64,000 bases of DNA from Deltaproteobacteria bacterium (GTDB lineage: Bacteria; UBA10199; GCA-002796325; JACPFF01), in contig JACPFF010000019.1 of NCBI GenBank assembly GCA_016183065.1, forward strand, positions 1-64,000, written 5' to 3'. A program made the position numbers and the translations under genes. Positions 1-64,000 of this stretch are shown one piece after another (position 1 is the first letter of the stretch; each line of letters begins with the position of its first letter). The notes below the pieces were generated by a model, which was given only the letters and a program-made list of their open reading frames with translations, had not been told where the DNA came from and did not search any database.

Positions 1-30
1 ATCCCCGACCTCGAAGACCTGAAGTTCTAG
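1..30 (+). CDS. C-terminal end of a gene cut by the window edge
   Basis: The first 27 bases read in frame as IPDLEDLKF followed by TAG at 28-30. The next gene, on the other strand, stops at 37, so this looks like the tail of a convergent plus-strand gene. Nine residues do not allow a function to be named, and chance cannot be excluded. Confidence 0.35.
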   Translation: MPDLEDLKF

Positions 31-36
31 CCAAAA

Positions 37-582
37 TCACAGCGTGTTATGTTGTATTTGTCGGAGACGTTGTATGGCAGCGGCGCGGTCTTTTGCGAGA
101 TTTGAGATCTCCTTCAACTGTGGCACATGCCACCTGGCGGTGGCCAATGCCTCCCAGGATGCCTCCAGGACGATGGCATCGTTATAGCGGACGCCGGTTT
201 CGTCCGCGTCGAAGAGAAAGGCGGGGGCAACGATGTACAGAACCTTGCAGGCGTCATGATGGGGATTGATGAGCTGAAAAAATGTCCCCGGTCGCGTTAC
301 GACCGTCTCTCCAACGTTGAGCGCGAGCAGATACGGCTCGGCGACGCGGGGATCCTTCATGCGGACGGAGAGCCGACCCGAGAGAACGTAGGTGCATTGC
401 GTGACAATCGGATGGACGTGGATTTTTGACGTGACGCCTTCCGGAATTACGCCTTGCGCGAGGCTGCACGCATCGACCCACTCCACCCCGGTCTGACACG
501 TCATGCGGGGATCAACAATGGAATGCACAATCGTTCCGTCTGGAACATGAAAGCCGCTATCCGCGGAGAAAATTTTCTGCAC
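37..582 (-). CDS. Cupin-domain protein downstream of an RpiB-like isomerase
   Basis: A 181-residue protein with one cupin barrel. The stretch PEGVTSKIHVHPIVTQCTYV carries the HxH metal-ligand pattern of cupin motif 1, and VGETVVTRPGTFFQLIN resembles motif 2. The GTG start at 582 is chosen because it follows a GGGGGG Shine-Dalgarno run at 585-590 and leaves an 8-bp gap to the isomerase stop. A longer in-frame version would overlap the isomerase by about 100 bp, which is unlikely. It is the last gene of the pepA-tmk-holB-metG-isomerase operon. Its pairing with a sugar-phosphate isomerase suggests a sugar-related role, but the substrate cannot be read from the sequence. Confidence 0.75.
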   Translation of the reverse strand: MQKIFSADSGFHVPDGTIVHSIVDPRMTCQTGVEWVDACSLAQGVIPEGVTSKIHVHPIVTQCTYVLSGRLSVRMKDPRVAEPYLLALNVGETVVTRPGTFFQLINPHHDACKVLYIVAPAFLFDADETGVRYNDAIVLEASWEALATARWHVPQLKEISNLAKDRAAAIQRLRQIQHNTL

Positions 583-590
583 AGGCCCCC

Positions 591-1058
591 CTATTTCATG
601 GTCTCGGCTTCGATCTTTTTGATTTCCGCAAGCGCCCTGGTCAGAAATGGCGCAAATTCCGGATACCCTTCGGTAAAGGAGGCGGCCAGCCATTGGTCGA
701 CAATCCGCTTCGCGCGGTAGGGAGCGACAATCATGCCGCCCAGCGAGAGGATATTCGAGTTATTGATGACCTTACAGTGGAGGCCGGCAAACTCGGATTC
801 CACGACACTCGCATAGATGCCCCTGAATTTGTTGGCCACGATGGCGACGCCCATGCCGGTACCGCAGAAGATGATTCCCCGTTCGGCCTTCCCTTGCTGC
901 ACCTTTAATGCAGCGAGTGCACCAACTTCGTAGTACGGGACTTCATTTTCCTTCACTGGCGTCAGATCATCGATGAGATGACCTTGCTCCAGCAGATGTT
1001 GTTTGATGGCTTCTTTGAGATCGAATCCGAAACCATCCGCACCCATGACGATATTCAT
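591..1058 (-). CDS. RpiB/LacA/LacB-family sugar-phosphate isomerase, atypical active site
   Basis: A 155-residue protein of the ribose-5-phosphate isomerase B fold. It keeps the CGTGMG loop with the catalytic cysteine and the following ANKFRGIYA segment. Compared with E. coli RpiB, the DH pair near residue 9 reads DG, the QHND loop histidine is replaced (KVINNSN), and the C-terminal arginines that hold the phosphate are missing. Erythrulose-4-phosphate isomerases of this superfamily also have an NN at the loop, so a substrate other than ribose 5-phosphate is likely. It lies 14 bp after metG and 8 bp before the cupin gene. AAAGGGGCC is its ribosome site. Confidence 0.85.
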   Translation of the reverse strand: MNIVMGADGFGFDLKEAIKQHLLEQGHLIDDLTPVKENEVPYYEVGALAALKVQQGKAERGIIFCGTGMGVAIVANKFRGIYASVVESEFAGLHCKVINNSNILSLGGMIVAPYRAKRIVDQWLAASFTEGYPEFAPFLTRALAEIKKIEAETMK

Positions 1059-1072
1059 GAAAGGCCCCTTTC

Positions 1073-3049
1073 TTATTTCACCCGGCTCCCATTGGCCACG
1101 GGCTTGAGCGGCGTCAGAATGCTGATCGTCGTGTCATCAGACGCCGCAAGCAACATGCCGTGTGACTCGACCCCGCGGAGTTTTGCGGGTTTCAGGTTGG
1201 TGACGACGCAGACCTGTGTGCCGATGAGTTCTTCGGGAGTGTACTGCTTGGCAATGCCCGCTACAATTTGCCGTATCTCGCTCCCCAGATCGACCTGGAT
1301 TTTGAGTAATCGGTCCGCCCCTTCCACGGGTTCGGCTGCGGCAATCGTGGCCGCTTGCAGATGCACCTTGGCAAAATCATCGATCGTAATCTGGGTGATG
1401 TCCATAAGGCCCTCATTCGTTTTTGCGTTGTGCGCCCCCGATGGATCCTCTTTGGGACTCTCAATCCGGGGAAAAAGTGGTGTGGCCGGCCCGAGTGTGA
1501 GAGGCGCGGTCAAAAAGTCTGTGTGGCAGGTCTCGCTGGTCAACTGCTGCTCGGCCAACCGTCCTCGCAAGGCCTCGTAGCCCATCTGGTGCCAGATCTT
1601 TTCCGCAGTGGCTGGCACAAACGGGGTGAGCAGGATCGTGACCTTGGCGATCACGTCGGTGATCGTGCCGAGCACGGCCACGACCTCGTCCTGACGACCC
1701 GCCTTGTGGAGTTTCCACGGGGCGTTATCGGTGATACACCGATCGGCCGCGGCAATGATCTGCCAGATTGCCGCGAGGGCCGCGTGAAAATCGATGTCGG
1801 CACCCGCCAGGTCGAGGGCGCGCGTGATGGCGGGAAACGCGGCACCCACCGCCTCATGCACGGGCTGGATGGTGGCGAGCTGCTGCGCCGCCCGCCGCGA
1901 CGTCGCGGTCCATGCAGGGACGACGCCCTGCAAATATTGCGTGATCATGCCACAGGTGCGACTCACCAGATTCCCGATGCCGCTGGCAAGATCCCCGTTG
2001 TAGCGATCGACAAACTGGGCCCATGTGAAATTGCCATCACTCCCGAAACTGTTTTCGCGGAGCAGAAAATAGCGCAGGGGGTCCGCACCGTATTGCTCGG
2101 CGAGTGCCAATGGGTCGACCACATTCCCGAGCGTCTTGCTCATCCGTTCGCCGCGATGATAGACAAACCCGTGGCCAAAAATGGTGGTCGGGAGGGGCAG
2201 TCCCGCCGCAAACAACATGGCCGGCCAGATGACGCCGTGAAAGCGGGTGATATCTTTTCCGATCACGTGATAGACGGTCGCATCGTGCCACCATGTTGAA
2301 AAGTGCGCAGGATCCGTCCCAAACCCTACGGCCGAGAGGTAGTTGATCAGGGCATCGAACCAGACATAGACGGTATGCCGCGCATCGATTGGGAGATGAA
2401 TGCCCCACGTGCCGCCCTCGCGCGAGATGCTGATGTCTTGCAAGCCGTCTTCCACGAGTCGCAATATCTCATTGCGGCGAATGGTCGGGAGAATGAACGC
2501 GGGGTGCTGTCGCAGATGCTGTAACAGCAGATCGCGATACCGCGAGAGCGCAAAGAAGTAATTCTCTTCCTCGACCCACCGTGCCGGCCGTTTATGCAGC
2601 GGGCACAATTGATCCTGCAGATCCTTTTCGGTGTAGAAGGCCTCGCACGAATCGCAGTACCAACCGGTATATTTGGCCTTGTAGATATTTGGCGAGCCAT
2701 CGGGTGCGGTGCGGGCGTTGATCTGTGTGAAGAGTGTTTCCACGGTGTGTCGATGCGCTGGCGCCGTCGTGCGAATGAAGCCGTCATAGGCAATGTCGAG
2801 CTGCTGCCACGTGGTGCGAAACGCGCCCTCCATCTGGTCGCAATAGACGAGCGGGTCGAGCCCTTTTTCGCGGGCGGCCTTGGCAACATTCGACGAATGC
2901 TCGTCGTTCCCCATTTGGAACCGTACCTCCCAGCCGAGCAGCCGGTAAAATCGCGCCAGGACATCGGCGCCGATTTTTTCATATGCCGTGCCGATATGCG
3001 GGCGACTGTTGACATAGTCGATGGCGGTGGTGATGTAGAGTCGCATCAT
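1073..3049 (-). CDS. metG: Methionyl-tRNA synthetase with C-terminal tRNA-binding domain
   Basis: This 658-residue class I synthetase charges tRNA-Met with methionine. The HIGH signature is HIGT at residues 18-21 and the KMSKS loop reads RMSKT at 302-306. A zinc knuckle (C132, C135, C149, H152) lies in the connective peptide. From about residue 555 a Trbp111/EMAP-like tRNA-binding domain follows, as in dimeric bacterial MetG. The start ATG overlaps the holB stop by 4 bp (ATGA), so the two are translationally coupled. A second ATG directly follows the first and could be used instead. The gene lies inside the minus-strand housekeeping operon. Confidence 0.97.
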   Translation of the reverse strand: MMRLYITTAIDYVNSRPHIGTAYEKIGADVLARFYRLLGWEVRFQMGNDEHSSNVAKAAREKGLDPLVYCDQMEGAFRTTWQQLDIAYDGFIRTTAPAHRHTVETLFTQINARTAPDGSPNIYKAKYTGWYCDSCEAFYTEKDLQDQLCPLHKRPARWVEEENYFFALSRYRDLLLQHLRQHPAFILPTIRRNEILRLVEDGLQDISISREGGTWGIHLPIDARHTVYVWFDALINYLSAVGFGTDPAHFSTWWHDATVYHVIGKDITRFHGVIWPAMLFAAGLPLPTTIFGHGFVYHRGERMSKTLGNVVDPLALAEQYGADPLRYFLLRENSFGSDGNFTWAQFVDRYNGDLASGIGNLVSRTCGMITQYLQGVVPAWTATSRRAAQQLATIQPVHEAVGAAFPAITRALDLAGADIDFHAALAAIWQIIAAADRCITDNAPWKLHKAGRQDEVVAVLGTITDVIAKVTILLTPFVPATAEKIWHQMGYEALRGRLAEQQLTSETCHTDFLTAPLTLGPATPLFPRIESPKEDPSGAHNAKTNEGLMDITQITIDDFAKVHLQAATIAAAEPVEGADRLLKIQVDLGSEIRQIVAGIAKQYTPEELIGTQVCVVTNLKPAKLRGVESHGMLLAASDDTTISILTPLKPVANGSRVK

Positions 3050-4038
3050 GCCTCCACCAGCCTAAAAAGGAGCGTCTCGCAAGACAACTGTTTATTCAGG
3101 GGTGTTTCACCCTGGGCATCGATGTGCGCAAGGATCAGTACCAGTTCCTGCGACAGCCGCCGCGCTGTGCGGCCGGCCAGACGGGACACCAGGGACTCTG
3201 TGGCTGCCAGCGATGTGTCGATAACGCCGGCAACCGTCCGGCCGAGCGCATCGCGCCACACCAGCCCGATGAGTTGCAGTCGCCATGGAAGCAGGGTCCC
3301 ATCGGCGGCCCAGCGTCTCGCCACCTCCGTGGGCTGCGAGGTGGCGCGGTCTCCCAGGAGCTGATGCAGATCCTGCAACGTCTCTGCCACGGCCTCGGCG
3401 GGATAGGCGAGCGCAGCTCCCAGACTCCCTTCGCAGATCCCCGCGCGTTGTCTGGCCTCGGCAGGATCGATTCCCTCTGCCATCAAATGTTGGCGAATGG
3501 TGGCCTGGGGAAGTGGTCCAAACGTGATGGTCTGGGCCCGCGAACGAATCGTCGGGAGGAGGCGGTGCGGCTGGGAGGTGATCAGGATGAAATACGCCGC
3601 CGCCGGGGGTTCCTCAAAGATCTTGAGGCAGGCATTGGCCGCTGCCGGCTGCATAGCCTCTGCCGAATCGATGATAGCCAATCGGCACTCCCCTTCGAGC
3701 GGATGCAACAGGAGGCGGGATTGCATCTGGCGAATCGTCGCAATCGGGATATCCGGCACTGTTTTGTCCGGTTCCGGCGCAAGGGAGAGGACGTCCGGGT
3801 GGGTGCCATGCTCGATGCGCATGCAGGATGAACAGACACCACAGGGCGGCGTTGCGCGCCCCCGCTGGCAAAACAATTGTTGGGCGAGCGTCAGGGCCAC
3901 GCGAAATTTGCCAACGCCCGGCGGACCGGCAAAGAGCGCCGTCGGCGCAAGCGTTCCCTGCGCAATGGCCTGCTGCAATTGCGCAATCTGCCGATCATGT
4001 CCGTGGATCGTCTGCCACATCTGCCGTGAGTCCTTCAT
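3046..4038 (-). CDS. holB: DNA polymerase III delta-prime subunit
   Basis: A 330-residue clamp-loader subunit of the AAA+ family. It has the Walker A motif GPPGVGK near residue 40, the four-cysteine zinc module CQRGRATPPCGVCSSC, and the IFEEPP and TIRSRAQ motifs typical of DnaX/HolB proteins. In bacteria holB commonly follows tmk, as it does here. In this genome 345 bp of repeat DNA separates the two. An internal ATG at codon 7 (MWQTIHGH) would give a more usual N-terminus. The stop overlaps the metG start. Confidence 0.95.
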   Translation of the reverse strand: MKDSRQMWQTIHGHDRQIAQLQQAIAQGTLAPTALFAGPPGVGKFRVALTLAQQLFCQRGRATPPCGVCSSCMRIEHGTHPDVLSLAPEPDKTVPDIPIATIRQMQSRLLLHPLEGECRLAIIDSAEAMQPAAANACLKIFEEPPAAAYFILITSQPHRLLPTIRSRAQTITFGPLPQATIRQHLMAEGIDPAEARQRAGICEGSLGAALAYPAEAVAETLQDLHQLLGDRATSQPTEVARRWAADGTLLPWRLQLIGLVWRDALGRTVAGVIDTSLAATESLVSRLAGRTARRLSQELVLILAHIDAQGETPLNKQLSCETLLFRLVEA

Positions 4039-4060
4039 ATGTTGCCGGGCGACTATTGGA

Positions 4061-4219
4061 GGGGCTCACGTACCCTGCGGCTCCGCCTCCGGGTACTCCC
4101 TCGTCCACCCAGCTGCGCTGGGTCCCCGGACTCGGTCGTCGCCACTGACCCCCTCCAGCGGCAAAGCCGCTGGAGCCTCCCCCTCACGCGCGCGGTGCGC
4201 GCTGGGGAACTGCGCACCC
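4061..4219 (+). repeat. Palindromic repeat, tandem copy 1 (159 bp)
   Basis: This is the first of two tandem units. It begins with GGGGCTCACG and the next unit starts exactly 159 bp later. The left half holds GGGTAC and CCCAGCTGCGCTGGG palindromes. The right half holds the hairpin CTCCAGCGGC-aaa-GCCGCTGGAG. That hairpin is shared with the elements inside murF and the lytic transglycosylase gene. It fills most of the tmk-holB gap. Read on the plus strand in the frame used in those two genes, it is open and encodes peptides containing GAHV and PSSGKAAGASPS. Confidence 0.9.
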
Positions 4220-4390
4220 GGGGCTCACGTACCCTGCAGCGAAGCCTCCGGGTACTTCCTCGTCCACCCCGCTGTGCTCGGTCCCCGGGCTCGGTCGTCG
4301 CCACTGACCCCCTCCAGCGGCAAAGCCGCTGGAGCCTCCCCCTCACGCGCGCGGTGCGCGCTGGGGAACTGCGCACCCGGGGCTCACGTA
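4220..4390 (+). repeat. Palindromic repeat, tandem copy 2 plus terminal GGGGCTCACG
   Basis: The second 159-bp unit runs from 4220 to 4378 and is nearly identical to the first; differences cluster in the first 80 bp. A third GGGGCTCACGTA start follows at 4379-4390 and then unique sequence. The complement of this terminus supplies the TGA stop of tmk (4384-4386). The structure suggests unequal recombination or stepwise insertion at the GGGGCTCACG end. Confidence 0.88.
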
Positions 4391-5010
4391 TATACCCGCG
4401 CCAGGACGTGCGCGAGGATCTCTGCCGCAATGACGCCCTCATCCCGCTCGCCAGCGATCACCAGGCACCGCGTTGGCTCCGCGCGCGCGAGCGCAAGATA
4501 TGCCGCGCGGACGGCCTCGTGAAATGACACCGACTCCTGTTCCAGACGGTCGTGGCGCTGGCCACGACTCCCCACGCGGGCCAATCCGACCGCCACGGGG
4601 AGGTCGAGGATCACCGTCAGGTCCGGGACAAGGCCGGACGTGGCAATCTCCGCAAGCTGCGCGACCACAGCGGGCGCCAACTGGCGCGCGGCCCCCTGAT
4701 AGGCGGCGGTCGAATCGGTGAAGCGATCGACCAGCACGATCTCTCCCCGTTCGAGTGCCGGGCGAATGACCTCGGCCACATGTTGTGCCCTGGCGGCCGC
4801 ATATAGCAAGACCTCGGTGGTGGCAACCATCTCGTTCGCGTTGGAATCGAGCAGAAGCGCCCGAATGCGGTCGCCGATCGGCGTGCCACCCGGCTCCCGC
4901 GACACCATCACACGCCCTCCCGTCGCACGCAGCGCCTGCGCGAGCCGGGCCAGTTGGGTCGATTTGCCGCAACCCTCGATCCCTTCGAATGTGATCAAGG
5001 ACCCGGACAT
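4384..5010 (-). CDS. tmk: Thymidylate kinase
   Basis: This 208-residue kinase converts dTMP to dTDP. It has the P-loop EGIEGCGKST at residues 9-18, the DR(Y/F) motif as DRFTDST, and an REPGG segment. Length is normal for the family. The start overlaps the pepA stop by one base (TAATG). The stop codon falls inside the end of a repeat element, so the last few residues (about VYT) may be repeat-modified. It belongs to the operon with pepA upstream and holB downstream. Confidence 0.96.
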   Translation of the reverse strand: MSGSLITFEGIEGCGKSTQLARLAQALRATGGRVMVSREPGGTPIGDRIRALLLDSNANEMVATTEVLLYAAARAQHVAEVIRPALERGEIVLVDRFTDSTAAYQGAARQLAPAVVAQLAEIATSGLVPDLTVILDLPVAVGLARVGSRGQRHDRLEQESVSFHEAVRAAYLALARAEPTRCLVIAGERDEGVIAAEILAHVLARVYT

Positions 5011-6524
5011 TACAAGGCCATCAGGAATTCACAGAGGGTGCGCACAGGCGCGCCAGTCCCACCCTGCTGGCCCAAGGCATGGGGCTCATCGCTCCAGCTG
5101 GCCTCCGCAATATCGAGGTGGGCCCACGGGGTCTTGCCCACAAATTGCGAGAGGAAAAGGGCGCCGGTAATGGTGCTGGCCCCGCTTTTGCCGCAATTTT
5201 TCAGTGTCGCAAGCCCCCCTTTAAAGCCGTCAAGGTATTCTTCTTCCAGGGGCAATTGCCACATCGGTTCTGCCGCGACACGACTGGCGGCCATGAGTTG
5301 ATCGACGAGGGATTGATCGGATCCAAGGACGGCCGTGTAAATCTCGCCCAGGGCGTACTTGACGCCACCGGTAAGCGTGGCGATATCGATGAGGAGCGTT
5401 GGTTCCTGTTCCACCGCATAATCGAGCGTGTCCGCGAGAACCAGACGTCCCTCGGCATCGGTATTGACGATCTCCACGGTCTTGCCCGAGCGCGACTCGA
5501 TGATGTCGCTCGGTTTGTAGGCCGCGGCGTCGACGCAATTTTCCGTGGCCGGAATATAGGCATCAATGGTCACGCGGGGACGGAGCTGCGCCATGGCCTC
5601 CATGGTGGCGAGCACGGCAGCGGCGCCCGCCATGTCCCCATGCATGGTCAGCATGTTCCGCGAAGGCTTGAGGTCATACCCGCCGGTATCGAAGGTGACC
5701 CCTTTCCCCACGAGGGCCACCCGCTCCTTCGCACCTTTGGCCGGCCGGTAGCGCAAATGAATCAACACCGGTGGAACCGCAGACCCCTGTCCCACGGCCA
5801 ACAGCAGGCGCATCCGCATGGTGGCGAGGGCCTTGGCGTCGAAGATGTTGCACTGGAGTTTTCCGCGGCGCGCAATTTTTCGTGCCACATCCGCGAGATA
5901 GCGCGGAGTGCAGACATTGCTCGGCAGGTTCACCAACGTCCGCGCCATGCAGGTGGCCTCTGACACGATCTGTGCGCGTGCGAGCGCGTGTTCCAGCGCG
6001 GTGTTTTTCCGTTCGGGGACGCCGATAAAGACCTCGAGCGCAGGCGTTTGCTGCTCCTCGGACGGGCGAAAGCGGTCGCATCGGTATTGTGCCAGACGCA
6101 TTCCCTCAAAGAGGCCCTGCAGACGTTGGGGTGGCGTCAAACCACCGATGACCTGGCCTTCAATGACCGCTGCTACACGCCGTGCGCGGATCTGTTCGGC
6201 CGCGCGATGGATCGCGGCACCGAGTGTGCGCCATGCCCGCGGCGACAATTTTCGTTCATCGCCCATGCCGAGGAGCACCACATAGCGCGCGCGGAGTTGG
6301 TCACGACAGTCGACGAGGCGGAAGGTGCCGAGCTCGCCCTTGAAGGCTTCTTCCGCCATGATGGTCGAGAGGCGATGCCCCAACTGTTTATCCAGGCGCT
6401 CTCCTCCATCTGCGGTCCGAAGGCCGGCAGTTGGTTTGCCGTCCACCGATTGCTGTGGGGAGAGGAGCAGTACGGCATCAGCGTCGATGGTCGACAGAGA
6501 AGACTTCGTCAGTTGATATTTCAT
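5010..6524 (-). CDS. pepA: Leucyl aminopeptidase (M17, cytosolic)
   Basis: A 504-residue M17 metallo-aminopeptidase releasing N-terminal residues from peptides. The metal-binding segments VTFDTGGYDLKPS and NTDAEGRLVLADTL are intact, and the family N-terminal domain is present. The ATG at 6524 (MKYQLTKSS) is preferred over a longer frame because CGGAG sits just upstream and the family begins here. It is the first gene of the minus-strand operon and overlaps tmk by one base. Confidence 0.95.
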   Translation of the reverse strand: MKYQLTKSSLSTIDADAVLLLSPQQSVDGKPTAGLRTADGGERLDKQLGHRLSTIMAEEAFKGELGTFRLVDCRDQLRARYVVLLGMGDERKLSPRAWRTLGAAIHRAAEQIRARRVAAVIEGQVIGGLTPPQRLQGLFEGMRLAQYRCDRFRPSEEQQTPALEVFIGVPERKNTALEHALARAQIVSEATCMARTLVNLPSNVCTPRYLADVARKIARRGKLQCNIFDAKALATMRMRLLLAVGQGSAVPPVLIHLRYRPAKGAKERVALVGKGVTFDTGGYDLKPSRNMLTMHGDMAGAAAVLATMEAMAQLRPRVTIDAYIPATENCVDAAAYKPSDIIESRSGKTVEIVNTDAEGRLVLADTLDYAVEQEPTLLIDIATLTGGVKYALGEIYTAVLGSDQSLVDQLMAASRVAAEPMWQLPLEEEYLDGFKGGLATLKNCGKSGASTITGALFLSQFVGKTPWAHLDIAEASWSDEPHALGQQGGTGAPVRTLCEFLMAL

Positions 6525-6612
6525 GGGGCTCCGAGCCGTAGTATAGATAATGGTCCATTGCAAGCTTTTGGAGTTGTTCGCGTCTCCGGTTTTCAGTAAC
6601 ATGGTTGGCATC

Positions 6613-6632
6613 ATCCCGGCGGAAGCGGGGAT
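6613..6632. repeat. Short REP-like palindrome
   Basis: ATCCCGGC-ggaa-GCGGGGAT forms an 8-bp stem with one imperfect pair. A near-identical perfect palindrome lies at 49906-49925. It resembles common extragenic REP sequences and sits in the divergent spacer between pepA and the methyltransferase gene. Confidence 0.6.
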
Positions 6633-6690
6633 CGTGTGGAATCAAGATGCGATGTGCGTCTGTTGGCCTCGTGTCACGGTGTTGACGACT

Positions 6691-7506
6691 ATGGCGAAGA
6701 AAAAACGGATCGAAGAGGTCTTGCGTCGGGGGATGGCCTCGGTGGGGTATGTCGTGGAGAAGGCCATCGGGAAGGCACAGGAGGCCCGCAAGACGGTGGT
6801 CCCTTCGACCGGGGCGGTGCGCAAACATGCAGCGACAGGGGATGTTCTCGAAGTACGACTCGCGATGCCGAAAGTGAAGGATCTCCTCCAGACGTCCGTG
6901 GAGCGTTTGGTGCCGACGGTGTTTCCCGCATTGAGCGGCCGCCGGGCCCTGGAAATCGGCGAAGGCGCGGGGCGCTATGCCCCGAGTCTGAAAGACCACG
7001 GGGCGCAGCTCGTGGTGGCCACCGAGATCGGCGCCGGTGGGATCGAGAACACGCACGCGACAGAGAGCGTGAACCGGCTCTACCTCGTCCGGGCGGCCAT
7101 TCATCGCCTCCCTTTTGCCGATAGTGTCTTCGATTTTGTCGTGGCCAATCTGGTGACGCCCTATCAGGGCAACTTTCTGCAGGCCTTGAAGGAGCTAAGC
7201 CGCGTCATGGCCCCAGGCGGGACGTTGCTCGTGACCGACTTTCACCCCTTCGGGGCCTATGCGCGGCGCGGCACGGCGCGCATCCGTCCGACGGAATCCT
7301 CCTTTCGCGGCATGGCCGACTACTACAAAGCCGCGCGGCTTGCGGGTCTTCGGGTGGCGGATTTGCGCGAGGGGTTCATCGATGAGACCGTGCGTGCCGT
7401 GTTCCAGACGCAGGAGGAAAAAGAGACCTATCGCGATTTTCGCGATACCCCGCTGATCCTCTGTCTCATTGCGCGCAAGGGCGTGAGCGAGGGAGGCGGG
7501 GTATGA
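6691..7506 (+). CDS. Class I SAM-dependent methyltransferase
   Basis: A 271-residue protein of the Methyltransf_11 type. Motif I is ALEIGEGAGRY, the acidic residue after strand 2 lies in ATEIGAGG, and motif IV-like FDFVVANL and post-motif RVMAPGGTLLV are present. The first about 75 residues are basic and helical with no recognised domain. The start at 6691 (MAKKKRIEE) is chosen because upstream codons run through the repeat region. The stop overlaps the next gene by 4 bp (ATGA), indicating co-translation. The substrate cannot be deduced. Confidence 0.85.
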   Translation: MAKKKRIEEVLRRGMASVGYVVEKAIGKAQEARKTVVPSTGAVRKHAATGDVLEVRLAMPKVKDLLQTSVERLVPTVFPALSGRRALEIGEGAGRYAPSLKDHGAQLVVATEIGAGGIENTHATESVNRLYLVRAAIHRLPFADSVFDFVVANLVTPYQGNFLQALKELSRVMAPGGTLLVTDFHPFGAYARRGTARIRPTESSFRGMADYYKAARLAGLRVADLREGFIDETVRAVFQTQEEKETYRDFRDTPLILCLIARKGVSEGGGV

Positions 7507-7970
7507 CGCGCCACACGCCCGATGCCCGGCTGGAAGCCTTACTCATCGATCTCCCCATCCCCGCGGCAGAACGGGGCGCGGCGTGTCATGTCCGTGAGGC
7601 CAACGGCTGGTGCCTCGTTGGCGGAGCCCTCCCCATCGCCGACGGCCGTCTCCACGCACGGGGCCGCTTGGGCGTGGAATTGCGCCTGGAGCAGGGGCAG
7701 GACGCCGCACGGGCCGCGCTGATCCAGGCCCTCGGCATGCTCAAGGCGCATTACGGCTCACTCAATGGTCTGCGTCAATGCGTCAAACTGGCCGGGTATA
7801 TCGCGGCCGGGCCCGATTTTCGGGAACATGCCCGTGTCCTCGATCTCGCTGGGGATCTGCTGGTGGCCCTCTTCGGTCCCGCCGGTCGTCATACCCGCAC
7901 TGCCGTCGGTGTTGCGTCATTGCCGGAAGGGGCTTGCGTCATGCTCGAGCTACTCTTTGTCGTCGGATGA
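7503..7970 (+). CDS. RidA/YjgF-family protein
   Basis: A 155-residue protein of the RidA superfamily, in the longer subgroup. The C-terminal half has the family pattern (NGLRQCVKLAGYIAA, RTAVGVASLPEGACVMLELL). Well-known members hydrolyse reactive enamine/imine intermediates from amino-acid metabolism. In this copy the conserved arginine region reads HTRTAVGV. It starts within the stop of the methyltransferase gene, and its 3-prime end overlaps the convergent receiver gene by 21 bp. Confidence 0.88.
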   Translation: MTRHTPDARLEALLIDLPIPAAERGAACHVREANGWCLVGGALPIADGRLHARGRLGVELRLEQGQDAARAALIQALGMLKAHYGSLNGLRQCVKLAGYIAAGPDFREHARVLDLAGDLLVALFGPAGRHTRTAVGVASLPEGACVMLELLFVVG

Positions 7971-8387
7971 CGCCTCGGTTTCGCTCGTGCCGGCTTTTCC
8001 CGCCAACATATGTTCGATCTTGCGCAAGAAATGCCGCATGTGGAAGGGTTTGGCAATGTAATCATCGGCGCCGTGTTGCAGACCGTCGAGACGATCAGAC
8101 TGGGCGTCTTTTGCCGAAAGAATCAGGACGCGAATATCTGCGCATTGGGGACGGCTTTTAATATAATTGCAGACCGCGATTCCCGACACTTTTGGCATCA
8201 TGATGTCGAGAATGACCATATCGGGATGATGGTGATCGATCATGGCATAGGCATCGTCGGCGGAAAAGGCGCTCATGAGGTGATAGGTCGGCTCTTGCAG
8301 CATTTTGGCGAGCAGCCGGTGGATCTGGGGATCGTCATCAACGATCAGAATCTGGTGTGGTCTGGCTGCGCTCTTGCGGGTCATCAT
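7950..8387 (-). CDS. Stand-alone response-regulator receiver protein
   Basis: A 145-residue single REC domain without an output domain. The acidic pocket D17-D19, the phosphoacceptor D61 (VILDIMMP), the S91 switch residue and the K113 of AKPF are all visible. The C-terminal 15 residues are polar. No histidine kinase is encoded nearby, so its partner lies elsewhere. It may act through protein-protein contacts, as CheY/DivK-type proteins do. Confidence 0.92.
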   Translation of the reverse strand: MMTRKSAARPHQILIVDDDPQIHRLLAKMLQEPTYHLMSAFSADDAYAMIDHHHPDMVILDIMMPKVSGIAVCNYIKSRPQCADIRVLILSAKDAQSDRLDGLQHGADDYIAKPFHMRHFLRKIEHMLAGKAGTSETEASSDDKE

Positions 8388-8761
8388 ATGCGGGCCTTAT
8401 CGGTCTCTCCTCCTCTCAAGTCCCCTGCAGGGGGTCAAGCGAAAATGCAGGTTGCATTCTCGGAAGGCATCCTTTATAACACGTCCACTTTTATTGGGGG
8501 GGGGCGAGACAACGAAATCGGAAGGAAGTCTCGGAACTTGACAGGCGAACGTGAGTACCCTACATCCCCCCGCCATGATGAGTGAAACCCTCGCGTTTCG
8601 ACACCGAGGTTGTAGTACTGGTAAGACTTTGTCTGGTTGCGGACGGAAAACTGGTCGAGAAAGGGGGTGCGACTCTCCGCGAATGACCGCTCCGAACGTA
8701 CGAATGTTTTCCTGGGGCCCGAGTGGGCTTCAGTGTGTAGGAACTAAAGGAGAGAACAATT
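8388..8761. promoter_or_regulatory. 374-bp spacer: divergent promoter region and porin leader
   Basis: No gene is seen. TTGACA at 8538-8543 followed after 17 bp by TACATC could be a weak sigma70 promoter for the porin, which would leave a leader of about 190 nt. A strong ribosome site, AAAGGAG, lies about 10 bases before the porin ATG. The promoter is a guess from spacing alone. Confidence 0.4.
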
Positions 8762-9955
8762 ATGCGTAAATTACTATCAACAATGATCGCCCTGGCGATC
8801 GCCGGGTTCTTCGGAACCGCGATGGCCGTAGATGGTGATTTTGAAATGAGTGGCCATGTCAACACCGGCATGGGGTATCAATACTGGGGCAAGAACGCTG
8901 ATTCAGGGTTGATTGGCGCCAGTGGCTCATCGCACGGCACGCTGGGGGATTTCCCGGCCAACTCGTCCGGTGGAACCAAGTTGGCGCGTCAGCAGTCACT
9001 CATCGGTTTTGTCGATGAGGCGGAAATCGATGTCATGAAGTCGTTCGGCGAGAATGTCCGTGCCCGTGTCGACTTCGTCCCGGCTGCCGGGGCAGATTCA
9101 ACCGGTTCCGGGGCTATCTGGACGGGGAATGGTGGGCTGGAGCAGGCCTATGCGACAGTCAACATCCCGGTCGGCAACGGGATGGAATTCCTCGTCGGTC
9201 GTTTCGACGTCCCGATCGGCTATGAATCGGTCGAGCGGAACGATAACACCCTCTTCTCGCACACCACGATCTATCGTGATCTGCGTCCGAAGACGGCGAC
9301 AGGGCTTAAATTTTATTATCCCTTCAGCGACATGGTCGACTTGCACTTCTATGTCGTCAACAACCTGACAGACACCTTTGGCGGAACAGATTTTGCGTTG
9401 CCGTCCGGGGGATTCCGTCTCGGTTTTGGCTGGGGTGACATGGGCCGTCGCAGCACCTTTGGGGTGAGTGCGGCCGGTGGCATGGAGGCATTCCGGACCA
9501 GTGGAGCAGCAGGAAAGAATGGGAACCTAAGCTACATGGCCGACCTCGACTGGAATGTCTGGGTGAGTGAGTATTTTGCGGTCGGTGGTGAGGGCGTCTT
9601 CCGTTCCGATTCCGCCAATGCCGCAGCAACCGACGGACGCTACTTTGGTGGCACGTTGGCCCTGAACTACGTCTTCAGCGACGTGTGGGATGGAACGCTC
9701 CGGTACACCTTTGTGATGGACAAGGCAGGGATCAGTGGCACGACTGCGTGTCTCGGCTCCTGCTTGAGCGTCATTTCTGGTGGAAGCGCCGGCAAGACGA
9801 CCGTCCATGAAGTGGCGTTGGGTGGGCAATATCATATCGCCGATGGCGCAAAGTTGCAGCTGGAGGCGCGGTATGACATGCTCAAGAACACCGCCTTGGC
9901 CGGCAGCAGCGGATCGGCCTACGGTGGTGCCTTGGCCTTCCTCTACACCTTCTAA
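8762..9955 (+). CDS. Outer-membrane beta-barrel porin-like protein
   Basis: A 397-residue exported protein. Residues 1-22 form a signal peptide ending AMA-VDGD. The remainder alternates polar and aromatic residues as in a beta-barrel, and the last residue is phenylalanine (FLYTF), the BAM recognition signal. It resembles the BBP2/OmpL-like porin group in style, including the VGRFDVPIGYE strand. No substrate can be assigned. A strong AAAGGAG ribosome site precedes it and a strong intrinsic terminator follows, so it is probably monocistronic and well expressed. Confidence 0.85.
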   Translation: MRKLLSTMIALAIAGFFGTAMAVDGDFEMSGHVNTGMGYQYWGKNADSGLIGASGSSHGTLGDFPANSSGGTKLARQQSLIGFVDEAEIDVMKSFGENVRARVDFVPAAGADSTGSGAIWTGNGGLEQAYATVNIPVGNGMEFLVGRFDVPIGYESVERNDNTLFSHTTIYRDLRPKTATGLKFYYPFSDMVDLHFYVVNNLTDTFGGTDFALPSGGFRLGFGWGDMGRRSTFGVSAAGGMEAFRTSGAAGKNGNLSYMADLDWNVWVSEYFAVGGEGVFRSDSANAAATDGRYFGGTLALNYVFSDVWDGTLRYTFVMDKAGISGTTACLGSCLSVISGGSAGKTTVHEVALGGQYHIADGAKLQLEARYDMLKNTALAGSSGSAYGGALAFLYTF

Positions 9956-9980
9956 CGAACGGTGTTGTGGGATTGTGTGA

Positions 9981-10016
9981 AAACTCGGCTGGGGAAACCC
10001 AGCCGGGTTTTCTTTT
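9981..10016 (+). terminator. Rho-independent terminator after the porin gene
   Basis: An AACTCGGCTGGG arm and its complement CCCAGCCGGGTT close on a GAAA tetraloop, followed by TTTTCTTTT. It begins 26 bp after the porin stop codon. Confidence 0.93.
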
Positions 10017-10086
10017 GATTGCAACCCGGGGGCTTTATTCATGCATCGAATTGCATTTTGGTCTTGACCATTTTGCAATATACTGC

Positions 10087-11226
10087 ATGATAGTTGTTAT
10101 GAAACGCCTGCAAGAGCAAGATATTCAGGATGATTTAAACGAAAAAATGGTTTTTTTAAGTGGGCCACGCCAGGTTGGAAAAACAACGCTGGCACGGGCG
10201 TGTGCTGCGGCGTGGCCCAGCATGACCTATCTGAATTTCGATGCAGATCGTGATCGGCGCGTAATCCTCCAGGAGACCTGGGATCGTGAGAGTCCCTTGG
10301 TCATCTTTGACGAAGTACACAAACTGAAACAGTGGAAGCGAAAACTGAAGGGTATTTATGACACGGAGGGCATCCCCCCCCGTATCCTGGTGACCGGGAG
10401 TGCGCGACTCACTCTCTATCGCCGCGGCGGCGAATCACTAGCGGGTCGCTATCTCCTTCACCGTCTCTATCCATTTTCTGTGCGCGAATTGCGAGGGACA
10501 GCGCCACCAGCGGAACTTCTCGAAAATCTTTTGCGGTTTGGGGGATTCCCGGAACCATTTCTTGCCCAGTCTGAGAAAAGAGCCGCCCGCTGGCGCAAGC
10601 AGCACCTGGAACGGATTGTTCGTGAAGATGTGCAAGATCTTGAACCTGTGCGCGATATTCAGACGATGTTATTACTCATTGATCTCCTGCGAGCGCGCGT
10701 CGGCTCACCGATATCGATGGCTTCGCTGGCTCGGGATCTGGAACTCTCGCCCCACACGGTCAAGAAGTGGATTCACACACTGGAACATATGTTTGTCTGC
10801 TTTGTTGTCACTCCATATCATCGCAATATTGCACGGGCTATCTTGAAAGAACCAAAAATTTATTTTTTTGATACCGGTGCCGTGCTTGGCGACGATGGTG
10901 CGCGTCTTGAAAATACTGTGGCCGTCTCGCTCCTGAAACATCTCCATTATCTCGAGGATAGTGCCGGAAAGGATGTGCGCCTCTGTTACCTCAGGGACAA
11001 GGAAGGGCGGGAGGTCGATTTTATGACCATGGTCGACCGCCGGATCGAATCGCTTGTCGAGGTGAAAACGGGCGATACGCGGTGTGCCAAATCATTAAAA
11101 TATTATCATGAGCGACTCCAGCCGCGGCAGAGCATTCAGCTCGTACGGAAGTTATCGAGGACACTCTCCGAGCAGGGGATTGCCATTCGTCCAGCGGCGG
11201 ACTGGCTCGACACCCTCTCCATATAG
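10087..11226 (+). CDS. AAA_14/DUF4143-family ATPase
   Basis: A 379-residue P-loop ATPase. Walker A is SGPRQVGKTTLA, Walker B is LVIFDEVHK, and the sensor-like LVTGSARL follows. The C-terminal half is the DUF4143 type, with a YFFDTGAVLGD segment and a nuclease-like VDFM...LVEVKTG end. Such genes are patchily distributed and common in mobile or defence contexts; their role is not settled. The start could equally be the ATG at 10099. The gene is AT-richer than its neighbours, and bounded by the porin terminator before it and a terminator after it, so horizontal gain is plausible. Confidence 0.87.
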   Translation: MIVVMKRLQEQDIQDDLNEKMVFLSGPRQVGKTTLARACAAAWPSMTYLNFDADRDRRVILQETWDRESPLVIFDEVHKLKQWKRKLKGIYDTEGIPPRILVTGSARLTLYRRGGESLAGRYLLHRLYPFSVRELRGTAPPAELLENLLRFGGFPEPFLAQSEKRAARWRKQHLERIVREDVQDLEPVRDIQTMLLLIDLLRARVGSPISMASLARDLELSPHTVKKWIHTLEHMFVCFVVTPYHRNIARAILKEPKIYFFDTGAVLGDDGARLENTVAVSLLKHLHYLEDSAGKDVRLCYLRDKEGREVDFMTMVDRRIESLVEVKTGDTRCAKSLKYYHERLQPRQSIQLVRKLSRTLSEQGIAIRPAADWLDTLSI

Positions 11227-11296
11227 TGCATGGGCATCTGCTGTTGTAGCGGATGTTCCCCCAAAATAAGACGCCATAATTGAGATCAAAGGCAAT

Positions 11297-11321
11297 ACCG
11301 GCAATCATTAGCCGGTTTTTT
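11297..11321 (+). terminator. Rho-independent terminator after the AAA ATPase gene
   Basis: ACCGGC and GCCGGT arms flank an 8-base loop and run into TTTTTT. It is about 70 bp past the ATPase stop. Confidence 0.75.
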
Positions 11322-11374
11322 CCGCCATGCGCTCTCTTCTTGTCGCAGCAGAGGTCCGGTGATAGAGAAGTCCC

Positions 11375-13648
11375 ATGCAGTCGATCTGGATCACACTGGG
11401 ACCGATCCTGGTGATCAACGTTCTCTTTTTGGTGACGCTCTTGATTTATCTCGCGCGGCGGGAAAAACTCCCCCCCATTCCGGACCTGGCCGGTCGGCAC
11501 CAATCATGGATTCTGAGCCGGACCTTTCATGAATATTGGTACTGGGTCACCACGCCGCCGGCACGCCTCTTTGTCCAGTTGCGATTGAGCCCAAATGTAC
11601 TCACCACCATCGGGACGCTGATCAATTGCGCAGCCGCAGGGTTTTTTGCCGTCGGCCAATTTGGCATCGGTGGTTGGACCATGATTCTGGGATCGACATT
11701 CGACATGTTCGATGGGCGCGTGGCGCGACTGACCGGACGGCTCTCCCGCTCCGGGGCCTATTTTGATTCGATCATGGATCGCTTCAGCGAGGGGATCGTC
11801 TTCCTCGGCCTTGCCTACTATTATCGCGAGAGCTGGCTCCTCCCCGTGGTGATCGTGGCGCTTCTTGGTTCCCTCATGGTCAGTTACGCGCGGGCGCGCG
11901 GCGAAGGGGTCGGGGTGGTCTGCAAGAAGGGGCCCATGCAGCGACCAGAGCGGATCGCCTATCTGGGCGTGGCGAGTGTCTTTCAGCCGATCGCACACGC
12001 CGTGGCCGGGATGTGGTTCGACAATCCGCCGGCAATCCTCGTGATGGGCGCACTCCTCATTATTGCCCTCTTCACCCTCTACACGGCCTTCTATCGGACG
12101 ATTTACATCATGAACGCCCTCGATACCGCGGACCGCGCGCGCGATGCCGACGAGACGATTCCGCAACTCATTTCAAAACTTTCGACCAAATCGGGTCGGG
12201 AAGACCTCCTGACCCGGGCGCGCTACGGCTATCCGCGCGGTCAGGCCCGGTCGTCCACGGTGATCGTGTTTGTGCTGAGCGGCGCGCAGTCTCCTATCAT
12301 GCAGGACCTCTTGCAACGGGGTGACCTTCCGCACGTGGCGCGCTATCTGATAGAGCGGGGTGGGTATCAGGACGCGGTCTCGGTCTTTCCCTCCACCACC
12401 GGTATTGCGGCACTCCCCCTCGTCACGGGGTGTTTTCCCGGCACGTGCAATATTCCCGGTATGCGCTGGTTTGATCGGACGGTGCCGCCGCATCGGCGTT
12501 TTACCCTGAAGCGGTTTCGCGATTATTCTGCCGGGCTTGGATCCTATGCGATCGACTTTGATCTCTCCAAAGAGGTGGAGACGATTTTTGAATACTCCCG
12601 CCAGGCGGTCAATTTGTTGGGCGTGGTGAATCGCGGATCTGGTTTTCGGCGGGATCCGGCCTTTCTCTATCCGCCGCGCATCATCGGCGGGAAAGAGCCC
12701 GAAGCATTACGCGCGATGGAGCGGACCGTATTCGAATGGTTTGCGCACAATCTGCGTCGGCAGCCCGATTTCATCTACTATTATTTTCCGACCATTGGCC
12801 CTCTGGTGCGCACCTTTGGGAGTGGGCATCCCTCGGTGCGGGAGGCCTACCGGCGGTTTGATACCTATCTCGATGACGTCGTGACCTTGTTGAAAAATTA
12901 TGGGCTCTTTGAACATACCGCCATGGTCCTCTCCGGCGACCATGGTTTTAGCGAGGCCCGGCATGCCTTCGACCTGGACACTTTTTTGGAGAAGCAATTC
13001 CCCCTGATGGTCCATGCTGCGTCACCGTCCTATCGCCGGTGGCTTGAGGCTGAGGCGATCAATCTCATGACCGGGAACGGCATGTCGCATCTCTATCTCC
13101 GCTCGAAACGTTCCTGGGAGCGACGACAGACGATGGCGGAGATCGAGGCAACACCGCTCATTGAGCGTCTGCTCGAAACGCCGGCGGTGGATCTGGTCAT
13201 GGGGCGGAGCGAGTCCGGTGGTGTGGTCGTGCGGAGTCGTCGGGGGCGTGCCACGATCCTGGAACGTGAGGCCATTTTGTACGAGACCCATGGAGGAGAT
13301 CCCTTCGGCTATGGCGTGCTCCCAACGCGACTGACATCGCGCGAGGTATTGGCCCAGACGATCCAGTCTCGCTATCCCGACGGGCCTGTGCAGGTCGTGC
13401 AGCTCTTTCGTTCGCCGCGGGCCGGAGATCTTGTGTTGAGTGCTGCCGACGGATATTGTTTTGGTCCCCAGACCACGCCACTGAGTGAGGGACGGCTGTG
13501 TCACGAAACGCTGATGGTGCCGTGTGCGATGAGCATCCCATCTTGTCACGACGGGCCCTTGCGGACCGCGGATCTTTTTCCCCTGGTCTTGCACGAGGCC
13601 GGACTCCAGCCGCGTCACACAATCGATGGCAAAGTGTCCAATTATTAG
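11375..13648 (+). CDS. CDP-alcohol phosphotransferase fused to a phosphatase/phosphodiesterase-like domain
   Basis: A 757-residue membrane protein. One N-terminal membrane segment precedes a CDP-alcohol phosphotransferase domain with the full signature D113-G114, A117-R118, G127, D131, D135, and several membrane helices to about residue 250. From about residue 290 an alkaline-phosphatase-superfamily domain of the nucleotide pyrophosphatase kind follows (FPSTTGIAALPLVTG nucleophile region; VLSGDHGFSE). Some metal ligands expected in that fold look replaced: the first-strand Asp position reads LSG, and the usual D-x-x-G-H loop reads TIGPLV. The first domain should transfer a phosphoalcohol from a CDP donor, probably for lipid synthesis; the second may be regulatory or altered in chemistry. 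Confidence 0.85.
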   Translation: MQSIWITLGPILVINVLFLVTLLIYLARREKLPPIPDLAGRHQSWILSRTFHEYWYWVTTPPARLFVQLRLSPNVLTTIGTLINCAAAGFFAVGQFGIGGWTMILGSTFDMFDGRVARLTGRLSRSGAYFDSIMDRFSEGIVFLGLAYYYRESWLLPVVIVALLGSLMVSYARARGEGVGVVCKKGPMQRPERIAYLGVASVFQPIAHAVAGMWFDNPPAILVMGALLIIALFTLYTAFYRTIYIMNALDTADRARDADETIPQLISKLSTKSGREDLLTRARYGYPRGQARSSTVIVFVLSGAQSPIMQDLLQRGDLPHVARYLIERGGYQDAVSVFPSTTGIAALPLVTGCFPGTCNIPGMRWFDRTVPPHRRFTLKRFRDYSAGLGSYAIDFDLSKEVETIFEYSRQAVNLLGVVNRGSGFRRDPAFLYPPRIIGGKEPEALRAMERTVFEWFAHNLRRQPDFIYYYFPTIGPLVRTFGSGHPSVREAYRRFDTYLDDVVTLLKNYGLFEHTAMVLSGDHGFSEARHAFDLDTFLEKQFPLMVHAASPSYRRWLEAEAINLMTGNGMSHLYLRSKRSWERRQTMAEIEATPLIERLLETPAVDLVMGRSESGGVVVRSRRGRATILEREAILYETHGGDPFGYGVLPTRLTSREVLAQTIQSRYPDGPVQVVQLFRSPRAGDLVLSAADGYCFGPQTTPLSEGRLCHETLMVPCAMSIPSCHDGPLRTADLFPLVLHEAGLQPRHTIDGKVSNY

Positions 13649-13673
13649 CAGGTTGCCAAAAAAACTCTGTTCA

Positions 13674-16403
13674 TCAAAACACGTGGCCGAAGGTGAAATG
13701 GATCCGGCCGCGTCCTTCGCCGGGACGGGGATCGAGCTTGATGCTATAATCCGCGCGGATCGGACCGACCGGAGTGATGTAGCGCACGCCAACTCCCGCA
13801 GACTCGCGGATTGCCTCGCTGGTGATGCTCGCAAAGGCGTTGGTAAGACTCCCGGCATCGAAAAATCCGACCAGCTGCAGCGTCCCCCCCAGTGTCGCGG
13901 AGAGCTCCGCGTTATAAATCCAGCGGATCGTATTACCGACCGGAGCGCCGTTGGCGTCGACCTCGCCAATGCCATCTTCGACAAAGCCGCGGATCGTGTC
14001 GTCACCGCCCAGGAAAAACCGGTTCTGAATCGGTACCGACACAGAGCCGATCGGAATAATGCCGCCAAGCCGACCATACTGACTGAAGACAACATGATGG
14101 CCGAGATGGAGATAGTGACTCGCGCCTCCCTGCAATGTGATGAAATGGTCGTGTTCCCCGGCCAGTTCATTCACGAGATCTGACTGGCCGAAGAGATACA
14201 CCCCGCGGGTGGGATTCGCGTAACTGTCACGGGTGTCAAAGGCCGCACCGAACGAGAGTTCGGAGAGGGTGGTATCGCGACGGCTCAATGTGCTCGTGGC
14301 CCCCCCGAGGATGCGATTTTTGGCCAGTTGATAGCGCAGATTGAAGCTCGTGCGGTGATATTGACGATACAGCCCGAGCGCGCCGCCCAGTTGCACGAGA
14401 TCGAAGGCCCGGTCTTTGTTGCGGTCGGCAAACAACTGTGACGTAAAGAGGAGATCGGTGGTCGCAAAATTGGGATCGTACCAGGCAATCTCTCCGCGCG
14501 CCCGTTCCTGGCCACCGATCAGCGACAACTGCATCCGTTTTGCCCAGCCAAAGGCGTTGATGTTCGTGAAATGAAGCTCGCCCGTGACGCGATCGTCGGT
14601 GGAATATCCGAGGTCGATATCGACAAGAAACGGGCGCTCCTCCTCGACATGCACCGCCAGATGCACCACCTTTTTCTGTTCCGCGAGTCCGATACGCTCG
14701 ATGGAGACATTACGGAAGGCGCCGAGGCGCCGCAGTTGCACGAGACTCTCCAGGATTTTGCGATCGCTGTAAGGGGCACCGGTCTTGACGCGCATCGCCC
14801 GCCGAATCGCTTTCTGACTCGTGATGAAATCCCCGGAGATGATCATCTGGCCGATCGTAACCGGCGGGCCCTCATCGATCGAATATGTAATGTCGACACG
14901 ATGCGCCGCCGCATGACGATCGATTTTCTGCGTGACCGTGGCGTACGGAAAACCGTGATCGTTGAAATAGAGGAGAATCTGCTGGCGATCGTGCTCCAAC
15001 TCCGAGAGGTTGGCGGGCTCCTCCGGGCGGAGTTGCAGGTCCTGCGTGAGGTCGTCATGGAGGCTGTGCATGTTGCCCAGAAAGACAATCTTGCCGACCC
15101 GATATTCGCGGCCTTCCTCCACCGGGAGCGTGATGTCGAAAAAACGTCCCTCGCGGCTTGTGGCGATGTCCGCGCTGCCAATGTCCACGTCGAGAAAACC
15201 CTCGCGTGCGTAATAGTCCTCGAGCACGGCCAGATCTTCCGCGAGCGTTTCGGGATTGAGAGACCCGCGACTGGTGAGCGACAGCGGTCGCGTCAGGATC
15301 TGTTTGCGCAGCGTCGCATCCCCCCGCTCAGCATTGCCGACAAAATCGAATCCCCAGATGTGCCGCTGCGGGCCCTCGACAATATGAAACGTGACCGTTT
15401 GTTCCGGTAATTGTGGGCGATCCCGTTCAAAACTGATCTCGGTGGATACGAACCCCCGCCGCATATAATACGCTCGCAGCGCTTCTGCCGTGTTTTCGAC
15501 CTCGTAGCGGTCATAACGCCCCTCACGAAAAAACGTGACCTGTCGCTTGAGGTCGGCATCGGCAATGGAGGCGTTGCCGACAAAGCGGACGGTAACGTGC
15601 GGACCGACGTGGGCCTGCAAGGCGAGATCCATCCGTCTGGTTTGGGGGTTTTGTGCCGTGGTGACCAGACGGATCCTGGCCTTCGGATAGCCATGCCGGT
15701 GATAATAGCGTTCGAGTTCGTCCATGCCGCGGCGCAGCGACCGCGGGGAGTAGAATCCCCAGAGGGGAAAGGCCGTGCGAATGCGACCGATGGGGAGCAT
15801 GGCCCGATCGTCCACCGCGATGGCGCCCCACCGCAGACTCCGGCCGCGATGAATGGTGTAGTCGATGGCCATCTCTTTCCGGTAATCACGCCAGGTACTA
15901 CGGACCCCGACCATGGTGTCGAAATATCCCAGACGCTGATAAAAGGCCTGAATCCGGTCCGCCTGGGCCTCGACGAGGGTTTGGTTGAAGAGGTCGCCAG
16001 GTCGGACTTCCAACTGGCGACGGACGCGGCGCTCCAAGAGGGGATAATTTCCGTGGATATTGATCTCGCCGATGAGGCGCGCGGGCGTAAAAAGAAAGTG
16101 GATCTCATAATTGCCATTCCGTCGCGTGATGCGATGATCGACCGAGGAAAATCGGCCCCACTCTTTCAGGAGCGCCACCGATTTATTGATCTCCTCCTCC
16201 CGAAAGCGGTCTCCCTGCTGAAAGGTCAACACGCCAAGCACGGCATCCTCTGCGACGCCATCCAGTCCATGCAAGACAACCGACTGCACGATGCCCGAAC
16301 GGCCATTCGCCACGTTCCGTCCGTTCGGGAGATCCATACCCCTTACAATCGGGCTGCAGAGGAGGAAGAGAAAGACGCCGATGGTGAAGCGCTGTTGCAT
16401 CAT
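13674..16403 (-). CDS. Omp85-family outer-membrane protein (TamA/BamA-like)
   Basis: A 909-residue protein with a signal peptide (cleavage probably after IVRG), about 510 residues of repeated POTRA modules and a C-terminal 16-strand barrel. The barrel contains the TIRGF loop motif that defines Omp85 proteins and ends in phenylalanine (FTFGHVF). The POTRA region is long enough for six or more modules, compared with five in E. coli BamA and three in TamA. Its start overlaps the stop of a TamB-like gene by one base, so a TamA-like partner role is the best guess. A BamA role cannot be excluded because no other BamA is in view. Confidence 0.88.
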   Translation of the reverse strand: MMQQRFTIGVFLFLLCSPIVRGMDLPNGRNVANGRSGIVQSVVLHGLDGVAEDAVLGVLTFQQGDRFREEEINKSVALLKEWGRFSSVDHRITRRNGNYEIHFLFTPARLIGEINIHGNYPLLERRVRRQLEVRPGDLFNQTLVEAQADRIQAFYQRLGYFDTMVGVRSTWRDYRKEMAIDYTIHRGRSLRWGAIAVDDRAMLPIGRIRTAFPLWGFYSPRSLRRGMDELERYYHRHGYPKARIRLVTTAQNPQTRRMDLALQAHVGPHVTVRFVGNASIADADLKRQVTFFREGRYDRYEVENTAEALRAYYMRRGFVSTEISFERDRPQLPEQTVTFHIVEGPQRHIWGFDFVGNAERGDATLRKQILTRPLSLTSRGSLNPETLAEDLAVLEDYYAREGFLDVDIGSADIATSREGRFFDITLPVEEGREYRVGKIVFLGNMHSLHDDLTQDLQLRPEEPANLSELEHDRQQILLYFNDHGFPYATVTQKIDRHAAAHRVDITYSIDEGPPVTIGQMIISGDFITSQKAIRRAMRVKTGAPYSDRKILESLVQLRRLGAFRNVSIERIGLAEQKKVVHLAVHVEEERPFLVDIDLGYSTDDRVTGELHFTNINAFGWAKRMQLSLIGGQERARGEIAWYDPNFATTDLLFTSQLFADRNKDRAFDLVQLGGALGLYRQYHRTSFNLRYQLAKNRILGGATSTLSRRDTTLSELSFGAAFDTRDSYANPTRGVYLFGQSDLVNELAGEHDHFITLQGGASHYLHLGHHVVFSQYGRLGGIIPIGSVSVPIQNRFFLGGDDTIRGFVEDGIGEVDANGAPVGNTIRWIYNAELSATLGGTLQLVGFFDAGSLTNAFASITSEAIRESAGVGVRYITPVGPIRADYSIKLDPRPGEGRGRIHFTFGHVF

Positions 16404-19400
16404 TAACGCTCACGAAATCGCAATGACACATTGAATTGCGTGCGATTGCGGGTTGACTGCCGTCCCTTTAACAACAGAAAGTCGGTAATCTGATACGCGG
16501 CCTCCACGCTCTGTTCTGACGTGCTTTCGCCGACCGAGGTGACAAAGTTGACTTCCAGTCGATCGCTGATCTGTTTGCCAAGATAGAGTTGGGAAAAGTT
16601 GGCACTGCTGGTGACCGACTCCACCCGGACAACGTCGAGTCCCGTGATCTTGGAGATGGGGCGCTCCAGGACGCGACCGACTTGTTCGAGAAAAATTCCC
16701 GGACCGAGCTTCGATCCAAACTGCGAGATGCGCAGCTGGTCGCAGGTACTGCCATACGCGATGAGGCAGAGGACATTCTTGCGGTCTTCCCCCGGGACGG
16801 CGGAGAGGTCGACGCGCAGATTGTTCACGGGACCGCGCAGCGTGACCTGCACAAGGTGCGTCCCGATGACCTGCTCGCCGGTAAACCGGATGAACGGGTC
16901 GAAAAACGGGGGATGAAATTCCATGCTCCCGTTGACGACCTCGAATTCGATCCCGAGATAATGCAGGATTCCTTCCGTGGCCTCGATGGCGCCCCGAATC
17001 TGCGGATTGGCAAGATGGCCGCCAATGGTGATCGTCGGACGGAGAGCGACCTCGGCGACGTTGTTGTTGATCAGAAGCTCGCCCCGGCTGGTGACCGCCA
17101 GATCGAGGAGGAATTGATCATATCCTGCGCGCGCCTTGCGGAAGATCTCCCGTTTCACCGCGGCTTCCCGGCGTGCGACATGTTCCAGGAGGCGAAATTC
17201 CTTGGTGTAGAGGCCTTCAATGAGATGGATATCGCCCCGCAATGTCGTTTTTCCACCACCGGCGCGCGCGATTTCGACATCGGCATCGAACTCGACGCGG
17301 AAGAACCCGTCGTCAAAGGCGAGTTGCAGCGACTTCCCCTGGAGTTCGAGTGCCATGTTCGGTAATGAGGGGCCCGCCTGCTCGACCCACCCCGTCAGGT
17401 GAAAGGGGCCGTCGCCCATGAGGCCGGTGACCTGATCGAGTGAAATCCGTGAGCCGTGGAATATCAGGGTGCCACGCAGCGCACTCCATTCATGGTCGTC
17501 GTCGCGCAGGATGAGGGCGTTCTGCTCAAGATGCACGGTGCCAAAGAGTTGCGGCCGGTTGAGTGCGCCACGGATCCGCAGGTCGACGGCCAGTGGCCCT
17601 TGTGCCTCCCGAATGACGCCCGGAAGAAACTCGAGCCACTGGCTCTCTGCCATGCCACCCACTGTGAGATCCCAGGCGCCACTGCGACCACTCCCGCGAA
17701 TCAGCAGTGGGGAGCGCTCTCCCGGCGCCTGATAGGCAATGCGATGCACGGTCCACTGCCGTGAGCCACTCGCGTAGGCAAAATCGAGCGACAAGGCGGA
17801 GAGCGGCGATCCCTGGAGATGAAAGCCGCGATCGAGTGTCATGGCCAGCGGGGCCTCCCATTGAATGGGGGGGACGTTGGGAATCTTGATCTCCGTGGCA
17901 TGGAACGTGAGCACCTTGGGGCGCAGATCAAAGGTCGAGGTGATTTGCTCGAAGGGGATGGCATCGAGCGCGCCCTCTTTTAACGTGACCGACGCCGTCC
18001 CTGCATACTGGTTCGACGCCCCGCGCAGATGGAATTCGCCGGAGCCCATCCCGCGGAGGCCGATCAGCGGAAATGCGGGATCGAGCCGGTGATTGTTGAT
18101 GACCGCATCGAGCGCAATTGTCGATGTCCGCCAACCACTCTCCTGGCGCGCGCCGTAGTGTGTCGTCATGTCGAGCTGTCCAGTGCTGTGACCGTCCTGC
18201 AACAATTCACCATGGAGCGTCAGTTGCGGATAGGTGAGATGCATCTGAAAGCGCAGGTCCTCGACGGCAATGCCTTGGTACGTCCCATTCCGGACATGAT
18301 TTGCCTCGAGATCAAACGTGAAATCGCGCTGCCATCCGGCAAAGTGGCCATGACAGTCCGCGATCCCTTCAACGGGGTGAAAATCCTCCCGGCGAAAACG
18401 TCCCAAGACTCCGGCAATGGGGATATCGCTTCCGCTGAAGACAATGTCGATCGACCGCTGCGGCAGGTCGATCGATCCCGACACTGTCACCGCCCCATCG
18501 GCAACGGCCAGTGTGCCCCTGGCAAGGGTATACCGCCCCTCCTTCCAGGTGCCGTCCGCCGTGAGGTGGGCGGGGAGGCTGGTTCCCGCCACCGAGGCAT
18601 CGGGGGTGTGTGTAATGTCCACCGCAAGCTCGCCGGTGATCTTTTCTGGTGTGCCGAGCGTCCCCTGCCAATCAATGGTTCCCTGCACCGTCCCCGCGGT
18701 TGTGAAGAAGCTCGTCTCCCGCAGCAGCTCGGGCACGGGGAGAGGGTCCGGCCAGGCGAGATGGATTGCGGATGCCCCGGTCCCCATTTCCACATGACCA
18801 TTCCCCTGAAACGATTTTCCCTGGATGGTCGCCATCAGATTCTTTAACGTCAGACGGCGTCCCCGAAACTGTGCAATGGCCGTCACGGTGTCGATCTGCA
18901 GTCGTTGCCAGTCTCCCCCGGCGATCGAGAGCGATCCACGCAGATCGTTGATAAAGGGAGCGGTGGCGATCCACCTCCGAACGTTTGTGGCGCCCAGGAG
19001 GGTAAGGTGCTCCATGGTTGCCATGGTTTTGCCATTGCGCATCAATTGTGGTTGGCTCACGTCAATGTTGAGACGGACATCCTGGAGGATCTTCGGTTGA
19101 AAGTGGAGGCTGAGACGATGGGCGGTCAGCGTCTGCTGTCCGGGGAGCTGGACGGCCACCCCATCAATCAGGCCGTCTTCCACCGTGACATTGCGCAGCA
19201 GGAGGATATGGCGCAATTTGAGGGACCGCTGCGGCTCTGCCGGCGAGGCGGCCCGCTCAATGCGTGCCACAAGCCCCGTGATGCGCAGCGTCCGCATGCG
19301 GAGAGCGCCCCGGAGCGCGGCCCACGGACTGTAGCGCATCTCGAGATGGTCCGCATGCACGGCATGTTCATTGGTCCGGTGCCGGATGTTGATATTCTCG

Positions 19401-19627
19401 AAACGGATGTGCGATTGCAGGGGCCGCCACTCCATGGCATCGATGGTGATCGTCCAGGTGGTATGGGCACTGATCCAGCGGAGCACGGCGTGTTGGGTCG
19501 CAGGCACATTGGCCCAGCGAAAGAGGCCGGCAATCGCAAGGACGAAGAGGGCCGAGAGGATCAGCAGCCACGATCGGACCAGCAATCGTGCCCGTTGCTC
19601 CCGCTCGTGTCTCATCCGTGGTGACAT
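16403..19627 (-). CDS. tamB: TamB/DUF490-type translocation and assembly protein
   Basis: A 1074-residue protein. Residues 17-37 form one N-terminal membrane anchor; the rest is beta-rich repeats of the AsmA/TamB type, ending in the DUF490 C-terminal domain (SVEAAYQITDFLLLKGRQST). It is shorter than E. coli TamB (about 1259). Family members bridge inner and outer membranes and help lipid or protein transport to the outer membrane with an Omp85 partner, which is the next gene. A second ATG at 19615 overlaps the mpl stop as ATGA and may be the true start. The 19627 start has GGAA at a usable distance. Confidence 0.9.
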   Translation of the reverse strand: MSPRMRHEREQRARLLVRSWLLILSALFVLAIAGLFRWANVPATQHAVLRWISAHTTWTITIDAMEWRPLQSHIRFENINIRHRTNEHAVHADHLEMRYSPWAALRGALRMRTLRITGLVARIERAASPAEPQRSLKLRHILLLRNVTVEDGLIDGVAVQLPGQQTLTAHRLSLHFQPKILQDVRLNIDVSQPQLMRNGKTMATMEHLTLLGATNVRRWIATAPFINDLRGSLSIAGGDWQRLQIDTVTAIAQFRGRRLTLKNLMATIQGKSFQGNGHVEMGTGASAIHLAWPDPLPVPELLRETSFFTTAGTVQGTIDWQGTLGTPEKITGELAVDITHTPDASVAGTSLPAHLTADGTWKEGRYTLARGTLAVADGAVTVSGSIDLPQRSIDIVFSGSDIPIAGVLGRFRREDFHPVEGIADCHGHFAGWQRDFTFDLEANHVRNGTYQGIAVEDLRFQMHLTYPQLTLHGELLQDGHSTGQLDMTTHYGARQESGWRTSTIALDAVINNHRLDPAFPLIGLRGMGSGEFHLRGASNQYAGTASVTLKEGALDAIPFEQITSTFDLRPKVLTFHATEIKIPNVPPIQWEAPLAMTLDRGFHLQGSPLSALSLDFAYASGSRQWTVHRIAYQAPGERSPLLIRGSGRSGAWDLTVGGMAESQWLEFLPGVIREAQGPLAVDLRIRGALNRPQLFGTVHLEQNALILRDDDHEWSALRGTLIFHGSRISLDQVTGLMGDGPFHLTGWVEQAGPSLPNMALELQGKSLQLAFDDGFFRVEFDADVEIARAGGGKTTLRGDIHLIEGLYTKEFRLLEHVARREAAVKREIFRKARAGYDQFLLDLAVTSRGELLINNNVAEVALRPTITIGGHLANPQIRGAIEATEGILHYLGIEFEVVNGSMEFHPPFFDPFIRFTGEQVIGTHLVQVTLRGPVNNLRVDLSAVPGEDRKNVLCLIAYGSTCDQLRISQFGSKLGPGIFLEQVGRVLERPISKITGLDVVRVESVTSSANFSQLYLGKQISDRLEVNFVTSVGESTSEQSVEAAYQITDFLLLKGRQSTRNRTQFNVSLRFRER

Positions 19628-21000
19628 GACGATGGTTTCCGCAATCGTGCCAATAGTTGACCGTGCAATCCCCCAAAATCACCGTTGCTCATGACCACGA
19701 TGACGTCGCCGGACCGGACATGGGCAAGGAGATCGTCGCAAATGGCCGCCGGTGTATCATGGACCGCCGCCGCAGTCCCCTCCCGCTGCAGATCCCCGAT
19801 CAGCTGCGGGAGATGGAGCTGCTCCGATGGCGGGATGCGATCGGCCTTGAACACCGGTGCGAACACGACGCGTGTCGCGTCACGAAATGCGGTACGATAC
19901 TCCGCACGAAAAATCTCCCGTCCGCTGGTATTCGAACGCGGCTCAAAGGCCACGAGAAGTCGCTGCCCGGGAAATTTATGCCGGAGGGCCGCCAGTGTCT
20001 CCCGAATCGCGGTGGGATGATGCGCAAAATCGTCGATGACGGTCACGCCACCAATCTCGCCGAGGATCTCCTGTCGCCGACGGACGCCGGCAAAGGCCGC
20101 AAGGCCGTGCATCATGGCGGCTGGCGACAGGCCGAGCGCCTCGAGCAGCGTGATGACGCCGATGGTGTTTTGCAGATTATGGTGACCCGCCAGCGGTGAG
20201 TGATACGATGTGCCATGCCACGTGAATGTCGTCCCCATTGCCCCGATCACAATCTGCGTGGCATCGCTGAGCCGAAAGGGGATGCACGGACAGCGGGCCT
20301 CCGCCATGAGTGACTCGACGTGCGCAGAGTCTGCGGCAGCAATGAGCAACGCGTCTGTGGGGAGTTGCCGGATGAGCGTCCGAAAGGCACTCAAGACCGC
20401 GTCAAGATCGGCATAAATATCGGCGTGATCGAATTCGACGGGACCGAGAATCACCGCCCGTGCGGGATAGTGCAAAAACTTCGGTGTCTTTTCAAAAAAC
20501 GCCGTATCATATTCGTCTCCCTCAATGACAAATTCCCTCCCGCGCCCGAGTTGAAAATTTCGCCCAAAATTCTTCGGGATGCCCCCGATCAAAAAACTCG
20601 GCGAACGGCCGGCCGACTCGAGGATCCAGGCCAGGAGGCTGCTCGTGGTGGTTTTGCCGTGCGTGCCAACCGCCATGATCGGAAAGCGGTCGTGGCAGAG
20701 ATACTCAGCGACCGCGTGGGGCATCGAACGATACGGGATGCCGCCATCGATTGCAGCCCGTGCCTCGGGATTGGCTGCGGTGCAGACGTTGCCGATGATG
20801 ACCAGATCAGGACGCGGGGCGAGATGGGCCGCGTCAAAACCTTCGAGGATCGGGATCGCCATCTCGGCCAGCATGGTGCTCATCGGCGGATAACACTTGG
20901 CATCTGAACCTGTGACGCGAAAGCCGGCGGACTGAAACAACCCAGCAACCGATGCCATCCCGCTCCCGCAGATCCCAATAAAATGGACATGTTGAGTCAT
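19612..21000 (-). CDS. mpl: UDP-MurNAc:L-Ala-gamma-D-Glu-meso-DAP ligase (peptidoglycan recycling)
   Basis: A 462-residue Mur ligase that attaches recycled tripeptide to UDP-MurNAc in the cytoplasm. The ATP loop is AVGTHGKTTTSSLL, and IEGDEYDTAFF and the IDDFAHHPTAI motif separate Mpl from MurC. It is distinct from the murC in this window. It heads the mpl-tamB-omp85 minus-strand cluster and overlaps tamB. Together with the LD-carboxypeptidase at 30.1 kb it shows an active recycling route. Confidence 0.94.
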   Translation of the reverse strand: MTQHVHFIGICGSGMASVAGLFQSAGFRVTGSDAKCYPPMSTMLAEMAIPILEGFDAAHLAPRPDLVIIGNVCTAANPEARAAIDGGIPYRSMPHAVAEYLCHDRFPIMAVGTHGKTTTSSLLAWILESAGRSPSFLIGGIPKNFGRNFQLGRGREFVIEGDEYDTAFFEKTPKFLHYPARAVILGPVEFDHADIYADLDAVLSAFRTLIRQLPTDALLIAAADSAHVESLMAEARCPCIPFRLSDATQIVIGAMGTTFTWHGTSYHSPLAGHHNLQNTIGVITLLEALGLSPAAMMHGLAAFAGVRRRQEILGEIGGVTVIDDFAHHPTAIRETLAALRHKFPGQRLLVAFEPRSNTSGREIFRAEYRTAFRDATRVVFAPVFKADRIPPSEQLHLPQLIGDLQREGTAAAVHDTPAAICDDLLAHVRSGDVIVVMSNGDFGGLHGQLLARLRKPSSCHHG

Positions 21001-21308
21001 CCTGCAGGTGGCTATCGCAAAAAAACTGGCGCGTCATCTGCAATTTGTCGTGCTCAAACGAAGTCTCCACCCAGGGTGCACGGCGTGAGCCCGTGGAGCC
21101 CCACGTGACTATCATGCATGAGATAGTTGACGGATCGGGGGCGGCTATTTCAAAAATTTGATCCAGTAATCCGCGACACGCGGATCTGAAAACCAGGGGT
21201 CCTGACGATGCAACGACTCTGCATGCGTGTATGCGTATTCGGTCAAAAACCGCGAAACAATTTTTGGGGCACAGCATCACAGATACTGTAGACCGTACGA
21301 CGGTGGTG
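21001..21308. other. Spacer upstream of mpl containing a repeat fragment
   Basis: No convincing gene is seen in these 308 bp. The only recognisable item is the partial palindromic element at 21059-21103. No clear promoter for mpl was found. Confidence 0.5.
21059..21103 (+). repeat. Fragment of the palindromic element (right end)
   Basis: The sequence from GAAGTCTCCACCCAGGGTGC to CGTGAGCCCGTGGAGCCCC matches the right-hand 45 bp of the elements in murF and the transglycosylase gene, with a few substitutions and a one-base deletion. The left part is missing. Confidence 0.82.
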
Positions 21309-21767
21309 TTACTTTTTTGTCGAGTGTATTTGAACCGACTCTAATATCTCCACATCTTCCAGATCCCCTTTGCGGCCGGCGGCTTTTTTTGTCCGGACTA
21401 GATCGGCACGTGAGAGGGCAGGGATATGTGTCTCATCGACCTCGAAGAACGCTCTGTTCCTATACGCCTCTTCAAAAGTGATTCCCTTGACACGGGTCAA
21501 TACGTCAAGCCGTACGACATCTTTCATGATCGTGACTTCTGTACGACACAGCTTCTGTGGTGTTGTCAGAGCTGCTGTTCCAAATCCGATGGCCTTGAGC
21601 GCCATTAAACACTTGGCAGCGTTTTTTTTACTCGCCTCAATGAATATGTCGATATCCTTTGTGCCGCGTGGGACACCATACGCAATGGCCGCTACGCCAC
21701 CGATAAGGAGATACTCAACCCCGTGGTCGTTCAAGGATTTGAACAGTTGTAAATGTGGACCGATCAT
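21309..21767 (-). CDS. MNT-type nucleotidyltransferase (putative toxin-antitoxin component)
   Basis: A 152-residue protein of the polymerase-beta nucleotidyltransferase superfamily. It has the GGVAAIAYG helix-turn and the TKDIDIFIE metal-binding DxD. The start at 21767 (MIGPHLQLF) is chosen because family members begin just before this point. It overlaps the small upstream ORF by about 50 bp. Such small paired genes are often regarded as toxin-antitoxin modules or abortive-infection components, but which partner acts on what is unknown here. Confidence 0.8.
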   Translation of the reverse strand: MIGPHLQLFKSLNDHGVEYLLIGGVAAIAYGVPRGTKDIDIFIEASKKNAAKCLMALKAIGFGTAALTTPQKLCRTEVTIMKDVVRLDVLTRVKGITFEEAYRNRAFFEVDETHIPALSRADLVRTKKAAGRKGDLEDVEILESVQIHSTKK

Positions 21768-21918
21768 CGTCTGGTGGCTCTGTCTGGCGCAATTTGTCTG
21801 TAAAGGCAAGCCATTCTAAGGCATCACGCATGCGCTCATTTGGGGTTTTTGTGAGAAACCATTGGAGCTTTGCCTCCAACGATTCTTCAGCAAACCCTTC
21901 TGCGATCCCGATCTCCAT
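21715..21918 (-). CDS. Small partner protein of a nucleotidyltransferase
   Basis: A 67-residue, mostly helical protein (LEAKLQWFLTKTPNERMRDA) ending just inside the nucleotidyltransferase gene. Small ORFs containing an ERMRDALE-like helix often precede such nucleotidyltransferases. The ATG at 21918 is preferred because the upstream frame extends into a degenerate acyl-CoA synthetase fragment. Function unknown; likely the partner of the module. Confidence 0.6.
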   Translation of the reverse strand: MEIGIAEGFAEESLEAKLQWFLTKTPNERMRDALEWLAFTDKLRQTEPPDDDRSTFTTVQILERPRG

Positions 21919-21941
21919 GACGATATTTATGATAGCACGAT

Positions 21942-22013
21942 CGGCGGCCGATGCCCACCATGATCGAGCAGGAAAATATCGCCCGATTCCACCGTGCGCA
22001 GGGCATTCCCGAC
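21942..22013 (+). pseudogene. N-terminal remnant of an acyl-CoA synthetase paralogue
   Basis: These 24 codons read RRPMPTMIEQENIARF and on to AQGIPD, and match codons 6-29 of the synthetase starting at 24650 (WRPTPAMIAQANITRF...QGIPD) at 16 of 24 residues. DNA similarity is about 75 percent. The match stops abruptly at 22013, next to the stop of the neighbouring minus-strand gene. It is a gene remnant left between two unrelated minus-strand genes. Confidence 0.8.
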
Positions 22014-22016
22014 AAG

Positions 22017-23600
22017 TCATGGCGTTGGCGACAGACCTTGCGTGTCCGTTGGCTGCAATACGTCTGTTGGATCCGGGAGCGCCATGAAGTCTCGCGGGGG
22101 ATCTGTCCAGAAATCTGCTTTATTGGGCACCATATGCTTTGCGGCATTGCACAGATCGGGTTTGTCGTCGGGACTATCCGGCATTGTCAGAGGCCCAAGA
22201 TTATCGACCTTTGGTACACAACCGCCCCCACATTTGCTCCCCGGGGACATTTTTGCACCATCAGTTATACCGGGTGTACTATTCCCTCCACTAGCAGAAG
22301 GGGTGGGGATCTTGTCATCACCGTCACTACCCGTTGCTGGAATGGTACACGGGTCGGCCCCACCGATACACAACCCAAAGCTGACGGCAGCATTGCCGCA
22401 GGGATGGTTCCCCCCCTCTCCCTCCGGATCAAATTTGCCTCCTCCTCCACTAGGGCCACCTGTTTTCTCTTTCGGGGATTTCTCCACTTTGGCTTTTAAC
22501 TCGCCACCCGACTTTTTCGCTTCTTTCTCCGCTGCCTTCTTCGCTTCCTCAAAAGCAGCCTGATTTTCTCCCTTGGTTACTTTCACTGTTGTTGAACCGG
22601 GTGTGCCGTTCTTGGTCGTAAGGACCTTCCCCTTCAATCCGAGCTCCCCATTTATTATCGTTTTTCCTTTTGGAAGAAACTCGACGGAGCTTTCCCCCTT
22701 CCCTGTGGAGGCATGCCCAGAGTTTGTGTTTTTCACAGTGACTTTCCAGCCATATTTTTCATACAGAAACGATTTCCGCGCGGACTCGTCGTCACTAATC
22801 CAACCACCCCAGTCTTCCAAGGCGAGGCAATTGCCCTCCACCTTCTCTTTCTTTGGTGGGATTCTTCCGCCGTGCGTTGGTACGTCTCCCCCACACCCCC
22901 CCCATTCACAGGCAGGTGTGATGCCAATCTGGCCGCCTGTTGGGCCTCCGCCCGGTGTTGGCACTGGGGGTTCCACGGCGTTCTGCATTGATTTCCAACA
23001 GTCCATAAAATCTGAGCTCGGCTTGCCGGCGCCGAGTCCCGCTGGGCTGCCGTTGCCTTCTCCTGGCCCCTCTGCATTCCCGTCGTTGTTGGCATTGCGC
23101 ATAAACTCATCGATGCGTTTGAGCAGTTTTGAATCTTGATGCGCCAGGAGGCGTTTTTGCAATTCGGCCGGATGCATTGGATGCACAGAGTTCTGGAGCG
23201 TATCGAGCCCGATCCCTGTCATCCCGGCTTTTAATACATCTTCCGTGATCAACACCAGATAGGTTGTCGTGTGCAACGTCTCTGTGTCCTTTGAGCCGTA
23301 GACTTCCCCCAGAATGCCCTCAATCGCTTCATGGTCTATGACTTGCTGTCGTGAGAGATCGCGAATCCGCTGTTGGATTGCCTTTGCATTCTCTTCACCG
23401 TATTGCAGACGGAGATCTGCGTGGAGGATATTGCTGCGAGCCAGCGCAGTGACCCACTCTGATTCTGTTGCACCAAGTTGCTCCGCTTGTAGTAACATGG
23501 TTGTATAGACGTTGACAGCAAATGCCCTGCTGGTCAACCCGACAGGGCCTGTGAGAAGAACGAGAAGCACGAAAAGGAAACGGACAATTGGTTGCCGCAT
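22017..23600 (-). CDS. Secreted low-complexity protein, unknown function
   Basis: A 527-residue protein with a signal peptide (residues 1-28, ending RAFA). Residues 29-165 are mixed helical. The rest is rich in Gly, Pro, Lys and Asp, with several cysteine pairs (CEWGGCGG, KCGGGCV). A lysine/alanine-rich helical stretch lies around residues 350-390. A strong AAGGAGGAGGG ribosome site precedes it. No family was recognised. The composition suggests an extracellular or surface role. It lies between two accessory modules and its 3-prime end abuts a synthetase remnant. Confidence 0.72.
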   Translation of the reverse strand: MRQPIVRFLFVLLVLLTGPVGLTSRAFAVNVYTTMLLQAEQLGATESEWVTALARSNILHADLRLQYGEENAKAIQQRIRDLSRQQVIDHEAIEGILGEVYGSKDTETLHTTTYLVLITEDVLKAGMTGIGLDTLQNSVHPMHPAELQKRLLAHQDSKLLKRIDEFMRNANNDGNAEGPGEGNGSPAGLGAGKPSSDFMDCWKSMQNAVEPPVPTPGGGPTGGQIGITPACEWGGCGGDVPTHGGRIPPKKEKVEGNCLALEDWGGWISDDESARKSFLYEKYGWKVTVKNTNSGHASTGKGESSVEFLPKGKTIINGELGLKGKVLTTKNGTPGSTTVKVTKGENQAAFEEAKKAAEKEAKKSGGELKAKVEKSPKEKTGGPSGGGGKFDPEGEGGNHPCGNAAVSFGLCIGGADPCTIPATGSDGDDKIPTPSASGGNSTPGITDGAKMSPGSKCGGGCVPKVDNLGPLTMPDSPDDKPDLCNAAKHMVPNKADFWTDPPRDFMALPDPTDVLQPTDTQGLSPTP

Positions 23601-23713
23601 ATACCCTCCTCCTTAAGAAGATACCACCCACTATTCTCGCAAAAGCAAGGGCGTCTTGTCCAGGGGTTTATTGCACTAACCCCATATAGACCCCGTTTCT
23701 CTAAATCGGGAGG

Positions 23714-24604
23714 CTACTCGCTATCGAATGTTGCATGGATGCTCTCATAGATCTTCGGGGGGACCTGATATCTCAGTTGTGCCTGAAAATAATCGACCAG
23801 GGGATTACGCTGTTCTGGAGGTGGGGATGGCGGTGACTTGGTGGAGGCAACACGGTCACGAGGCCGTGGCGCCAGTGCAGGATGGCCCACACAGGGCACT
23901 GTTCGCTCTTCGCGTTGTGCCAGCTCAGGTGATGGTGGAATGTGCCAGAGGTGTAAGATGACTGCGCCATTCGACAAGCGCCGTTCAGTCAGGGCCGACA
24001 CGAAATACTGCGCACTCGTCAGTTGTCGCACAGCCAATGCCTCCGGGTCTTCGGGATGTTGATCTATCATCGTCTGGACGAGGCCATCAAAGGCCTGTGT
24101 CGACAGCGCGGATTCCATGGTTTCTAGCGATGCCCACTCCCAGAGCGCTTTGACATGTGTCGAAATGGCCCCGACTTCGTGACTGAGCTGTTCGAAAGAC
24201 TCCTTTGTGCCACAGGATGTCCAAAATCGTTTCTGGAGGTGTGCAATGCCGGCGGCCACGCTGTAGGGGTTCCGTATCCCTTCCATGACGAACCAGCGAC
24301 GCACATCGTTCGAGATAACCCCTCGATCGAGATCTGCATTGGCCGCAGCGGCGATTGTCTCCACTGTGCGCATTCCGTCAACGGAGCCAGCTTCATCCGG
24401 CCGCCGATTGTCTTGCACAGACTGTGCAACGGGTAAGGGGAGCACATCTGTTCGTATGTCGACCATAGGCTCAACGCGTCCCTTCGTTGCCGATGAATCC
24501 TTCCAAATGATTATCGGTGATTCAAGGACAATGTTGCGTGCCCCACCAACCACTTCCCCACCAGCCGCGCAGCGGCGTTGTGGGGGCAACGCAGGTCTTT
24601 TCAT
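23714..24604 (-). CDS. Hypothetical protein
   Basis: A possible 296-residue protein. A central helical part (residues about 75-200) is flanked by polar, proline-rich ends (KSPPSPPPEQRNP). No motif was recognised and no good ribosome site precedes the ATG at 24604; MVDIRTDVLP at codon 47 is an alternative start. It is divergent from the acyl-CoA synthetase gene with a 45-bp gap. Coding is judged likely from length and sensible residue composition only. Confidence 0.5.
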   Translation of the reverse strand: MKRPALPPQRRCAAGGEVVGGARNIVLESPIIIWKDSSATKGRVEPMVDIRTDVLPLPVAQSVQDNRRPDEAGSVDGMRTVETIAAAANADLDRGVISNDVRRWFVMEGIRNPYSVAAGIAHLQKRFWTSCGTKESFEQLSHEVGAISTHVKALWEWASLETMESALSTQAFDGLVQTMIDQHPEDPEALAVRQLTSAQYFVSALTERRLSNGAVILHLWHIPPSPELAQREERTVPCVGHPALAPRPRDRVASTKSPPSPPPEQRNPLVDYFQAQLRYQVPPKIYESIHATFDSE

Positions 24605-24649
24605 CGATGAACGATTGAAGGGTGGTCGCCCTTATGATAGGTCGACCGT

Positions 24650-26587
24650 GTGACCGACATCCTCTGGCGGCCGACGCCGGCAATGATTGCGCAGGCCAAT
24701 ATCACCCGGTTCATGCGTGTGCAGGGCATTCCCGATTATGCTACGCTCCTGCGGCGATCGGTCGAGGAGATTCGCTGGTTTTGGGATGCGGCACTCCGTG
24801 ATCTTGGTGTCGAGTGGTATACTCCCTACACGCAGGTTCTCGATGATTCCGGTGGGTTTCCATGGGTCCGCTGGTTTGTCGGTGGCAAGATCAATATCGT
24901 CCACAACTGTCTTGATCGACACATCGCGGCGGGTCGTGGAGCTGTGCCGGCGTTGCTTTGGACCGGCGACACTGGGGACGATCGGATGTTGACCTATCGG
25001 CAGCTTTCGGAGGCCGTCTGCCGCTTGGCCAATGGACTCCGTTCGCTTGAAGTGGGTGTGGGCGATGCCGTCGGACTCTTCATGCCGATGATTCCCGAAG
25101 TCGTGGTTGCCATGCTGGCGTGCCAAAAGATCGGGGCGATCCCGATTCCGATCTTCTCTGGATATGGCGCGGACGCCGTGGCAGTCCGTTTGCAAGATGC
25201 CTGTGTCACAGTCGTGCTCACCGCCGACGGCGGGACGCGAAAGGGGAAGCTGACTCCGATCAAGGCGACGATCGACCAGATTGCGGCGCGAGTTCCTTCC
25301 CTGCGCCACGTGGTCGTGCTCCAACGCGGGTTGGGCGACGTGACATGGCATGCAGAACGCGATCGGTGGTGGCACGAGCTTGTGGCCGATCAACCGTCGA
25401 CGTGCGAGACCGTGGTGCTGCCAGCCGAAGCAACGTCGCTCATCATCTACACCTCGGGAACAACAGGTCGCCCGAAAGGGTGCGTCCACACGCACGCCGG
25501 GGCACTGGCGCAGATGGCCAAGGAGCTTGGCTACAATTTCGATGTGAAACCGGGCGACCGATTTTTCTGGATGACCGATATCGGCTGGATGATGGGCCCG
25601 TGGGAAATTATCGGTGGGCTGCATCATGGCGCGACATTGGTGCTGTGTGAAGGCGTTCCCAATTGGCCGCAACCGGATCGGCTCTGGCGCGTGTGCGAGC
25701 GTTTTCGTGCCACGCATCTCGGGATTTCGCCGACGGCGATCCGCGTGCTCATGCAGGCGGAAGGACACTGGGTCGATGCATGCGACCTCTCGCACCTGCG
25801 CATCCTCGGCTCCACTGGCGAACCATGGGATCCGGAATCGTATCGGTGGTTTTTTGAGAAGGTCGGTGGGCAGCGGTGTCCGGTGATCAACATTTCCGGT
25901 GGCACCGAGATTGTCGGATGTCATTTGGCACCGCTGCCGATCCATCCATTGAAGGCGTGTACGTTGCAAGGGCCGGGATTGGGCATGGACGTCGATGTCT
26001 TCAATGAAGCAGGACAATCGGTGCGCGGCGAAATCGGCTATCTGGTGTGCAAGCAACCGGCACCGTCGATGACCAAAGGGTTTTTGAACGATCGCGAGCG
26101 ATATCTCGAGACCTATTTTGGCAAGTGGCCCGGTGTCTGGAACCACGGCGATTGGGCGATGGTTGACGACGAAGGCTATTGGTTTCTGCGTGGCCGCGCC
26201 GATGACACCATCAAGGTTGCGGGAAAGCGCGTGGGACCGGCCGAGATCGAGGCCGTGCTGATCGGACATCCGGACGTGGCCGAGGCCGCTGCGATTGGCG
26301 TCCCCGACGAGATCAAAGGGGAGGCTATCGTCTGTTTTGTCGTGCTCACCAATCACGCACAACAACATCCGGACAGAGGATTGCCGCGTCTCTTGCAATC
26401 GCTGGTCGCCAACGCGTTAGGCAAGTCGATGCAGCCCCAAGCGGTGCACGTCATCCCGGCTCTCCCCAAAACCCGTTCGGCGAAAATCGTCCGCGGGGCC
26501 ATCAAACGCAAATGGCTCGGAGAGCCCCTTGGCGACCTCTCCACCATCGAAAACCCCCAGGTGCTGGATGGCATCAGGGGGGAGTGA
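24650..26587 (+). CDS. AMP-forming acyl-CoA (acetyl-CoA-like) synthetase
   Basis: A 645-residue ANL-superfamily ligase that activates a carboxylic acid as acyl-AMP and passes it to CoA. The P-loop motif is IIYTSGTTGRPKGCVHTHAG, the adenine motif ISGGTEIVG, the hinge region IKVAGKRVGPAEIE, and the C-terminal lysine motif PKTRSAKIVRGAI. The N-terminus resembles acetyl-CoA synthetase-type members. The start is GTG. Substrate preference cannot be read. Fragments of a paralogue lie on both sides, at 21942-22013 and 27690-27731. Confidence 0.93.
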   Translation: MTDILWRPTPAMIAQANITRFMRVQGIPDYATLLRRSVEEIRWFWDAALRDLGVEWYTPYTQVLDDSGGFPWVRWFVGGKINIVHNCLDRHIAAGRGAVPALLWTGDTGDDRMLTYRQLSEAVCRLANGLRSLEVGVGDAVGLFMPMIPEVVVAMLACQKIGAIPIPIFSGYGADAVAVRLQDACVTVVLTADGGTRKGKLTPIKATIDQIAARVPSLRHVVVLQRGLGDVTWHAERDRWWHELVADQPSTCETVVLPAEATSLIIYTSGTTGRPKGCVHTHAGALAQMAKELGYNFDVKPGDRFFWMTDIGWMMGPWEIIGGLHHGATLVLCEGVPNWPQPDRLWRVCERFRATHLGISPTAIRVLMQAEGHWVDACDLSHLRILGSTGEPWDPESYRWFFEKVGGQRCPVINISGGTEIVGCHLAPLPIHPLKACTLQGPGLGMDVDVFNEAGQSVRGEIGYLVCKQPAPSMTKGFLNDRERYLETYFGKWPGVWNHGDWAMVDDEGYWFLRGRADDTIKVAGKRVGPAEIEAVLIGHPDVAEAAAIGVPDEIKGEAIVCFVVLTNHAQQHPDRGLPRLLQSLVANALGKSMQPQAVHVIPALPKTRSAKIVRGAIKRKWLGEPLGDLSTIENPQVLDGIRGE

Positions 26588-26600
26588 TGGTCCTTCTCCA

Positions 26601-27248
26601 TTATCGCGTTTCGGCTTTTAAGTGACTCACAATCTCTTTGCGGAGCACATGAAAAAACTTTTGCAGCTCACTCGGCGCCACTGGATCAATCATCCGCGGT
26701 AAGACGGTGAACGTATCGACATCGGCGATGATTTTGGCCCATTGAAACAATTCCAATCCCGCATCTTTCTGCTGAGCGTGGCGGAACAACTCGAAGAAAT
26801 CATACTCGTAGCGCGTGAGTAGTAATCGCAGATCCACGTAATCTTTGGCATCGAGCCGACCATATATCGCCGTGATCTTGTTCACAGCGATGTTCTTGGG
26901 ATCATCCACCAAACAGATCCCGTGCAATTGTGGCGCACCCACTCGCATATCCACATCGCGCACAATATCGATTTGTAGCTCCCCATTGAGCCGATAGCGC
27001 CGATAGGTTGGGCTGCTGCGCTCTTTGACCACCGACAACTTGCCAGCGACCCAACAGTCTTCCACGACCCTTTCGATGGAAGCGATCTCGATCGAGTGGG
27101 TGAAAAAATCCAAATCATCGGAATAGCGATGATGCAGATAAAATCCGGCCAGTGCCGTTCCTCCAGTCAGATAGAAATACCGCTTCAAATCAGGCACTGC
27201 AAAGAACAGTTGCATTGCCAGTTTTTGCAAGTCGGTGAGCATCTCCAT
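26601..27248 (-). CDS. AbiEii-type nucleotidyltransferase (putative toxin)
   Basis: A 215-residue nucleotidyltransferase of the AbiEii/AbiGii family. Visible motifs are YLTGGTALAGFYLHHR and SDDLDFF, followed by IDIVRDVD and the DAKDYVDLRLLL helix. In characterised AbiE systems the nucleotidyltransferase arrests growth and a partner represses it. Here the start lies 4 bp after an upstream ribbon-helix-helix-like gene. The start at 27248 is chosen because the longer frame overlaps that partner completely. The module sits directly between the synthetase stop and a remnant of its paralogue. Confidence 0.88.
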   Translation of the reverse strand: MEMLTDLQKLAMQLFFAVPDLKRYFYLTGGTALAGFYLHHRYSDDLDFFTHSIEIASIERVVEDCWVAGKLSVVKERSSPTYRRYRLNGELQIDIVRDVDMRVGAPQLHGICLVDDPKNIAVNKITAIYGRLDAKDYVDLRLLLTRYEYDFFELFRHAQQKDAGLELFQWAKIIADVDTFTVLPRMIDPVAPSELQKFFHVLRKEIVSHLKAETR

Positions 27249-27252
27249 ACGA

Positions 27253-27654
27253 TTATCCTCGCCACTGTCGGATGGCATATGCCCAATGTTGCTTCGTCTT
27301 GATCGGCAGTCGCAGATGCGGCAGATCATACGCAATCTGTCCGCGCGACACATAGCGCCAGACTTCATCCCACTTGCCATGTTCAAGAATGCGCGCCACC
27401 AACCACAACCGCTGACGCTGTGGTCCATTCAAAATCGCATGAATATCGCCTTCGGCAAGATCGTAGTCCCACAGAAACGATGGTCGCTGCAGGGACGTCT
27501 GCAACCGTTGATTGGCCGTGATGTACTCCCACACCGCCGCACGGACCACAGTCGAGAACTGCTGAAGATACGGATGCTCGGAGATGAACGCCACAATTTT
27601 CGACTCTTCAGCCAGAGTAATCCGCACTGACTTTGTTATCATCTTATTATTCAT
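27253..27654 (-). CDS. Ribbon-helix-helix-like partner of the AbiEii gene (putative antitoxin)
   Basis: A 133-residue protein. The first about 50 residues look like a ribbon-helix-helix DNA-binding unit (KSVRITLAEESKIVAFISEH, then FSTVVRAAVWEYI). The C-terminal part is helical and basic. It is 4 bp upstream of the AbiEii gene, the usual antitoxin position. It is not the classical AbiEi winged-helix type, so the pairing is a variant. The start at 27654 lies in an AT-rich leader. Confidence 0.7.
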   Translation of the reverse strand: MNNKMITKSVRITLAEESKIVAFISEHPYLQQFSTVVRAAVWEYITANQRLQTSLQRPSFLWDYDLAEGDIHAILNGPQRQRLWLVARILEHGKWDEVWRYVSRGQIAYDLPHLRLPIKTKQHWAYAIRQWRG

Positions 27655-27689
27655 GTAGTTAAGTGTATTATAAAATAATATGCATTGCA

Positions 27690-27731
27690 AACGAAAACCC
27701 CAATGTGCTGGAGGCCGTCAGGGGAGGGTGA
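27690..27731 (+). pseudogene. C-terminal remnant of an acyl-CoA synthetase paralogue
   Basis: In frame this reads NENPNVLEAVRGG-stop and matches the end of the intact synthetase (IENPQVLDGIRGE-stop). Over 46 bases, including the stop and following bases, 38 are identical. Homology begins just upstream of the AbiE partner gene. Its flank therefore marks one boundary of an insertion into a second synthetase gene. Confidence 0.82.
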
Positions 27732-27841
27732 CGGTCCGGGGGAGTATTTGCGTTGAATCCTCGGCATGGCAATGTTACGGATATCGATCTGCGAGAGATC
27801 AAGCGCCAAAAAACGATGAAAAAACCGTAGGGAGGTCAATC

Positions 27842-28228
27842 ATGAGTTTCCGCACAGCGAATCCCGTGGAGGCATATCGATATATCACCGAGCAGGAGGC
27901 GACCTATCTGGACGTGAGGACGCCAGAGGAGTTTGTTGCGGGTCATGCCAAGGGCGCGGTCAACATCCCCCTGCTGACCATGGGCCCCGATGGGCGCCAG
28001 CCCAATCCGCAGTTCCTCGAGCAGGTTCTGGCCGCGTTTCCGAAAGAGGCCAAGTTGGTGGTGGCCTGTGCTGCCGGCGGACGGTCGACCAAGGCCTGTG
28101 AAGTCTTGTCACGCCACGGCTATGCACATCTGCTCAACTGCGATGGCGGCTTCAAAGGCCGCTGCGATCCGTCCACGGGCGCCACGCTCGTGAAGGGTTG
28201 GGAGGCCGAAGGCTTGCCGGTGGAGTGA
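27842..28228 (+). CDS. Rhodanese-domain protein
   Basis: A 128-residue single rhodanese domain. The active loop is C76-A-A-G-G-R81, with the upstream YLDVRTPEEF strand and the GGFKG C-terminal motif. Such proteins move sulfane sulfur. The ribosome site GGGAGG lies 7 bases upstream of the ATG. The upstream frame extends into the synthetase remnant and is not used. Confidence 0.92.
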   Translation: MSFRTANPVEAYRYITEQEATYLDVRTPEEFVAGHAKGAVNIPLLTMGPDGRQPNPQFLEQVLAAFPKEAKLVVACAAGGRSTKACEVLSRHGYAHLLNCDGGFKGRCDPSTGATLVKGWEAEGLPVE

Positions 28229-28307
28229 GCGCGTTTTGGCGGACCCTCATGAAAAAAAGCCCGTGCGAAGTGGATCACTCTTGCCGACATTCTACACGAT
28301 GCTTCCA

Positions 28308-29399
28308 TTATACGAGCACATTATTGATGATCGCATCGTGCAACTGCGGGCGAAAGGCTTGAATTTTCACATTATCCACACGGGGATGAATGCGGTTGGT
28401 GAGGAGGATGACCGACCAATCGGCGTCGAGATCGATCCAGAGGGAACAACCGGTGAATCCGAGATGACCGACGGTGTTGGGCGACGTATGATGTCCGGCC
28501 GCCGGGTGGTCGCCGCTCGGCGTGTCCCAGCCACAGACGTAATGGGCACCGGGGATGTTTTCGATGCGGCGGCGGTCGAAGAACGTGCGCACCGTGGTTG
28601 GATCGAGCCACGTACTGTCACCCTGCCATGCGGCGCGGATGGCGCGCACGAATCGGTCAAGATCAGTCGCATTACCAAACAAACCTGCGTGACCGGCCAC
28701 ACCACCCATGGCGTAACAGTTCTGGTCGTGCACGTGCCCTTGCACCATCTGCTTGCGCCACGGGCAGTCTTCCGTGGGGGCACAGTGCGTGGTATCCGCC
28801 GCGGTCGCTGTGTCACTAAGCGGTCGAAACGTCGTCGTCGCGGTCATCCCAAATGGTTCGGCAATCTCTGTGGCGAACTGTACATCCAACGGCCGGGCAT
28901 CGATCGTCTCAAGAAGCATACCGAGGAGGATGAACCCCACATCGCTGTAGCGTCCCACGGTGCCCGGTACAGACTCCGGTGGTTCCATGAGTGCCGCACG
29001 CTCGATCGCACGCCGTCCTACAGCCGTGCCGACTTCATGCGGGGGGAGCGCTACGTAGAATGGCCGCCACGCCGGACATCCGGCGGTGTGCATCAGCAAT
29101 TGGCGCACCGTGACGTCGGCGGAGGGAGAGCCGGCGGCCTGCGAACCCAAGAGACGTTGCAACGGCCATTCCAGATCAAGTCGTCCCGTCTGACAGAGTT
29201 GCATGCAGCGCGTAGCCGTGACCACGGATTTTGTCAGCGAGGCCAGATCAAAAATCGTCATGGCCGACGCAGCGCCGTAATGCTGGTGATGCACGCACAC
29301 ACCACCCCGCGCCACCAGGAGCTCTGCCGCGGGGAAGACGCCGTCGGCGAGGGCGCGATGCATCAATGAGGACACTCTCGATTTCACAGCACCATGCAT
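28308..29399 (-). CDS. Serine hydrolase of the beta-lactamase / penicillin-binding (class C) family
   Basis: A 363-residue enzyme with the SxxK nucleophile S54-L-T-K57, the second motif Y151-S-D153 and the third motif HLGFTG in place of KTG. No signal peptide is visible, suggesting a cytoplasmic esterase or peptidase rather than a periplasmic beta-lactamase. GAGGG sits eight bases before the chosen ATG at 29399. The longer upstream frame is rejected because it crosses the promoter region of the divergent module. Confidence 0.88.
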   Translation of the reverse strand: MHGAVKSRVSSLMHRALADGVFPAAELLVARGGVCVHHQHYGAASAMTIFDLASLTKSVVTATRCMQLCQTGRLDLEWPLQRLLGSQAAGSPSADVTVRQLLMHTAGCPAWRPFYVALPPHEVGTAVGRRAIERAALMEPPESVPGTVGRYSDVGFILLGMLLETIDARPLDVQFATEIAEPFGMTATTTFRPLSDTATAADTTHCAPTEDCPWRKQMVQGHVHDQNCYAMGGVAGHAGLFGNATDLDRFVRAIRAAWQGDSTWLDPTTVRTFFDRRRIENIPGAHYVCGWDTPSGDHPAAGHHTSPNTVGHLGFTGCSLWIDLDADWSVILLTNRIHPRVDNVKIQAFRPQLHDAIINNVLV

Positions 29400-29492
29400 A
29401 TCGAACACCCTCGATTTGATCAATACAGAATGAGCCGTACCTGCACCAATCGCAACGTTGACTCCCACCAAGGGTCCTCCTATACTTGAGAC

Positions 29493-29693
29493 ATGAAGCA
29501 GATTGGCCGGAAAGATGTCAGAGGACGTCCTCTTCAAGATGCCACGATTTTGCAACGTACAATGAACCGTCTTCGGGGGGGTGCGTTGGTGCCCCGGGGC
29601 GTTTACCGTTTTGTCAGTCACAAGGATGCCGATCAATGGATGAGACAGACAATGGTGCGTACTCACGTGCGCCGGAGGTTGAAGACCTCGTAA
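29493..29693 (+). CDS. Small partner protein of a nucleotidyltransferase
   Basis: A 66-residue basic protein containing GALVPRGVYRFVSHKDADQW. Small proteins with this pattern occur next to nucleotidyltransferases in many genomes. It overlaps the following nucleotidyltransferase gene by 58 bp in another frame. It may be the antitoxin-like half; function is not known. Confidence 0.68.
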   Translation: MKQIGRKDVRGRPLQDATILQRTMNRLRGGALVPRGVYRFVSHKDADQWMRQTMVRTHVRRRLKTS

Positions 29694-30139
29694 AGTTGTG
29701 CGCGGCGCTGAATGCCGCGGACGTACGATACGTGCTTATTGGAGGATTTGCGGTCATTCTGCATGGCGCGGTGCGTGGTACAAAGGATATTGATTTGTTG
29801 GTCGATGCCTCCTCGGACAATGTCCACGCCATCAAACGGGCTATGAGTGCATTGCCTGATAATGCCGTTGCAGCGGTTGCGGATACCGATATTCAACACT
29901 ATCAAGTTGTCCGGGTTGCCGATGAAATTGTTGTGGACCTTATGGCATGTGCATGTGGCATTGATTATGCCCAGGCATTAATGGATGGTATCGAAACTGT
30001 GACAATAGAAAATGTCTCGATACCGATCGCCAGTAAACCGTTGCTCATCAAAATGAAAAATACATTTCGCGACAGCGATAAAAGCGATGTATCGTGGCTC
30101 ACCATGCTGCTCAAGGAAGAACAACACGGGGGAAAATAA
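29636..30139 (+). CDS. Nucleotidyltransferase (putative toxin-antitoxin component)
   Basis: A 167-residue protein of the polymerase-beta superfamily. GGFAVILHGAVRGTKDIDLL contains the nucleotide-binding glycines and the metal DxD. A conserved KPLLIKMKNTFRDSDKSD helix near the C-terminus is usual for this group. It overlaps the small upstream gene. It is the third such module within 9 kb. Confidence 0.82.
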   Translation: MDETDNGAYSRAPEVEDLVKLCAALNAADVRYVLIGGFAVILHGAVRGTKDIDLLVDASSDNVHAIKRAMSALPDNAVAAVADTDIQHYQVVRVADEIVVDLMACACGIDYAQALMDGIETVTIENVSIPIASKPLLIKMKNTFRDSDKSDVSWLTMLLKEEQHGGK

Positions 30140-30145
30140 TTCGCA

Positions 30146-31072
30146 TTACAACACCGCGCCTTCAACCAGTGTCACGGTGGGGGAGTCAGTGCGGACGTGC
30201 AACGTACGGCCCAATGGGAGTGTGTAGAATGGATCGGCGTGACCCACAGGGAGACCGGTCAGTACCGGGCCGGGGAAGTCGGCGAAAAAATCGGTGAGCA
30301 TGGGCAAGAGCTCGTCACGCGCCGGATCATTGGCGGGTGGCGTGAGTGTGCCGAAGAGGACGCCGGCGACGGCGTCAAAGAGGCCACGCTGCTGCAGGTG
30401 CGTCAGCAATCGGTCAATCGCATAGACCGGTTCGGCAATGTCTTCCACGAAGAGGATATCCCCCGGCTGCACGGGCCATTCCGCGGCAGTGCCGATGGTC
30501 ATGCTGAGGAGTGTGAGACAACCGCCTATCAACGGGCCTTCGGCAATCCCCGGACGGATGACCCGCAATGTCTGCGCGGGCACGACCCCGGGGGATTCCG
30601 GCGAGGCCAGGAGTTGCCGCAGCCATGCCAATGATTCCGGCGGTGCATCTGGGGCCAAGTGCCGTCGGACCGTGGGGCCGTAAAAAGTGGCCCATTGCTT
30701 GTGCCGCGCCAACCAGCCTTGCAAGACCGTAATGTCGCTGTATCCGACGAGTATCTTCGGTTCGTCCGGAATCCGTGCAGCATCGAGCCGCGGAATGATC
30801 CGCTGCGCGCCGTAGCCCCCGCGCGCGCAAAAAATGGCCCGTACCTCCGGATTGGTGAGCAGTGCCATGAGTTCGTCTGCGCGCCGCTGATCCGTGCCGG
30901 CCATGTAGCGGTGGCGCGCGCTAAGGTCATCACGATACGTGAAACGGAGACCGGCTTTCTCCAGGTGGGACAGCACGGGCTGCAACGCAGATATCTCGCA
31001 TGCCCCGGATGGTGCGGCAATGCCGATCAGGTCGCCCTTGCCCAGTCGCGGCGGTTTGTGTAAAAAGCGCAT
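30146..31072 (-). CDS. ldcA: LD-carboxypeptidase (peptidoglycan recycling, S66)
   Basis: A 308-residue cytoplasmic enzyme that removes the terminal D-Ala from recycled murein tetrapeptides. The catalytic triad is S112 (GYSDIT), E210 (FVEDIAE) and H278 (GHADP). It feeds tripeptide to Mpl, whose gene is at 19.6 kb. Length and motif order are normal. It starts 29 bp from the divergent secreted-protein gene. Confidence 0.93.
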   Translation of the reverse strand: MRFLHKPPRLGKGDLIGIAAPSGACEISALQPVLSHLEKAGLRFTYRDDLSARHRYMAGTDQRRADELMALLTNPEVRAIFCARGGYGAQRIIPRLDAARIPDEPKILVGYSDITVLQGWLARHKQWATFYGPTVRRHLAPDAPPESLAWLRQLLASPESPGVVPAQTLRVIRPGIAEGPLIGGCLTLLSMTIGTAAEWPVQPGDILFVEDIAEPVYAIDRLLTHLQQRGLFDAVAGVLFGTLTPPANDPARDELLPMLTDFFADFPGPVLTGLPVGHADPFYTLPLGRTLHVRTDSPTVTLVEGAVL

Positions 31073-31101
31073 CGCAACGCTCTATACCGAAGGGAGAGGT
31101 G

Positions 31102-32340
31102 ATGCGCAAATTCATTGTCGGACTCGTGGGAATGACGGTGGTGCTTGGTATGGGCGTACATGCCGAGGCCTCCGTGGCCACCCAATTCGCCGCCGCCCTT
31201 GAAGCCGGCGATGCGGCGCAGGTCCGTGCGCTCCTGGCGCCGACGGTTCAGTACACGCGTCTCGAGTTGGTCGGTGCGGGGAAGCTTCATGAGACGCCAC
31301 TTGCTACAAGCAAGGGGGACCTCCCCTTTCTCCATGATGTCGACGAGGTGACCGTTGAGCAGGAGGGGAGCGCGTCGATCCTCCGTGTCATTGTCAACGA
31401 TGACTTTGTGGAAGAATGGGAAGTCTGGATCACGACGGCCGGGGGGAATATCAGCGCACTCACAGAGATCGCGATTGAGGGCTCCTATCCCGGCGCGCCC
31501 GATGGCTGCCCGGACACGAGCTTGCGCCGTCGCGAGGTGGCGACACTGCACGGACCGCTCGGGCCATATCCGCAGGTCCATCTGCGCGTCTGGAAGACCG
31601 CGCGTAATACCGATGCCTGGTCGTTCACGGAGAAAAAATCGTGCCAGCCCACCCCGGGACTGTTGCTGGAAGACCTGGAGGTGGTGGCTCATGATGGGAC
31701 ATCGATTGTGGCGTATGACCACGTCGGACGTCTTGATCGGACCATTGGTGGCGATGGGGAAGGGATTGCGCTCTTTCATCAACTCGATGGCGGCCCACTG
31801 ACGGCCGGTGGTGTCCGGTTGTATTCTGTCGGTGGCGAGGGATATCTCTTTTTATCACGAACATGGTTTCGCCGAGATCTTTCGCAGCGCGATGCCACCT
31901 ATCGCGTCACGCAATACGCCCTGAGGGGTCGGAGTCTGCAATCCGTGTGGGGCTTTGATTTTGGACAGACGCGTGGCACCGAGACACTGCTCTGGCACCT
32001 CGCGGCGCCGACCGTGGGCGCGATCAGTGCGCGCGTGATCCAGGGAAAGAGCGGATGTGCCTCGGGAGCGACGATGCAGCTCGTGGCCAGCGGTCGCGGC
32101 TTTAAGGTCGATCGTGCCGGGGTGCCCGGGGCCTGTTTTGCACCCCGATGGCCGGGTGGAGAAGGAAGCATGCTTGCGCGCGGCGACGTGGATCTCAAAA
32201 ATATTGCGCAACGTGCGGTGGCACAGCACAAACGAAAAGAGAAAAAGGCCCCCGAGGTCGTACGCAGTTACGGTGATGATGACGACGAAGACGAAGAAGG
32301 GGGCATGGAAGCACCAGTCGAAGAATCCCTCGTGCATTGA
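31102..32340 (+). CDS. Exported protein, unknown function
   Basis: A 412-residue protein with a signal peptide (residues 1-23, ending AEA-SVATQ). AGGGAGAGG precedes the ATG at 31102. The mature part is beta-rich with several cysteines. The C-terminus is a strongly acidic tail with nine Asp/Glu in eleven residues (DDDDEDEE). No family was recognised. The acidic tail could bind cations. It converges with the CPBP protease gene. Confidence 0.7.
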   Translation: MRKFIVGLVGMTVVLGMGVHAEASVATQFAAALEAGDAAQVRALLAPTVQYTRLELVGAGKLHETPLATSKGDLPFLHDVDEVTVEQEGSASILRVIVNDDFVEEWEVWITTAGGNISALTEIAIEGSYPGAPDGCPDTSLRRREVATLHGPLGPYPQVHLRVWKTARNTDAWSFTEKKSCQPTPGLLLEDLEVVAHDGTSIVAYDHVGRLDRTIGGDGEGIALFHQLDGGPLTAGGVRLYSVGGEGYLFLSRTWFRRDLSQRDATYRVTQYALRGRSLQSVWGFDFGQTRGTETLLWHLAAPTVGAISARVIQGKSGCASGATMQLVASGRGFKVDRAGVPGACFAPRWPGGEGSMLARGDVDLKNIAQRAVAQHKRKEKKAPEVVRSYGDDDDEDEEGGMEAPVEESLVH

Positions 32341-32366
32341 TTGGCACCAACGCAGATGGGCGGTTT

Positions 32367-33032
32367 TCAGAGGTTCCCATTATGATACCACAGCGTCCAC
32401 GCGTTATTGATGGCATGGCCCAGCACGGGCCACGTGAGTGAGCCGCCGCGATAGCGCAGATATCCGAGATAGCCCCCCAAGAGCAGATAGAGGGGAAAGT
32501 AGTGCAGATTGCCGTGGGAGAGGGCGAACAGGGCCGCCGCGAGCATGAGACCGACGCGCGGACCGTACGCCCGCGCAAATATGGTCTGGCAGACGCCGCG
32601 AAAATAGACCTCTTCACATAGGGCGGGGATGAGCACGAGGAGGGAGACTTTGCCAAGGCCATCGCGCCATGTGTGGAGACGAATCAGCTCGGGGTACTGT
32701 TCTTCAAAGAGCGGGGGTGCGTGAAAGAGCGCTTTCGTCCACTCCACGCCGGTATGCGTGAGATAGGCAAAAAAGAGGGTCATGCCAATGACCACCCCTG
32801 CGGTGACGATGTGCGGGCGGTGCCATGGAAAGAGGAAATGGACGTGCGGTCGTTGCCACCAGAGAAAACAGGACACCGTGACACCAATGGCGACCAGTTG
32901 GCCGTACAATATCCCCTGCCAGATCCATCCGGCCGCGAAGAAATATGTCACGGGCCATTGCATGACGGTGACCATGCCAAAAAGGATGAAGGGATGATGC
33001 GGTGGCGGAAAGACGTGTGGAGATTTCAGCAT
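32367..33032 (-). CDS. CPBP-family intramembrane metalloprotease
   Basis: A 221-residue multi-helix membrane protein of the Abi/CAAX protease family. The EExxxR motif appears as CEEVYFRG, with the second motif FALSHGN and third HAINN. Bacterial members include proteases linked to bacteriocin immunity and regulation; no substrate can be inferred. It overlaps the preceding MBL gene by 7 bp, so they are probably co-transcribed. Confidence 0.9.
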   Translation of the reverse strand: MLKSPHVFPPPHHPFILFGMVTVMQWPVTYFFAAGWIWQGILYGQLVAIGVTVSCFLWWQRPHVHFLFPWHRPHIVTAGVVIGMTLFFAYLTHTGVEWTKALFHAPPLFEEQYPELIRLHTWRDGLGKVSLLVLIPALCEEVYFRGVCQTIFARAYGPRVGLMLAAALFALSHGNLHYFPLYLLLGGYLGYLRYRGGSLTWPVLGHAINNAWTLWYHNGNL

Positions 33033-33880
33033 GGGATCGGAGTCCCGAATTGAAATCCGCGTTCAGTCTGGATCACGGTCCCCGCGGCATGGTGTGGAGA
33101 GTGGGGAAAGGCGAGGATCCACTCGTCGCGCACCGCCTCTTGCAGGATCGTCTCCTTCTCCTCCACCGTGATCAGCGGGCGGATATCGTACGCCATGATC
33201 CATGGGAGTGGCACATGCACGGACGTGGGAAAGAGGTCTGCGGTGAAAAAAAGCGTGGTCTCCCCGTCCGTGATGAGCGGATGTTGCAGCGCGGTCGTAT
33301 GTCCCTGCGTGAGGCGAAGTCCGATGCCCGGAAAGAGCTCCGTTGGTCCATCGAGCGTCGTGAGTTGACGGGCGGTCACGAGCGGTTCGAAATCGTGCGG
33401 ACGAAAACTCCCCCGATCTTTGCGTGTGGGCTCTCCCGCCCACTCGAGATGGGCGCGTTGCACGTAATACGTGGCGTGCGGAAAGGTGGGGGACCATTGT
33501 CCGTTTCTCCCGGTGACGGCCCCGCCGGCGTGATCGAAATGGAGATGGGTCAGGATCACATCTGTGATCTGTTCCGGGGAAAGTCCGACGGTGTCGAGTG
33601 CTGAGGCCAGTGAGTACCGTGCGTGCGAGAGTCGGTAGATGTCGCGCTCCTTGCCACTCCAGTGGTCGCCCATGCCGGTATCAATCAGAATATGATGTGT
33701 GCGATGGTTAATGGTCCCCGTCAACAGCAGGAGCCGTGTCGTCATATCAATCCGGTTGCGCGCATCGACACCGATCTGTTTTTCCCACAGCGGTTTTGGG
33801 ATGATTCCGAACATAGCGCCGCCATCGAGGGCAAATTCGCAGGTGGTGAGAAAATGGATCGTATACGGGCCGATCTGCAT
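33026..33880 (-). CDS. MBL-fold metallohydrolase
   Basis: A 284-residue metallo-beta-lactamase-fold enzyme. The zinc motif is THLHFDHAGG, with ILIDTGMG before it and a FFTADLFPT segment carrying the bridging Asp. Length and layout resemble quorum-quenching-lactonase-like or glyoxalase-like MBL proteins, but none can be chosen. It shares a transcript with the CPBP gene and diverges from the dcw promoter region. Confidence 0.88.
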   Translation of the reverse strand: MQIGPYTIHFLTTCEFALDGGAMFGIIPKPLWEKQIGVDARNRIDMTTRLLLLTGTINHRTHHILIDTGMGDHWSGKERDIYRLSHARYSLASALDTVGLSPEQITDVILTHLHFDHAGGAVTGRNGQWSPTFPHATYYVQRAHLEWAGEPTRKDRGSFRPHDFEPLVTARQLTTLDGPTELFPGIGLRLTQGHTTALQHPLITDGETTLFFTADLFPTSVHVPLPWIMAYDIRPLITVEEKETILQEAVRDEWILAFPHSPHHAAGTVIQTERGFQFGTPIPC

Positions 33881-34167
33881 GCAGGCGTCGTAATGAATGC
33901 GTCCTGGTCTGTCAATTCAGGTCGGAGTCAACATCTCCCTGCACAAGACCCTTGGTGATTGGAAGTGCGTGGCAGAATCACGTCGGATAAATGGAAAAAA
34001 TGGGTTAACAATAACCCTATTTCTATCAATTAGTTACAGTCAATGTTTCATGTGAATTTAAGAGATAGGCGCTATCCACTCATAGAATCAGCGGTTTTTT
34101 TACTGTCAACATTGGTGTCAAAAATGGCAAATCTCTTCATTTTTCAATAAATTAGACGGATATTTTC

Positions 34168-34196
34168 TTGACGCATTGCCGCAACTCCCGTATTTT
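34168..34196 (+). promoter_or_regulatory. Sigma70-type promoter of the dcw cluster
   Basis: TTGACG (34168-34173) and TATTTT (34191-34196) are separated by 17 bp. Transcription would begin near 34203, about 45 bases before the mraZ ATG. Confidence 0.7.
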
Positions 34197-34205
34197 GCCC
34201 ATAAA

Positions 34206-34232
34206 GTGGCATAGAGTGTCATAAATTGTGTA
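34206..34232 (+). promoter_or_regulatory. Candidate MraZ operator
   Basis: Three GTG-type pentamers, GTGGC (34206), GTGTC (34216) and GTGTA (34228), follow the promoter. The first two are spaced by five bases, like the TGGGA-type direct repeats that MraZ binds in other bacteria. The position just upstream of mraZ supports autoregulation; the pentamers are imperfect. Confidence 0.5.
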
Positions 34233-34248
34233 ACACATTGGAATAATT

Positions 34249-34689
34249 ATGTTTCGTGGTCGTTTTGAACATGCCATCGACGTCAAATGTCGGCTCTCGA
34301 TTCCAGCTTTATTCCGTGAGGTCTTGTCGACCCATTATGATGAACGGCTCGTCATCACCAATTTCAATGGTGCACTCTGGGCCTATCCCGTGGCGGAATG
34401 GGAGCGCTTTGAAGAGCGCGTCGCGGCCCTCCCCCAATTCAAAAAAGAGGTGATGGCCCTGCAACGCGTCTTCATCTCTGGCGCCACGGAATGCCCCATC
34501 GACAGTTCCGGTCGCATTTTACTCCCGCCAACATTGCGCGAGTACGCGGCCATCGAGCGCGATGTGATTGTGGTAGGGACGCTGCGCCGGATCGAGATTT
34601 GGGCAAGGGAGCGGTGGGAAAAAATCTTTGAAAACGCGCAATCGGCTCTGGAGGAGATGGGAGAGACGCTCGCGGATCTTGGGCTGTGA
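34249..34689 (+). CDS. mraZ: Transcriptional regulator MraZ
   Basis: A 146-residue protein with two SpoVT/AbrB-like halves. The N-terminal FRGRFEHAIDVKCRLSIP and the central IDSSGRILLPPTLREYA are the family signatures. MraZ forms a ring that binds repeats in its own promoter and represses the dcw cluster. It is first in the cluster; its stop overlaps the rsmH start by 4 bp. Confidence 0.96.
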   Translation: MFRGRFEHAIDVKCRLSIPALFREVLSTHYDERLVITNFNGALWAYPVAEWERFEERVAALPQFKKEVMALQRVFISGATECPIDSSGRILLPPTLREYAAIERDVIVVGTLRRIEIWARERWEKIFENAQSALEEMGETLADLGL

Positions 34690-35588
34690 CGTACCATGTC
34701 CCGGTGATGGTGCAAGAGATTGTGGAGTTGCTGGTGCGGAACAGAGAGGACAATCCGGTCTTTCTTGATCTGACGCTTGGTGGGGGCGGACACGCCGAGG
34801 CATTGTTGGCGGCGAGTGCGCCGACCGGCCGGGTCATCGGTCTTGATCGCGATGGAGAGGCAATGGCCTTCGCGTCAGCGCGCCTTGCGCGTTACGGGGA
34901 CCGGTTTTATGCCGTGCGCGGCAATTTCTCGACCTGTGACGGTGTGGTGCCGTCCGATGGCGTCGACGGCATTGTCGCCGATCTCGGCGTGTCGAGCCGG
35001 CAGCTGGATGTCGCGGAACGGGGTTTCAGTTTTCAGGCCGACGGACCGCTCGATATGCGCATGGATCAAACCGGGAAAACAACGGCCATGTCACTGGTCA
35101 ACGAGGCATCAGAGGCGGACTTGGTGCGCTGGTTTTTTGACTATGGCGAGGAACGGGCCGCGCGGCGTGTCGCGTGCGCAATATGTCGGGCCCGTCGTGA
35201 GCGACCGATCACGCGCACGTCGGAGCTGGCGGGCATTGTGCGGAAGGCGATTGCGTCTGCGCAGCGTGGGTCGCGGGGTCGCTCACGCCTCGATCCCGCA
35301 ACGCGGGTGTTCCAGGCCCTGCGGATCGTGGTGAATGAGGAATTGCCGCAGTTGGAAGCTCTCTTGCACGGTGTTCCAGGGCTCTTGCGACCGCACGGGC
35401 GGTGCGCCATCATCAGTTATCACTCGCTGGAAGACCGTCTGGTCAAACACCGGTTTCGTGCGCTCGCCAAGGACGGGATGGTGACCCTTGTGACGAAACG
35501 TCCGCAGAGACCCCGTGCCGACGAAGTACGCCGGAATCCCCGGGCCCGAAGCGCCAAGCTCCGGGCCATGGAGCGCTGTGCCCCATGA
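34686..35588 (+). CDS. rsmH: 16S rRNA (cytosine-1402-N4) methyltransferase
   Basis: A 300-residue SAM-dependent methyltransferase. It has FLDLTLGGGGHA (SAM loop), the LGVSSRQLDVAERGFSF stretch and the ISYHSLEDRLVKHRF C-terminal signature. The start is GTG inside GTGA, overlapping the mraZ stop. A downstream ATGA overlap links it to ftsL. Confidence 0.96.
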   Translation: MTYHVPVMVQEIVELLVRNREDNPVFLDLTLGGGGHAEALLAASAPTGRVIGLDRDGEAMAFASARLARYGDRFYAVRGNFSTCDGVVPSDGVDGIVADLGVSSRQLDVAERGFSFQADGPLDMRMDQTGKTTAMSLVNEASEADLVRWFFDYGEERAARRVACAICRARRERPITRTSELAGIVRKAIASAQRGSRGRSRLDPATRVFQALRIVVNEELPQLEALLHGVPGLLRPHGRCAIISYHSLEDRLVKHRFRALAKDGMVTLVTKRPQRPRADEVRRNPRARSAKLRAMERCAP

Positions 35589-35941
35589 GACGCGCAATGG
35601 TCACGACAACACCGGTCGGGAGCGGCAATATTGGGGCACGGGAACGGGCCGTGCGTAATCGTCTCATGCAACGGCTCCTGGCCCTATTGTTGCTCGCCAC
35701 CGTGCTCAGCATTGTGCAGGTCTGGTCGCGCATGCAGGTGCTCAATGTCCGGTATGCGCTGACAGCTGTGCAGCAGCGGATTGCAGAGTTGCAAAAAACG
35801 GTCACCCAGCGTGAGAGCGATGTCGCCTCACTGCAATCGGTTGAGCGGCTCACGGCCGTGGCCCGTGATACGCTGGGCATGATGCCACCGCAACCCGGGC
35901 AGGTAGTGGTGGTCCGGGCGCCGTCGTCATCGCGAGAGTAA
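35585..35941 (+). CDS. ftsL: Cell division protein FtsL
   Basis: A 118-residue bitopic protein. Residues about 28-46 form one membrane helix (QRLLALLLLATVLSIVQVW), followed by a periplasmic coiled-coil segment (QQRIAELQKTVTQRESDVAS). Size, topology and location between rsmH and ftsI identify it; sequence is weakly conserved in this family. It starts within the rsmH stop (ATGA). Confidence 0.88.
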   Translation: MRRAMVTTTPVGSGNIGARERAVRNRLMQRLLALLLLATVLSIVQVWSRMQVLNVRYALTAVQQRIAELQKTVTQRESDVASLQSVERLTAVARDTLGMMPPQPGQVVVVRAPSSSRE

Positions 35942-35943
35942 CC

Positions 35944-37935
35944 ATGCGTGCTGGTGAGCGATCCGATCGATCTTTGCGACTCCGACTCCTGGTGGTTGGC
36001 GGGATACTCGCGCTCGGGTTTGGCATCGTGATCGTTCGCAGCCTCCATCTTCATCTGATGCCGCAGGGAAATCTGCAATGGATTGCGGAGAAACAATACA
36101 ATGCGGTGATTCCAATGGCGCAGCGTCGGGGAAAGATTGTCGATGCCAGGGGACGCGAACTGGCCGTGAGCGTTCCCGTCAAGTCGGTGTTTGCCGATCC
36201 CACGGTCATTCTTGATGCCGCAGCGGCGCTCGGCGCCATCGAATCTATCCTCCCCCTGGGCAAAGAGCGGTCGCGCATTGAACGACGCATGACGTCGCAT
36301 GGAAAATTTGCGTGGATCAAGCGCGGACTCGCGCCCGGGGTGGCGGACAAGATCGAGGCGCTCAACATACCCGGCATTCATTTTATTGAGGAGAGTCGCC
36401 GTGTCTATCCGAACGGCGAACTGGCGAGTCAACTGCTCGGCGCGGTCGGGTATGATGCCGAACCGCTGGCCGGTCTCGAATTGACCTATGACCGGTATCT
36501 GCGGACGACCGCGCGCATGATGACCTATCGTCGCGATGCGCGCGGCCGGATCTATTTCTCGCCGGTCGGATTCGATGCGCAGCAAAACGTCGGTACCGTG
36601 CAGCTCACGATCGACAAGATCATCCAGTATGTCACGGAACAGGCGGTGCAACGATCGGCGGAAGAAACAGAGGCGGCCTCTGTGATGGCCGTCGTGGTCG
36701 AGGTGTCGACCGGTCGCATTCTGGCCATGGCGAGCCGACCCACCTTCGATCCCAATGTCTATTACAAATATCCGCAATCATCGTGGCGAAATCGCATTGT
36801 CACCGACATGTACGAACCGGGATCGATCTTCAAGGTTTTGGTGGCCTCGGCGGCCATTGATGGCCATATTCCGCCATCGGACACGTTCGATTGCGAGCAT
36901 GGCAGTATCCGCATCGGCAATGCCGTCTTGCGGGACCACGGGGCATCGTACGGATTGTTGTCCATGCCGGAGATCATCAAGGTCTCGAGCAACATCGGGG
37001 CCTACAAGATTGCCCGGCGCCTCGGGAAAGACGCGGTCGCACAGGCGTTGGGGCGTTTCGGGATTGGGGCAAAATCCACCATCGATTTTCCGGGTGAAAC
37101 CGCGGGCATGTTTCGTGCCGACGGCGCGTGGCAGCCGGTCGAATTCGCCACTATCGCCTTTGGACAGGGCGTTGCCGTGACCCCATTGCAAATGGCCATG
37201 GCCTTTGCCGCCATTGCGAATGGTGGACGGCTCATGCGTCCCTATGTGGTGGAACGTATCGTCGATCACGAGGGGGCCGTCGTCTATTCCGCACAGCCCA
37301 CCGTGCGCCAGCAGGCGATCGCCTCCGAGACGGCCATGACGGTCCGCGCCATGTTGCGCGGTGTCGTGGAGCCGGGAGGGACCGGAACGTTGGCCGCGTC
37401 ATCGCTCTATCTCGTCGCCGGGAAGACCGGCACGGCACAAAAGGCCCGCACGGATGGCAAAGGCTATGCGCCGGGAAAATATTTTTCTTCCTTTGTCGGG
37501 CTTGCGCCGTTCGAGGCACCACGCATTGCCGTTTTCGTCGGTGTCGACGAACCGCGCGGTCGCTATTATGGCGGCACGGTCGCGGGACCGGTCTTCCGCA
37601 GTATTGTCGAGGCGACCTTGCAATACCTTGAGGTCCCGACGACCGGAGCGCCCATTATATTGGCAAAAGATGCGCCGTCGTCGTCTCCGTCTGCACCAGG
37701 TGAGGGCGTGAACGAGAGCGGGGATGAACGGCAATTCCATGCTCTGCTGGATGGAGATGTCGTGGTGCCCAATCTTCGGGGACTCTCGGTGCGTCATGTG
37801 TTGCGGCTCGTGCATGAATTGAATGTGCCGGTGACATTTGCCGGGAGTGGCGTGGTGATCGCACAAAAACCGGGTGCCGGAGAGCGGGTCGGTGAACGAT
37901 CCCCGCTCCACGTTGAGTTTGCCATGCCGCAATAG
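35944..37935 (+). CDS. ftsI: Division-specific transpeptidase FtsI (PBP3) with PASTA domain
   Basis: A 663-residue class B penicillin-binding protein that crosslinks septal peptidoglycan. After one N-terminal membrane helix come the PBP dimer domain and the transpeptidase domain, with S294-I-F-K297, S348-S-N350 and K494-T-G-T497. A PASTA domain occupies about residues 597-661 (VVPNLRGLSVRHVLRLVHE). PASTA-tailed FtsI is usual in Firmicutes and some deltaproteobacterial groups but not in enterobacteria. The gene begins 2 bp after ftsL. Confidence 0.96.
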   Translation: MRAGERSDRSLRLRLLVVGGILALGFGIVIVRSLHLHLMPQGNLQWIAEKQYNAVIPMAQRRGKIVDARGRELAVSVPVKSVFADPTVILDAAAALGAIESILPLGKERSRIERRMTSHGKFAWIKRGLAPGVADKIEALNIPGIHFIEESRRVYPNGELASQLLGAVGYDAEPLAGLELTYDRYLRTTARMMTYRRDARGRIYFSPVGFDAQQNVGTVQLTIDKIIQYVTEQAVQRSAEETEAASVMAVVVEVSTGRILAMASRPTFDPNVYYKYPQSSWRNRIVTDMYEPGSIFKVLVASAAIDGHIPPSDTFDCEHGSIRIGNAVLRDHGASYGLLSMPEIIKVSSNIGAYKIARRLGKDAVAQALGRFGIGAKSTIDFPGETAGMFRADGAWQPVEFATIAFGQGVAVTPLQMAMAFAAIANGGRLMRPYVVERIVDHEGAVVYSAQPTVRQQAIASETAMTVRAMLRGVVEPGGTGTLAASSLYLVAGKTGTAQKARTDGKGYAPGKYFSSFVGLAPFEAPRIAVFVGVDEPRGRYYGGTVAGPVFRSIVEATLQYLEVPTTGAPIILAKDAPSSSPSAPGEGVNESGDERQFHALLDGDVVVPNLRGLSVRHVLRLVHELNVPVTFAGSGVVIAQKPGAGERVGERSPLHVEFAMPQ

Positions 37936-37958
37936 CGAAGACGTTGTGTGAAAGGGAT

Positions 37959-39470
37959 ATGAAGACGACAGGTGATACCACGAGACCGCCGCGACCACTC
38001 TCGAGACTTCTCGCAGGGTTGGCACCACGGCAGGTCATTGGCGATACGGAAGCGATGATTACGTCGCTCGCGTATCACACGGAAGCGGTCCGTCCGCAGG
38101 GACTGTTTGCGGCCCTGCGTGGTGCCAAGGTCGATGGCCATCACTACCTTGCCGCCGCGATTGCCAGGGGGGCACGGGCGGTCCTTGTGGAGGAGCGGGT
38201 CGCCGTCCCTGCCGGGATTACGCAGGTGGTCGTGGAGAACGCGCGCGTGGCCCTGGGCCATTGCGCTGCGCAATGGTTCGATGACCCCACCGCGGCCATG
38301 ACCGTGGTGGGGATTACCGGGACCAATGGCAAGACGACGATGACCTATCTGCTCGAATCGATCTGGCGGGCCGCGGGCTTCTTGCCCGCCGTCATCGGCA
38401 CAATCCACTATCGGTACGGCACCACGTGCCATGCTGCGCCGGCGACCACACCGGAATCATACGACATGCAGAAGCTCTGCGCCGACATGCGCGCCGCCGG
38501 GGTCACGCACGTGGCCATGGAGGTCTCGTCCCATGGCTTGTCGCAGCACCGGGTGGATGCCTGTCATTTCACCGGGGCGGTATGGACCAATCTGTCACAG
38601 GATCATCTCGATTACCACGGAGATATGCAGGCCTACGGGGCCGCCAAAGAGCGCCTCTTCGCGCTCGTCGGACGTGAGGGGAAGGGGTTCGCGGTCCTGA
38701 ATCGTGACGATGCAGCGGCCCAACAGATGGCGGGTCGTTGCACCGCGCCGCTCTCCTGGTATGGACTCACCGCGGGCGATTATCGGCCGAGCACATGGCG
38801 TTCGACCCTCTCCGGGATTCGCGCGACGATCGAAACGCCGCGTGGGCCCCTGACTGTGACGTCGCCACTGGTGGGTGCATTCAACCTGTCGAATATTCTG
38901 GCCGCAGTGGCGGTGGCTGAGGCTCTGCAGATTGCACCAGCCGCGATCGAAACGGGGGTGGCCGGGATGACACAGGTTCCAGGACGATTGGAACGGATAC
39001 ACACGGAGAACGGTGTGACGATTTTTGTCGATTATGCCCACACGCCGGCGGCGTTGCAAAGCGTGTTGCAGACACTGCGACCTCTGACAACGGGCCGGCT
39101 CATCACGGTATTTGGGTGTGGCGGTGATCGCGATGCGACCAAGCGGCCCATCATGGGACAGGTCGCGGCAACGGGGAGTGACGTGGTTGTGGTCACATCG
39201 GATAACCCCCGCAGTGAAGATCCCCAGGCCATCATCGCGCAGATTGTCGCGGGAATGGGCGAACATTGCCGCGACGCTGCGGTGGTCGAACCGGACCGCC
39301 GGACGGCCATTGCCCAGGCGCTGCGTCAGGCCACCGCAGGCGATGTCGTGCTGGTCGCCGGCAAGGGCCATGAAGACTATCAAATTATCGGCACTGAGCG
39401 GAGGCACTTCGATGACCGGGAGGTGATCCGGGAGTGCCTTGAGGATGCGCACCATGCAATGCACGGTTGA
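37959..39470 (+). CDS. murE: UDP-MurNAc-tripeptide (meso-DAP) ligase
   Basis: A 503-residue Mur ligase adding meso-diaminopimelate to UDP-MurNAc-dipeptide. The ATP loop is GITGTNGKTTMTYLLE. The DNPR motif (SDNPRSEDP) marks DAP rather than lysine specificity. The ATG at 37959 follows GAAAGGG; a TTG further upstream is less likely. Its 3-prime end overlaps murF by 17 bp. Confidence 0.96.
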   Translation: MKTTGDTTRPPRPLSRLLAGLAPRQVIGDTEAMITSLAYHTEAVRPQGLFAALRGAKVDGHHYLAAAIARGARAVLVEERVAVPAGITQVVVENARVALGHCAAQWFDDPTAAMTVVGITGTNGKTTMTYLLESIWRAAGFLPAVIGTIHYRYGTTCHAAPATTPESYDMQKLCADMRAAGVTHVAMEVSSHGLSQHRVDACHFTGAVWTNLSQDHLDYHGDMQAYGAAKERLFALVGREGKGFAVLNRDDAAAQQMAGRCTAPLSWYGLTAGDYRPSTWRSTLSGIRATIETPRGPLTVTSPLVGAFNLSNILAAVAVAEALQIAPAAIETGVAGMTQVPGRLERIHTENGVTIFVDYAHTPAALQSVLQTLRPLTTGRLITVFGCGGDRDATKRPIMGQVAATGSDVVVVTSDNPRSEDPQAIIAQIVAGMGEHCRDAAVVEPDRRTAIAQALRQATAGDVVLVAGKGHEDYQIIGTERRHFDDREVIRECLEDAHHAMHG

Positions 39471-41046
39471 CGAAATCCGGCGTGTGACACAGGGAGCGGT
39501 CGTGCACGAGGGGGCCGACGCGTCGGTCACGGCCGTGCAGATTGATTCACGCCACTTTCGCGACGGGAGTTGGTTCATCGCCATTCCAGGGCTCCACTTT
39601 GATGGGCACGATTTTGTCGCTTCCGTGTTGGCACAGGGGGCCCGCGGCGTGATTCTGGCGCGCAATCGTATGACCCCTGCCATTGCCCAGGCGGTCGCCC
39701 AGGCCGCTGCGCGACCGTGGATCTTGCAGGTGGAGGATACGGTCGTTGCCCTGGGGGCCATTGCCGCGGCCTGGCGGCAACACTGCAGGGCGACGACCTG
39801 CGTGGGCATTACGGGAAGCAATGGCAAGTCGACGACCAAAGAGATGATCGCCACCATTGCAGGGGCTCACGTCGCCCCCTCCAGCGGCAAAGCCGCTGGA
39901 GCCTCCCCCTCAGCGCCGCGGTGCGGCTGGGTCGTGGGGCCCCGGACGTCAGTCCGGGGGGTGTCGTGCTCCGGCGAAGCCTCCTCCCAGGATGCCACGG
40001 GCGTGAGCCCGTGGGGCCCCACCATTGCAGGAGTGGGCGGGCCGGTCCTGAAGACCGAGGGCAACTTCAACAATCTGATCGGACTGCCGCTGACACTGCT
40101 CAGACTCGAGACTCCACATGTCGTAGCTGTGGTGGAAATGGGGATGAGCGCTGCCGGCGAAATTGCGCGGCTGACGACCGTGCTCGATCCCGATGTGGGG
40201 CTCATCACGAACATTTCCGCCGCGCATTTGGAGACGCTCTTGTCGATCGAGAATGTGGCGGGGGCCAAGGGGGAATTGTTTGCCACCATGCGCCCCGATC
40301 GGACGATTGTCGTGAATGCGGAAGATCCGTGGGTCTGTCAGGTGGCCGAGCACTATCGTGGTCGGAAGATCACCTTCGGGATGAAAAACGGGTGCGATGT
40401 GCAATTTGGACGGGTCTCATCAACGGGGCTTTCAACGTCGGTCCTGTCGTTCTACGTGGCGGGGAAGGAATATCATGCGACCATTCCGGTGCCGGGAACA
40501 CACAATGTCATGAACGCCCTGGCCGCCACGGCGGTGGCGCTGGCCTGCCGGATTCCCATGGAGACCGTGGTGGAGCGACTGCCGCATTTTACCCCCATGC
40601 GGATGCGGATGGAACGCGTCCAGCTCGAGAACGGTGTCCAGGTGATCAACGACTCGTACAATGCCAATCCGGAATCGATGGCGGCCGCATTCCGCACGGT
40701 GAGTGCTGCGCGACGGGCCGGACGATTTTTTGCCGTGCTTGGCGATATGCTTGAGCTGGGTCCGCAGGCAGGCGCCTGTCATCGCGCGCTCGGGGCGCAG
40801 GCGCATGCCTCTGGCGTGGATCGGCTCTTCGTCATCGGGTTGCATGCGCGCGATGTGGCCGAAGGGGCGCGCCAGGCCGGCATGGCGGCGGATGCGGTGC
40901 TCGCCACGGAAGCGGACAAGACAATGTTGCAGGACGCTGTGCGGAGTGCGGTGACCCGTGGCGACGTCGTGCTCGTGAAGGGATCGCGCGGCATGGAAAT
41001 GGAACGCGTCGTGGAATTTCTCAAACGTGAAATAGGAGTCTGTTAA
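39454..41046 (+). CDS. murF: UDP-MurNAc-tripeptide:D-Ala-D-Ala ligase with in-frame repeat insertion
   Basis: MurF adds D-Ala-D-Ala to UDP-MurNAc-tripeptide. The 530-residue protein has the ATP loop GITGSNGKSTTKEMIATIA, then 53 repeat-encoded residues (137-189), then VLKTEGNFNNLIG, which normally follows the loop after a few residues. Without the insertion and duplicated TIA the protein is 474 residues, normal for the family. The rest (NDSYNANPESM, LGDMLELG) is intact and no frame or stop defect is visible, so the gene is probably functional with an extra surface loop. GAGG at 39441-39444 supports the ATG at 39454. Confidence 0.95.
   Translation: MQCTVDEIRRVTQGAVVHEGADASVTAVQIDSRHFRDGSWFIAIPGLHFDGHDFVASVLAQGARGVILARNRMTPAIAQAVAQAAARPWILQVEDTVVALGAIAAAWRQHCRATTCVGITGSNGKSTTKEMIATIAGAHVAPSSGKAAGASPSAPRCGWVVGPRTSVRGVSCSGEASSQDATGVSPWGPTIAGVGGPVLKTEGNFNNLIGLPLTLLRLETPHVVAVVEMGMSAAGEIARLTTVLDPDVGLITNISAAHLETLLSIENVAGAKGELFATMRPDRTIVVNAEDPWVCQVAEHYRGRKITFGMKNGCDVQFGRVSSTGLSTSVLSFYVAGKEYHATIPVPGTHNVMNALAATAVALACRIPMETVVERLPHFTPMRMRMERVQLENGVQVINDSYNANPESMAAAFRTVSAARRAGRFFAVLGDMLELGPQAGACHRALGAQAHASGVDRLFVIGLHARDVAEGARQAGMAADAVLATEADKTMLQDAVRSAVTRGDVVLVKGSRGMEMERVVEFLKREIGVC
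39862..40020 (+). repeat. 159-bp palindromic element inserted in murF
   Basis: The element runs from GGGGCTCACG to GTGGGGCCCC. Its ends are imperfect inverted repeats. The hairpin CTCCAGCGGC-aaa-GCCGCTGGAG and the palindrome CCCCGGACgtcaGTCCGGGG lie inside. It is flanked by a perfect 9-bp direct repeat, ACCATTGCA at 39853-39861 and 40021-40029. It starts on a codon boundary and has no stop in the murF frame. It is about 95 percent identical (8 differences) to the copy in the lytic transglycosylase gene. Confidence 0.93.
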
Positions 41047-42150
41047 ATGCTCTATCATTGGCTCTATCCATTGCATGAACATCTCGTCGGGTTCACGATC
41101 TTTCAGTTCATCACCTTTCGGACGTTCATGGCGATTTTTACCGCGCTCGGCATTTATCTCTTCTGCGGGGCGCCGATGATTCGCTGGCTCGCCCGCCGGC
41201 AATTCTGGCAGACCGTGCGGGATGATGGCCCGATGACCCATTTGAGCAAGGAGGGGACGCCGACCATGGGAGGGCTGCTCCTCTGGCTGGCGGTCTCGAT
41301 CTCGCTCCTGCTGTGGAGTCGCTGGGACAATTTTTACGTCCTTTTCACCGTCGCGATCGGGATTGCCTTTGGCCTCATCGGATTTTTTGATGACTATCGA
41401 AAACTGATTCTCCGGGATCCCAAGGGATTGCGGGCGCGATATAAGTTTCCGTTGCAACTGATCGTCGCCCTCCTCGCCATGCTTGTCCTGTTCGATGTCT
41501 ATCATTTCGATCGTCATCTCTCGGTGCCGTTTTTCAAGGCCGCCATGCCCGATCTGGGATGGTGGTACGTCCTGTTCGGGGCGTTGGTCATTGTGGGGAC
41601 CTCGAATGCCATGAATCTCACCGACGGGCTCGATGGATTGGTCTCCGGTCCCGGGATTATGGCCTTCCTGAGTTATGCCGTCTTTGCCTATGTCGTCGGC
41701 CATGCAACGATTGCGGAATATCTCCAGATCCCGTTTTCGCCCGGTGTTCCCGCACCGACCGGCATTCCCGGCGTGGGCGAATTGACAGTCCTGTGCGGCG
41801 CCATTGTGGGCGGGTTGATCGGATTTCTCTGGTTCAACGCACATCCTGCCATGATTTTCCTCGGCGATGTCGGCTCGCTTCCGCTCGGTGCACTCTTGGG
41901 CACCATTGCCGTTGTAGTGAAACAGGAGTTGTTGCTCCTGATCGTCGGGGGCATCTTTGTCCTCGAAACTATCTCGGTCATTGTGCAGGTCGCGTCGTTT
42001 AAACTCACCGGAAAACGGGTCTTCCGGATGGCGCCGTTGCATCATCACTTTGAACTCAAGGGGTGGCCGGAGTCACGGGTGATCGTCCGCTTTTGGATCA
42101 TTGCCCTGATACTGGCATTGATCGGTCTGACCACACTGAAGATACGCTAA
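41047..42150 (+). CDS. mraY: Phospho-MurNAc-pentapeptide transferase
   Basis: A 367-residue polytopic membrane enzyme making lipid I from UDP-MurNAc-pentapeptide and undecaprenyl phosphate. The motifs GIAFGLIGFFDDYRK (Asp-Asp), NAMNLTDGLDGL and the MAPLHHHFELKGW triple-histidine loop are intact. The start directly follows the murF stop, and the stop overlaps murD by one base (TAATG). Confidence 0.97.
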   Translation: MLYHWLYPLHEHLVGFTIFQFITFRTFMAIFTALGIYLFCGAPMIRWLARRQFWQTVRDDGPMTHLSKEGTPTMGGLLLWLAVSISLLLWSRWDNFYVLFTVAIGIAFGLIGFFDDYRKLILRDPKGLRARYKFPLQLIVALLAMLVLFDVYHFDRHLSVPFFKAAMPDLGWWYVLFGALVIVGTSNAMNLTDGLDGLVSGPGIMAFLSYAVFAYVVGHATIAEYLQIPFSPGVPAPTGIPGVGELTVLCGAIVGGLIGFLWFNAHPAMIFLGDVGSLPLGALLGTIAVVVKQELLLLIVGGIFVLETISVIVQVASFKLTGKRVFRMAPLHHHFELKGWPESRVIVRFWIIALILALIGLTTLKIR

Positions 42151-43532
42151 TGATGAACGTACGGGGACGTCACATATTGATTGTCGGTCTCGGCAAGTCC
42201 GGCATTGCCGCGGCCAGGTTTGTCGCGCAGGCCGGTGCCCTGGTGACGGTGACCGACCGTCGTGAGGAGGCGAGTCTGCGGGAGGCCTGTGCGGCGCTTG
42301 CTTCCTGGCCGATGACCTTTCATTGTGGCGGGCATGCGGAAGCCGATTTTCTCGGTGCAGAACTCATCATCGTCAGTCCCGGGGTGCCGCTGACACTGCC
42401 GCCGTTGCAGGCCGCGCGGCAGCGCGGAATCCCCATTGTCGGCGAGATGGAGCTGGCGTTGCCGTACGTGCACTGCCCGCTTGTCGCGATTATCGGCACC
42501 AACGGGAAGTCGACCACGACAAAACTGGCGGGCGATCTCTTCCGGCAGCACGGGGAAGCGGTTGTGGTGGGCGGGAATATCGGCGTGCCGCTCCTGGAGG
42601 TGACCGAACAGCTGACCACGGCGACGCGCGTGGTGCTGGAGGTGAGCAGTTATCAGGTGGAGATCACGCCACATCTCCACCCGGCCATCACGGTGTTGCT
42701 GAACGTGACGCCGGATCATCTTGATCGCTACCCGAATTTTGCTGCCTACATGGCCGCCAAAAAGGCGCTGATTGATCGGCTCGGAGAAACCGACACGGTC
42801 ATTACCAATCGGCGCGATCCGATTGCCGCGGAAATGGCGGGCACCAGCCGGGCCCGGCCCCTCTTTTTTAATGCCGTGCACCGCGAATTGCCGGAACATG
42901 ATCATGCCTGCTGGGATGGGAAGCGGATTCACGTCCGTCTGCCAGGACAACCGGCGATGACCATTCCCTGTCATCATCCCGCCATGGCCGTGCGACATTT
43001 ATGCGAAAATTTCCTGGCCGCCGCATTGGTGGGGGCCCTGGCGCGTGTACCGGCGGCGACCATGACCGTGGCCATGGATCGATTTGCCATGTTGCCGCAT
43101 CGCTGCCAGCTCGTCAGTGAATGGCAGGGGATCCGTTTTTATGACGACTCGAAAGGGACCAATGTCGGGGCCGTGGCATGTGCCCTGGAGAGTATTGCAG
43201 GCCCGATTGTATTGATTGCCGGCGGCGAGGACAAGGAGACAGGATTCGAGGCGTTGCAAGGTCCGGTCCAGCGCTGGGTCAAGCATCTGGTCCTGCTGGG
43301 GCAGGCCCGTGAGGTCATGGCGCAGGCCTTGTCATCCTCTGCGCCGGTCACGCGGGTCACCACGATGCACGAGGCGGTGCGTGCGGCAATGGCGGTGGCC
43401 GAGCGGGGCGATGCCATCCTCCTCTCGCCGGCCTGCGCGAGTTTTGACATGTATGCCAACTATGCCGAACGCGGACGGGATTTTGTGCAGTGTGTGCAAA
43501 CGTGCACAGGCCATGCGGGGACGGGACATTAA
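42150..43532 (+). CDS. murD: UDP-MurNAc-L-alanine:D-glutamate ligase
   Basis: A 460-residue Mur ligase. It has the Rossmann-like N-terminus (ILIVGLGKSGIAAARF), the ATP loop AIIGTNGKSTTTKL, VTPDHLDRY and the YDDSKGTN motif that is specific to MurD. The alternative ATG one codon later is equally possible. It overlaps mraY by one base and ends 2 bp before ftsW. Confidence 0.96.
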   Translation: MMNVRGRHILIVGLGKSGIAAARFVAQAGALVTVTDRREEASLREACAALASWPMTFHCGGHAEADFLGAELIIVSPGVPLTLPPLQAARQRGIPIVGEMELALPYVHCPLVAIIGTNGKSTTTKLAGDLFRQHGEAVVVGGNIGVPLLEVTEQLTTATRVVLEVSSYQVEITPHLHPAITVLLNVTPDHLDRYPNFAAYMAAKKALIDRLGETDTVITNRRDPIAAEMAGTSRARPLFFNAVHRELPEHDHACWDGKRIHVRLPGQPAMTIPCHHPAMAVRHLCENFLAAALVGALARVPAATMTVAMDRFAMLPHRCQLVSEWQGIRFYDDSKGTNVGAVACALESIAGPIVLIAGGEDKETGFEALQGPVQRWVKHLVLLGQAREVMAQALSSSAPVTRVTTMHEAVRAAMAVAERGDAILLSPACASFDMYANYAERGRDFVQCVQTCTGHAGTGH

Positions 43533-43534
43533 CG

Positions 43535-44659
43535 ATGCAACGAACGCATTTTGATTATTGGCTCCTCTTTTCCGCCATCCTTTTGAGCGCCGCGGGCATT
43601 GTCATGGTCTACAGTTCTAGTGCCGTCCTTGCCGCAGACCGCTACGGAGACACCTACTATTTTCTGAAAAAAGAATTGTTTTTTGTGGTCATCGGCATCG
43701 GCGTGACCGTCTGCATGGCCCGCATCCCCTATGGAGTGTTGCGCCATGGGGTCTATCCGCTCCTCGCCGTGACCCTCGGGCTCGTCCTCCTGACCTACGT
43801 GCCAGGCTTGCGCGCTGTGGCGAGCGGTGCCGCGCGGTGGCTCCATCTTGGCCCGATCACCTTCCAGCCCTCGGAAATATTGAAGGTCGCCTTCGTGATC
43901 TTCATGGCCTATTCGCTCGAAAAAAAGATCGAAAAAATCGACCGCTTCGGCGTCGGCGTGCTGCCACATCTGGCGATTGCTGGGCTGGCATGCCTCCTGG
44001 TCTTGGGACAACGCGATTTTGGCGCGGCCTTTGTGATCGGTTCGATGCTCATGATCATGCTCTTTGCCGGGGGTGTCCGGCCGCTCTACCTGACGGCGAT
44101 CGGTTTGTTGACCCTGCCGTTTGCGTATTATGCCATTGCCGGTATGCCCTATCGTCGCCAGCGGATTTTGGCCTTTCTCGATCCTTGGAGTGACCGTTAC
44201 GGATCGGGCTTCCAGATCATCCAGTCGCTCATTTCGTTTCATCAGGGCGGTGTCTGGGGTCGCGGGCTCGGCGAGGGACAACAAAAACTTTTTTATCTTC
44301 CCGAGGCCCATACGGACTTTATTGCGGCCGTTTTGGGCGAGGAACTCGGCCTCGTCGGGGTCCTCGCCATTATCCTCCTCTTTGCCATTTTTGCCATGCG
44401 CGGATTGATCGTTGCCTGGCGGGCGCCCGACCTATTTGGTCGGTACCTGGCGCTCGGACTGACGACGCTGGTTGCCTGGCAGGCGTTGGCCAATCTGAGT
44501 GTCGTGATGGGCCTCCTCCCGACCAAAGGGATGGTTTTGCCGTTTATCAGCTATGGGGGATCCTCGCTGCTGATTACATTTTTTACCATGGGGATTTTGT
44601 TTAACGTCTCCACCTTCCGTCGCGGACCGAATGGCAGTCTGCGCGCGCGGGGGGGATGA
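43535..44659 (+). CDS. ftsW: Septal peptidoglycan polymerase FtsW
   Basis: A 374-residue SEDS-family glycosyltransferase with about ten membrane segments. The family hallmarks QPSEILKVAFVIF, DFGAAFVIG, the loop PEAHTDFIAAVLGEELG and the C-terminal LPFISYGGSSLL are visible. It polymerises lipid II with FtsI at the septum. The stop overlaps the murG start (ATGA). Confidence 0.96.
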   Translation: MQRTHFDYWLLFSAILLSAAGIVMVYSSSAVLAADRYGDTYYFLKKELFFVVIGIGVTVCMARIPYGVLRHGVYPLLAVTLGLVLLTYVPGLRAVASGAARWLHLGPITFQPSEILKVAFVIFMAYSLEKKIEKIDRFGVGVLPHLAIAGLACLLVLGQRDFGAAFVIGSMLMIMLFAGGVRPLYLTAIGLLTLPFAYYAIAGMPYRRQRILAFLDPWSDRYGSGFQIIQSLISFHQGGVWGRGLGEGQQKLFYLPEAHTDFIAAVLGEELGLVGVLAIILLFAIFAMRGLIVAWRAPDLFGRYLALGLTTLVAWQALANLSVVMGLLPTKGMVLPFISYGGSSLLITFFTMGILFNVSTFRRGPNGSLRARGG

Positions 44660-45780
44660 TGGGGTTGCGCGTGTTGCTGACGGGTGGAGGAACGGGCGGG
44701 CATATTTTCCCGGCAATGGCCATTGCCGAGGCTCTGCTCCAGCAGGCGGGGGTGAGTGAGATTGCCTTTGTGGGCCGTGCCGAGGGATTTGAGGCGCGCG
44801 TGGTGGGCACCCGCGGATGGCCATTCTTTGCGATTCCCGCGGCCCCGCTCAAGCGGATCGGGTGGCGACGACAATTGCAGGGAATGGGAACATTGCTGCG
44901 CGCGGCCATGGCCTCATGGCGATTGCTCCGCCGATGGCGGCCCACCATTGTCGTGGGGACCGGTGGGTACGTGTCCGGTCCGCTCCTGATCATGGCGAGG
45001 CTCCTCCGGATCCCCACGGTCATTCACGAGCAGAATAGTATTCCCGGGCTGACCAATCGCTGGTTGGGACGGTCCGTGCGTCGGGTCTGCATCACTTTTG
45101 CGGAATCGATGCGCTATTTTCCGCGGCGCAAAGTGGTCGACACCGGCCTGCCGATCCGTGCGGCCCTGGTCCATGCCGCCGCAGAGCGGAACACACTGCC
45201 AGACCCGCCCACACTGCTGGTCATTGGCGGATCACAGGGCGCGCAACGGATGAATGCCTTGATGCTGGAGATGTTGCCACACTTGCGAGCGACCCTCCCC
45301 CGCTGTCGCGTGATTCACCAGACCGGGGCAACGGCCGATCGCCAGGCCGTGGCAGAGGCCTACCGTCGGGCACACTTTGACGCCACGGTGGTGCCCTTCA
45401 TTGACGAAATGGAAAAGGTCTACCCGCATGCCAGCCTGGCCATCAGTCGGGCCGGGGCCGGGAGTCTGGCCGAATTGGCGCTCTTTGGTGTCCCGGCCAT
45501 TCTCGTCCCCTATCCCTATGCCGCGGACAATCACCAGGAGCAGAATGCGCGGGAGGTCGTGGCGTGCGGGGGCGCGCTCCTGCTGCGCGAACAGGACGCG
45601 ACACCGGAACGGCTCGGGGAGCTCTGCAACGGATTGTTGCGGGAACCGCACCGTTTGCAACAGATGCGTGAGGCCATGCGGCGCCAGGCGCGGCCCGATG
45701 CGGCGACACGCGTGGCAACGATCTGCATCGACATGGGGCAACCACACGGGGCCTCGCATACGAAAGGGTGTGCGGCATAA
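44656..45780 (+). CDS. murG: Lipid II synthase (UDP-GlcNAc transferase) MurG
   Basis: A 374-residue GT28 enzyme that converts lipid I to lipid II on the inner membrane. The G-loops GGGTGGHIFPA and GTGGYVSGP, the third GGSQGAQRMN, and the C-terminal SRAGAGSLAELALFGVP with DNHQEQNA are all intact. Start is coupled to the ftsW stop. The last about 15 residues are family-variable. Confidence 0.96.
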   Translation: MMGLRVLLTGGGTGGHIFPAMAIAEALLQQAGVSEIAFVGRAEGFEARVVGTRGWPFFAIPAAPLKRIGWRRQLQGMGTLLRAAMASWRLLRRWRPTIVVGTGGYVSGPLLIMARLLRIPTVIHEQNSIPGLTNRWLGRSVRRVCITFAESMRYFPRRKVVDTGLPIRAALVHAAAERNTLPDPPTLLVIGGSQGAQRMNALMLEMLPHLRATLPRCRVIHQTGATADRQAVAEAYRRAHFDATVVPFIDEMEKVYPHASLAISRAGAGSLAELALFGVPAILVPYPYAADNHQEQNAREVVACGGALLLREQDATPERLGELCNGLLREPHRLQQMREAMRRQARPDAATRVATICIDMGQPHGASHTKGCAA

Positions 45781-45785
45781 TTGCG

Positions 45786-47159
45786 ATGTTTCGACAATAT
45801 CAACATATCCATTTTGTCGGAATCGGGGGTATCGGCATGAGCGGCATTGCGGAGGTCTTGCTGACCCTCGGGTATGCCGTGAGCGGTTCCGATCTCCGGT
45901 CGAGTGCCATCACCCGCCATTTGAAGCGACGGGGGGCCCGCATTGCGTATGGGCACAAAAGAGAGCAGATCAATGGCGCGCATGTGGTGGTGACCTCGTC
46001 GGCCATCGTGGGGACGAATCCCGAGGTGCGGGAGGCGAGAGCGCGCGGTATTCCGGTCGTCCCCCGCGCGGAGATGCTCGCCGAGCTGATGCGGCTGAAA
46101 TACGGAATTGCGATTGCGGGGACGCACGGCAAGACCACCACGACGTCCCTTATTGCGCACGTCCTGGCGGGCGGCGGTCTCGATCCGACGATTGTCATCG
46201 GCGGGCGCGTCAATAGCTGGCGGACAAATGCGCGTCTGGGCAAGGGGAATTATCTCGTGGCCGAGGCCGATGAAAGCGACCGGTCTTTTCTCAAGCTGAC
46301 GCCCACCATTGCCATCATCACGAATATCGATCCCGAGCATATGGAAAATTACCGCAACTTTGCGGATGTCCGCCGGGCCTATCTGGCCTTTGCCGAAAAG
46401 GTCCCATTTTACGGGTTTGCCGTCTGTTGTGTCGACCATCCGGAAGTGCGTGCCATGCGGCGCCAATGTACGCGACCGGTCATGACATACGGGATCACGG
46501 AGTCCGCGGATTTTACCGCGACCCGGATCCGGCAGATCGAGGACCGGCTCCACTTTACGGTCTTGTATCGTGGTACACCGCTCGGCGAGGTGGCATTGCA
46601 GATGCCGGGGCGGCATAACGTCGTGAATGCCCTGGCCGCGGTCGCCGTGGGCCACCTGCTCGAGGTTCCCTTTGCAAAGATTGTCAGGGGACTTGCGCGC
46701 TTCAAGGGGATTGAACGGCGGTTTCAGGTCCTCTATCGGCACGGTCCACTGGTCGTGAACGATTATGCCCATCATCCGGCGGAACTGCGGGCCACCATCC
46801 AGGCGGCACGCGACGGCTGGCCGCAACGGCGTGTGATCGTGGTGCACCAACCGCATCGCTATTCACGGCTCTGCGCATTGTTTCGCGAATTCGTCGACGT
46901 GCTGGCCGAGGCCGATGCCGTCATCCTCATGCGGCTCTACGCGGCGGGAGAATCACCACTGCCCGGTATTTCGGCGCGCCGCCTGTGGGGCATGCTGCGA
47001 CGGCGCTCATCGGCCCTGTCGGTCAAATACGCGGAAGCGCCGGAGAAGGTCGTTGAGTTGGTGGAGGAGATGACCACACCTGAGGATATCGTCCTTTTTT
47101 TGGGGGCTGGCGATATCTGGAAAGTCGGCATGACCTATGCGCGGAGAGTGAAACGATGA
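45786..47159 (+). CDS. murC: UDP-MurNAc:L-alanine ligase
   Basis: A 457-residue Mur ligase for the first peptide residue. It has HFVGIGGIGMSGIAEVL at the N-terminus, the ATP loop IAGTHGKTTTTSLI, EADESDRSFL and the NDYAHHPAEL motif (Asn in place of the common Asp). It is separate from the recycling ligase Mpl at 19.6 kb. The start five bases after the murG stop is the only reasonable ATG. The stop overlaps murB (ATGA). Confidence 0.96.
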   Translation: MFRQYQHIHFVGIGGIGMSGIAEVLLTLGYAVSGSDLRSSAITRHLKRRGARIAYGHKREQINGAHVVVTSSAIVGTNPEVREARARGIPVVPRAEMLAELMRLKYGIAIAGTHGKTTTTSLIAHVLAGGGLDPTIVIGGRVNSWRTNARLGKGNYLVAEADESDRSFLKLTPTIAIITNIDPEHMENYRNFADVRRAYLAFAEKVPFYGFAVCCVDHPEVRAMRRQCTRPVMTYGITESADFTATRIRQIEDRLHFTVLYRGTPLGEVALQMPGRHNVVNALAAVAVGHLLEVPFAKIVRGLARFKGIERRFQVLYRHGPLVVNDYAHHPAELRATIQAARDGWPQRRVIVVHQPHRYSRLCALFREFVDVLAEADAVILMRLYAAGESPLPGISARRLWGMLRRRSSALSVKYAEAPEKVVELVEEMTTPEDIVLFLGAGDIWKVGMTYARRVKR

Positions 47160-48097
47160 CCCTCACGGCAGCACAACGGGAACGATTGCAGCAGCTCACA
47201 CGCGATGCTGCCCGCTTTGATGAGCCGATGCAACGGCATATCACGATGCAGGTGGGTGGGGTTGCCGATGCCTGGGTTCAGCCCCAGGGACTCGACGAAT
47301 TGCAGGCCGTACTCCACTTTGCCAGGGAGAGTGACGTGGCCTGCATGATTGTCGGTCGTGGCAGCAACCTCCTGGTGCGGGACGGCGGGATTCGCGGCGT
47401 GGTCATCCATCTTGGGCATTTTGACCGGCTGGCGATCGAGCCGTCGAACGAAGTCCCCGCGGATCCGGACTATGTCGTCCTCGTGGCCGAGGCCGGTGTC
47501 AAACTCAAACGCCTCCTCGGGTTGTGTGCGGAAGAGGGGTTCTCGGGCCTCGAAGGTCTGGAGGGTGTGCCGGGGACGGTGGGCGGCGCGGTGGTGATGA
47601 ATGCGGGGACACCCGCCGGTGTCATTGGCGATGCCGTCATTGACGTGTGCTATCTCGATCGCCAGGCACAACAGATCACGCGCACGGCAGCCCAGCTCGC
47701 CTTTGCCTATCGCTCGACCAAAATTCCGAAGACCGCGATTGTCATCCACACGCGCCTGCGCGTGACCCGCGTGGAACCGGTGGCGGTGCGGGAGCGGTTA
47801 CAGCAACTGCGACAGCAACGGATGGCATGCCAGCCGGGGAGACAACCGTGCGTGGGGTCGGTGTTTCGCAATCCCCCCAAGGGATCGGCATGGATGCTGG
47901 TGGATGAGGCCGGGCTGCGCGGCGTCCGCATTGGCGGTGCGCGCATTTCGGAGCAGCATGCCAACTGGATCGTCAACGAAGGGAATGCCACGGCCAGGGA
48001 TGTCGAGACCCTCATCCGGCTGGTGCGTGAAAAGGTCAAAGAGAAGTGCGGAGTCTTGTTGGATCCGGAAGTGATGATTGTCGGAGAGGAACCGTGA
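47156..48097 (+). CDS. murB: UDP-N-acetylenolpyruvoylglucosamine reductase
   Basis: A 313-residue FAD enzyme that makes UDP-MurNAc. The FAD-binding VGRGSNLLVRDGG and GLEGVPGTVGGAVVMNAG motifs, the catalytic serine in CVGSVFRNP and the closing GARISEQHANWIVN are present. It resembles the shorter type II MurB. Start and stop overlap murC and possibly ddl, suggesting tight coupling. Confidence 0.96.
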   Translation: MTLTAAQRERLQQLTRDAARFDEPMQRHITMQVGGVADAWVQPQGLDELQAVLHFARESDVACMIVGRGSNLLVRDGGIRGVVIHLGHFDRLAIEPSNEVPADPDYVVLVAEAGVKLKRLLGLCAEEGFSGLEGLEGVPGTVGGAVVMNAGTPAGVIGDAVIDVCYLDRQAQQITRTAAQLAFAYRSTKIPKTAIVIHTRLRVTRVEPVAVRERLQQLRQQRMACQPGRQPCVGSVFRNPPKGSAWMLVDEAGLRGVRIGGARISEQHANWIVNEGNATARDVETLIRLVREKVKEKCGVLLDPEVMIVGEEP

Positions 48098-48099
48098 CC

Positions 48100-49044
48100 A
48101 TGACAACAAACCAATGGCGTGGCAAGCGGATCGGAATCTTGATGGGCGGCATCTCCAAGGAGCGAGACGTCTCGCTGCGCACCGGAAAGGCCATGGCCTC
48201 GGCGTTTGAACGGCTCGGGTATACGGTGGTGCCTGTGGACGTGCGCGACGATCTCGTGACACGGTTGCGCGCCACGCCGATCGATGTGGCCGTCATCGCG
48301 CTGCACGGCACGTATGGCGAAGATGGGTGCATCCAGGGACTGCTCGAGTGGCTCCGCATTCCCTATACGGGCGCCAGTGTCATGGGTTCGGCAGTCGCCA
48401 TGGACAAGGTGGTGTGCAAACATGTGGCGCACGATATCGGGATCCCCGTTGCCGATGGCCATCTCTTTCATGCCGCAGTCGAGTCCGTCGAGGAATGCGC
48501 CAGGCGGATGACACTCGCCCTCCCAGTGATTGTGAAGCCGGTCCGCGAGGGTTCGACCATTGGGGTCACGATCGTCCAGACACCGGAGGCGCTCCCGGAC
48601 GCGCTACGACTTGCCGCGACCTCGGACGAAAAAGTGCTCATCGAAACCTTCGTGACCGGACAGGAAGTGACGGTGGGGTGGCTTGGCGGGACTGTGCTTA
48701 CCCCGCTGGAGATTGCCCCAAAGGACGGCTTTTACAACTTTGCGGCAAAATACACCAAGGGGATGACGGAATATATCCTCCCCGCGCGGATCCCGGCCGC
48801 CACGGCCGCGCAACTCGGGGCATGGACGACGCGCCTGTGCGCCGTCCTGGACTGTCGTGGCATGGCCCGTGCGGATTACATGGTCCGGCCTGACGGCCGT
48901 GCCGTCTTTCTCGAACTCAATACCATCCCCGGCATGACCGAACTGTCGCTTGTGCCACAGGCCGCGGCCTATGCGGGGATTGCATTCGATGAGGTGTGTG
49001 ACCGTGTGCTGCAGGATGTCCTGCCGCGAGAGAGGTCGCGCTGA
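48100..49044 (+). CDS. ddl: D-alanine:D-alanine ligase
   Basis: A 314-residue ATP-grasp enzyme making D-Ala-D-Ala, the substrate of MurF. Visible are GGISKERDVSLRTG, LHGTYGEDGCIQGLLE, KPVREGSTIGV and LELNTIPGMTELSL. A GTG at 48094 overlapping the murB stop (GTGA) is a possible alternative start; GGAGAGG at 48083-48089 could serve either. The stop overlaps ftsQ by one base. Confidence 0.96.
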   Translation: MTTNQWRGKRIGILMGGISKERDVSLRTGKAMASAFERLGYTVVPVDVRDDLVTRLRATPIDVAVIALHGTYGEDGCIQGLLEWLRIPYTGASVMGSAVAMDKVVCKHVAHDIGIPVADGHLFHAAVESVEECARRMTLALPVIVKPVREGSTIGVTIVQTPEALPDALRLAATSDEKVLIETFVTGQEVTVGWLGGTVLTPLEIAPKDGFYNFAAKYTKGMTEYILPARIPAATAAQLGAWTTRLCAVLDCRGMARADYMVRPDGRAVFLELNTIPGMTELSLVPQAAAYAGIAFDEVCDRVLQDVLPRERSR

Positions 49045-49850
49045 TGAACCAACTGTTGCAACATCAGATGGTGCAACGGCAGCGGCAGCGCAAGGCGCGT
49101 CTGCGAAAGAGCATTCTGCAGGTGGAGCGGATCGCCCGGGTGGTCTTCGTATGGGCCTGTGGCATCGGTCTCCTGTACGGTGCCTACATGGCGATTTTTA
49201 CCCACGATTTTTTTCGGGTCAGCACCGTGGTGATTCGGGGAGATCTGCAGCGGTTGGATGAGGCAACGATTCGCGATCGGGCAGGGGTGGCCGTGGGGGA
49301 CCACCTCTTCCGTCTCTCGATGCGCGACATCCAGGCGCGCCTGCAGGAAGAGCCATGGATTCGCGAGGTGGCGGTGCGGCGCAAACTTCCCAATACCATC
49401 TGGATTTTCGTCATCGAATACGATGCCGCCGCCATTGTCTACGGAGACGCGTTTTTCCTCACAGACGCCGAAGGGCATATTTTCAAACAGGCCTCCCTGG
49501 AAGAGTTGGGTGATCTCCCCATCCTTTCGGGGATTGATGACATGACGATCGATCAGCAGGGGGTGCGGCGTTCGACGGAACTGTTGCAGCTCCTCGATGT
49601 CTACCACCTCTTCGATCGGCATCCATTGTCGGAGCATTTTGGCTGCTCGGAAATCGTGCGTGAGCGGTATGGCCATATTTCCATTGTCACCGACCAGCCG
49701 GCCGTGCGGTTCCGATTGGGCGAGCATCCGTCACGGGCCCAGTTGGATCGTCTCTACACGGTCTTGTCGGCGCTCACCTCGACGGGACGAACGGTCAGTG
49801 CGATCGATCTCTTCATGGAACGAAAGGTGGTTGTCCGCTATGATACATAA
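49044..49850 (+). CDS. ftsQ: Cell division protein FtsQ
   Basis: A 268-residue bitopic protein. A basic cytoplasmic head (QRQRQRKARLRKS) is followed by a membrane helix about residues 33-51, then a POTRA domain (FFRVSTVVIRGDLQRLDEAT) and a beta domain (EPWIREVAVRRKLPNTIWI). It links early and late division proteins with FtsL and FtsB. The repeat-filled gap after it is the largest in the cluster. Confidence 0.93.
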   Translation: MNQLLQHQMVQRQRQRKARLRKSILQVERIARVVFVWACGIGLLYGAYMAIFTHDFFRVSTVVIRGDLQRLDEATIRDRAGVAVGDHLFRLSMRDIQARLQEEPWIREVAVRRKLPNTIWIFVIEYDAAAIVYGDAFFLTDAEGHIFKQASLEELGDLPILSGIDDMTIDQQGVRRSTELLQLLDVYHLFDRHPLSEHFGCSEIVRERYGHISIVTDQPAVRFRLGEHPSRAQLDRLYTVLSALTSTGRTVSAIDLFMERKVVVRYDT

Positions 49851-49905
49851 CTTTTTTTCCACGAACGCGTGGAGATACGATATACAGAGCACCTCTCAAA
49901 ACATC

Positions 49906-49925
49906 ATCCCGGCTTTCGCCGGGAT
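49906..49925. repeat. Short REP-like palindrome
   Basis: ATCCCGGC-tttc-GCCGGGAT is a perfect 8-bp stem with a 4-base loop, similar to 6613-6632. It lies in the ftsQ-ftsA gap and belongs to a different repeat type from the element just downstream. Confidence 0.65.
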
Positions 49926-49984
49926 CCAGGTGTTGTTGAGTGCACGACCGGATAGTTCCTGAAAGCGCCGGGCATTCGTGTGAC

Positions 49985-50061
49985 CCCGACAGCCAAGCTG
50001 CGCAGCGGCGCTGAGGGGAGACTCCACCGGCTTTGCCGGTGGAGGGGGCGACGCAAGCCCC
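49985..50061 (-). repeat. Fragment of the palindromic element (left half) before ftsA
   Basis: On the minus strand this begins GGGGCTTGCGTCGCCCCCTC, continues with hairpin CTCCACCGGC-aaa-GCCGGTGGAG and CTCAGCGCCGC, and stops near GTCGGGGTCA. It matches the left half of the murF element. The hairpin carries a paired change (CAGCGG to CACCGG on both arms), which keeps the stem intact. It ends 28 bp before the ftsA ATG. Confidence 0.82.
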
Positions 50062-50089
50062 TTATATCGACGATGATGAAGGGGGATCT

Positions 50090-51319
50090 ATGGGAAAACG
50101 AGATGAACTAGTCGTCGGCCTCGATATCGGGACCACGAAGATTTGCGCGATTGTCGGGGAGGTGGCCGATGATGGGATCAACATCATCGGCATTGGCACC
50201 TACCCCTCCCGTGGCATGCGCAAAGGGGTCGTGGTCAATATCGAGAGCACCGTCGAGGCAATCAAGAAGTCGATCGAAGAAGCGGAACTGATGGCGGGAT
50301 GCGATATCACCGGCGTCTATGCCGGTATTGCGGGGGCGCATATCCGCGGCATCAACAGTCGGGGGATTGTGGCGGTGAAAGACAAGGAGGTCCGCCCGGC
50401 CGATGTGAAGCGGGTGGTAGATGCCGCACAGGCCATCGCGATCCCGATGGATCGGGAGGTCATCCACGTCATTCCGCAGGAGTTCATTGTTGATGAGCAG
50501 GACGGCGTGAAAGATCCGGTCGGCATGAGCGGGGTGCGATTGGAAGCCAAGGTCCATATCGTCACCTCGACCGTGAGTGCCGTGCAAAATGTCGTGAAAT
50601 GCTGCAATCGCGCGGGATTGACCGTGCATGAAATCATTCTGCAGCAGTTGGCGAGTGCCGAGTCGACCTTGCAGCAGGATGAGAAGGAATTGGGGGCAGT
50701 GCTGATCGATATCGGCGGTGGGACGACCGATGTGGCGATCTACAACGGCGGGAGCGTGATGTACACCTCGGTCTTGCCTATCGGCGGAAATCACCTCACC
50801 AATGACGTGGCGGTGGGACTCCGGACTCCGGCCCATGAGGCGGAAAAAGTGAAGCAGCGTTACGGCTGCGTGCTCGGGGCGATGGTGCAAAAGGAAGAAA
50901 CAATCGAGGTGGCGAGTGTCGGAGGGCGGAGTCCGCGCGTCCTGTCGCGTCGGATCCTCTCGGAGATCCTGGAACCACGCGTGGAAGAGCTCTTTCAGCT
51001 CGTGCGGCAGGAGATCGTCCGGTCCGGATTCGAGGACCGTGTCGCGGCCGGCATTGTCCTCACCGGGGGCTGTTCGATGCTCGACGGAATGCCGGAGCTG
51101 GCGGAACAGATCCTCAATCTGCCGGTCCGTCGCGGGTTGCCGCGCGGTGTCGGCGGACTGGTCGATGTGGTGCGCAGCCCCATGTACGGTACCGGCGTTG
51201 GTCTCGTGATGACCGGGGCGCGCACGATGCATGAAACAACCCGCGTAATGCCCACGACCACGGGCACCTACGGGAAATTGAAGGGTCGGGTCAAAGAGTG
51301 GTTCGGGGAAATATTCTGA
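50090..51319 (+). CDS. ftsA: Cell division protein FtsA
   Basis: A 409-residue actin-like protein that anchors FtsZ to the membrane. Phosphate loop GLDIGTTKICAIV, LIDIGGGTTDVAIY and TGGCSMLDGM are intact, and a C-terminal amphipathic helix (GRVKEWFGEIF) is the membrane anchor. GGGGG seven bases before the ATG at 50090 sets the start. A longer frame reading back through the repeat is rejected. Confidence 0.96.
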   Translation: MGKRDELVVGLDIGTTKICAIVGEVADDGINIIGIGTYPSRGMRKGVVVNIESTVEAIKKSIEEAELMAGCDITGVYAGIAGAHIRGINSRGIVAVKDKEVRPADVKRVVDAAQAIAIPMDREVIHVIPQEFIVDEQDGVKDPVGMSGVRLEAKVHIVTSTVSAVQNVVKCCNRAGLTVHEIILQQLASAESTLQQDEKELGAVLIDIGGGTTDVAIYNGGSVMYTSVLPIGGNHLTNDVAVGLRTPAHEAEKVKQRYGCVLGAMVQKEETIEVASVGGRSPRVLSRRILSEILEPRVEELFQLVRQEIVRSGFEDRVAAGIVLTGGCSMLDGMPELAEQILNLPVRRGLPRGVGGLVDVVRSPMYGTGVGLVMTGARTMHETTRVMPTTTGTYGKLKGRVKEWFGEIF

Positions 51320-51349
51320 CACAGACGGTGGACAACCGGGGGAGGAACT

Positions 51350-52690
51350 ATGTTTGAATTTGTCGAACAAGATGTCGCCAAACACGGCGCAAAAATCAAG
51401 GTGATCGGTGTCGGTGGAGCCGGGGGGAACGCGATCAACACCATGATTCACGCGAATCTCGATGGGGTCGATTTCATTGCCGCCAATACGGACCTGCAGG
51501 CGCTGAGCGCCAACATGGCCACGACCAAATTGCAGATCGGCCGTGAACTGACCAAGGGGCTCGGCGCGGGTGCGGAACCCGACATCGGGCGCAATGCGGC
51601 GCTGGAAGACACGCGGCAAATCGCCGATGCCCTCATGGGGGCCGACATGGTCTTTGTCACCGCCGGCATGGGCGGCGGGACCGGGACGGGCGCGGCCGCG
51701 ATCGTGGCAAAGGTAGCGAAAGAATGCGGCGCGCTCACCGTGGGCGTCGTGACCAAGCCGTTCTCCTTCGAGGGGAAACGGCGCTCGCGCATGGCCGAAG
51801 AGGGGATTGTCCATTTGCGGGAAGAGGTCGACACGCTCATCACGATCCCCAATGAAAAACTGCTGGCGATTGCCGGCACGCATTCGAGCGTGATCGAGAC
51901 CTTCAAGATGGCCGACGATGTCTTGTTGCAGGCGGTCCGGGGCATTGCGAACCTGATCACCGTCCATGGATTGATCAATCTCGATTTTGCCGATGTCCGT
52001 ACCGTGATGAGTGAAATGGGGATGGCCTTGATGGGAACGGGGGTCGGCAGCGGCGAAAATCGCGCGATCGATGCGGCCACGAAAGCGATTTCGAGTCCGC
52101 TGTTGGAGAACATCTCCATTCACGGGGCCACGGGGATCCTGATCAATATTACCGGCGGGCGCGACATGACCTTGCATGAGATCAATGAGGCCTCGAAGCT
52201 GATCCAGGAAGAGGCCCACGAGGATGCGAACATCATCTTTGGCTCGGTCATTGACGAAGCCCTGGAAGACGAAATTCGCGTGACGGTGATTGCCACGGGC
52301 TTTGACCAATCCGGTCGGCGGGCGCGACCACCCCGCGTGGAACGGGACCAAGAACGGCGGGATCCGGCAGTCGAACGACGGGGCACTGTCGAGGAACCGA
52401 TCCGCTGGCACAATGTCCCGACGACACCGCATATGCAAGAACGTGCGCCGGTGACGGTGAATGTCCCCACCGGCGAAGACGGGCTGCAACTCGGGCTGCA
52501 GATGCTCCAGGAGGCCCCGGTTGGTGCCACGGTGGGACGCCCGTATCAGGAACGATGGCAGCCCGACGAAAGCGACCGCCGCCGCATGTCTCGTGCCGAT
52601 CTGCAAGAGCTCATGAACGAAGTGGGGATACCGGAGCTGCGTGAGGATCAATACGACATTCCCACGTTTCTTCGCAAACAGGCCGATTGA
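51350..52690 (+). CDS. ftsZ: Cell division tubulin homologue FtsZ
   Basis: A 446-residue GTPase forming the Z-ring. The tubulin signature GMGGGTGTG lies at residues 106-114, with [11 protein letters not shown] at the N-terminus. A variable linker (about 320-430) leads to a short conserved tail ([12 protein letters not shown]), the FtsA-binding peptide. GGGGGAGGAAC provides the ribosome site. It closes the dcw cluster; a 14-bp tandem duplication covers its stop codon. Confidence 0.97.
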
Positions 52691-52709
52691 TGCGTGCCGA
52701 TTGATGCGT
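52682..52709 (+). repeat. 14-bp tandem duplication at the ftsZ stop
   Basis: GCCGATTGATGCGT occurs twice without a gap, the first copy containing the ftsZ TGA. It is followed by a short inverted repeat TGCGT/ACGCA (52705-52720). It is probably a slippage product. Confidence 0.7.
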
Positions 52710-52798
52710 GAATGAACGCACCATTGATCGTGGGATCCAGAAGTGGGGTTGTTTGCCGGATAATATATTGAAGAAATGACATTGACGTATGGTTCATT

Positions 52799-52827
52799 TT
52801 GACTCTATGCGTGGCCTCTTTTATACT
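52799..52827 (+). promoter_or_regulatory. Sigma70-type promoter before the lytic transglycosylase gene
   Basis: TTGACT (52799-52804) and TATACT (52822-52827) are 17 bp apart. This indicates separate transcription from the dcw cluster, with a leader of about 25 nt. Confidence 0.8.
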
Positions 52828-52859
52828 CGGCCATCGTAGCGACGAGGATCAATGACTCT

Positions 52860-55247
52860 ATGAGACGACTTACCGTTCTCTTCACCGGGGTGCTTATCAT
52901 GGCCTCAGGATGTGCGACCACGCAACGCGGGCAATGGTCACGCAGTCGCACATGGGAGAAGAAGGGGGGGGTGGTGCGTCTCTATGACAATGGGTCGCAT
53001 CCGCGCATTGGACGCCTCCCACGCACGGATGTGCCCTTGGCCGTCAATGACCGCGTGGTGGCCTGGATCGACTATTTCACGCGCTACGGCGAGAACGCCC
53101 GTTTTGGGCGGCATCTCGAACGCTCAGGACGTTATCTCGAAATGATGCGGGCCGCATTGCGTCGGCATGGCCTGCCGCAAGACTTGGTCTATATTGCGCT
53201 CATCGAGAGTGGGTTCCAGAATACGGCGCGGTCCCATGCCGCCGCGGTGGGGACATGGCAGTTTATCCAAAGTACGGCCCGTGGCTATGGCCTCGATATC
53301 AATTCATACATTGACGAACGCCGCGACCCGGAAAAAGCCGTGGATGCCGCCGCCCGCTATCTCAAAACGCTCTACGAGGAATTCGGCGACTGGTATCTGG
53401 CCATGGCCGGCTACAATGCCGGTGAGGGTCGCGTTCGCCGGGCGATTGCCCAATTTGGGACCAAGGATTTTTGGAGCCTCGCCTCGTACGGCAACCGGGC
53501 CTTTCGTGCCGAGACGCGCGAGTATGTCCCGAAATATATTGCCGCCACCATTATTGCCAAAGATCCGAAGCGTTTTGGGTTTGCCCATCTGAATTATCAC
53601 GAGCCCTGGGACTATGATCGGGCAAAGATTCAGGGGCAGACCGATCTGGCGGCTGTTGCCGACGCGGCCAAGGTCTCGCTCTCGGAAATCGAGGAGCTGA
53701 ATCCCGAGGTCCATTCCGGCGTGACACCGCCGGGAAAATATGAAGTGCGATTGCCGGTCGGCCGCGCCAGGACGTTCGGACGGCGGTTTGCCACCGTCGC
53801 GCGCAAATATCCGGTCGAATCCCGACAGATGCTTTCCTACCGTGTGCGCCGCGGGGATACCCTCCAGCGCATTGCGCGCCGCTATGGGCTCTCGCCCCGT
53901 CAACTGCTGGCCGCCAATCGCCTCCGATCGGCGCGATATCTGCGCGCGGGACAGGTGCTGGCTATTCCCGAGACGGCACAGGCCCAGTCCAAGGCGCGCG
54001 TGCTCGAGGTAGCCTCGGCCACTGGCGAGAAGGAGCGGATCGGCACAGAGAGTCTGCCGGTCACCGCTATTGTAGGGGCTCACGTCGCCCCCTCCAGCGG
54101 CAAAGCCGCTGGAGCCTCCCCCTCAACGCCGCAGTGCGGCTGGGTCGTGGGGCCCCGGACGTCAGTCCGCGGGGTGTCGTGCTCCGACGAAGCCTCTTCC
54201 CAGGGTGCCACAGGCATGAGCCCGTGGGGCCCCACCCTCGTCGTTCCAGCGCCAGAACCAGAACAGGTCGCGGTCGTGCCGCAACCGGTCGCACCAGCAC
54301 GCGTCGTGGCCAATGCAGCGCCAACCGCCGCCGCGCAGCGCAAGTTCCATCGCGTGCGGCGTGGCGACACCTTGGGCCAGATTGCCAAACGCTATCAGGT
54401 CCGTGTCACCGATCTGCGCAGATGGAATGCCGTGCAGGGCTCGAAAATTCGCGTGGGCCAGCGGCTCTATGTCGAAAAGGGGATATCGCCTCGTCCCGCG
54501 GCGGCGTTGGTTTCAACAGCGGTCGCAGCGGTACCCATCGTGCCGGCGCGGAAGCCTGGAGTGGCGGGCACCTATCGCGTACGCCGCGGCGATTCCCTCT
54601 ATGTCATTGCGCGGCGTTATGGCATGACGGTGAGAGAGCTCAAACAACGCAACGGCCTGACCACCAACCAACTCCGTGCGGGGGAGCGGCTTATTGTCTC
54701 CGGCCCCGTCGGTGTTGCGGCACAGGGCATGCCCACCACGACCCAGAACGGACCTACGGCCCTGGCAGAGCGCGCACCCCAGGCATCCCCAGCATATGCA
54801 ACCTATGTGATCAAATCCGGCGACACGCTGGGGACAATTGCCAGGGAGTACGGGATGACTGTGCCTGAGCTACGCCGGATCAATCAACTCGGCCCACGCA
54901 CCATGATCCGCGCTGGAAAGTCACTCAAGGTGGTCGATGCCACCCCGACACCCGAGACCTTGCCCAAGGGAGAACCGGTGGCTTCGATACCGACTGCCAC
55001 CACGCAGCCCGTGGCACTCAACGTGGAACCGTCGGCGTCGCAAAAACTGTGGTCAGATCGGCTTTCATTGCAGGCCCAAGCCGAGAGTGTCGGACGCCAG
55101 GTCATCTATCAGGTCAAGCCCGGCGATACGCTCTGGGACATTTCCAAGACCTACAATGTCAGCCCGGCGCAGATTCAGGATTGGAATAACATGGATGCGC
55201 CGTCGATCAAACCCGGCCAGAAATTGACCATTCGCATTTCGTCGTAA
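52860..55247 (+). CDS. mltD: MltD-like lytic transglycosylase lipoprotein with five LysM domains and an in-frame repeat
   Basis: A 795-residue lipoprotein (lipobox LIMASGC, Cys18). The SLT domain (about residues 85-235) carries the catalytic Glu in LIESGFQNTARSHAAAVGTW and the AGYNAGEGRV motif. Five LysM modules bind peptidoglycan: about residues 326-370, 498-541, 576-619, 643-690 and 748-793. The segment at residues 406-458 is encoded by the 159-bp palindromic element, between the first and second LysM. It falls in a low-complexity Ala/Pro linker, so function is probably kept. It cuts glycan strands in the outer periplasm. Confidence 0.93.
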   Translation: MRRLTVLFTGVLIMASGCATTQRGQWSRSRTWEKKGGVVRLYDNGSHPRIGRLPRTDVPLAVNDRVVAWIDYFTRYGENARFGRHLERSGRYLEMMRAALRRHGLPQDLVYIALIESGFQNTARSHAAAVGTWQFIQSTARGYGLDINSYIDERRDPEKAVDAAARYLKTLYEEFGDWYLAMAGYNAGEGRVRRAIAQFGTKDFWSLASYGNRAFRAETREYVPKYIAATIIAKDPKRFGFAHLNYHEPWDYDRAKIQGQTDLAAVADAAKVSLSEIEELNPEVHSGVTPPGKYEVRLPVGRARTFGRRFATVARKYPVESRQMLSYRVRRGDTLQRIARRYGLSPRQLLAANRLRSARYLRAGQVLAIPETAQAQSKARVLEVASATGEKERIGTESLPVTAIVGAHVAPSSGKAAGASPSTPQCGWVVGPRTSVRGVSCSDEASSQGATGMSPWGPTLVVPAPEPEQVAVVPQPVAPARVVANAAPTAAAQRKFHRVRRGDTLGQIAKRYQVRVTDLRRWNAVQGSKIRVGQRLYVEKGISPRPAAALVSTAVAAVPIVPARKPGVAGTYRVRRGDSLYVIARRYGMTVRELKQRNGLTTNQLRAGERLIVSGPVGVAAQGMPTTTQNGPTALAERAPQASPAYATYVIKSGDTLGTIAREYGMTVPELRRINQLGPRTMIRAGKSLKVVDATPTPETLPKGEPVASIPTATTQPVALNVEPSASQKLWSDRLSLQAQAESVGRQVIYQVKPGDTLWDISKTYNVSPAQIQDWNNMDAPSIKPGQKLTIRISS
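54075..54233 (+). repeat. 159-bp palindromic element inserted in the lytic transglycosylase gene
   Basis: It has the same length and ends as the murF element (GGGGCTCACG to GTGGGGCCCC), with 8 base differences. It starts on a codon boundary and is read in the same frame, giving GAHVAPSSGKAAGASPS and onward. Three of the eight changes are silent. No flanking direct duplication is visible, but the left flank CTATTGTA resembles the murF flank CCATTGCA. Confidence 0.93.
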
Positions 55248-55313
55248 GAGCCTCAAAAAGTCCTTAAAATTTCAAATAGTTATAAACCGTATGACGTACC
55301 CGAATTTTTTTGT

Positions 55314-56468
55314 TTACCACAACAGCTGGGCCACCATGATGCCGATGTAATTGGCAATGGCATAGCCAAGGACGCCCAGGAGAATGCTCGGCACAATCAT
55401 ATGCGGCCAATTGTTGGCCTCTGCCAGGGCCACGGCGGTCCCGGGGCCGCCGATGTTGCATTGCGAGGCGATGAAAATCGCGGCCATGTCGCCGCGGGTC
55501 AACCGGCCCACTATGAGGATGATGATCGCATGCACGCCGACCACCGTGAGGGTAAAGGCAAAGACGGTCGGGCCGAGTCGCATGATTTCGCTAATCGAGG
55601 AGACCGCGCCCATGGAAAAAAAGAAGTAGAGAAAAAAGAGCATGCCGAGTGAATAGGCGACCTGCAGGTGTTTTCGTAGTGGGGTCTGCGCGATGACCAA
55701 GGCCAGTGTGGTCACCCATAAAATCGAGGTATTAAACTGCAGCCAACGGATCTGATGGAGAGCAGCATAGGCCTTGACGGGGAGCGCCAGTTGCATGCTC
55801 ACCCACACGATGAGGGAGGCAATGGTCAGGGAATAAAAACAACTGGGGAGAAAGGCCGCGGCAGTAAATGGCGTGGAATGTTCCTTGGCGGCCTCGAGTT
55901 GTTCCTGGGAGATCTCATTCGAAAAAAACCGCGAAAACCCGATGGGCGCGGTCAGACCCACGATCATCCACATCGCAGTCACAATATTGTCAGCGGCAAA
56001 GGCCGCGCTAAAGAGGTTCGGATTGTCCTGACGCAGGCCCAGGGCCTCGGCGACCGCCACGGCGTTTTCCCCGCCGCCGATATAAGACGCGGTCAGTTGC
56101 CCTGTGAGACGGGCAGCATCGCCGAGACGTTCACCAAAGAGGGCCCACGCCACAATACCGCCCACGATCGATCCGATCGCGCCGACACAGTAATAGAGGA
56201 GGAGCGAACTGCGCAGCATGCGGAGTTCCCGAAAGTCGAGACGAAAGAGGAGCAGCGCAATCGAGAGCGGGATGAGGTAGGTAATCATCGGATCATAGAC
56301 CTCTCCCCCTTGCGGCACAACGCCGAGATTCCCCAGGAGAATACCGGCGGCGATGACGAGCATGACCACGCCGAGACGTTGCAGGAGTCGCGACGCGCGA
56401 CAGGCGACGTACGACAGCGCAATGGTCGTGGTGATGATCGTGAAGAGGGGAAACGCGTCATCAATCAT
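55314..56468 (-). CDS. DUF819-family membrane protein
   Basis: A 384-residue protein with about ten to eleven membrane segments. The ASYIGGGENAVAVAEALG and CNIGGPGTAVALAEA segments are signatures of the DUF819 (YjcL-like) family, which are thought to be transporters of unknown substrate. AGGGAGGAC precedes the ATG at 56468, so the longer frame is not used. It is a monocistronic gene convergent with the transglycosylase. Confidence 0.88.
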   Translation of the reverse strand: MIDDAFPLFTIITTTIALSYVACRASRLLQRLGVVMLVIAAGILLGNLGVVPQGGEVYDPMITYLIPLSIALLLFRLDFRELRMLRSSLLLYYCVGAIGSIVGGIVAWALFGERLGDAARLTGQLTASYIGGGENAVAVAEALGLRQDNPNLFSAAFAADNIVTAMWMIVGLTAPIGFSRFFSNEISQEQLEAAKEHSTPFTAAAFLPSCFYSLTIASLIVWVSMQLALPVKAYAALHQIRWLQFNTSILWVTTLALVIAQTPLRKHLQVAYSLGMLFFLYFFFSMGAVSSISEIMRLGPTVFAFTLTVVGVHAIIILIVGRLTRGDMAAIFIASQCNIGGPGTAVALAEANNWPHMIVPSILLGVLGYAIANYIGIMVAQLLW

Positions 56469-56532
56469 GTAGTCCTCCCTTATGGACGTGGGAAATTGAC
56501 GCATTCTGGCATGATTTTCCCGAGATGTCATG

Positions 56533-56588
56533 CGCTGATCACCGGACGACCGCGCCCCGGCCCTCACCGCTGATCACCGGACGACCGC
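56533..56588. repeat. Pair of 21-bp direct repeats upstream of the kinase-deaminase gene
   Basis: CGCTGATCACCGGACGACCG plus C occurs perfectly at 56533-56553 and 56568-56588, a 35-bp period. Each contains the palindrome TGATCA. They lie about 90-145 bp before the ATG at 56678 and could be protein-binding sites or a small duplication. Confidence 0.75.
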
Positions 56589-56677
56589 AACCCACCCCCA
56601 TCGCCGATCGCGCTGCCATTGCCATACGGGATTGAAACCTTGCACGGGTCCGTCCCCTCTGGTAGGAGGCGCACACA

Positions 56678-57688
56678 ATGATTATCGGACTGACCGGGAA
56701 AAATTGTGCAGGCAAGGGAGAGGCCGCCGCGTTTCTCCAGACGATTGGCTACCTCTACCACTCCCTCTCCGATGTGTTGCGTGAGGCAATGCGCTCCGCA
56801 GGGGCCGACATTTCGCGGAAGTCGCTGGTGGAGTTCGCGAATCAATTGCGCACGCAAAAAGGGCCGGGATACCTCGCAGAGCGAGTCATGGAACGGCTCG
56901 ATCCCGAGAAGCATTATGTCATCGATTCGATCCGCAATCCGTTCGAGGTTGAGGTCTTGCGTCGGCACAAACATTTTCATCTCATGGCTATTGTCGCCGA
57001 TGCAAAAACACGGTTCGAACGCATGTGCCAGCGGGGGCGTGAGAGCGATCCCACCACCTACGATGCCTTTCGCCGCCTCGAGGCGGCAGAGGCCGGAAGT
57101 GCCGATCCGGCAATGCAGCAGCTTAATCGCGTCACGGAAATGAGCGACGCCGAAGTGGCCAATAACGCCGGCATTGAGGACTTTCACCAGCGCCTCCGTG
57201 AAATCCTGCGACTCCTCGCTGCGGAAACCCACCGACCGGACTGGAATACCTATTTTATGAATATCGCCAAGGTCGTGGCGTTGCGGAGCAATTGCCTCAA
57301 ACGGAAAGTGGCCGCGGTGCTGGTCAAAGACGGGCGCATTATCAGTACCGGGTACAACGGGACGCCGCGCGGGATCCAGAATTGCAATGAAGGGGGATGT
57401 CCGCGCTGCAACAGCCTTGGAGAATCGGGGGCGGCTCTGGAGACGTGCCTCTGTTCGCACGCCGAGGAAAACGCGATTGTCCAGTCGGCGTATCACGGGG
57501 TGAGCATCAAGGGGGCCACGATCTATTGCACCCTCTCGCCCTGCCTCCTCTGCACGAAAATGATCATCAATGCTGGCATCGCGGAAGTGGTCTATCAGAG
57601 CGGATACCCGCTCGAAGGCGTTGCCCAGGCCTTGCTGAAAGAGGCCGGCGTGACCGTGACGGCCTTTACGGTGAAAGAAACGCCATGA
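56678..57688 (+). CDS. Fused P-loop nucleotide kinase-like and dCMP/cytidine deaminase-like protein
   Basis: A 336-residue two-domain protein. The N-terminal domain has a P-loop (GLTGKNCAGKGE, residues 4-15) and the D/R-containing VIDSIRNPFE segment of AAA_18/dephospho-CoA-kinase-like proteins. The C-terminal domain has the zinc-deaminase motif H261-A-E263 with PC289-xx-C292 and extra cysteines (CNEGGCPRC). The same domain order occurs in AvcD-type anti-phage dCTP/dCMP deaminases, which deplete deoxycytidine nucleotides. Those are longer, so an ordinary dCMP deaminase role remains possible. TAGGAGG is the ribosome site. The gene converges with and overlaps the patatin gene by 23 bp. Confidence 0.86.
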   Translation: MIIGLTGKNCAGKGEAAAFLQTIGYLYHSLSDVLREAMRSAGADISRKSLVEFANQLRTQKGPGYLAERVMERLDPEKHYVIDSIRNPFEVEVLRRHKHFHLMAIVADAKTRFERMCQRGRESDPTTYDAFRRLEAAEAGSADPAMQQLNRVTEMSDAEVANNAGIEDFHQRLREILRLLAAETHRPDWNTYFMNIAKVVALRSNCLKRKVAAVLVKDGRIISTGYNGTPRGIQNCNEGGCPRCNSLGESGAALETCLCSHAEENAIVQSAYHGVSIKGATIYCTLSPCLLCTKMIINAGIAEVVYQSGYPLEGVAQALLKEAGVTVTAFTVKETP

Positions 57689-58916
57689 GGTCGTCATGGC
57701 GGGCCTGTGCGTCGTCGAATCCCAGGGCCGTCAGTGCGCGGAGATATTCCGGAAGAAAGAGAAAATAACTGAGGAACTCTTCGCCCCGATGCATGTCCAC
57801 GTCGAGCAGTTTGAGGAGCGTTTTTTCAAATGACGAAAAGTATTTCTGGCTCGATGGTCGCTTCAAGACCTCCGAAAAAATTTCGCGCAGATCCCTCGTG
57901 GGCGAAATGGACAACACCGCAAGCCGTTTGAGCCCGCGGCTCGCAATGTCTCCCGTGATCCCCCGCTGGGAAAGCATGGCGTTGAGCCGATCGAGATAGT
58001 CGGCGCCGTACACCTGTTCCGACCACGCAATAATCTGGTTGATGCGGTCCATCTGCTTCAGGTCATAATCGAGGCGATCAAGAAAAATGGAACTGAGAAT
58101 CTTCCCGATGATCTCTCCCAGGGTGGGCGGGGTCTGTGGCGTGCGCTCGTCGCGAATGGGTGCGTCCGCTGCCTCCGAGGGATCGTGATTGCCGATGACC
58201 AACACGCGATCCGCCCCCATGTGGATGGCCGGAGACATCGGGGTATTCAGCCGCAGGCCGCCATCGGCGTAGTAGGTGTCATCGACCTTGACTGGTGGAA
58301 AGAGGATCGGAATGGCGGCACTCGCCATGACGTGCTGCCATTGGATGGGGCAAAAACGGACCGGATAGAGTCCATAATAGGACACCTCCGCGTGTTTATG
58401 GATAAAAAATTCGAGATTCCCCGTACGCATATTCGTGAGTGTGACACTGACACCATGGACCAATCCCCGTTCGACGTTTTCGTTCAGGCGATTCCATTGG
58501 ATCATCCGCCGCAGAAATCGCGGGAGAGGCGAGGTGTCGACGAGTCCGCGAAAATGGATGCCATGGGCCTCTCCCTCGGCCTTCGGTTTTCGGAAGATAT
58601 TGGCCGTGAGGCCGGCAAATGAAGTGACCAAGAGCTTGCCCAGTGCCAGCGTATCGCGCCGATAGATATTGTCCTGACGCAGGGCCTCCCACGTCTTCCG
58701 GAGGTGAATCCCCTGTGCTTCTGGTGTCTCGGCCATACTGGCGAGAAAGCAGGTATTGATCGCCCCAACCGAAGAGCCACAATAGAGCTGAAAGGGGAGT
58801 GTGCGCGCCGGAGGACTGAGTGCCGACCGTATATAATGGATAACCCCGGCTTCATAGGCGCCCCGTGCCCCACCTCCTGAAAGGACAATGCCGTATACCG
58901 GTGGTTTTTTCTCCAT
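57666..58916 (-). CDS. Patatin-like phospholipase
   Basis: A 416-residue lipid acyl hydrolase. The oxyanion loop GGGARG, nucleophile G47-S-S49-V-G51 and the D218 of the DGG motif form the patatin dyad. The C-terminal about 150 residues are helical with no named domain. No signal peptide is visible. Substrate is unknown. Confidence 0.92.
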   Translation of the reverse strand: MEKKPPVYGIVLSGGGARGAYEAGVIHYIRSALSPPARTLPFQLYCGSSVGAINTCFLASMAETPEAQGIHLRKTWEALRQDNIYRRDTLALGKLLVTSFAGLTANIFRKPKAEGEAHGIHFRGLVDTSPLPRFLRRMIQWNRLNENVERGLVHGVSVTLTNMRTGNLEFFIHKHAEVSYYGLYPVRFCPIQWQHVMASAAIPILFPPVKVDDTYYADGGLRLNTPMSPAIHMGADRVLVIGNHDPSEAADAPIRDERTPQTPPTLGEIIGKILSSIFLDRLDYDLKQMDRINQIIAWSEQVYGADYLDRLNAMLSQRGITGDIASRGLKRLAVLSISPTRDLREIFSEVLKRPSSQKYFSSFEKTLLKLLDVDMHRGEEFLSYFLFLPEYLRALTALGFDDAQARHDDLMAFLSP

Positions 58917-59206
58917 ATGCTTCCTCTAGTATAGCGAAAGTTGAATCATAACGCGATGGATCAGCAGCAGATCGATGGTCAAATCGACTCAATATGCCAT
59001 GGGTGGTTTTTTACTAAATGGGTAGAAAATGAATTCCGGTAACGTCATGAAATAATAGAAACATTATTTGCATGAGGTAATCGCCACTCAAATACAATGT
59101 GAAAAATTATGCGGCGATATTTTTTAGCATTCATATCAATAAGTTAATGGTTCATTTAGTGGCATTTCTCTTGCAGTACCATAGTAACTCACAAGGGGGA
59201 CGACCT
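58917..59206. other. AT-rich 290-bp spacer between patatin and lipoprotein genes
   Basis: No gene is seen; the DNA is much AT-richer than the flanks. It must hold the promoters of both divergent genes, but no convincing hexamer pair was found. AAGGGGG precedes the lipoprotein ATG. Confidence 0.6.
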
Positions 59207-61045
59207 ATGAAACGTCTATTTCAATGGACCACAATATGGAGTCTGGTCGCCATGATCGGCCTGATCGGTTGCGGTGGTGGCGGCGGAGGCAGCTCGGAGA
59301 CAACCGGGACCACGGGTGGCGATACTACCAGTTCAGGGGCCGACGTCTCAAAGGTCTCCAACCTGCCGAGCGTTGACCTCTCGGACTACGACTACTCGAC
59401 CACGAGCAGCAGCAATATTGCCGTGGCCAAGGGCGCGGGTGCCGGGGCGCTGGGGAGTACGTCGAGTGCCTATTGCCACGTCCGATCCATGGCCAACGAG
59501 GCGATCCGGATGAGCAAACAGGTGCAACTCGATAAATGTTTTGCCCTCGCCATGGAAGAGGGCGGTCTCTATGCCCTGACCGCCGGCCAGGCCACCATCG
59601 TCAAGGTGATTATGCCTGATTCCTATGAGGAATTCGGGGGGCCGGAGGGCGGAGGGGGTGGTCCAGGGAGTGGCGGACCCGGTCCGCAGAACGTGGCGGT
59701 CGTGACCAAGGGGCCTTCTGGTGAAGAAGGAGAAGAAGAATTCCGCAGTTGTGAAAGCGAGACGGGAAAACTGGGTGGAAACATCCTCATGAAGATCGAG
59801 CCGAACGCGGCGGGCGATCAACTCCAGATCTCGATGTGTGAAGGGAGTGAAGGGAGTGAGTCGCTGGTCAATGTCTCGACATTTACGAAGAGTGCCGCGG
59901 ATACCTACACGATCAGCGCACGGCACTGCGGTGAGTTTTGCGGCAAGACCGATTGCGGCGACTTTGCCGTCACGCTGAGCGGTGTCCAGAGTGTGGCCTC
60001 AGGCGTCGTGACACTCGGAACCGACGGACAACTTTCTGCAACCGGTCAGTTCAGCGGGGCCTTTGGTTCAGGACGCATTGCCTACAGTTCGATTGCCAAG
60101 AGCCAACTCAATGAAGTGAGCGGCAGTTTTCACGCGAGTTTTCAGGAACAGGGAGCGGAAGCCACAGATTTTACTGATGCGGTCTATTCCCGCTATGGCG
60201 GGTCAACGAAGACGGGGACCTCGAAGCACCTCTTCAATGGGGCCTTTCCCGCCGCGTCAGTGGCGGAACTGTGTGGATTTGGTGATCTGAGTGGTTCGCA
60301 GAATCTCTGTTACCAGGATTTCTCCGAGAATTTGGGCATGACGGTGACGGCCCAGAATGCCTCCTCAATCAAGGTCTGTCCGCAGAAAAACGATGACGGA
60401 GAGTTTCTCGGCGATCAACTCTCACAGACCGGGCTGTGTGAGGAGTCCGGGACAGACACCGAGTCCTTCAAGATCGGGGCCGATGGCGAAACAGCGACCG
60501 TGATTGCCGACGCGCTCTCGGCATTTTCTTCCCGCGTCAGTGCCTTTGATCTCTCGACCATCTCGGGGACGGTTGGCGACCTCTCGTTTAGTGCCTCGGA
60601 ATGGAATTGTTCCGGGACGCCCGATGTGACTGTGGATCCGACCGACTTTGCTTCCCTGAACGCTGCGGCGACCAAGGCATTGAAAGCGGTCGATACCTCG
60701 GCCTTGCAGACCGCCATCGCGACCTGCCAGACGCTGGAAGAGGAACTGCGCAATGACCAGGGGATCGGCGGGTTTAACTGCTTTGAATTGGAGCAGGCCG
60801 AGTTTCATGAAGGGGAGATCGGCGTTGATTCTGAGCTCGACGACGAGCACCTGGCCTTCATTCCGGAGCCTTGTCGCGGTTCGAATGGAGCGCCATCCTT
60901 GAGTCCGGAAGATTGCAAAACGATCTGCGATGCGGACCCGACCTCCTGCTTTGGCGGGGAGAATATGGGGATGCCCGAGGCCTGTATCGATGCGGGTGAA
61001 ACCCCCGAGACCTGTCCGGACTATTGCGAAGAGAATCCCTGTTAA
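59207..61045 (+). CDS. Cysteine-rich lipoprotein, unknown function
   Basis: A 612-residue lipoprotein (lipobox MIGLIGC, Cys22) followed by a flexible Gly/Ser/Thr linker of about 25 residues. The mature part is rich in Asp/Glu and cysteine; a Gly-rich stretch lies around residues 145-165. The last 50 residues contain eight cysteines in a compact CxxxC-type pattern (EDCKTICDADPTSC, CPDYCEENPC). No family was recognised. A strong terminator follows. A surface structural or metal/ligand-binding role is possible. Confidence 0.72.
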   Translation: MKRLFQWTTIWSLVAMIGLIGCGGGGGGSSETTGTTGGDTTSSGADVSKVSNLPSVDLSDYDYSTTSSSNIAVAKGAGAGALGSTSSAYCHVRSMANEAIRMSKQVQLDKCFALAMEEGGLYALTAGQATIVKVIMPDSYEEFGGPEGGGGGPGSGGPGPQNVAVVTKGPSGEEGEEEFRSCESETGKLGGNILMKIEPNAAGDQLQISMCEGSEGSESLVNVSTFTKSAADTYTISARHCGEFCGKTDCGDFAVTLSGVQSVASGVVTLGTDGQLSATGQFSGAFGSGRIAYSSIAKSQLNEVSGSFHASFQEQGAEATDFTDAVYSRYGGSTKTGTSKHLFNGAFPAASVAELCGFGDLSGSQNLCYQDFSENLGMTVTAQNASSIKVCPQKNDDGEFLGDQLSQTGLCEESGTDTESFKIGADGETATVIADALSAFSSRVSAFDLSTISGTVGDLSFSASEWNCSGTPDVTVDPTDFASLNAAATKALKAVDTSALQTAIATCQTLEEELRNDQGIGGFNCFELEQAEFHEGEIGVDSELDDEHLAFIPEPCRGSNGAPSLSPEDCKTICDADPTSCFGGENMGMPEACIDAGETPETCPDYCEENPC

Positions 61046-61068
61046 GCATGATCACGTAGCAGAAGAGT

Positions 61069-61103
61069 ACAACGGCGGTCTTATAGGCCGCCGTTGTTTT
61101 TTT
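61069..61103 (+). terminator. Rho-independent terminator after the lipoprotein gene
   Basis: ACAACGGCGG and CCGCCGTTGT form a perfect 10-bp stem with a 9-base loop, followed by a run of seven T. It lies 24 bp past the stop. Confidence 0.95.
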
Positions 61104-61167
61104 GGTAGTACGTGTAGCACGGTGTTTGACATATGGGAGGGCATTTTTTAGGATCGTGCCGATATGT

Positions 61168-61258
61168 GGGGCAGTGGCGACGACCGAGTCCGGGGACCCA
61201 GCGAAGCTGGGTGGACGAGGAAGTACCCGGAGGCGGAGCCGGAGGGTACGTGAGCCCC
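61168..61258 (-). repeat. Short (91-bp) palindromic element upstream of valS
   Basis: On the minus strand it begins GGGGCTCACGTACCC, continues through the CCCAGCTTCGCTGGG palindrome and CTCGGTCGTCGCCACTG and ends CCCC. It equals the left half of the tandem units at 4.1 kb. It is preceded by ACCATTACA, close to the murF flank ACCATTGCA. It lies 38 bp before the valS ATG. Confidence 0.88.
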
Positions 61259-61296
61259 TGTAATGGTCGAATAATCTTGTAGAGGGAGTGCCTGCG

Positions 61297-64000
61297 ATGA
61301 CGCCAACGACATTACCAAAGGGATATGAACCGCAAGAGACCGAGGCGCGCTGGTATCCGTTTTGGCTCAAGCGGCGCTATTTTCACGCCGATGACAAGAA
61401 CGACGGTCGGAAGTCCTTCAGCATCGTCATCCCGCCCCCGAATGTGACGGGATCGCTCCACATGGGACATGCCTTCAATATGACCCTGCAGGACATCTTG
61501 ACGCGGACCCGTCGCATGCAGGGGTACAACACCTGTTGGCTGCCGGGGACCGATCACGCGGGCATTGCCACGCAAAATGTCGTGGAGAAGCAGCTGGCAC
61601 AAGAAGGGAGAGACCGCCATGCGCTGGGTCGCGAGGCCTTTGTCCAGCGCGTCTTGGAGTGGAAAAAAATCTATGGCGAACGGATTGTCCACCAGCTCCA
61701 GCGACTGGGGGCCTCGTGCGATTGGGACCGGCAACGATTCACCATGGACGACGGGTTATCCCGTGCCGTCCGCGAGGTTTTTGTCCATTTGCACCAGGAG
61801 GGGCTCATTTATCGTGATACCTATTTGGTCAACTGGTGTCCGCGATGCCACACCGCGCTCTCCGATATCGAAGTCGATCATGAAGAGATGAGCGGGCATC
61901 TCTGGCATCTGCGCTATCCGCTCGTCGACAATCTCCACGAGGGGATTGTCGTGGTCACCACACGGCCCGAGACCATGCTGGGCGATACGGCGGTGGCGGT
62001 GCATCCGGACGACGAGCGCTATCAGGGCCTCGTGGGGAAGTCTCTTCAGTTGCCTCTGGTGGGGCGCACCATTCCGGTCATTGCCGATCATCGCGTGGAT
62101 CGTACCTTTGGGACGGGCGCAGTGAAAGTGACCCCGGCGCATGACCTGAACGACTTCCATCTGGGGAGTGACCATCATCTCGAACGGATCAATATTTTCA
62201 CCCCAGATGCGGCCATCAATGAGGCGGGAGGACGTTTTGCCGGACTCGATCGCTATGCGGCGCGCACAGCCGTGCTCGAGGCCCTGGAGCAGGAGGGGGC
62301 TCTGGTGCAGACGGAGCTGCATCAACACGCGGTCGGGCACTGTTACCGCTGCAAGACCGTGGTGGAACCCTATTTGTCGCTCCAGTGGTTTGTCAAAACA
62401 GCGCCGCTCGCAGAGCGCGCGATCCAGGCGGTCCGTCAGGGGAAGACCAGGTTTTTTCCGCGCCAATGGGAGCGGACCTTTTTTGACTGGCTCGAGCGGA
62501 TTCAACCGTGGTGTATTTCACGCCAGATCTGGTGGGGACATCGGATCCCCGCCTGGTATTGTCCCAACGGCACCGCCGCCAATGGTGCGAAGCAGGACGG
62601 GGGCGAGGCAATAACCGGGGGACGGTGCCCGCCCATTGTCTCGAGAGATGCCCCGAAGAGTTGCCCGACGTGCGGCTCCACGGCCCTGACGCAAGATGAC
62701 GACGTGCTCGACACGTGGTTTTCCTCCGCCCTGTGGCCATTTACCACCTTTGGATGGCCCGACCAGACCATGGCGCTCAAGACCTTCTATCCCACGACCG
62801 TGCTGGTGACGGGGTTTGATATTATTTTTTTCTGGGTGGCGCGTATGATGATGCTGGGGCTCCGCTTCATGGGCGATGTCCCTTTTCATCATGTCTATAT
62901 TCATGCGCTGGTGCGGGATCCGCTCGGGCAAAAGATGAGCAAATCAAAGGGGAATGTGATCGATCCGCTCGAGATGATGGATCGCTACGGGACCGATGCC
63001 TTTCGTTTCACACTGGCGGCCATGGCGGCCCAGGGGCGCGATGTCAAATTGCATGAGGAGCAGATCGGGGGGTACCGGAACTTCTGCAACAAACTGTGGA
63101 ATGCCGCGCGGTTCATGGACATGCAGTTTGGGGCAGAACGCCTCGATCGCGATCATTCCCCGGACAAAGCGGACTACAGTCTGGCGGATCGCTGGATCCA
63201 GTATCAATACCAGCGGGTCGTCTATATCGTCACACGGGCGATCGATGCGTACGAATTCGATGTCGCGGCCCGTACGTTGTATCAATTTGTGTGGCACGAA
63301 TTCTGCGATTGGTACCTCGAGGCGGTGAAGCCGGTGTTGCCGCAGACGGGGAGTGGGGAACGCCGCGCGGCGCTGCATACGCTCTGGCACACTTTTGAGG
63401 GGACACTGCGGTTGCTCCATCCATTCATGCCATTTATTACCGAGGAGTTGTGGCAACATTTGCAGCGGTTGTGCGGTGGGGAGGCGAGTGTTGATGCAGA
63501 AGGGGAGGCCCGAGAACCGAAGCGGAGCATCGTCGTGGCGCCCTGGCCTACGGCGGCAAAGCGGCCGGTGGCCAATCGGGATGTGAAGGCCTTTGATCTG
63601 TTGCGCAATGTCATCTCGGGCATCCGGATGATTCGCAGCCAGCACCAGGTGGCACCGGCGGCCCGTGTGACGGCCATTCTCCGCACGGAAGATACGGTTG
63701 TGCAGAAAATGCTCGGCGTACAGAGTCACTACATCCGTTCGCTGGCCAAACTCGACCGCTTTGAACTCCGTATCACGCGCCTGCGAGAGCCGGGAACAGC
63801 GGTGACGGTGGTGGATCATTGCGAAGTGGCGGTTCCGTTGGCGGGGGTCATCGATTTTGCCGCGGAGCAGGAGCGCCTTTCCCGCGCCATTGCCAAGGCG
63901 GCGGGGGCGATCGAGACACTGGAAAAGAAGTTGGCCAATGCCCATTTTGTCGAGCGTGCGCCCGAAGAGGTCGTCGAGGCCGATCGGCAACGATTGGCGC
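61297..64000 (+). CDS. valS: Valyl-tRNA synthetase (3-prime end beyond window)
   Basis: At least 901 residues of a class I synthetase that charges tRNA-Val and edits Thr-tRNA-Val. The HIGH motif is HMGH at residues 55-58 and KMSKS lies at 546-550. A CPRC pair (WCPRCHTALSD) and a second SCPTCG knuckle are present. The reading frame stays open to the window edge in the C-terminal coiled-coil arm (FVERAPEEVVEADRQRLA), so only a short tail is missing. AGAGGGAG is the ribosome site, next to the repeat element. Confidence 0.96.
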   Translation, partial: MTPTTLPKGYEPQETEARWYPFWLKRRYFHADDKNDGRKSFSIVIPPPNVTGSLHMGHAFNMTLQDILTRTRRMQGYNTCWLPGTDHAGIATQNVVEKQLAQEGRDRHALGREAFVQRVLEWKKIYGERIVHQLQRLGASCDWDRQRFTMDDGLSRAVREVFVHLHQEGLIYRDTYLVNWCPRCHTALSDIEVDHEEMSGHLWHLRYPLVDNLHEGIVVVTTRPETMLGDTAVAVHPDDERYQGLVGKSLQLPLVGRTIPVIADHRVDRTFGTGAVKVTPAHDLNDFHLGSDHHLERINIFTPDAAINEAGGRFAGLDRYAARTAVLEALEQEGALVQTELHQHAVGHCYRCKTVVEPYLSLQWFVKTAPLAERAIQAVRQGKTRFFPRQWERTFFDWLERIQPWCISRQIWWGHRIPAWYCPNGTAANGAKQDGGEAITGGRCPPIVSRDAPKSCPTCGSTALTQDDDVLDTWFSSALWPFTTFGWPDQTMALKTFYPTTVLVTGFDIIFFWVARMMMLGLRFMGDVPFHHVYIHALVRDPLGQKMSKSKGNVIDPLEMMDRYGTDAFRFTLAAMAAQGRDVKLHEEQIGGYRNFCNKLWNAARFMDMQFGAERLDRDHSPDKADYSLADRWIQYQYQRVVYIVTRAIDAYEFDVAARTLYQFVWHEFCDWYLEAVKPVLPQTGSGERRAALHTLWHTFEGTLRLLHPFMPFITEELWQHLQRLCGGEASVDAEGEAREPKRSIVVAPWPTAAKRPVANRDVKAFDLLRNVISGIRMIRSQHQVAPAARVTAILRTEDTVVQKMLGVQSHYIRSLAKLDRFELRITRLREPGTAVTVVDHCEVAVPLAGVIDFAAEQERLSRAIAKAAGAIETLEKKLANAHFVERAPEEVVEADRQRLA

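Follow-up and report, generated by a model that had tools for sequence, protein, structure and literature searches.

A palindromic repeat element inserted in frame in murF and other genes of a bacterial lineage unrelated to Rickettsia

The 64-kb stretch of DNA analysed here (the window) includes a run of cell-wall genes in which murF, encoding UDP-MurNAc-tripeptide--D-alanyl-D-alanine ligase, occupies positions 39454..41046 of the forward strand. murE ends at 39470, and ORFs reading as mraY (at 41047) and murD follow murF; murE, mraY and murD are named from their translations. The murF start at 39454 is a predicted one, picked by likeness to MurF N-termini, and the stop ends at 41046. The ORF encodes a complete MurF in which the three Mur ligase domains (Mur_ligase, Mur_ligase_M and Mur_ligase_C) are all present, and its product matches the PDB MurF entries 1gg4 and 4cvk. 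The assembly, which comprises 30 contigs and is 88.8% complete, has no other full-length MurF match, and no MurF homologues were found in viral contigs.

This gene carries an insert of 168 nt, or 56 codons, beyond the expected MurF. An earlier note, made from the sequence alone, had described a palindromic element lying in frame within murF, whose removal would join IATIA to normal MurF sequence. The sequence is as described, and deleting the 168 nt gives back the expected MurF length and sequence (...KEMIATIAG|VGGPVLKTEGNFNN...). We aligned MurF from related genomes, from the same family outwards, as that note had proposed. The exact 56-residue block was missing from 27 of 27 relatives, whose proteins run past the P-loop helix straight into a (G)xxLxTEGNFNN stretch. 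The block is thus an insertion, and no relative shares it at the same site. Its position after the ATP-binding P-loop was also borne out: by alignment to E. coli MurF (1GG4), the insert falls between residues 122 and 126, in the short stretch behind the P-loop helix. Ser, Gly, Ala and Pro make up 61% of the insert peptide, and its stretch GVSCSGEASSQDATGVSPWGPTIAGVGGPVLK has Arg on one side and Lys on the other.

The inserted DNA is GC-rich (75% GC) with imperfect inverted ends, as first reported, its terminal arms (39860-39871/40002-40013) pairing at 92%. In one placement, based on the 27 relatives lacking the 56 residues, the insert spans 39855..40022 (+) and consists of 7 nt of left end followed by a 161-nt body (GGGGCTCACG...GGGGCCCCAC; 39862..40022, +), which copy alignment showed to be common to full-length copies. 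This placement is frame-equivalent to a 159-bp body plus a 9-bp repeat. The left module of about 75 nt, which we call unit A (39856..39930, +), reads AGGGGCTCRCGTCGCCCCCTCC-hairpin-GGAGCCTCCCCCTC-hairpin and is found across the class. Hairpin 2 (CTCCAGCGGC-AAA-GCCGCTGGAG; 39879..39901, +) has a perfect stem of 10 bp, with arms at 39879-39888/39892-39901. In the right module (39934..40022, +), an outer stem GTGGGGCCCC/GGGGCCCCAC encloses inner hairpins, and other copies show length variants of this module. The outer pair GTGGGGCCCC of the murF copy lies at 39934-39943/40013-40022, and further hairpins lie at 39940-39947/39952-39959 and 39995-40002/40007-40014.

Compared with dinucleotide shuffles, the murF insert folded more strongly as RNA (z = -2.7) and as DNA (z = -4.3, with 0 of 200 dinucleotide shuffles as good). 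The stem of hairpin 2 covaries strongly across copies. Over 56 external stems, 94% of its pairs were Watson-Crick and 1% were G-T; in a shuffled-arm control, the Watson-Crick share averaged 67% and reached 72% at most. Since the stems were placed by best pairing and come from related rows, the 94% should not be read as a probability. That so few pairs are G-T would fit a constraint on a DNA hairpin better than one on an RNA hairpin.

The block belongs to a repeat family, and the murF element is therefore not a chance sequence. It matches 69 places in this genome (E <= 10), and 13 further near-full copies are 93-97% identical to it over 162-180 nt. The left module's 21-nt core occurs at 86 sites in the 1.97-Mb genome (<=3 mismatches), compared with 0 for a reversed control pattern, and the genome stretches examined hold at least 121 distinct repeat intervals. 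In the copy alignment the full type has the 161-nt body, shorter and longer types differ from it in the right module, and composite copies contain a second hairpin module. Seven repeat intervals lie inside the window. A second full copy there (54067..54236, +) stands in frame in an 814-aa mltD-like gene with SLT and LysM domains. A left module on its own (49993..50066, -) has no open frame spanning it, and two adjacent composite copies, made of the left module and the second hairpin module, lie in an ORF of uncertain status (4053..4370, +). Most copies in the genome are outside confirmed genes.

Among the genes hit, murF is no special case but one of about a dozen, a count that leaves out the many long repeat-spanning ORFs lacking a Pfam match. 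In-frame copies with domain support were found in slt (lytic transglycosylase), mltD, cinA and an alpha/beta-hydrolase gene, and further such copies in a phytoene/squalene synthase gene and a phosphoribosyltransferase gene. Several in-frame repeat intervals fall within a fatty-acid-synthase-like ORF with an open frame of 3309 aa (L199, G000:C27:74000-78700). Antisense in-frame copies occur in a ribonucleotide reductase gene, in our reading probably of class II, and in the intein of the same reductase (L029, L224, G000:C3); this intein has a LAGLIDADG domain. In other genomes, copies lie within a molybdopterin-oxidoreductase gene and a histidine kinase gene.

Besides murF, the alignments to relatives covered acpS, rlmN and carA. 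The acpS copy gives an in-frame insert of about 80 residues that is absent in the nearest relatives. In rlmN, an antisense copy adds about 29 residues to the region joining the N-terminal domain to the radical-SAM domain, and is likewise absent in relatives. The RlmN of one relative (G006; L307) carries a different insertion of its own in this variable stretch, so the site may be a permissive one. The carA copy lies in the linker that joins the CPSase domain to the GATase domain; the linker is of varying length among relatives, and the exact empty site is undefined.

Genic copies use three of the six frames, antisense included. These three frames are open in most copies, whether genic or not; the repeat is therefore translatable by its composition, and not through selection for one peptide. 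Genic bodies with defined ends measure 161, 104 and 92 nt, all of them 2 mod 3, and become whole codons with 7 further nt, a pattern that rests on small numbers. Body lengths of other copies also include other remainders mod 3.

The perfect direct repeat bounding the murF copy, given as 9 bp in the earlier note, is real, but it measures 13 bp (CCACCATTGCAGG). Its left copy (39851..39863, +) also resembles the family left end CCACTATTGGAGG, its right copy (40019..40031, +) overlaps the right end of the element at CCAC, and the two are spaced by 168. The same note had weighed a target duplication against a repeat belonging to the element. The repeat stands, yet about 10 nt to the left of GGGG in murF (CACCATTGCA) look like the left end seen in other copies (consensus CACTATTGGA), and the 13 bp may be either a target duplication or partly element. 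Across the family, left flanks resemble CACTATTGGA or CTATTACA and are more variable than the element interior. In rlmN, the bases beside GGGG (TTTCGATCTGA) are the conserved host codons for IE, and the left flank there is therefore host sequence. The murF left flank may likewise be host, as ATIA aligns with residues of the relatives. A mirroring of the left end by the right flank was weak (permutation P = 0.003 with murF, 0.014 without murF).

Within the family the 13-bp direct repeat of murF is exceptional. A host flank duplication of at least 12 bp adjoining the element was seen at 1 of the 111 left ends examined in this genome, and the 30-32 copies with defined ends had no general direct repeat at their borders; very short target duplications can be judged only with empty sites. 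Among the copies of this genome, one alone (L213, G000:C29:1231) has a clear flank duplication, 36 bp long, immediately next to the element. In other genomes, flank duplications of about 55 and 58 bp, with mismatches, occur at L102 and L124, one of 29 bp that reads as the 3' end of a tRNA occurs at L130, and element-plus-flank tandem repeats occur at L111 and L131; overall these long duplications span about 20-60 bp. A 12-bp host inverted repeat (AGACGGAGCAAA / TTTGCTCCGTCT) has another copy (L211, G000:C24:139252) inserted between its two arms.

Beyond this genome, 22 of 46 genomes of the class match the element, mostly over the left ~75 nt. The exact 22-nt core was found in at least 96 stretches of GTDB species genomes, and titles among the matches listed are Nitrospirae/Nitrospiria (including Candidatus Troglogloeales), Deltaproteobacteria, Syntrophus, Syntrophorhabdus, Acidobacteria and Bdellovibrionales. 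The exact full-element pattern had no match in genome contigs. The exact core had none in viral contigs and blastn against PLSDB plasmids returned none, therefore no vector for cross-phylum spread was seen. Rfam, searched at gathering scores with 12 loci, gave no family.

Taken as a whole, the block is very probably a selfish, non-autonomous palindromic element that inserted in murF and was kept since it happens to be translatable. Its mobility would be deduced from the distribution of its copies; no polymorphic site was seen. With three open frames of six and an insert of 168 nt, about half of the orientation and phase combinations would therefore bring neither a stop nor a frameshift. Insertions with an open frame in linkers or loops would survive as tethers rich in Ser, Gly, Ala and Pro, and the rest would be purged. 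In MurF, the result would be a 56-residue tether after the P-loop helix of the central domain, presumably retained in a protein that is still active. Spread in trans would rely on machinery probably acting on DNA hairpins, with a preference for left-end targets similar to CTATTGGA/CTATTACA; our best guess is a single-strand, hairpin-based process. We find it rather unlikely that the element is a horizontally spread modular hairpin element with an undescribed mechanism and occasional target duplications of about 9-60 bp, seeding essential proteins with foreign peptides at a Rickettsia-like scale.

A domesticated block, in which the 56-residue insert or an mRNA hairpin regulates MurF or its expression, would agree with an insert adjoining the ATP-binding P-loop of an essential enzyme and with RNA folding better than that of shuffles. 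However, unrelated proteins contain the same sequence in differing frames and orientations, which argues against a function of the peptide; the majority of copies are outside confirmed genes, the murF site is common to no relative, and we consider domestication very improbable. There is similarly little to recommend removal of the segment from the RNA or its bypass in translation, as in a mini-intron or bypass element that leaves the protein normal. Strong hairpins speak for such a process and the border direct repeats of the murF copy could act as junctions, but most copies lack border repeats, the 12 loci gave no Rfam family, and the open frame kept in genic copies would be needless if the segment were removed.

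Another reading is a conventional MITE, derived from an insertion sequence, that ends in terminal inverted repeats and makes a target duplication of 9-13 bp. The perfect 13-bp repeat of the murF copy and the 36-bp flank duplication at the one other copy (L213) speak for it. This reading is unlikely, and for the family largely refuted, because the ends CACTATTGGAGGGG and GGGGCCCCAC are not mutual inverted repeats and direct repeats are no general feature of the copies with defined ends. Least credible is an assembly or binning artefact that wrongly joined a repeat into murF. The assembly is a draft with many near-identical repeats, but the murF insert keeps the frame exactly, as do those in about a dozen genes, and related modules are found in separately assembled genomes, also within genes.

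A selfish palindromic element inserted in frame invites comparison with Rickettsia palindromic elements (RPEs). These are described in PMC10969869 and PMC3733652, after Ogata et al. (2000, 2002), as ~150 bp palindromic repeats present in many copies and in frame in unrelated housekeeping genes. The present element is similar in size and copy number, and its in-frame palindromic insertions in unrelated genes are apparently tolerated. Two features of RPE-like behaviour were found: the same repeat stands in frame in several unrelated genes, and it is absent at the same site in relatives for MurF (27), AcpS and RlmN. Both the alignment with relatives and the copies across the genome thus support the Rickettsia-like insertion that the earlier note had suggested. 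Unlike RPEs, the element belongs to another phylum, is GC-rich and multi-hairpin, has variable, nested content in its outer right stem, and uses three frames, antisense included; the two are set apart here by description. Our best reading is an element that is RPE-like in behaviour, from a family not matched to any named one.

GTAG- and CGTC-REPs are short palindromic repeats of several phyla, mostly outside genes and in some cases intragenic (Di Nocera et al. 2013, PMC3733652). CGTC repeats have no dedicated transposase, and the CGTC survey covered five phyla, Nitrospirae not among them (PMC3733652). Unit A shares a conserved CGTC motif with these repeats, but it is ~75 nt long with three stems, carries CGTC within the first loop and has no CCA tail. 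A terminal tag, an 8-9 bp stem starting with A-T, a 4-5 nt loop and a CCA-like tail, as described for CGTC-REPs (PMC3733652), were not found, and by these features the element does not belong to that class. The aligned copies also lack a conserved GTAG tag and Y1_Tnp is not associated with them, and we rejected a GTAG-REP/RAYT assignment. Bacterial MITEs (NEMIS/Correia, ERIC and QMITE1 of Coxiella) are small non-autonomous repeats for which in-frame fusions are possible (PMC10969869, PMC5896051). The element is alike in being small, non-autonomous and able to form in-frame fusions, but differs in having no terminal inverted repeats, as judged from the ends of 30-32 copies, and, for longer repeats, no general target duplication. 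IS200/IS605-derived elements have hairpins near their ends and a preferred left flank, and lack both terminal inverted repeats and a general duplication. The element resembles them in its end-near hairpins, its absence of terminal inverted repeats and its preferred left flank; no Y1 transposase flanked by the element was found.

According to a 2024 review, MITE-like in-frame protein change is unusually frequent in Rickettsia and only 'conceivable' outside it (PMC10969869), and intragenic REPs have already been catalogued in several species (PMC3733652). Here, about a dozen genes, including murF, acpS and carA, carry the same repeat in a lineage unrelated to Rickettsia. The observation is well supported; the kind of event is known, whereas the lineage, the scale and the cross-phylum core are new. 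The papers found contain no description of a large modular element of such behaviour in this lineage. The copies make a natural data set for asking which positions in proteins tolerate 30-80 foreign residues, and they offer a lead towards the enzyme that mobilises the element.

Y1_Tnp was considered as a mobiliser and rejected. The domain is present in 38 of 46 genomes of the class, with one intact gene in this genome, and its co-occurrence with the element over the 46 genomes showed no association (Fisher P = 1). The second Y1_Tnp match in this genome (L221, G000:C8:65820-66256) is an IS200-type fragment cut by the repeat after an HUH-like motif (TNHFH).
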